A stretch of DNA of 21,281 nucleotides from IMG/VR virus record IMGVR_UViG_3300002835_001301, positions 1 through 21,281 of that record, one strand, 5' to 3'. This stretch comes from a virus. Below, one piece after another: positions 1 to 21,281 of the stretch (the stretch's first letter is position 1; each line of letters opens with the position of its first letter). The position numbers and the translations under genes were made by a program. The notes beneath the pieces were generated by a model. The model was not told the origin of the DNA and ran no database searches. It worked only from the letters and a program-made list of their open reading frames with translations.

Positions 1-1
1 T

Positions 2-421
2 GGTGGATCTGGGGTTGTAATCATTCGTTACAAAACCAATGGTTCTTCTGGAATTGATGCTGCATTAACAACAGGTGGAACTAAAAGTGTATCGGGTGTT
101 TATACCATCCATACTTTCACGTCAAGTGGTACATTCACAGTTGTAACGACTAGCGTAATTACATCAACGTTACCAACTAATCTACAACTATTAGATTATA
201 CTATTTATGGAAATCCGCTCGTTCCGCCGGCGGCAAAAACAAGTATTAACTTGCAGCTAATGGATTTTACATACTTCAGTAGTCCATTTGTAGCAAATAA
301 TTACACGTATTCTTCTATAATAACAAATATTCTTAAAGTTTCTGGAGTCTTGTATAGTTCTGTGGGTAAGGTGTCTTCTGTATTGAAGGCGTCTATTTCT
401 AAGATAACAGGAGTTTCTTGA
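2..421 (+). CDS. C-terminal part of a glycine-rich tail fibre/adhesin-like protein (5' end outside window)
   Basis: This is an open frame from the window edge to TGA at 419-421, giving 139 visible residues. It begins with GGSGVVIIRY, which resembles the end of the glycine-rich modules common in phage fibres and secreted adhesins. That is followed by HTFTSSGTFTV, which looks like the first strand of another such module. The last 30 residues (329-418) form a degenerate 11-residue repeat: ILKVSGVLYSS, VGKVSSVLKAS, ISKITGV. Such modules are usually receptor-binding or surface-exposed. The gene lies just ahead of the neck genes with a 91-base gap that holds a promoter-like motif. The N-terminus and any catalytic or binding domain are not visible, so the fibre role is inferred from composition and context. 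Confidence 0.6.
   Translation, partial: GGSGVVIIRYKTNGSSGIDAALTTGGTKSVSGVYTIHTFTSSGTFTVVTTSVITSTLPTNLQLLDYTIYGNPLVPPAAKTSINLQLMDFTYFSSPFVANNYTYSSIITNILKVSGVLYSSVGKVSSVLKASISKITGVS
329..418 (+). repeat. 11-residue KVSGV-type coding repeats at a fibre C-terminus
   Basis: Three degenerate tandem units of 11 codons share the pattern I/V-x-K-V/I-S/T-x-V followed by small residues. They end the partial fibre-like protein and may form a short beta-helical or trimerising tip. The function is inference. Confidence 0.45.
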
Positions 422-457
422 TAATATGAGTATGCGTAAACAAAATAAATTTCTGTT

Positions 458-465
458 ATATTTAT
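458..465 (+). promoter_or_regulatory. ATATTTAT promoter-like motif before the neck operon
   Basis: The 8-mer ATATTTAT lies in the only gap between the fibre gene and the gp13-like gene and ends 47 bases before the ATG at 513. It is one of nine copies found upstream of genes in this window. With no further copy before 3155, it would drive the gp13/gp14/gp15-like group. Confidence 0.55.
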
Positions 466-478
466 AGATATGGTAAAA

Positions 479-503
479 CTATTTTATTAGCCTTTAATAA
501 TAG
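479..503 (+). other. 5'-leader hairpin reaching the ribosome site of the gp13-like gene
   Basis: CTATT+ATTA (479-483 and 486-489, with a two-T bulge) can pair with TAATAATAG (495-503), leaving a GCCTT loop. The right arm runs into the AGGAAG ribosome site at 502-507, so folding could mask it. The stem is AT-rich and may be chance. Confidence 0.3.
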
Positions 504-512
504 GAAGAAAAC

Positions 513-1643
513 ATGACAGAAATTCCAATATGGCCGGGGAGCAGTAGCTTTTCAGATGGAGATACTCCGTTTGGATTCTATGATTTTGACTATGATTTCC
601 AAAGAGATGCCGATAGTGTAGCGAATTGGTGCTCAAAAAGATTGGGTTATCCTCTTGTGGACATTGAATTACAGGCAGAAAACTTTTATGCCTGTTTCGA
701 GGAAGCCGTTTCGGAATACTCGAATCATGTCAATCAGTATAATATCCAGCAGAATATGTTGAGTATTATGAACACTCCTTCCTCTAATAATTTAACTCAA
801 CGATTTGTATCAACAAATATGGGTGGTTTAATTGAATTAGCGACCGAGTATGGGACAGAAACTTTTACAAATGGTAACGTTAATTTTTATACCGCCTCTA
901 TTCAATTAACACAAAATCAACAACTTTATAATTTGAATACTCTAATACGTGACGTGAAGGCACCGACCGGCTCTATTGAAATTAAACGTGTACATCACTA
1001 TGCTCCACCAGCGTCAATCCGTTTCTATGACCCGTATTTAGGTAATCAGGCAATGTTAGATACATTCGGATTCGGTGCGTATTCAACCGGAGTATCATTT
1101 ATGTTGATGCCTATGTACGCAGACTTACTCCGTATTCAGGCGATAGAGTTTAACGATTTAATGAGAAAATCATCGTACTCATTTGAACTCATAAACAATC
1201 AACTAAGAATACACCCAATTCCCACTAAAGACTTTACTCTTTGGATAGACTATATCGTTAAGGAAGAGAGAAGCAATCCACTCAAACATCCAAGTGGTTC
1301 TGTTTCCGATATATCAAACGCACCATATCAACGAATGGAGTATTGTGGTATAAACTCGGTAGGTCGTCAATGGATATTTAGATACACATTGGCATTGGTT
1401 AAAGAAAACTTGGGATATATTCGTGGTAAGTACGGGTCACTACCAATTCCAAACGGTGAGACAACCTTAAATGCAGCAGACCTGTTATCCGCCGCCGGTA
1501 CTGAAAAACAAGGTCTTATAGAGGAATTAAGAACAATGTTAGATACAATGACACGTTCAAAATTACTTGAAGCAAAACGTGCAGAGACAGAACACTTGAA
1601 TGTTGCGTTAAATGGTACTCCTTTAAAAGTTTATATCGGATAA
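513..1643 (+). CDS. Neck protein, T4 gp13-like (head completion)
   Basis: This 376-residue protein starts at an ATG preceded by AGGAAG at a good distance. Near residues 42-53 it has KRLGYPLVDIEL, and then an acidic helix with EEAVSEYSNHVNQYN. That pattern (a 'LGxPxVxVEL' strand followed by a helix with an E-E-A core) is typical of gp13-like neck proteins and related head-to-tail connectors of T4-like phages. T4 gp13 is about 309 residues, so this one is longer. It is first in a compact operon with the gp14-like and gp15-like genes (4-base gap, then a 1-base overlap), which matches T4 order 13-14-15. The role would be to cap the portal after DNA packaging and accept the tail. The family call rests on motif memory and gene order, without an alignment. 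Confidence 0.6.
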   Translation: MTEIPIWPGSSSFSDGDTPFGFYDFDYDFQRDADSVANWCSKRLGYPLVDIELQAENFYACFEEAVSEYSNHVNQYNIQQNMLSIMNTPSSNNLTQRFVSTNMGGLIELATEYGTETFTNGNVNFYTASIQLTQNQQLYNLNTLIRDVKAPTGSIEIKRVHHYAPPASIRFYDPYLGNQAMLDTFGFGAYSTGVSFMLMPMYADLLRIQAIEFNDLMRKSSYSFELINNQLRIHPIPTKDFTLWIDYIVKEERSNPLKHPSGSVSDISNAPYQRMEYCGINSVGRQWIFRYTLALVKENLGYIRGKYGSLPIPNGETTLNAADLLSAAGTEKQGLIEELRTMLDTMTRSKLLEAKRAETEHLNVALNGTPLKVYIG

Positions 1644-1647
1644 GATT

Positions 1648-2172
1648 ATGCCACTATTTCACGGAAAACGAGACGCAAGTTTAGTTCATAGAATTAATAT
1701 GGAACTTGTTGCAGATATTATAGATACAGAGGTTGCTATCTATAAACTTTCGTTGGAAAACACAAAGACTAATATGTATGATGAGTCTGACAAGAAGATT
1801 TATCATTTACCTGTTAAGTCGCCGGCAGTAATTACACGAGACCAACAATCATTTGAAGGAACCGAGTTTGGTCAAGATTATACACAAACTTGTACATTTG
1901 GCTTTATTCGTGAGTATTTAAAACAGGTTAATATTTACGTTGAGGTTGGTGATGTAATAGAGTATAACGGCGAGTATTGGGAAGTGGATGGTATTGTTGA
2001 AAATCAATATTTTGGCGGTAAGAATCCCGACTACTCATTTGCAACCGAGAGATGGGGACATAATGTTTCTATTATTGCAAATACACACTTAACACGTCGT
2101 TCCAGAATACACGTGGAAGAAGTTCGTTCATCGGTTAGATTAAATGAAAATGATTTACCTAATAACATATAA
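1648..2172 (+). CDS. Neck protein, T4 gp14-like (head closure)
   Basis: This 174-residue protein starts 4 bases after the gp13-like stop; the GGATAAG before its ATG is a poor ribosome site, so translational coupling is likely. The middle (residues about 96-118) reads as a small beta-barrel segment, VEVGDVIEYNGEYWEVDGI, followed by QYFGGKNPDYSFA. That resembles the 'GDxixyNgxyxEVdxv' stretch of gp14-like neck proteins and head-closure proteins. T4 gp14 is about 256 residues, so this is a shorter relative. Its place between gp13-like and gp15-like genes is the main support. An alternative is a generic head-tail connector of the same fold. Confidence 0.55.
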   Translation: MPLFHGKRDASLVHRINMELVADIIDTEVAIYKLSLENTKTNMYDESDKKIYHLPVKSPAVITRDQQSFEGTEFGQDYTQTCTFGFIREYLKQVNIYVEVGDVIEYNGEYWEVDGIVENQYFGGKNPDYSFATERWGHNVSIIANTHLTRRSRIHVEEVRSSVRLNENDLPNNI

Positions 2173-3155
2173 TGAAAAACTCATCTAAATATAGAAAACC
2201 GCCGATTAAAAGAACGAGAGATTCTTTTATCGATGACCAAAATTCTATCGAAAACCCAAGAGTAGATTTCGGTAAGGCAAGACATCGTGAGGTACGTAGA
2301 GATAAAGATAGAATACGTAACCTGGGAATAACTTTATATGATGTTGATTTTGCGATAAAGACATTCATTGATCAAACGATGCAACTTAAAATAGAAGATA
2401 ACGGGGAGTATATTTCTGTCCCAACTCTTTATGCAAACTCTGAAAAATGGGCATCGATACAAAAGAACGGGTTTCTGAAAGATAAGAAGGGTAAGACGAT
2501 GGTGCCACTTATCTCATTCAGAAGATCCGCCGTAACTGTGAGTTCTGAGATACGACGTAATAAAGTTGCTTCAACGAATCAGTTGGGTTATATTATGAAA
2601 CCAAAATATGATCGATTACAACCATACGATAGATTTTCTACGGTATATGGTACAAAGAAGTCAACCGAATATTTTATAACCCCTATACCAGATTATGTTG
2701 ATGTTTCTTACGATTTTATTGTATGGTGTGAATACCAACAACAATTAAATTATTTGATTGAGCAATTTGTTTATTTCACAGGTCAATCTTTTGGTGAAAA
2801 AAACTTTTTTAAATTTTCAACAAATATGGATTCGGTTGCGGTGGAAGATAATAATACAACCGGTCAAGACAGAATTGTGCGTGCAACTTTTCAAATTAAC
2901 GTTCATGCGTATCTTTTACCGAAAGAAATTGCAGGTGAGGCAACTACTAAACGAGTAATTTCTCCTAACAAAATATCATTTACATCAGAGGCGTTTCGTG
3001 GTATAAACGAAGTATTTGGACAACCTAATGTCTCATATAAAAATTTAAATACGGATAATGTAGAAGAATTTGAAGAAATAAAACGAAGATTAAATAATTT
3101 TACAGAAACATCAATAAATAATAGTCCAGATGTATATCCTACGGAATTAGAATGA
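2172..3155 (+). CDS. Tail completion / proximal sheath stabiliser, T4 gp15-like
   Basis: This 327-residue protein's ATG shares one base with the preceding stop codon (TAATG), so it is probably translated by coupling; I see no clear ribosome site. Residues about 165-245 carry PIPDYVDVSYDFIVWCEYQQ, then a helix LNYLIEQFVYFTGQSF, and later RATFQINVHAYLLP. This order (strand, dimer-like helix, strand ending in a short loop) matches gp15-like tail terminator proteins, which form the ring at the top of the tail tube and stabilise the sheath. T4 gp15 is 272 residues. The N-terminal 40 residues are very basic (KPPIKRTRD, ARHREVRRDKDR). T4 has terminase genes 16 and 17 next; here the small coiled-coil gene and the sheath follow instead. 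Confidence 0.62.
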   Translation: MKNSSKYRKPPIKRTRDSFIDDQNSIENPRVDFGKARHREVRRDKDRIRNLGITLYDVDFAIKTFIDQTMQLKIEDNGEYISVPTLYANSEKWASIQKNGFLKDKKGKTMVPLISFRRSAVTVSSEIRRNKVASTNQLGYIMKPKYDRLQPYDRFSTVYGTKKSTEYFITPIPDYVDVSYDFIVWCEYQQQLNYLIEQFVYFTGQSFGEKNFFKFSTNMDSVAVEDNNTTGQDRIVRATFQINVHAYLLPKEIAGEATTKRVISPNKISFTSEAFRGINEVFGQPNVSYKNLNTDNVEEFEEIKRRLNNFTETSINNSPDVYPTELE

Positions 3156-3162
3156 TATTTAT
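3155..3162 (+). promoter_or_regulatory. ATATTTAT promoter-like motif before the coiled-coil gene
   Basis: The motif overlaps the last base of the gp15-like TGA stop and ends 36 bases before the ATG at 3199, the spacing seen at five other sites in the window. Confidence 0.55.
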
Positions 3163-3198
3163 TACAATACAAATGTTTTATTAATTAAAGAGGTTTTT

Positions 3199-3483
3199 AT
3201 GTCAGAACAAGTTCAAAAAGAATTTCAATCAGAAGATATTGAGTCTGTTAAGGAATTGCAGTCAAAATATGCAACCACAACTGCCCAAATAGGTCAAGTT
3301 GAAGTAGAACTTCATCTTATTAAAAAGAGATTGGGTGAAATCGAAGAAATACGGGAAGAATTATTTAGAAATTATGAAGCCCTTCAAATTCAAGAAAAAG
3401 AATTGGTTCAAAGTCTAAATGATAAATATGGGGATGGCGTCCTCGATTTAGATTCTGGAAGATTTATTCCTTCTGTTGCATAA
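3199..3483 (+). CDS. Small coiled-coil protein of unknown function
   Basis: This 94-residue protein has an AAAGAGG ribosome site 5-6 bases before its ATG. Residues about 10-75 are almost entirely heptad-like and charged (QVEVELHLIKKRLGEIEEI, LQIQEKELVQSLNDKYG), so a long alpha-helical coiled coil is expected. The tail is DGVLDLDSGRFIP. There is no signal peptide or membrane segment. It has its own upstream ATATTTAT motif and lies directly before the tail sheath gene, so a tail or neck assembly role is plausible. I do not recognise a characterised family. Confidence 0.8.
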   Translation: MSEQVQKEFQSEDIESVKELQSKYATTTAQIGQVEVELHLIKKRLGEIEEIREELFRNYEALQIQEKELVQSLNDKYGDGVLDLDSGRFIPSVA

Positions 3484-3500
3484 TTTGAACTTTTTTGTTC

Positions 3501-3508
3501 ATATTTAT
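3501..3508 (+). promoter_or_regulatory. ATATTTAT promoter-like motif before the tail sheath gene
   Basis: The motif ends 36 bases before the GTG start at 3545. A small inverted repeat (TGAAC, six T, GTTCA; 3486-3501) abuts it upstream and shares its first base. Confidence 0.6.
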
Positions 3509-3544
3509 AGTAGATATATTACATCATTTTTTTGGAGATAAATA

Positions 3545-5983
3545 GTGGCTAATGAAAGAATTGTAAGTCCTGGCGTCTTTACGGTTGAGAAAGACCTTTC
3601 ATTTCTACCACAAGGGATTGCACAAATTGGCGCGGCACTCATAGGTCCAACTATGAAAGGCCCCGCATTTGTTCCTACGGTAGTTCAAGGTTATTCCGAT
3701 TACGTAACTAAATTCGGTGGAGCGTATGAGCAGTCATACCTTCCTTATACGGCTAAGAGTTATCTAAATAACGCCGGTAGTGCAACTATCGTTCGTGTAT
3801 TGGGGTCCGGTGGTTATTCGGTTAAACATCCTGTTGCTGTTGTTGCTACAGGTTCATTTGGTAAGCGATTGATTTCATTGCTTCACCCAACTTTTGTTGT
3901 AACAAATGACGATGCAGATTCATTGTTCGGTAAATCAACAATATCTGCAAATTCAAGTGGAAGTTTTGTATTAACTGTTTCCGGTGGTTTTACAACCGAT
4001 GTTTCTAGTTTTACAAACGCAACCGATGAAAATGGTGTTGCATATAGTTCATCGATTGACCCTGAAAACTCTGCATTTATTGGAGACCTTTATGGTTATA
4101 ATCCATACGGTACTCATGCGGTTTATAATTACGTTAATTTTAAATGGGCAGCATCTGCTTCTCTTGCAGCTTTCCCTGCAACACAAATTTTGATTGAAAC
4201 TGGTTCAACTTCATCCCCTTGGGATTTCACCAACGATTATCTTGAAGCATCTACTCCGTATGTTACTTCACAGAAAATCGGTGGTACTGCAACGAATCTT
4301 TTCAAATTCTATACTCTTTCTCATGGTATTCATTCAAACTATGAAGTTAAAGTTGGTATTTCAAATATTCGTCCTGCTGGAACAATCGCCGGTTCAGAAT
4401 ATGGTGACTTCGATGTTGTTGTACGTTTTGTTGACCAAACAAAGGTTCCACAAACTCCGTTCACAACACAAGACGAAGATATTCGTCCTAACGTTGTTGA
4501 ATCCTTCAAATGTAGTTTAGACCCAAATTCACCTAAATACATTTCAAGAGTTATTGGTGATAGATATATCACAATAACCGATGAAGGAAAAGTGGTTGTT
4601 AACGGTGACTATGGCAACAAATCGAAATATATTCGTGTTGAAGTAACCGAGGCAGTTGCTAATGGTGCGGTTTCTCCATCACTTGTTCCTTTTGGATTCC
4701 GTGCTCCGGTATCTCCAATACCTGTACAATTTACACAACCTATGTCTGCTTCGTATGTACAAAATCAGACCGTTGGCGGTGCTTATAATAAACGAGTATT
4801 CTGGGGATTTGATTATGATTTCGCGAATACTGATAACTTCAATTATCTCCGTCCACTTCCCGTTTCAAATAATCAAACAACAGGTTCAAACGCTGATTTT
4901 TATCTTGGTAATTATCAACAACCTGCTGGTGCTAATTTCCCAAGTGCTGCTAGTGGATATAGTTCTTCAATAGACCTTTCTACCAATACTGCACTAGATA
5001 CCCGCAAATTTATACTTCCGTTCCAAGGTGGATTCGATGGACACAAACCAAACCTTCAAAAGAAAGTTGGTTCATACATCGTTGCTGGTAACACTCAAGG
5101 ATTTGATATTTCATCAACTTCTGCCGATGGTTACACATCATATAAAAAGGCAATCGATACTATATCTAATGCAGACGAGTTTGACATCAATATGATTGTT
5201 ACACCGGGTGTGGTTCACTCTCTACACTCTTCTATAACAACTTATGCAAAAGATATTTGTGAAGAACGTGGTGATGCTTTCTATGTAATGGACTTGGTTG
5301 CTAAGGAAGATAATATTGCAACCGCGGTAGCAACAACCGAAGGATTTGATTCTAACTATACTGCAACTTATTACCCGTGGGTTAAGATTCTTGACACAGA
5401 CCGTAATAAGCCAGTTTGGGTTCCACCTTCTGTTGTACTTCCTGGAGTGATTGCATTTAGTGATAGAGTATCTGCTGAATGGTTTGCTCCCGCCGGTTTA
5501 AATCGTGGTGGTTTAACCGAAGTAGTAGAAGTTAGAACACGTCTAACAAACGTTGAAAGAGATACCTTATATGAAGCACGTATCAATCCAATCGCGGTAT
5601 TCCCTTCAACGGGAGTATGTGTATGGGGTCAAAAAACGCTTCAAGGTCGTCCTTCAGCACTTGACCGTATCAATGTTCGTCGTCTCTTGATTGCTGCTAA
5701 GAAGTTTATTGCTTCTGCAACACGTTATCTTGTGTTTGAACAAAATACAACACAAACAAGAACGAGATTCTTGAATATTGTAACTCCTTACTTGGAGTCA
5801 ATTCAACAACGTCAAGGTTTGTACGCATTCCGTGTAATTATGGATGAAAGTAATAACACGGCAGATATAATCGACCGTAACATTCTTTATGGTCAATTAT
5901 TCCTTCAACCTGCTAAGACTGCTGAGTTCATTATTCTTGACTTCAACATTCAATCAACAGGTGCGGCATTCCCGGGTGCTTAA
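3545..5983 (+). CDS. gp18: Tail sheath protein, T4 gp18-like
   Basis: This 812-residue protein starts at GTG, with TTGGAG 7 bases upstream; the next in-frame ATG is near residue 38 and would remove conserved sequence. The N-terminus has the sheath hallmark SPGVFTVEKD and then ALIGPTMKGPAFVPT and YLNNAGSATIVRVLG. The C-terminal quarter is the conserved core: WFAPAGLNRGGL, INPIAVFPSTGVCVWGQKTL, RPSALDRINVRRLL (about residue 700) and FILDFN-like strands near the end. This protein polymerises around the tube and contracts to drive the tube into the cell. T4 gp18 is 659 residues; the extra length lies in the middle (residues about 120-480), normally the variable surface-exposed protrusion domains. 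A strong bidirectional terminator follows directly. Confidence 0.96.
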   Translation: MANERIVSPGVFTVEKDLSFLPQGIAQIGAALIGPTMKGPAFVPTVVQGYSDYVTKFGGAYEQSYLPYTAKSYLNNAGSATIVRVLGSGGYSVKHPVAVVATGSFGKRLISLLHPTFVVTNDDADSLFGKSTISANSSGSFVLTVSGGFTTDVSSFTNATDENGVAYSSSIDPENSAFIGDLYGYNPYGTHAVYNYVNFKWAASASLAAFPATQILIETGSTSSPWDFTNDYLEASTPYVTSQKIGGTATNLFKFYTLSHGIHSNYEVKVGISNIRPAGTIAGSEYGDFDVVVRFVDQTKVPQTPFTTQDEDIRPNVVESFKCSLDPNSPKYISRVIGDRYITITDEGKVVVNGDYGNKSKYIRVEVTEAVANGAVSPSLVPFGFRAPVSPIPVQFTQPMSASYVQNQTVGGAYNKRVFWGFDYDFANTDNFNYLRPLPVSNNQTTGSNADFYLGNYQQPAGANFPSAASGYSSSIDLSTNTALDTRKFILPFQGGFDGHKPNLQKKVGSYIVAGNTQGFDISSTSADGYTSYKKAIDTISNADEFDINMIVTPGVVHSLHSSITTYAKDICEERGDAFYVMDLVAKEDNIATAVATTEGFDSNYTATYYPWVKILDTDRNKPVWVPPSVVLPGVIAFSDRVSAEWFAPAGLNRGGLTEVVEVRTRLTNVERDTLYEARINPIAVFPSTGVCVWGQKTLQGRPSALDRINVRRLLIAAKKFIASATRYLVFEQNTTQTRTRFLNIVTPYLESIQQRQGLYAFRVIMDESNNTADIIDRNILYGQLFLQPAKTAEFIILDFNIQSTGAAFPGA

Positions 5984-6005
5984 TGGATGATTAACGATTG
6001 GTATG

Positions 6006-6037
6006 AAAAATAGGAACTTCGGTTCCTATTTTTTTTT
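6006..6037. terminator. Bidirectional rho-independent terminator between convergent genes
   Basis: A perfect 12-bp stem (6006-6017 with 6022-6033) closes on a C(UUCG)G tetraloop. It has an A-run on the left and a T-run on the right, so it can stop transcription in both directions. It ends the sheath transcript on the plus strand. On the minus strand it lies at the very end of the endonuclease gene: the TAG stop (6026-6028) is inside the stem and the final three Lys codons are the T-tract read backwards. Confidence 0.9.
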
Positions 6038-6574
6038 ATTGGCACTCCATATCCATTTTGTATTTCCACAATCCCATATTCTATCAAATCCATTTAATTG
6101 CATATTACTCCATTCGGTTATTGTTGAATCATAAACTTTAAGTAATTTTTTTAATTTATGTTTTTGAAACTTGTTACGAGATGAAAATATGGTTTTATTG
6201 TTATTGATTTTAAAGTAGTGGTAATTTGGTGAAGTTACCGAGTGGATATTGAAATTTAACCTACGATATGATTCACCGGTAAAGTAACGCCTATCTGCAA
6301 AAGAAACTATATTATTTGGTTGGTACTCATTAACAAAATATTTAAATAATTTTTCCAAAGAACCACGAACATTGAATCCAACTTTATTACAGAATCTATA
6401 CATCTCCCATTCTGTTTCATTGCTAAATCTATTTTTACCAAATGTTAAAACGCTAACGAGTTCGTCGTTGTGATACAATCCAATTCTAACTGAGGATTTA
6501 TCTTCACCTTGTATGTGATTTTTATTTAAAAATTCATTTGATATTTTCGCCGGTATCTCCCTTAAAGTACATTT
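6026..6574 (-). other. GNAT-like C-terminal domain of the minus-strand endonuclease
   Basis: This segment encodes residues about 357-538, downstream of the nuclease core. It contains FLNKNHIQG, a strand pair IGLYHNDELVSVLTFG, then RFCNKVGFNVRGSLEKLFKY and the terminal DRIWDCGNTKWIW. The strand-helix pattern resembles acyltransferase-fold domains in phage proteins. A catalytic role is not shown; it could instead bind DNA. Confidence 0.4.
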
Positions 6575-7642
6575 TCTACCATGTATAGATTCTATTTTTT
6601 CCGAATTAATCTTATTCAGTAGTATGGACTTTACTATTTCTTTTTTATTAATCCATTCTATATCCAGTATGTGTATTAGAGTTATACCACGTTCTGTACA
6701 CCATTTTGTTTTATTTAGATGGTATTTCTTTGATTTACCACCCGATACTTCGCCATGATAATAAAGTCCATTTAGTTCGATAGCCATATTAATCGCCGGT
6801 AAATAAATATCAAGTTCTTTTCCATTCAAAATATTTCTATCACCATGAATAATTTCGCCATCATATATGTTCCTCAACCACTCTATAATTTCAAATTCAT
6901 ATTTGGATTTAGAAATGTTTACAGGATGACATACTCTACAAATAGGAATATGTCCATTATCTAAATTTGATTCAAATTCGTTTCCACATGAATTACATTT
7001 AAATTTATATCTATTCGTATGTGATATTCCAATGTATGTTTCAAAATCAAACAACGGAGTTACTTCTGTTAATTTTGATAATACTTTTTTAAAGGATGCT
7101 TGTTTATTTTTTTGAATTAACATTGGATGATTGACGCCATATTTTTCCGCCAATCTTTGTTTAAAAAGTGGAGACTGTGAAAATGAAACAACACCATATT
7201 TTTTTAATATGGTATTTTTTGTTTTTTCTTTATTATTATAACTCGAATCCCCATATTTCTCTATTAGTGTTTGTTTTGCCTTTTCTTTATTAGTATAGTT
7301 TGAATCGCCATAACGTTTAAGTTTTGTTGATTTTACCTTTTCACGAAATCCAGTAATCTGTGAGTTATGTTCTACTCCATATTTTTCCATTAAACTCTTT
7401 TTAGTTTTTATTTGTTTTCGTTCCAAAACTTCGGCGGTACGCTGAAATTTATTTGCACATACTTTACTACAAACTATACGGTTTTTTCTTCTATCCGACT
7501 TAAATTCTTCATTACAGATTGGACACGATTTTACAATGGTATTTAATCTTTTAATGTATTCATCATGACATCTTCTTGAACAAATTTGTTCTGATTCATA
7601 GTGAGACTTAGTGAAACTTAGTTTACAATTTATACAATTCAT
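6026..7642 (-). CDS. Free-standing homing endonuclease-like protein: zinc fingers, KYG repeats, Vsr/PD-(D/E)XK-type core, GNAT-like C-terminal domain
   Basis: I place the start at the ATG at 7642-7640 (538 residues), not at 7729 or 7672. It follows AAAGAAAG, gives MNCINCK directly at the first zinc-binding cysteines, and leaves the ATATTTAT motif 35 bases upstream, as at other genes. Domains: two Cys4 zinc motifs (C3/C6...C21/C25; C40/C43...C58/C62); five spaced KYG/RYG repeats (residues about 82-172) of the kind seen in phage homing endonucleases; a third Cys4 ribbon (CNSC...CRVC, 216-238); a nuclease core with LDIY (D278), IELNGLYYH (E289, H296) and ITLIHILDIEW (320-330), resembling the Vsr-like 'EDxHD' homing nucleases such as I-Bth0305I; and a C-terminal region (about 355-535) with IGLYHNDELVSVLTFG and GFDRIWDCGNTKWIW, which looks GNAT-like. 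It is antisense to all neighbours and visibly more AT-rich, as expected of a mobile gene. Confidence 0.82.
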   Translation of the reverse strand: MNCINCKLSFTKSHYESEQICSRRCHDEYIKRLNTIVKSCPICNEEFKSDRRKNRIVCSKVCANKFQRTAEVLERKQIKTKKSLMEKYGVEHNSQITGFREKVKSTKLKRYGDSNYTNKEKAKQTLIEKYGDSSYNNKEKTKNTILKKYGVVSFSQSPLFKQRLAEKYGVNHPMLIQKNKQASFKKVLSKLTEVTPLFDFETYIGISHTNRYKFKCNSCGNEFESNLDNGHIPICRVCHPVNISKSKYEFEIIEWLRNIYDGEIIHGDRNILNGKELDIYLPAINMAIELNGLYYHGEVSGGKSKKYHLNKTKWCTERGITLIHILDIEWINKKEIVKSILLNKINSEKIESIHGRKCTLREIPAKISNEFLNKNHIQGEDKSSVRIGLYHNDELVSVLTFGKNRFSNETEWEMYRFCNKVGFNVRGSLEKLFKYFVNEYQPNNIVSFADRRYFTGESYRRLNFNIHSVTSPNYHYFKINNNKTIFSSRNKFQKHKLKKLLKVYDSTITEWSNMQLNGFDRIWDCGNTKWIWSANKKK

Positions 7643-7677
7643 AATAATCTTTCTTTGTTGAATTTGGTTCATATAGT

Positions 7678-7685
7678 ATAAATAT
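7678..7685 (-). promoter_or_regulatory. ATATTTAT promoter-like motif for the minus-strand endonuclease
   Basis: On the minus strand the sequence is GTATATTTATACTA. The 8-mer ends 35 bases before the ATG at 7642. It is the one copy reversed with respect to the window, matching the one reversed gene, which supports a strand-specific function. Confidence 0.6.
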
Positions 7686-7730
7686 ACACAAAATATTTTT
7701 ATTATACTAAAAAAATTTAATAGATTCAAT

Positions 7731-7738
7731 ATATTTAT
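7731..7738 (+). promoter_or_regulatory. ATATTTAT promoter-like motif before the tail tube gene
   Basis: The motif ends 45 bases before the ATG at 7784. With the minus-strand copy at 7678-7685 it forms a divergent pair in the 141-base gap between the endonuclease and tail tube genes. Confidence 0.55.
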
Positions 7739-7783
7739 GAATATACTATTGTATAGAGATTTTATTTAAACTTGGAGAAATAA

Positions 7784-8272
7784 ATGGCAGAATTACTCGA
7801 CCCTACTGAAATATTTTTTACACCGTATGAACCTAAACTTGCAAATAGGTTTATCATGTACATCGAAGGTGTTCCTGCTTATTTGATTAAAGGTGCAAGC
7901 AGACCTAACATCAATTTCAACCCTATTACACTCGACCACATCAACGTTAAACGTAAAGTTAAAGGTAAAGGTGAATGGCAGGACGTAACAATTAAACTTT
8001 ATGACCCTATTGTACCATCCGCGGCACAAGCCGTAATGGAGTGGGTTCGTCTATCACACGAGTCTGTAACAGGACGTGATGGTTACTCTGACTTCTATAA
8101 GAAAGATATAACCTTCAACGTACTTGGACCGGTTGGTGACAAAGTTGAAGAATGGACACTTAAAGGAGCATTTATCACGGCAACAACATTTGGTGATATG
8201 GATTGGTCAACAGATAACTTTGTTGAAATTTCACTTACGTTAAGTTATGACTATGCTATCCTCCAGTTCTAG
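7784..8272 (+). CDS. gp19: Tail tube protein, T4 gp19-like
   Basis: At 162 residues it is almost the same length as T4 gp19 (163). The ATG follows TTGGAG at good spacing. Recognisable features are the N-terminal PKLANRFIMYIEGVPAYLIK, the RPNINFNPITLDHINVKRKV strand pair, GKGEWQDVTIKLYDP, and the final WSTDNFVEISLTLSYDYAIL, all typical of the contractile-tail tube fold. It forms the inner tube inside the sheath. In T4 this gene directly follows the sheath gene; here the pair is split by the reversed endonuclease gene, and a second endonuclease gene follows, so the tube gene is bracketed by mobile genes. Confidence 0.96.
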   Translation: MAELLDPTEIFFTPYEPKLANRFIMYIEGVPAYLIKGASRPNINFNPITLDHINVKRKVKGKGEWQDVTIKLYDPIVPSAAQAVMEWVRLSHESVTGRDGYSDFYKKDITFNVLGPVGDKVEEWTLKGAFITATTFGDMDWSTDNFVEISLTLSYDYAILQF

Positions 8273-8327
8273 GATTTTAAGATTGGATTGAAAAATATCA
8301 TTATCATTTTGAAGTTTTAGAAAAATT

Positions 8328-8371
8328 CCCTATATTTATTAGTAGAAATACTAAAGAATATAGGGTTTTTT
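8328..8371 (+). terminator. Long hairpin plus T-run (terminator and possible translation switch) before the second endonuclease
   Basis: CCCTATATT (8328-8336) pairs with AATATAGGG (8357-8365). Inside it TTAGTA (8339-8344) pairs with TACTAA (8349-8354) around a GAAA loop. Six T follow (8366-8371). It can terminate the tail tube transcript. The right arm also contains the AGGG that is the only ribosome-site-like sequence before the ATG at 8375, so transcripts reading through would have it paired. Confidence 0.75.
8332..8339 (+). promoter_or_regulatory. ATATTTAT promoter-like motif inside the hairpin arm
   Basis: The motif ends 35 bases before the endonuclease ATG and lies wholly in the left arm of the hairpin. 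A transcript starting just downstream would lack this arm and could not fold the hairpin. Confidence 0.6.
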
Positions 8372-8374
8372 ATT

Positions 8375-9265
8375 ATGCAAACATTTAAATGTCACATTTG
8401 TAAATCTGAATACGATTCATATTTAGGCTTATCACGTCACTCACGTATAACACATCAAATTGATAAAGATAAACTTCGTATTATTATCTATAACAGTGGC
8501 GAACAGCCACTATGTAAATGTGGGTGTGGTGAACAAGTTTCGTGGAACTATAAAGAAGAAAAATTCAATGATTTCAGGCAGGGTCATTATGTTAGAACAA
8601 CAGGTGGATTTTATTCCCCAACTGGTGCAATAAAATCAGGAGAGACACGAAAACAAAAATTTAATAATGGGGAATTGATTCAATGGAATAAAGGTATTTC
8701 AATGGAAGATGCCTACGGCAAAGAACGTGCCAATCAACTGAAACGGTCTATATCCGAGAATAACGAACGTTCTAAAAAAATATCACGTAGTTTGATTGGT
8801 AAGAAAAAATCGGAAGAACACATTAGGAAAATAACAGAAGATAGACGAAAATATTGGTCAAACGAAGAGCATAAGATACAACAACGTGATAGAAGAATGC
8901 GGTATATTATAAAGAACGGCCTTCAAGTTAGATCAAAATTAGAAACGGTATTTATGGAGATTATGGATTCTCTTAGTCTAGAATACTATGATCAATTTTA
9001 TGTGTCAGAAATACCGGCGTTATATGATTTCAAAATAAAAGGAAAAAATGTTTTAATCGAAGTGGATGGCGATTTCTGGCACTGCAAACCCGGAACAAAA
9101 TTTGAAGTACCAAAATATGACGCACAAAAATCAAATATGATAACCGACCAAATCAAAAACGAATGGGCAAAAGCCAACGGCTACACCCTTCTCCGATTTT
9201 GGGAATCAGACATTCAAGATAATCGACTTCAAGTAGTAAAAACTTTGATAGAAAATTTACTCTAA
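8375..9265 (+). CDS. Homing endonuclease: C2H2 finger, NUMOD-like region, Vsr-like nuclease core
   Basis: This is a 296-residue protein. Domains in order: a C2H2 zinc finger (C6, C9, H22, H27); a cysteine cluster CKCGCG near residues 47-52; a NUMOD3-like DNA-binding segment around residues 104-155 (WNKGISMEDAYG, ISRSLIGKKKSEEHIRKI); and a C-terminal nuclease core with SKLETVFMEIM (E190), LYDFKI (D218), VLIEVDGDFWH (E229, D231, H236) and GYTLLRFWESDI. The core matches Vsr-type very-short-patch and related 'EDxHD' homing nucleases. It cuts DNA at a specific site to spread its own gene, so the target is probably in a neighbouring tail gene of phages lacking it. The tail tube and gp26-like genes beside it appear intact, so it is free-standing, not intron-borne. 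It resembles the reversed endonuclease only in the general type of nuclease core. Confidence 0.88.
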   Translation: MQTFKCHICKSEYDSYLGLSRHSRITHQIDKDKLRIIIYNSGEQPLCKCGCGEQVSWNYKEEKFNDFRQGHYVRTTGGFYSPTGAIKSGETRKQKFNNGELIQWNKGISMEDAYGKERANQLKRSISENNERSKKISRSLIGKKKSEEHIRKITEDRRKYWSNEEHKIQQRDRRMRYIIKNGLQVRSKLETVFMEIMDSLSLEYYDQFYVSEIPALYDFKIKGKNVLIEVDGDFWHCKPGTKFEVPKYDAQKSNMITDQIKNEWAKANGYTLLRFWESDIQDNRLQVVKTLIENLL

Positions 9266-9268
9266 CCC

Positions 9269-9276
9269 ATATTTAT
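9269..9276 (+). promoter_or_regulatory. ATATTTAT promoter-like motif before the gp26-like gene
   Basis: It sits in the sequence CCATATTTATTAGTAC and ends 37 bases before the ATG at 9314. The extended TTAGTA flank is shared with the copy at 8332-8339. Confidence 0.6.
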
Positions 9277-9313
9277 TAGTACAACCAAATGTTACATTAT
9301 TTAGGAAAACGTT

Positions 9314-10171
9314 ATGTCACAAATACCAACCGGGTATGAATCACCTGAAATGAGTGATGCTGACCTTAAGCAACAACTCTTATCACAATATAAACAAAAA
9401 GAAGTAAAGAAAACAAATTTCCCAACGGAGATGGTTCCGCTCCCGTCTAAGGGATTAATTTATCCAGAAGGGCATCCACTCGCGGAAGGTATCATTGAAA
9501 TGAAGTATATGACTGCAAGAGAGGAAGACATCCTAACCTCACAGAACCTTATTAAACAGGGTGTGGTATTAGATAAGTTGTTTGAGTCTCTTATTGTTAC
9601 CCCGATTGATTATAATGACCTTTTTGTTGGGGATAAAAATGCTATTATGGTGGCCGCAAGAATTTTAGGATATGGAAAAGATTATGTAGTTGAAATTGAC
9701 GATCCGTTTTCACCGGGTAATAAACAAAAGGTTACTATCGATTTAACACAAATAGAACATAAGGAGGTGGATTACTCTCTATTTGAACACCGCAAGAATG
9801 AGTTTGATTTTGAATTACCACAATCAAAGCGGGTCGTCACTTTCCGTTTAATGACACATAAAATTGAAAGAGAAATTCAAGCGGAAATGAAATCTATGAA
9901 TAAAACACGTATAAAAAGTGGAATTGATAATGAATTAACCACAAGACTAAAAAACATTATTATTGCAGTTGATGGTGAAAGTGGCCGTGCAACTATAAAT
10001 AATTTTGTGGATAATGAGTTGTTTGCCATGGATTCACGTGCTTTACGATCATATATTAAGGAAATGTCACCAGACCTTGATATGACGTTTACTTTTGTTT
10101 CAGATACTACCGGTGAAGTTAAGGAGATGGAAATCCCTATGGGTGTTTCCTTTTTTTGGCCTAACCAGTGA
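9314..10171 (+). CDS. gp26: Baseplate hub assembly protein, T4 gp26-like (T4_baseplate family)
   Basis: This 285-residue protein's ATG follows TTAGGAAA. Residues about 40-100 carry the family signature MVPLPSKGLIYPEGHPLAEG, then IEMKYMTAREEDILTSQNLI and VLDKLFESLI. The C-terminus ends in IPMGVSFFWPNQ, like the FFWP ending I recall for this family. T4 gp26 (208 residues) acts in assembly of the baseplate hub. Its place upstream of the tape measure also fits the chaperone genes of other long-tailed phages. The last codons lie over a T7 run (10151-10157), and a conserved-looking second frame continues past the stop (see the gp51-like entry). Confidence 0.85.
   Translation: MSQIPTGYESPEMSDADLKQQLLSQYKQKEVKKTNFPTEMVPLPSKGLIYPEGHPLAEGIIEMKYMTAREEDILTSQNLIKQGVVLDKLFESLIVTPIDYNDLFVGDKNAIMVAARILGYGKDYVVEIDDPFSPGNKQKVTIDLTQIEHKEVDYSLFEHRKNEFDFELPQSKRVVTFRLMTHKIEREIQAEMKSMNKTRIKSGIDNELTTRLKNIIIAVDGESGRATINNFVDNELFAMDSRALRSYIKEMSPDLDMTFTFVSDTTGEVKEMEIPMGVSFFWPNQ
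10121..10126 (+). promoter_or_regulatory. Internal AAGGAG ribosome-site-like sequence
   Basis: This is a good anti-16S match inside the gp26-like gene. It is 16 bases before the in-frame GTG (10143) of the gp51-like frame, which is longer than usual, and 24 bases before the T7 run. It could support a weak internal start or act as a pausing element; neither is shown. Confidence 0.3.
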
Positions 10172-10376
10172 TTATAAATTAGGATTACACGAAGAAATAT
10201 TTTCTTTGTGTTATTACGGCAAAGGTGGGTTTTCTTGGGATGAAGTTTATAATTTACCTATTCATCTCCGACGATTTTATATTAGTCAAGTTTCAAAAGT
10301 AATTATGGAACAAAATAAAGCACAACAAAGTGAGATGACCAAAAAACCAGCACCTCCGCCGAGATTTAGTAAATAA
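10143..10376 (+). CDS. gp51-like baseplate/tail assembly protein in the +1 frame overlapping gp26-like; probably made by frameshift
   Basis: The frame is open from TTG 10095 through GTG 10143 to TAA at 10374-10376. The part that looks conserved begins at codon 10185: LHEEIFSLCYYGKGGFSWDE, then VYNLPIHLRRFYISQV, then a Lys/Gln tail and PAPPPRF. That short helical pattern resembles gp51-like hub-assembly proteins, which follow gene 26 in T4. No ATG exists before this segment. The candidate starts are GTG 10143 (AAGGAG 16 bases away) and TTG or GTG further up with no ribosome site. A +1 or -2 shift on the T7 run at 10151-10157 would instead join it to the gp26-like protein (281 residues before the junction; 353 in all for +1). 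The start given here is only the nearest possible codon. Confidence 0.6.
   Translation: MFPFFGLTSDYKLGLHEEIFSLCYYGKGGFSWDEVYNLPIHLRRFYISQVSKVIMEQNKAQQSEMTKKPAPPPRFSK
10151..10157 (+). other. Candidate programmed frameshift site (T7) joining gp26-like and gp51-like frames
   Basis: In the gp26-like frame this reads TCC TTT TTT TGG. Phe-tRNA on TTT (10154-10156) can re-pair one base forward (10155-10157) or two bases back (10152-10154). Both continue as GGC CTA ACC in the gp51-like frame. The zero frame ends 12 bases after the run (TGA 10169-10171). I see no certain downstream stimulatory structure. Confidence 0.5.
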
Positions 10377-10381
10377 TTCAC

Positions 10382-10417
10382 AGTCTTCATATTTATGGAT
10401 ATGAAGACTATTTTTTT
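10382..10417 (+). terminator. Rho-independent terminator after the gp51-like frame
   Basis: AGTCTTCATAT (10382-10392) pairs perfectly with ATATGAAGACT (10399-10409), with a six-base loop TTATGG, followed by a seven-T run (10411-10417). It begins 5 bases after the gp51-like stop and would separate that transcript from the tape measure unit. Confidence 0.85.
10389..10396 (+). promoter_or_regulatory. ATATTTAT promoter-like motif spanning the terminator arm and loop
   Basis: The motif ends 37 bases before the ATG at 10434 and runs from the left arm into the loop of the terminator at 10382-10417. A compact 'stop the old transcript, start a new one' element is implied. Confidence 0.6.
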
Positions 10418-10433
10418 ATTGGAGAAAAATTTT

Positions 10434-10658
10434 ATGAAGAAAACATTATTAGACATTATCGTGGATTTTATAGCAAAACGAAAAGTTAATATATTAACGT
10501 CGGTTTTTACTAAGAATAAAAAAATCGTTAGTGCAATCGAAGATTTAAATAAATCATATACTGCCATGGAAAAAAACATAGAAGACTACTGTAAGAAATA
10601 TCCAGAGGCCTGTAAAAGAGCAGAAGAGAAGAGAAGAGCGGCTGGGTTAGACTTCTAA
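10434..10658 (+). CDS. Small charged protein of unknown function upstream of the tape measure
   Basis: I choose the ATG at 10434 (74 residues), which follows TTGGAGAAA. The upstream in-frame ATG at 10395 lies in the terminator loop and in the promoter motif and has no ribosome site. The protein starts MKKTLLDIIVDFIAKRK, an amphipathic and basic helix rather than a clear signal peptide, and ends in a charged helix YCKKYPEACKRAEEKRRAAG with two Cys. Its stop is 6 bases before the tape measure ATG, which has no ribosome site of its own, so coupled translation is likely. It may be a tape measure partner or chaperone; I do not recognise a family. Confidence 0.7.
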   Translation: MKKTLLDIIVDFIAKRKVNILTSVFTKNKKIVSAIEDLNKSYTAMEKNIEDYCKKYPEACKRAEEKRRAAGLDF

Positions 10659-10664
10659 AATTAA

Positions 10665-13600
10665 ATGGCAAAAAAAGTTGAAAATATAAAAACTGAAGAG
10701 AAAATACAATCGGAGATTCTTTCTACCGAACAGGAATTGCTTTCTGTAAAATCAAAGATACGTGAACTTGATGATAAAGGACTTAAAAATTCCAAAGAGT
10801 ATAATGATTTAAAAGAGCAGGAATTACAGAATCAACGAAAGATACGTGATGCCGAAAAGGATTTGGAAAAAATACGTGATAAACGTATTAACCAAGAACA
10901 AGATTTGAAAACGTTTGGTCAAGATTATATTAAATCTATGACTAAACAAAAGGCATTAATGGATAGTCAATCTAAAACAACAAAAGAAATACTCATAAAT
11001 AATAACTTTTCAAGTGTATTAAATAAAGATATTTCAAATAGAATAGAAACATCCCTTGGACTGTTAAAACAACAAGGGTCTCTATCGTCAACTTATGTCC
11101 GTAATCTCCAAGAAGCAAAAACTTTTAGCGATGGGTTAAATAACATACAAACTGAAATTGTTAGTCAGGTAGATAAAGCGGCAGCCGGTGAATATAAGAC
11201 TATTGATTTATCCCAACAAAAATTAGATTATGCCGCATTATTTGAAAAACTGCAAAAAGAACGAAATAATATGACCAGTGAAGAAGCCGAACAAACAATC
11301 GGTATGCTTAGGTCATATAAACAGGCGATAAAATCTGCAGAATCTATGAATACTGCATTGGGGGAAAGTTCGGAATCTGCTAAAAAAGTTCTTGCCGTTT
11401 TTGATAAAGTGACTGAATTGGATATGAAGGGGGCAGTAATAAAGTCATTTAAGTTAGATGAAGTACAAAGTGAAGTTAAAAAGAAACTCGGCGGTTCTAT
11501 CGTAAATGTATTCAATGAAGTTCGTGGGGAAAAAGGAATTGCTGGTGGATTTAAAGCAGCGGGTAAAGGGTTATCTGAACTTATTAAGATGGCACCGAAA
11601 CTTGGAATGGCGTTGGGAATTGGTGCAATATTTGCTCTTGCAACTTCTTTAATTCATACATTTTTAGAGGCGGATAAAGAAGTATCACAACTCGGTAAAG
11701 ACTTTGGCATAAGTAAAGATGAGGCGAAAGAATTACATCACACTGCACACGATGTTGCAGATGAATTAAGAATAACGGGTATTCATTCTGAAGAAGTTGC
11801 CAAGGGATTAAAAACTGCTAGTGAAAATCTTGGTGGTTTAGATTTAACAGGTGCATTTAATAGTGGAAATGCGGCAGTTCAACAGATGGTAAAAGATACA
11901 ACAATTCTTACTGAAAAATTTGGATTAAGTGGTGAAGAAGCCGGTAATCTTAACAACATAGCTGCCATAACCGGAAAATCAGTCGGTGAAATGTCAATGA
12001 TGGCAACTAAACTTGGAAACGGTATTTTTTCTGCAAAAGAATCTATGAAGATACTTGCCGGTATTCCAAAAAGTGTTGTATCATCTATGTCTAAGATGCC
12101 AGAGGCAATGATAAAAACGGCAATCCATGCAAAGGCTCTTGGTATGAATATGAAACAAATCGCTGACATTGGTAGAAAAAGTCTCGATATAGAACAATCC
12201 CTGCAAGATGAAATGGAGGCACGTGCTATTATAGGGAAGAATATTAATCTTGATGGTATGCGTGCCGCTGCTTTAAATGGTGATCAAGAAGGAGTGGCAA
12301 ACGAGTTATTAAAGGCCGCGGGTTCTATGCAGGACTTCAATAACATGAACGTATTACAGAAGGAAGCACTCGCCAAAGCCGCCGGTATGGAAGTAGACCA
12401 GATGGCCGAAATGCTTGGAAAACAAGAGGAGTTAAATAAAGCCGGATTATCTCAGGCTGAGTTACAAAAATTACAATCAAAAAATGCTGCAGACCTTGCA
12501 TCACTTGCCGCCGGTACAAATGATAAAAATAAAAAGGCGTATCTTGAAAAATTGGTAGCGGAAAAGAAATCGGAAGAAACACAGGCCTCGATGGCAGACC
12601 TAATGAAACGAATACAAGAATTGGCGGTTAAACTTGTAACACCGATAATGGATGTTGTGGATGCATTTATGAACGGCGAAGAAGGTGCCGCTGCTATGGA
12701 TGGTATATTAAATGTAGTTGGTGGGACTATAAAAATGTTAGTACCTGGTATGAAACTGATTGCATCTTTGATTGGGTATTTAATTAAACCACTATCTTGG
12801 ATAGCCGGTGCATTTTCGTCAACCGGAGAATCAACCGAACACCTTGCAAACGCAACGGGTAAGGTTACAGACGGTGTAGAACAAACAACTGATAAAGTTA
12901 AACCGTTACTTTCTGGATTTGGAAGTCTTCTTGGAATCGTAACCTCAATCGGTGGGTTATTCGCCGGTAAAGCTTTACTTGGAAAAGGAATGGATCTACT
13001 GAAAGATAAGGCAGCTGATTTGGGTAAAACATTGGTGTCAAAAGTTAAAGGACCACTCGGTGATGTTGCAAATAAATTAGTTGGGGGAAAAGCCGGGAGT
13101 GGTCTTACCGAAAAAGGATTGGGTGTGGCGAATAAGGCACCAATACCGGATGGTCCAGGAAAACGTGCCGGTGGATTTAATGATTTTTTTGAAAAAATGG
13201 ATCCGAAGAAAATGTTAGCCGGTGCTGCCGCACTACTGATAGTATCGGCGGCACTATATGTTGCTGCAAAGGCGATGCAACAATTTTCAACTGGTGTAAG
13301 TTGGGAAGGTGTGATGATGGGAATTGTCACGCTAGGTGCACTTGTATTGGCAGTAGTTGGTCTCGGAACACTAATGTCATCGGGAGTTGGTACGGTTGCA
13401 ATTATTGCCGGTGCCGCTGCCATGGTGATATTATCAGGGGCGATGTATGTCATGGGTAAGGCGATGCAAGAATTTGCAAAAGCCGCCGTAATAGCCATAC
13501 CGGTTTTTGAAACATTATTTAAAGGTGTAGTCGGTATTATTGCCGCAGCCGGACAGGTAATAGTAAATGTAATAAGTGCATTTACAGGTGGCATAACAAC

Positions 13601-14267
13601 TATCATTGATTCTTTCGTTAAACTTGGTAGTCTAAATCCAACTACCTTATTGGGAGTTGCACTTGGAATAACCGCAATATCAGGTGCTCTTGCAACATTT
13701 GGTGGTGGTAGTTTTATAGCAGGCCTCGGTGGTGCTCTTGGAAAATTATTTGATGAAGATCCTGTGGCAAAATTTAATAGATTTGCCACTATCGATGCAA
13801 AGGGTCTTGACTCTGTTGCAAAGGCGATACTTTCATTAGGACAGGCAATACAAACATTCTCAAATATTTCTGGTGGATTAAATTTGGATAAAATAGATGA
13901 GATGATTTCAAAGATAGAAAAATTGAAAGAAGCACAAACATCCTCTGCAATATCCGATTTAGGAACAACGGTAGTTGGTGGGTTGACGAATTTTGTTGGT
14001 AGTATATTTGGTTCAAACGAAAAACAATCCACCTCACCCGTCACATCTTCTCCTGCAAGTGTAAATGTATCGTCTGCAACTTCCGGCACTAATATGGCTA
14101 ATGTTGAGAAAAAATTAGATACCCTCATATCGTTATTTAGTCAGGCAGCGGCACAACCAACTGTTATTAAATTTGGAGAAAAAACCGTTGAGGAATTTAA
14201 ATCTGCATTAAATTTTAAAAAGGCTTATAATATTGGAATAGATAATACGTATGGTAGATCCATCTAA
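10665..14267 (+). CDS. Tail tape measure protein
   Basis: This 1200-residue protein starts with a long charged coiled coil (residues about 8-95: EILSTEQELLSVKSKIREL, DLKEQELQNQRKIRDAEKDL). A glycine-rich hydrophobic segment follows near 310-335 (LGMALGIGAIFALATSL). A long helical Met/Ala-rich middle comes next, then a cluster of hydrophobic segments between about 848 and 975 (AGAAALLIVSAALYVAAKAM, GTVAIIAGAAAMVILSGAMY, GVVGIIAAAGQVIVNVISAF). This layout is characteristic of tape measure proteins, which set tail length inside the tube and are ejected to help DNA cross the inner membrane. T4 gp29 is 590 residues. At roughly 0.15 nm per residue, 1200 residues imply a tail near 180 nm (rule-of-thumb inference). 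It sits just after the gp26/gp51-like genes, the usual chaperone position. Confidence 0.92.
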   Translation: MAKKVENIKTEEKIQSEILSTEQELLSVKSKIRELDDKGLKNSKEYNDLKEQELQNQRKIRDAEKDLEKIRDKRINQEQDLKTFGQDYIKSMTKQKALMDSQSKTTKEILINNNFSSVLNKDISNRIETSLGLLKQQGSLSSTYVRNLQEAKTFSDGLNNIQTEIVSQVDKAAAGEYKTIDLSQQKLDYAALFEKLQKERNNMTSEEAEQTIGMLRSYKQAIKSAESMNTALGESSESAKKVLAVFDKVTELDMKGAVIKSFKLDEVQSEVKKKLGGSIVNVFNEVRGEKGIAGGFKAAGKGLSELIKMAPKLGMALGIGAIFALATSLIHTFLEADKEVSQLGKDFGISKDEAKELHHTAHDVADELRITGIHSEEVAKGLKTASENLGGLDLTGAFNSGNAAVQQMVKDTTILTEKFGLSGEEAGNLNNIAAITGKSVGEMSMMATKLGNGIFSAKESMKILAGIPKSVVSSMSKMPEAMIKTAIHAKALGMNMKQIADIGRKSLDIEQSLQDEMEARAIIGKNINLDGMRAAALNGDQEGVANELLKAAGSMQDFNNMNVLQKEALAKAAGMEVDQMAEMLGKQEELNKAGLSQAELQKLQSKNAADLASLAAGTNDKNKKAYLEKLVAEKKSEETQASMADLMKRIQELAVKLVTPIMDVVDAFMNGEEGAAAMDGILNVVGGTIKMLVPGMKLIASLIGYLIKPLSWIAGAFSSTGESTEHLANATGKVTDGVEQTTDKVKPLLSGFGSLLGIVTSIGGLFAGKALLGKGMDLLKDKAADLGKTLVSKVKGPLGDVANKLVGGKAGSGLTEKGLGVANKAPIPDGPGKRAGGFNDFFEKMDPKKMLAGAAALLIVSAALYVAAKAMQQFSTGVSWEGVMMGIVTLGALVLAVVGLGTLMSSGVGTVAIIAGAAAMVILSGAMYVMGKAMQEFAKAAVIAIPVFETLFKGVVGIIAAAGQVIVNVISAFTGGITTIIDSFVKLGSLNPTTLLGVALGITAISGALATFGGGSFIAGLGGALGKLFDEDPVAKFNRFATIDAKGLDSVAKAILSLGQAIQTFSNISGGLNLDKIDEMISKIEKLKEAQTSSAISDLGTTVVGGLTNFVGSIFGSNEKQSTSPVTSSPASVNVSSATSGTNMANVEKKLDTLISLFSQAAAQPTVIKFGEKTVEEFKSALNFKKAYNIGIDNTYGRSI

Positions 14268-14282
14268 TAATCCAACTTTTTT

Positions 14283-14290
14283 ATATTTAT
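14283..14290 (+). promoter_or_regulatory. ATATTTAT promoter-like motif before the giant repeat gene
   Basis: The motif ends only 21 bases before the ATG at 14312, the shortest spacing in the set. Its last bases form a 5-bp inverted repeat TATTG-TAAA-CAATA (14288-14301) that runs up to the AGG of the weak ribosome site. Confidence 0.5.
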
Positions 14291-14311
14291 TGTAAACAAT
14301 AGGTAATTACA

Positions 14312-17300
14312 ATGGCATTATTAGACTTATCATCGGACTTATCAAGATTTCGTTCACAAATTTCCCGTGAAGAAAAAAATACACCGGAATCATCGAAGGC
14401 AACGAACAATAAAAACTTTGCAACATTCCAACCTATAACAGAAAGGGTGTCTTCCTTATCACCTGCAATTAAAAAATTGGACTCCGTTAAACCGCTGGAA
14501 ACAAAACTATCATCAATTAAAACGGATGATATAGTAAACTTTGCACGTCAAAATCTTCTAATAAATTCTGTTTCTAAGTATTCATCTATTAATCGGTCAT
14601 ATTCAGAGGATTCTCTTCGTAATGTTCAAACATCTGAAGTTGAATCCCGTTTTAATAAAATACAACAAAAAGAATTTGTCAGTAACTTATACAAATCTAA
14701 TGTTGTTATTTTAAAACCAACCGGTGATAAAAATACAACATCCCCGGTTGATATAGTTTTAAATCCAAACGATTCAAGTGACAATATACAAAATCCAAAT
14801 ATAACAATAACTACACCACCTCTTTCGTTGGATAGAACAAAAACATCGCCGGTTATAACTAAAAATCTAAACGATTCAAGTGATAATGTAGAAAATCCAA
14901 ATATTGTCATTAATACCATACCGTTAACATTCGATAGAAAAAAATCCAGTCCTTTGATTGTTATTAAAAAAAATGACACAAGTGATAATATTCAAAATCC
15001 AAATATTGATATATTACGCAAATCTTTATCATTTGATAGGGCATCTCAATCTCCCATAATATCAACACAGACTATTAAACAGGGTTTAGTTGTAAACCCA
15101 AACACAGATATTATAAAAATAGAAAATGGAATATTTCATTTAGAAGATGAAAGTAAATTAAATCCATCGGGTAAAACTATTAGATTTATTTCCGAATCTA
15201 AACTGGTGAAGAAAGAAATACGTGAAAAGAAAGACACCCAACGATATGATGGCACTTCGGGTCAATTAAAAGATAATTCTAGATTAAATTTAGATTCTGT
15301 AATTAAAACAATACCGTATGGTAGAAATGAAAATCCCAATAAGTCAAAATTATCTATCGTTGGTACTCAATCGGTAAACTTCTTTAAAGACGATAATGCA
15401 ACTGGTTTTATTGTGAATGCAAAACGCGGTGAATCACAATATAAAGAAAGTTCATCCTTCGTATGGAAAGGAACTGGAAATGCAGCACCGGTGACAAATT
15501 TTATGGTGGATGTCAATGGAAAGGGGTTTACGAAATTTGCAAATATAGGTGAAACTCTTTACAATACAAATAGTTCTAAATTTGGGTTTACATCTACACC
15601 ACAAGTAGATTTTTTCGATTCTGTTAAAAAATATACATCGGAAGGATTTGAGAAGTTTACAACAATAATGAAAACTGCATACCAACCGGATGCCTCCACA
15701 TTTACATGGCCGGGTGGTAGAACGAATGCACCGGAAACAAACTATTTCGATAAAGAGTCTAAAAACACAACAATAGGATTTCATAAGTTTGCTAAAATGT
15801 ACGATACAAAGTACGTTTCAGATTCTTCATTGTTTAACTGGGACGGTAGTAGGGAATCTGCACCAGAAGTTAATTACTTCGATATAAGTGGTAAAAACAC
15901 TAATATGGGATTTCATAAATTTGCACAAGTATATGACACAAAATTTATCCCCGAATCGTCTTTATTCGATTGGGATGGTAATAGAGAATCTGCACCAAAC
16001 GTTAATTATTTTGACGTAACTGCAAAAAATACAACAACGGGATTCCATACATTTGCACAACTCTACGATACAAAGTATGTGCCAGAATCATCTCTGTTGG
16101 ATTGGGATGGTACTAAAATAAATGCACCAGAAGTTAATTACTTTGATTTAACTGCAAAAAATACAACAGCTGGTTTCCATAGATTTGCACAACTCTATGA
16201 TACAAAGTATGTACCAGAATCATCCTTGTTTGATTGGGATGGTAATAGGGAATCTGCACCCGAAGTTAATTACTTTGATTTAACTGCAAAAAATACAACA
16301 GCTGGTTTCCATAGACTTGCTCAAATATATGATACTAAATATGCCCACGAGTCTTCTCGTTTTGATTGGGATGGTAATCGAAACGACGCACCATCTGTAA
16401 ACTATTTCGATATTGGTGGTAAAAACACATCTATCGGGTTTCATACATTCGCTCAAATATATGATACAAAGTATGTACCGGAATCATCAAGATTTGATTG
16501 GGATGGTAACAGAAATTCATCTCCGGAAGTAAACTACTTTGATATTAGTGGGAAATTTACTACTAACGGATTCCATAGACTGGCCGAATTATATGATACG
16601 AAGTATGTGCCGGAATCATCAAGATTTGATTGGGATGGTGGTAGAACAAATGCACCGGAAGTAAATTACTTCGATATTAGTGGGAAAGTTACCACAAAGG
16701 GATTTCATAAACTGGCTGAACTATATGACAGTAAGTATGTGAAGGGTGCGTCTAAATTTGATTGGGATGGTACAACAACATCTGCACCAACAACTAATTT
16801 CTTTCAGGATAGATATAACTCAGGATTTAAAACATTTGCACAAAAATTAAAATCCGAATATGTCCGTGATATTTCAGAATTTACGTTTAAAGGTTCACAA
16901 CCAGATCCTGTGGATTTCTTTTCAAATACAAATTCGTCTGGATTTACAATTAAAATACCCATATTAGAATCTAAGTATGTGAGCGATATTAGTAGATTTG
17001 CATTCAAAGGAACAACTCCAAATCCGGTTGATTTTTTCACAAACAATAATGTTGACGGGTTTACTATTAAAGTAAATAAAAACGAAACTAACTATAAGAC
17101 TGAAAGTAGTAGATATACATTTAAAGGTAATCGTTCTTCCGCACCGAGTGTTGATTATATTGGCAATCAATATGCAAACGGGTTTGTAAATTTGATGCAA
17201 CATTTAAAAACGGAGTATGCAGAAAAACAAAGTAAATTTACATGGGTTGGTTCAAGGGGTGATGCACCATCTGTGGATTTCTTTAAAATACCGGCTCAAA

Positions 17301-20227
17301 ATTCATCGGGTATATCCGGATTCGATACATTCTTTATTGATAAGACATCAACGAAGTATTCTGATAAATTATCGAGCCTATCTGCAGAAAGTTCTAACAA
17401 AAAGTCTGCTGTAAAAAATATTCCGTACACCACGTTCTTTGGATATAGACCACAAGAACGTACAGGATTTATGGTGAACATGAGTACATTTGATGGTACA
17501 TTATTTCCAATCATAAATCCAAAATTAAAGTTTGACTACAACCTGGATGCACGAACACAAATTTCAATAGTACGTTCAGAAAATCCTGCAAATTTAAAAA
17601 CAGGGGAACTCGAAAATTATGCACCACTTTCTCTTGGAAAGAGACCGTGGGCAAATGGAACTTTATTTTCAACATTAGATTCACAAATACCTAATTTAAA
17701 AACAAAGGCACCAGCTGGGTCATACACTAACAAGTATGAACGTTCAATGAAAGATACCACCGAAAAACTTGGGTATCTTACAAAGTGGGCAATCACACGT
17801 CGTTCACCTTCTCCACTCGATGATCAGTATTCCAAATATAAACTACAAGATGAATCGGTTAACAGAGAAGTTGCTGTATTCAATCAACCGTATGTTGTTC
17901 GTGGTATTCAACGTGTGGGTGAAGTTGAGAATCAACGATGGGGATTTGGTGTAACATTTGATGATGGTATTATACGTGGTGGTACAACAACTCAAGCGGA
18001 AAGAATACTACAAGACGTGGTTCGTATTGGTAAATTCACATTAAGTGCAAAGGGTGCATTATTCAACATCAAACAACTCGGTTTACAGGCGATGAATCCG
18101 GTCGTAGATGTTGACCCTAAAATATTTACAAACGGGGTTTTGGGAATATCCTCTACTTTGTTATACAATCCATTATCATTGATTGGAAACGTTGCAACTG
18201 CACGTGCCGGTGGTCATTACGCAAGACATGGTATAAATCCGTTGGATTCTGATTACTTAAACAAGTATGGAACATCAACTGTAAACAGGGAATTAAAAGA
18301 AAGATTTACTGATCCAAATTATACAAGTTTTGATAGACTACCGTCGCCAAGTATTATAAACAATGATCCAGGTGGTTACAATAGATTGATTGGATTGATG
18401 AAAGAATTATTGCCAAGTTCATTTAAACCATCTACTAGGCCGAAACCCCAATTTTTTGGCTCAATGAACCTTCTTAATTTCTTACGAGGTTCTTCGGTGA
18501 TGAATCGAGTTTCTTCAAATTTCGGTGGACCAAATTCATTTCTCGGAATTGGCGGGACAAAAATCAATAGGGCATCACATCCTTATTTGGGATCATATAC
18601 CACAAGTCCTATGTTATTCAATGAATCAAGTGAAACCTCTTATTTAGAATCAGCTAAGAGAGATACATTTTACGCGGCATCACGTACTTATCGTGATAGT
18701 ATAATAGATAGTAATTCACAATATAAGGGTATATTAGAGGCCTTAATTGGATTACTAGAATCTGGACCTGAAAATCCGGCGGTTAACACTTCACCTTCGG
18801 ATTTAAACGAAACCCTCGAATTACAAAAAGACACAAAAACCAGAATCGTAAATTCGAGTACATTTGAACCAAGATATGAGAACATAGTAGATAGAATAAG
18901 TGTACGAAACAATTACTCTGCAAAAAAGGAAGGAAGTGAATTATATCGTGGTCCAGACAGTAAAATAATAGATTCGGATTCCGATCCTATAAAGAAATAT
19001 AGAACACTTGCTTACAATAAACTTCAAAAGGTAAAGCCGGGAATCTCCGGTAGATCGGCTCTATTTAATGATTTCAGACATGATTTAGAATCAAGTGGTT
19101 CCGAATCATTTATAACACATCCTGGAATCGCAAGATATGATACTAGAAATCTTGAAAATTATTTCGGGTTGGGTAAATATGGAAAACCCGGTGCACAACG
19201 TAATATCCCATATAATAGTAATGTTGTTTATAGTAAATCTGAGAAAGGTATAAATAAATTAGCGGGAAGTGCCACCAACGACGCAGAGGCTAAGAAATTT
19301 CAGACATATTCTGTTCCTAAATTAAAACCAGATTCTGAATTTAGGGGAGACCGTATAAATATCATAGACTATAAACGGGCAAATTTTGATATATCACACA
19401 ACTTGGTATATGAACAAGGAGCATACAATGACAACTCTTTACCAGGTTCTAAAGATTTAGTTGAATTTTATTTCTCAAGTCTTGTATTGAGTGGACATAA
19501 TTATTGTCCTGCCGAAGTTATAGTATTCCGTGCAACGTTTGATAGTATAACTGATAATCATAAACCAAGTTGGAACTCTGTTAAGTATATGGGACGGGCG
19601 GATCCTTTATACACATATCAGGGATATGAACGTTCAATATCGTTTGGATTCACGGTTCATATCGGTTCACGTGATGAAATGAAGGCAAGTTGGAGAAAAT
19701 TGAACTATCTATCCTCATGGACGGCACCAGAATACACGAAAGCCGGATTTATGCGGGCACCTATGATTAGATTGAATATCGGTAATCTTTATAGAAAAAT
19801 GCCTGGTTACATAAGTAATTTATCATATACATTTGATAACTCAAATGGATATTGGGAAACTGCACATTTGTATGAGGATCAAAGAATGGATGGCGCTAAT
19901 AAAGATTTATCCACGCCGGGTGCATTGCAATTACCAAAAAATATTCAAGTTTCTTGTGAGTTTGTTCCGGTTGGTGTGTACAGACCAGAGTTCAGAGGTG
20001 TGATGTATTCGTTGTACGATGATAAAAACGGAGATAGTTTGGAAAATGGTTTAATACCAATAGATAACACTAAAGTAAATTATTTTAAAACATTTGATGA
20101 TATGGGTATAGATGGCGACCAAAACAAATACAATTTGACTATACCACCCGGTGATGAAAATAAACCGTTGGATGGTAAGTTTGAAGATTCACCACAATCT
20201 ATGCCCGGTACACCTGGTCAAAATTAA
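14312..20227 (+). CDS. Giant repeat-containing baseplate / tail-tube-initiator protein
   Basis: This 1971-residue protein has an N-terminal linker-like region, then three 34-residue repeats (residues 153-254, NDSSDNIQNPNI type). Next comes a long array (about 354-1023) of roughly 16 degenerate repeats, eight of them exactly 44 residues (475-826; consensus VNYFDISGKNTTxGFHxFAQ, then YDTKYVPESSxFDWDGNRxxAP). A middle domain includes WGFGVTFDDGIIRGGTTTQAE and ALFNIKQLGLQAMNP. The C-terminal domain (about 1687-1910) has VIVFRATFDSITDNHKPSWN, YMGRADPLYTYQGYERSISF, SWRKLNYLSSWTAPEY and LPKNIQVSCEFVPVG. It reads as a tube-like fold of the type used by baseplate proteins that start tube growth (the place of T4 gp48/gp54). 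Position after the tape measure and before a LysM wedge gene agrees. The repeats are unlike anything in T4 and their role is unknown. Confidence 0.75.
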   Translation: MALLDLSSDLSRFRSQISREEKNTPESSKATNNKNFATFQPITERVSSLSPAIKKLDSVKPLETKLSSIKTDDIVNFARQNLLINSVSKYSSINRSYSEDSLRNVQTSEVESRFNKIQQKEFVSNLYKSNVVILKPTGDKNTTSPVDIVLNPNDSSDNIQNPNITITTPPLSLDRTKTSPVITKNLNDSSDNVENPNIVINTIPLTFDRKKSSPLIVIKKNDTSDNIQNPNIDILRKSLSFDRASQSPIISTQTIKQGLVVNPNTDIIKIENGIFHLEDESKLNPSGKTIRFISESKLVKKEIREKKDTQRYDGTSGQLKDNSRLNLDSVIKTIPYGRNENPNKSKLSIVGTQSVNFFKDDNATGFIVNAKRGESQYKESSSFVWKGTGNAAPVTNFMVDVNGKGFTKFANIGETLYNTNSSKFGFTSTPQVDFFDSVKKYTSEGFEKFTTIMKTAYQPDASTFTWPGGRTNAPETNYFDKESKNTTIGFHKFAKMYDTKYVSDSSLFNWDGSRESAPEVNYFDISGKNTNMGFHKFAQVYDTKFIPESSLFDWDGNRESAPNVNYFDVTAKNTTTGFHTFAQLYDTKYVPESSLLDWDGTKINAPEVNYFDLTAKNTTAGFHRFAQLYDTKYVPESSLFDWDGNRESAPEVNYFDLTAKNTTAGFHRLAQIYDTKYAHESSRFDWDGNRNDAPSVNYFDIGGKNTSIGFHTFAQIYDTKYVPESSRFDWDGNRNSSPEVNYFDISGKFTTNGFHRLAELYDTKYVPESSRFDWDGGRTNAPEVNYFDISGKVTTKGFHKLAELYDSKYVKGASKFDWDGTTTSAPTTNFFQDRYNSGFKTFAQKLKSEYVRDISEFTFKGSQPDPVDFFSNTNSSGFTIKIPILESKYVSDISRFAFKGTTPNPVDFFTNNNVDGFTIKVNKNETNYKTESSRYTFKGNRSSAPSVDYIGNQYANGFVNLMQHLKTEYAEKQSKFTWVGSRGDAPSVDFFKIPAQNSSGISGFDTFFIDKTSTKYSDKLSSLSAESSNKKSAVKNIPYTTFFGYRPQERTGFMVNMSTFDGTLFPIINPKLKFDYNLDARTQISIVRSENPANLKTGELENYAPLSLGKRPWANGTLFSTLDSQIPNLKTKAPAGSYTNKYERSMKDTTEKLGYLTKWAITRRSPSPLDDQYSKYKLQDESVNREVAVFNQPYVVRGIQRVGEVENQRWGFGVTFDDGIIRGGTTTQAERILQDVVRIGKFTLSAKGALFNIKQLGLQAMNPVVDVDPKIFTNGVLGISSTLLYNPLSLIGNVATARAGGHYARHGINPLDSDYLNKYGTSTVNRELKERFTDPNYTSFDRLPSPSIINNDPGGYNRLIGLMKELLPSSFKPSTRPKPQFFGSMNLLNFLRGSSVMNRVSSNFGGPNSFLGIGGTKINRASHPYLGSYTTSPMLFNESSETSYLESAKRDTFYAASRTYRDSIIDSNSQYKGILEALIGLLESGPENPAVNTSPSDLNETLELQKDTKTRIVNSSTFEPRYENIVDRISVRNNYSAKKEGSELYRGPDSKIIDSDSDPIKKYRTLAYNKLQKVKPGISGRSALFNDFRHDLESSGSESFITHPGIARYDTRNLENYFGLGKYGKPGAQRNIPYNSNVVYSKSEKGINKLAGSATNDAEAKKFQTYSVPKLKPDSEFRGDRINIIDYKRANFDISHNLVYEQGAYNDNSLPGSKDLVEFYFSSLVLSGHNYCPAEVIVFRATFDSITDNHKPSWNSVKYMGRADPLYTYQGYERSISFGFTVHIGSRDEMKASWRKLNYLSSWTAPEYTKAGFMRAPMIRLNIGNLYRKMPGYISNLSYTFDNSNGYWETAHLYEDQRMDGANKDLSTPGALQLPKNIQVSCEFVPVGVYRPEFRGVMYSLYDDKNGDSLENGLIPIDNTKVNYFKTFDDMGIDGDQNKYNLTIPPGDENKPLDGKFEDSPQSMPGTPGQN
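14768..15073 (+). repeat. Three tandem 102-bp (34-residue) coding repeats
   Basis: Units start at 14768, 14870 and 14972. Each begins ND(S/T)SDN(I/V)(Q/E)NPNI, then a Leu-rich strand and (L/F)DR, then a Ser-Pro pair. They are in register with no linkers. The DNA has diverged, so the duplication is not recent. Confidence 0.85.
15371..17382 (+). repeat. About 16 tandem repeats, core of eight exact 132-bp (44-residue) units
   Basis: The regular core is 15734-16789, with units starting at 15734, 15866, 15998, 16130, 16262, 16394, 16526 and 16658. Flanking units (three before, about five after) are degenerate and of other lengths (about 37-44 residues). Shared residues are V-N/D-Y/F-F-D at the start, G-F in the middle, Y-D-T-K-Y, then S-S-x-F-D-W-D-G and a closing A-P. 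Units at 16130 and 16262 share an identical first 54 bases, pointing to a recent duplication or gene conversion in the middle of the array. Confidence 0.93.
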
Positions 20228-20245
20228 TAGAAATAGGAGATAATT

Positions 20246-20581
20246 ATGGGAAACAGATATACTTACGGACACATATTCCCAAATGCAAGAAAGGTAGAAT
20301 CCGACGGTACAATTAAGACAGTTAGAAGATTATCTTCAGTTATGTATCCAGATTTTAGTACACCGGATGATACCATGATAATTTCACAGGAGGGAGACCG
20401 TTTGGATTTACTTGCCAAAGAATATTATGGTGATGAATCATTTTGGTTTGTTATAGCAAGAGCCAATTTTCTTGGAAAAGGCAGTATGAGTGTACCGCCG
20501 GGTAAAATAATTAGAATACCATACTATACCGAATATAGTGGAATACAAACACTTATAACTAACTTTAACGAGGAAAGATAA
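20246..20581 (+). CDS. LysM-type baseplate wedge protein (gp53-like)
   Basis: This 111-residue protein's ATG follows AATAGGAGA. Residues about 46-92 form a LysM-like module: IISQEGDRLDLLAKEYYGDE, SFWFVIARANFLGKG, then PPGKIIRIP. The start-of-helix 'GDrldlLA..yYGd' and the ending 'G..irIP' are the family pattern. In T4-like and P2-like phages such modules occur in baseplate proteins (T4 gp53, P2 gpX), where they bind other baseplate parts rather than peptidoglycan. T4 gp53 is 196 residues, so this is a short form. The N-terminal 45 residues (RYTYGHIFPNARK) would be the wedge-binding part. The next gene's ATG shares a base with its stop. Confidence 0.78.
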   Translation: MGNRYTYGHIFPNARKVESDGTIKTVRRLSSVMYPDFSTPDDTMIISQEGDRLDLLAKEYYGDESFWFVIARANFLGKGSMSVPPGKIIRIPYYTEYSGIQTLITNFNEER

Positions 20582-21281
20582 TGCCGGTAGAAGGATTGAA
20601 ATATGTAAACCCGTTTTACAGAGAAGTTGATTCGGAAGTTAGAATTGAATTAAATACACGTGCCGATTACTATGGTAGGAGAGTTCGTGGTGTTGGTAAG
20701 GCATACCCACGCAATGTTGCATGGTCTTATCAGAAAGTTGCATTTGGTCGAATAAAAGGCGAAGGCGGTATTGTCCTAGGAGTTCCGTGGACGAATGTTA
20801 TGTCTGACCGTGAGGGTAAGTTGACGTTATACAATGCACAAAGAAATGTTCCAAACAAACCATTATTGACTTCGATAGAATTATCTAATGAAGGAACGAT
20901 AGGTTCTTTGTTAAAAGGTAAATTTAGTTTTGTATTTTACCCAAAAATTACAACAAACGGATTTGTTATGGATGGCATTGAAAAGGCATTCTTCACCCCT
21001 GGAAAAGAAGTTTCCGTATCGTTTGGATGGAGTGTATTTGCCGCCGAGGCGTCCGCTTGTAAATTAAATTTTACAGGAATCGTTTATAACTTTAATTGGT
21101 CTTTTAATCCAGATTTATCCGTAACCGCAGACGTTTCGATAGTTTCAAAGGCATCAATCGCGATTGGTGCATCTGGAGACCAAAGTGTTCCAAAACAAGA
21201 CGGTGACACAGAGACAAAGGATCCAGCGGGTGTTGCCATGAGTGGTAACAATTTGGTGAATGTTATTAAAGATGATTTGGC
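20581..21281 (+). CDS. Probable baseplate hub protein, N-terminal part (runs off window)
   Basis: The ATG at 20581 shares its A with the preceding TAA, and the frame stays open to the window end (233 codons seen). The sequence is beta-rich. NKPLLTSIELSNEGTIGSLL leads into KFSFVFYPKI, then FFTPGKEVSVSFGWS and NFTGIVYNFNWSFNPDLSVT. A strand set with 'xxSIExxxxGxIGSLLxxxFxF' and 'FFxPGKxVxVxxGWS' resembles the beta-barrel tube-like domains of hub proteins (T4 gp27, gpD/VgrG type), which form the ring under the tube and carry the spike. The call rests on this pattern and on location after a LysM baseplate gene. A tail lysozyme or spike domain could follow outside the window. Confidence 0.5.
   Translation, partial: MPVEGLKYVNPFYREVDSEVRIELNTRADYYGRRVRGVGKAYPRNVAWSYQKVAFGRIKGEGGIVLGVPWTNVMSDREGKLTLYNAQRNVPNKPLLTSIELSNEGTIGSLLKGKFSFVFYPKITTNGFVMDGIEKAFFTPGKEVSVSFGWSVFAAEASACKLNFTGIVYNFNWSFNPDLSVTADVSIVSKASIAIGASGDQSVPKQDGDTETKDPAGVAMSGNNLVNVIKDDL

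Follow-up and report, generated by a model that had tools for sequence, protein, structure and literature searches.

The window analysed here is the whole 21,281 nucleotide stretch (positions 1 to 21,281) of the IMG/VR virus record IMGVR_UViG_3300002835_001301. The locus of interest lies within a contractile tail module that holds sheath, tube, chaperone and tape measure genes. Its features are these:

7784-8272 (+): tail tube protein gene (phrog_4542 tail tube, E 2.3e-27)
9314-10171 (+): gp26-like gene in the zero frame, 285 aa, putative G-like short form (PF12322, phrog_150)
10151-10157 (+): T7 slip site, read TTT_TTT_T and kept among relatives, at which +1 re-pairing of tRNA-Phe (UUU to UUU) is proposed
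10157-10159 (+): TGG, the zero-frame codon that would be waiting at the slip
10169-10171 (+): zero-frame stop TGA, six codons past the first slip codon
10152-10376 (+): +1-frame coding region, a T-like domain of 74 aa, marked by its codon-position divergence and a profile match to cyanophage gp51
9314-10376 (+): predicted GT-like fusion, 353 aa
10665-14267 (+): tape measure protein gene, 1200 aa (phrog_4372 tail length tape measure protein, E 2e-6), whose product is the proposed client of the chaperones

The gp26-like open reading frame starts with the ATG at 9314. Its 285-aa product matches PF12322 (T4_baseplate) over residues 59-282 with 30 bits (E 5.4e-7), which passes the curated cut-off of 24.5 bits, and the match extends up to the slip site. 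The product also matches phrog_150, "baseplate hub" (E 1.2e-11). Over the T-run, the zero frame reads TCC_TTT_TTT_TGG_CCT_AAC_CAG_TGA. The +1 frame ends with the TAA at 10374-10376, and translation across the shift gives 353 residues. This is the size that the first-pass annotation had proposed for a fusion, and its reading and placement of the gp26-like frame, the +1 frame and the T7 run were all confirmed. That annotation had also seen conservation in the +1 frame only from 10185; it in fact begins at the T-run itself, with the motif FFGLxxxYKLGLHEEIF.

As in lambda G/GT-type loci, the gp26-like gene sits with the tail tube gene on one side and the tape measure gene on the other. An endonuclease-like frame at 8375-9265 (+) lies between the tail tube gene and the chaperone gene. 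It encodes a 296-aa protein with DUF559/Vsr-like and zinc-finger matches. Together with a 567-aa protein encoded at 6026-7729 (-), which matches DUF7487 (E 1.5e-18), it flanks the tail tube gene. Both are present in some relatives only, and both are possibly mobile endonucleases. An 87-aa frame (10395-10658) separates the T-like domain from the tape measure gene; it recurs in about 18 related loci and has no clear family match. Further downstream, 14312-20227 encodes a protein of 1971 aa in which a unit of about 55 residues (VNYFD..GFH..AQ.YDTKYVPESS.FDWDG.R..AP) is repeated imperfectly many times; no Pfam match was found for this protein.

Relatives were collected in two ways. One was a scan of IMG/VR, in which 597 stretches turned out to encode relatives and 80 loci were retained; the other, a profile scan, gave 80 loci, with identity down to 47%. 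When these were aligned for the T-run, the frame offset and the lack of a start, as the first-pass annotation had recommended, the arrangement proved to be kept. TTT_TTT_T and the offset persist in 130 distinct relatives, with two single-base variants, and T7 is present in 159 of 161 loci, the remaining two having CTTTTTT and TTTCTTT.

This conservation is greater than chance would deliver, since TTT occupies each slip position in 129 of the 130 distinct gp26-like frames, compared with a TTT share of 63-83% at four other conserved Phe columns. The surroundings of the slip codons vary more. The codon before the site takes 13 forms, the codon after it is TGG (109), TAC (20) or TAT (1), and the zero-frame stop follows the first slip codon at a distance of six codons in 115 cases, eight in 14 and five in one. 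Among 30 representatives sharing less than 70% identity, TTT accounts for 30/30 and 29/29 of the Phe codons at the two slip positions, while third positions just upstream vary.

The same layout is found further afield, in MAG contigs of Bacteroidota and in the phages Bacillus SP-15 (TTT_TTT_CAC), Listeria LIS04 (TTT_TTT_AGT) and Streptococcus GXN1 (TTC_TTT_CGT). Two isolate genomes, Flavobacterium phage immuto (TTT_CTT_TGG) and Mel-JY01, have the same offset as the window; the uncultured phage LR756508 has TTT_CTA_TTC at its slip region. In immuto, LR756508 and GXN1 there is no T7, and UUU_C is retained. What the sites have in common is a UUU with U or C after it, a rule that favours +1. LR756508, LIS04 and GXN1 score well over the PF12322 cut-off; Mel-JY01 and immuto are clear relatives of the window protein that fall below PF12322 detection.

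Two possible stimulators of slipping were sought. No conserved RNA structure was found downstream of the slip site (mean z -0.7). Upstream, AAGGAG occurs at 10121-10126, 25-30 nt 5' of the site. Near relatives keep it (AAG in 59/63, GAG in 61/63, where AAG makes up only 29% of Lys codons), and the distant clade does not retain it. Spacings of 25-30 nt lie beyond those familiar for frameshift stimulators. On both grounds, its restriction to the near clade and its distance, AAGGAG was rejected as a Shine-Dalgarno-like stimulator.

The +1 frame behaves as a coding frame. Its divergence at codon positions 1, 2 and 3 is 0.236, 0.112 and 0.471, similar to that of the gp26 frame (0.191, 0.096 and 0.437). 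In the window it is open back to about 10086 and offers the candidate starts TTG 10095, GTG 10113 and GTG 10143, none of which is conserved among relatives. Scanning from the upstream +1-frame stop through codon +12 past the T-run, no ATG, GTG or TTG is found in 42 of the 130 relatives, and in 29 the frame is closed by a stop one to three codons before the T-run. The scarcity of starts, the stops and the pattern of divergence together indicate that the +1 frame is protein-coding and that, in many relatives, it can be entered only from the frame upstream.

Existing annotations of this region are patchy. In immuto, the GenBank record has a 36-aa frame inside the T-like domain (L004, 3142-3252) and misses the remainder; in Mel-JY01, the annotated frame begins just before the T-run (L002, 2995-3231). 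Both look like gene-caller artefacts of a frameshift. DUF6760 was considered as a family for the downstream domain and rejected (E 0.03, under its cut-off); no mention of it was found in the open literature.

The locus thus resembles lambda G/GT-type loci in that the downstream frame overlaps the first, has no start of its own and meets it at a conserved slippery site. It does not have the canonical -1 site (X_XXY_YYZ with the following frame at -1); the offset in the window is +1. The reading favoured here, with a probability of about 80%, is that the gp26-like gene yields a 285-aa G-like chaperone and, by a programmed +1 frameshift, a 353-aa fusion, a pair resembling lambda G and GT. On this reading, the zero frame would be translated to give the 285-aa tail assembly chaperone. 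A share of ribosomes would slip +1 at UUU_UUU_U, with the peptidyl-tRNA-Phe re-pairing one base ahead while UGG stays undecoded. Decoding would then resume in the +1 frame with GGC CUA ACC, appending the T-like domain of about 74 aa. That the shift occurs, how efficient it is and that its direction is +1 are inferred. If the lambda model applies, the two forms would together load the tape measure protein: the short one would cover it, and the long one, the less abundant of the two, would draw in tube subunits.

Several other explanations would also yield two overlapping frames. The best placed of them, although unlikely, is a programmed -2 slip, in which UUU moves back two bases and the fusion gains a Phe, reaching 354 aa. 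The T7 run is compatible with this, and phage Mu provides a precedent (PMC5009743). The sites in immuto, LR756508 and GXN1 argue against it, however, because they permit a +1 move of UUU to UUC (or of CUU to UUU) and offer no good -2 pairing for tRNA-Phe. CUU_U is, further, also the site of the release factor 2 frameshift, which again speaks against -2. The first-pass annotation had left the direction as +1 or -2; the first half of that proposal has gained support and the second has lost it, so that a programmed +1 shift is favoured.

Less probable is a separate downstream gene, translated from GTG 10143 or from some other weak start codon, or reached by termination and reinitiation at the zero-frame stop, with no fusion made. 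The window does have GTG 10143, which the first-pass annotation took to be the main rival start; an ATG lies three codons ahead of the T-run in 29 of the 130 relatives; and the ATG annotated in cyanophages lies mostly 5 nt past the stop. The hosts of the window clade are, moreover, probably Bacteroidota (6 of the 9 genome-collection matches to the clade are MAG contigs of Flavobacteriales, Winogradskyella, Saprospiraceae or Sphingobacteriales, and an isolated relative infects Flavobacterium), and translation in Bacteroidota depends little on Shine-Dalgarno sites. Against this, GTG 10143 is rejected as the start because start positions are not conserved, because many relatives have no candidate start at all, and because others close the frame just ahead of the T-run. 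A separate gene also leaves the choice of codons in the T7 run unexplained. Finally, in two phages of the -1 group described below, Citrobacter Ci1 and Rhizobium IC12, no start precedes the conserved block.

Just as improbable is slippage by RNA polymerase on the T7 run, such that some mRNAs lacking one U (or carrying two more) encode the fusion. The site is, of course, a homopolymer, but a run of seven is short for transcriptional slippage, and the layout survives interruption of the run in immuto, LR756508 and GXN1. Other genes do make use of transcriptional realignment (PMC5009743). The last explanation, that a sequencing or assembly indel has broken a single continuous frame, can be set aside even though the site is a homopolymer, because none of the 161 IMG/VR loci has a frame-restoring T6 or T8, contig L008 from another record is identical to the window, the isolates Mel-JY01 and immuto share the offset, and the MAG contig L262 keeps it unchanged with TTT_TTT_TTC.

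The +1 shift proposed for the window is not the only arrangement seen at this position. In all 64 distinct cyanophage-like gp26 frames, the gene ends with T_TTT_TTC, a -1 heptamer, and the T-like domain follows at -1. Among cyanophages and other T4-like phages, a conserved -1 heptamer U_UUU_UUC/G ends the gp26 genes of loci L096-L098, L180-L259, L274-L276, L278 and L280. Thus, the cyanophages (Kyanoviridae) resemble the window in having one PF12322 gene, followed at the homologous position by a T-like domain in another frame, annotated there as a second gene, the "baseplate hub assembly catalyst" gp51. They differ in their -1 offset, in their canonical U_UUU_UUC and in that a separate ATG is mostly also present, which makes a separate start possible there. 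This ATG lies mostly 5 nt past the start of the zero-frame stop; in P-RSM4 and Bellamy it lies at 8 or 14 nt instead. Ci1 and IC12 have the heptamer, and Cygsa01, Vibrio K476 and LR756511 have an overlapping ATG instead. The small gp51 annotated in cyanophages may, then, not be an independent gene but a -1 extension.

Profile comparison connects these domains to each other and to T4. The +1 domain of the window clade matches cyanophage gp51 with E of about 4e-6 (4.4e-6), and a pooled set of cyanophage, rhizobium and T4 gp51 sequences with E 2.2e-6; in both cases 0 of 100 column shuffles did equally well. The T4 gp51 tail matches the small cyanophage gp51 with E 1.9e-13. Compared directly with the T4 gp51 tail by itself, the window T-like domain scores modestly (E 4.8e-4, probability 32%).

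T4 genes 26 and 51 (locus L088, 7803-9229) both encode the same domain. In T4 gp26 the PF12322 match takes in residues 1-206 of the protein's 208 (E 8.8e-64); in T4 gp51 it spans 1-201 of 249 (E 3.9e-52). A comparison of a profile of eight gp51 sequences with one of seven gp26 sequences aligned gp51 7-202 to gp26 8-208 (E 1.2e-22). By these matches, gp26 and gp51 of T4 are paralogues of one domain, and gp51 is that domain with a tail of about 47 residues. The first-pass annotation had called the downstream frame gp51-like. The resemblance to T4 gp51 holds for its tail; the piece by itself corresponds to that C-terminal tail, and it is the fusion that whole gp51 matches.

The T4 proteins (Straboviridae) are therefore like the window protein in that both contain PF12322, and gp51 is like the fusion in that its tail is homologous to the window +1 peptide. 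The difference is that T4 has two genes, divergently transcribed, with no frame change, where the window has one gene and a frame change. Judged by homology, the window arrangement is the single-gene counterpart of T4 gp26 (the short form) and gp51 (the domain with a T-like tail). The link between gp26/gp51 and the general logic of tail chaperones, which the first-pass annotation had guessed at, is for this reason stronger than was supposed: the two are paralogues standing for the short and the long forms.

Gene counts point the same way. Two PF12322 genes are present in every one of the seven T4-type genomes checked that have an in-frame gp51, against a single one in each of the 18 genomes with split frames (for Mel-JY01 and immuto, the window family's own profile was used for the count). 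Frame change and duplication accordingly look like alternatives that serve one need. Throughout the T4 superfamily, short and T-extended forms of a single ancestral chaperone domain, PF12322, would be made by a +1 shift (UUU_U/UUU_C), by a -1 shift (U_UUU_UUC/G), from an overlapping ATG or by duplication. If these routes are interchangeable, T4 gp26 and gp51 probably correspond to lambda G and GT, having arisen by duplication.

That tail chaperones can depend on programmed frameshifting, +1 shifts included, is well known. Systems of the lambda G/GT type make the short product and the fusion at a defined ratio, and neither is found in virions. In lambda, the tape measure protein is bound by gpG as well as by gpGT, whose T part recruits the tube protein; the shift between G and T is -1, -2 or +1 depending on the phage (PMC5009743). 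The window locus is like lambda in that a gene upstream of the tape measure gene would give a short product and, by a frame change at its 3' end, a C-terminally extended one, the extension having no start of its own. It differs in its direction, +1 rather than the -1 of lambda, and in its slip site, UUU_UUU_U. No sequence similarity was found between the window proteins and lambda gpG or gpGT. Listeria phage PSA also uses a +1 shift in structural genes, although in different ones, and the tail chaperone of halovirus HSTV-2, not known to be kin to those of the window, very likely uses +1 (PMC5009743).

The AlphaFold model of the gp26-like protein has a pLDDT of 86, and its C-terminal part modelled alone has 68. 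HK97 gp13 (2ob9), a known G-type chaperone to which the likeness is suggestive, came first both for the C-terminal part by Foldseek (E 0.78, prob 0.51) and for the whole model by VIA-align (Z 4.9 over 78 residues), neither score being significant; a search of solved structures by sequence found no relatives. Since no structural score is significant, the chaperone role rests on position, on T4 genetics and on architecture. T4 requires gp51, yet the particle lacks it, and both gp51 and gp26 are classed among the hub assembly chaperones (PMC3004832); one Acinetobacter phage record names both proteins "tape measure protein assembly chaperone." From these we infer that the gp26-like protein of the window and its fusion act as tail chaperones.

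The open literature was searched for a frameshift in gp26/gp51, for paralogy between the two and for gp51 as the equivalent of GT; none of the three was found reported there. In a 2016 review, T4 was singled out as the exception to G-T frameshifting (PMC5009743). The comparisons made here suggest that one domain is deployed in two lengths, through frameshifting in the majority of the T4-like phages compared and through duplication in T4, which has apparently exchanged G-T frameshifting for gene duplication. If this is true, the recorded exception vanishes, and gp51 becomes the long form of a chaperone that acts on the tape measure protein gp29. This, in turn, suggests a role for two poorly understood T4 proteins, gp26 and gp51, and a re-annotation of hundreds of cyanophage gp51 genes. 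It would also provide a set of naturally occurring sites that slip in different directions, -1 or +1, at one position, and it makes a direct genetic test in T4 possible.
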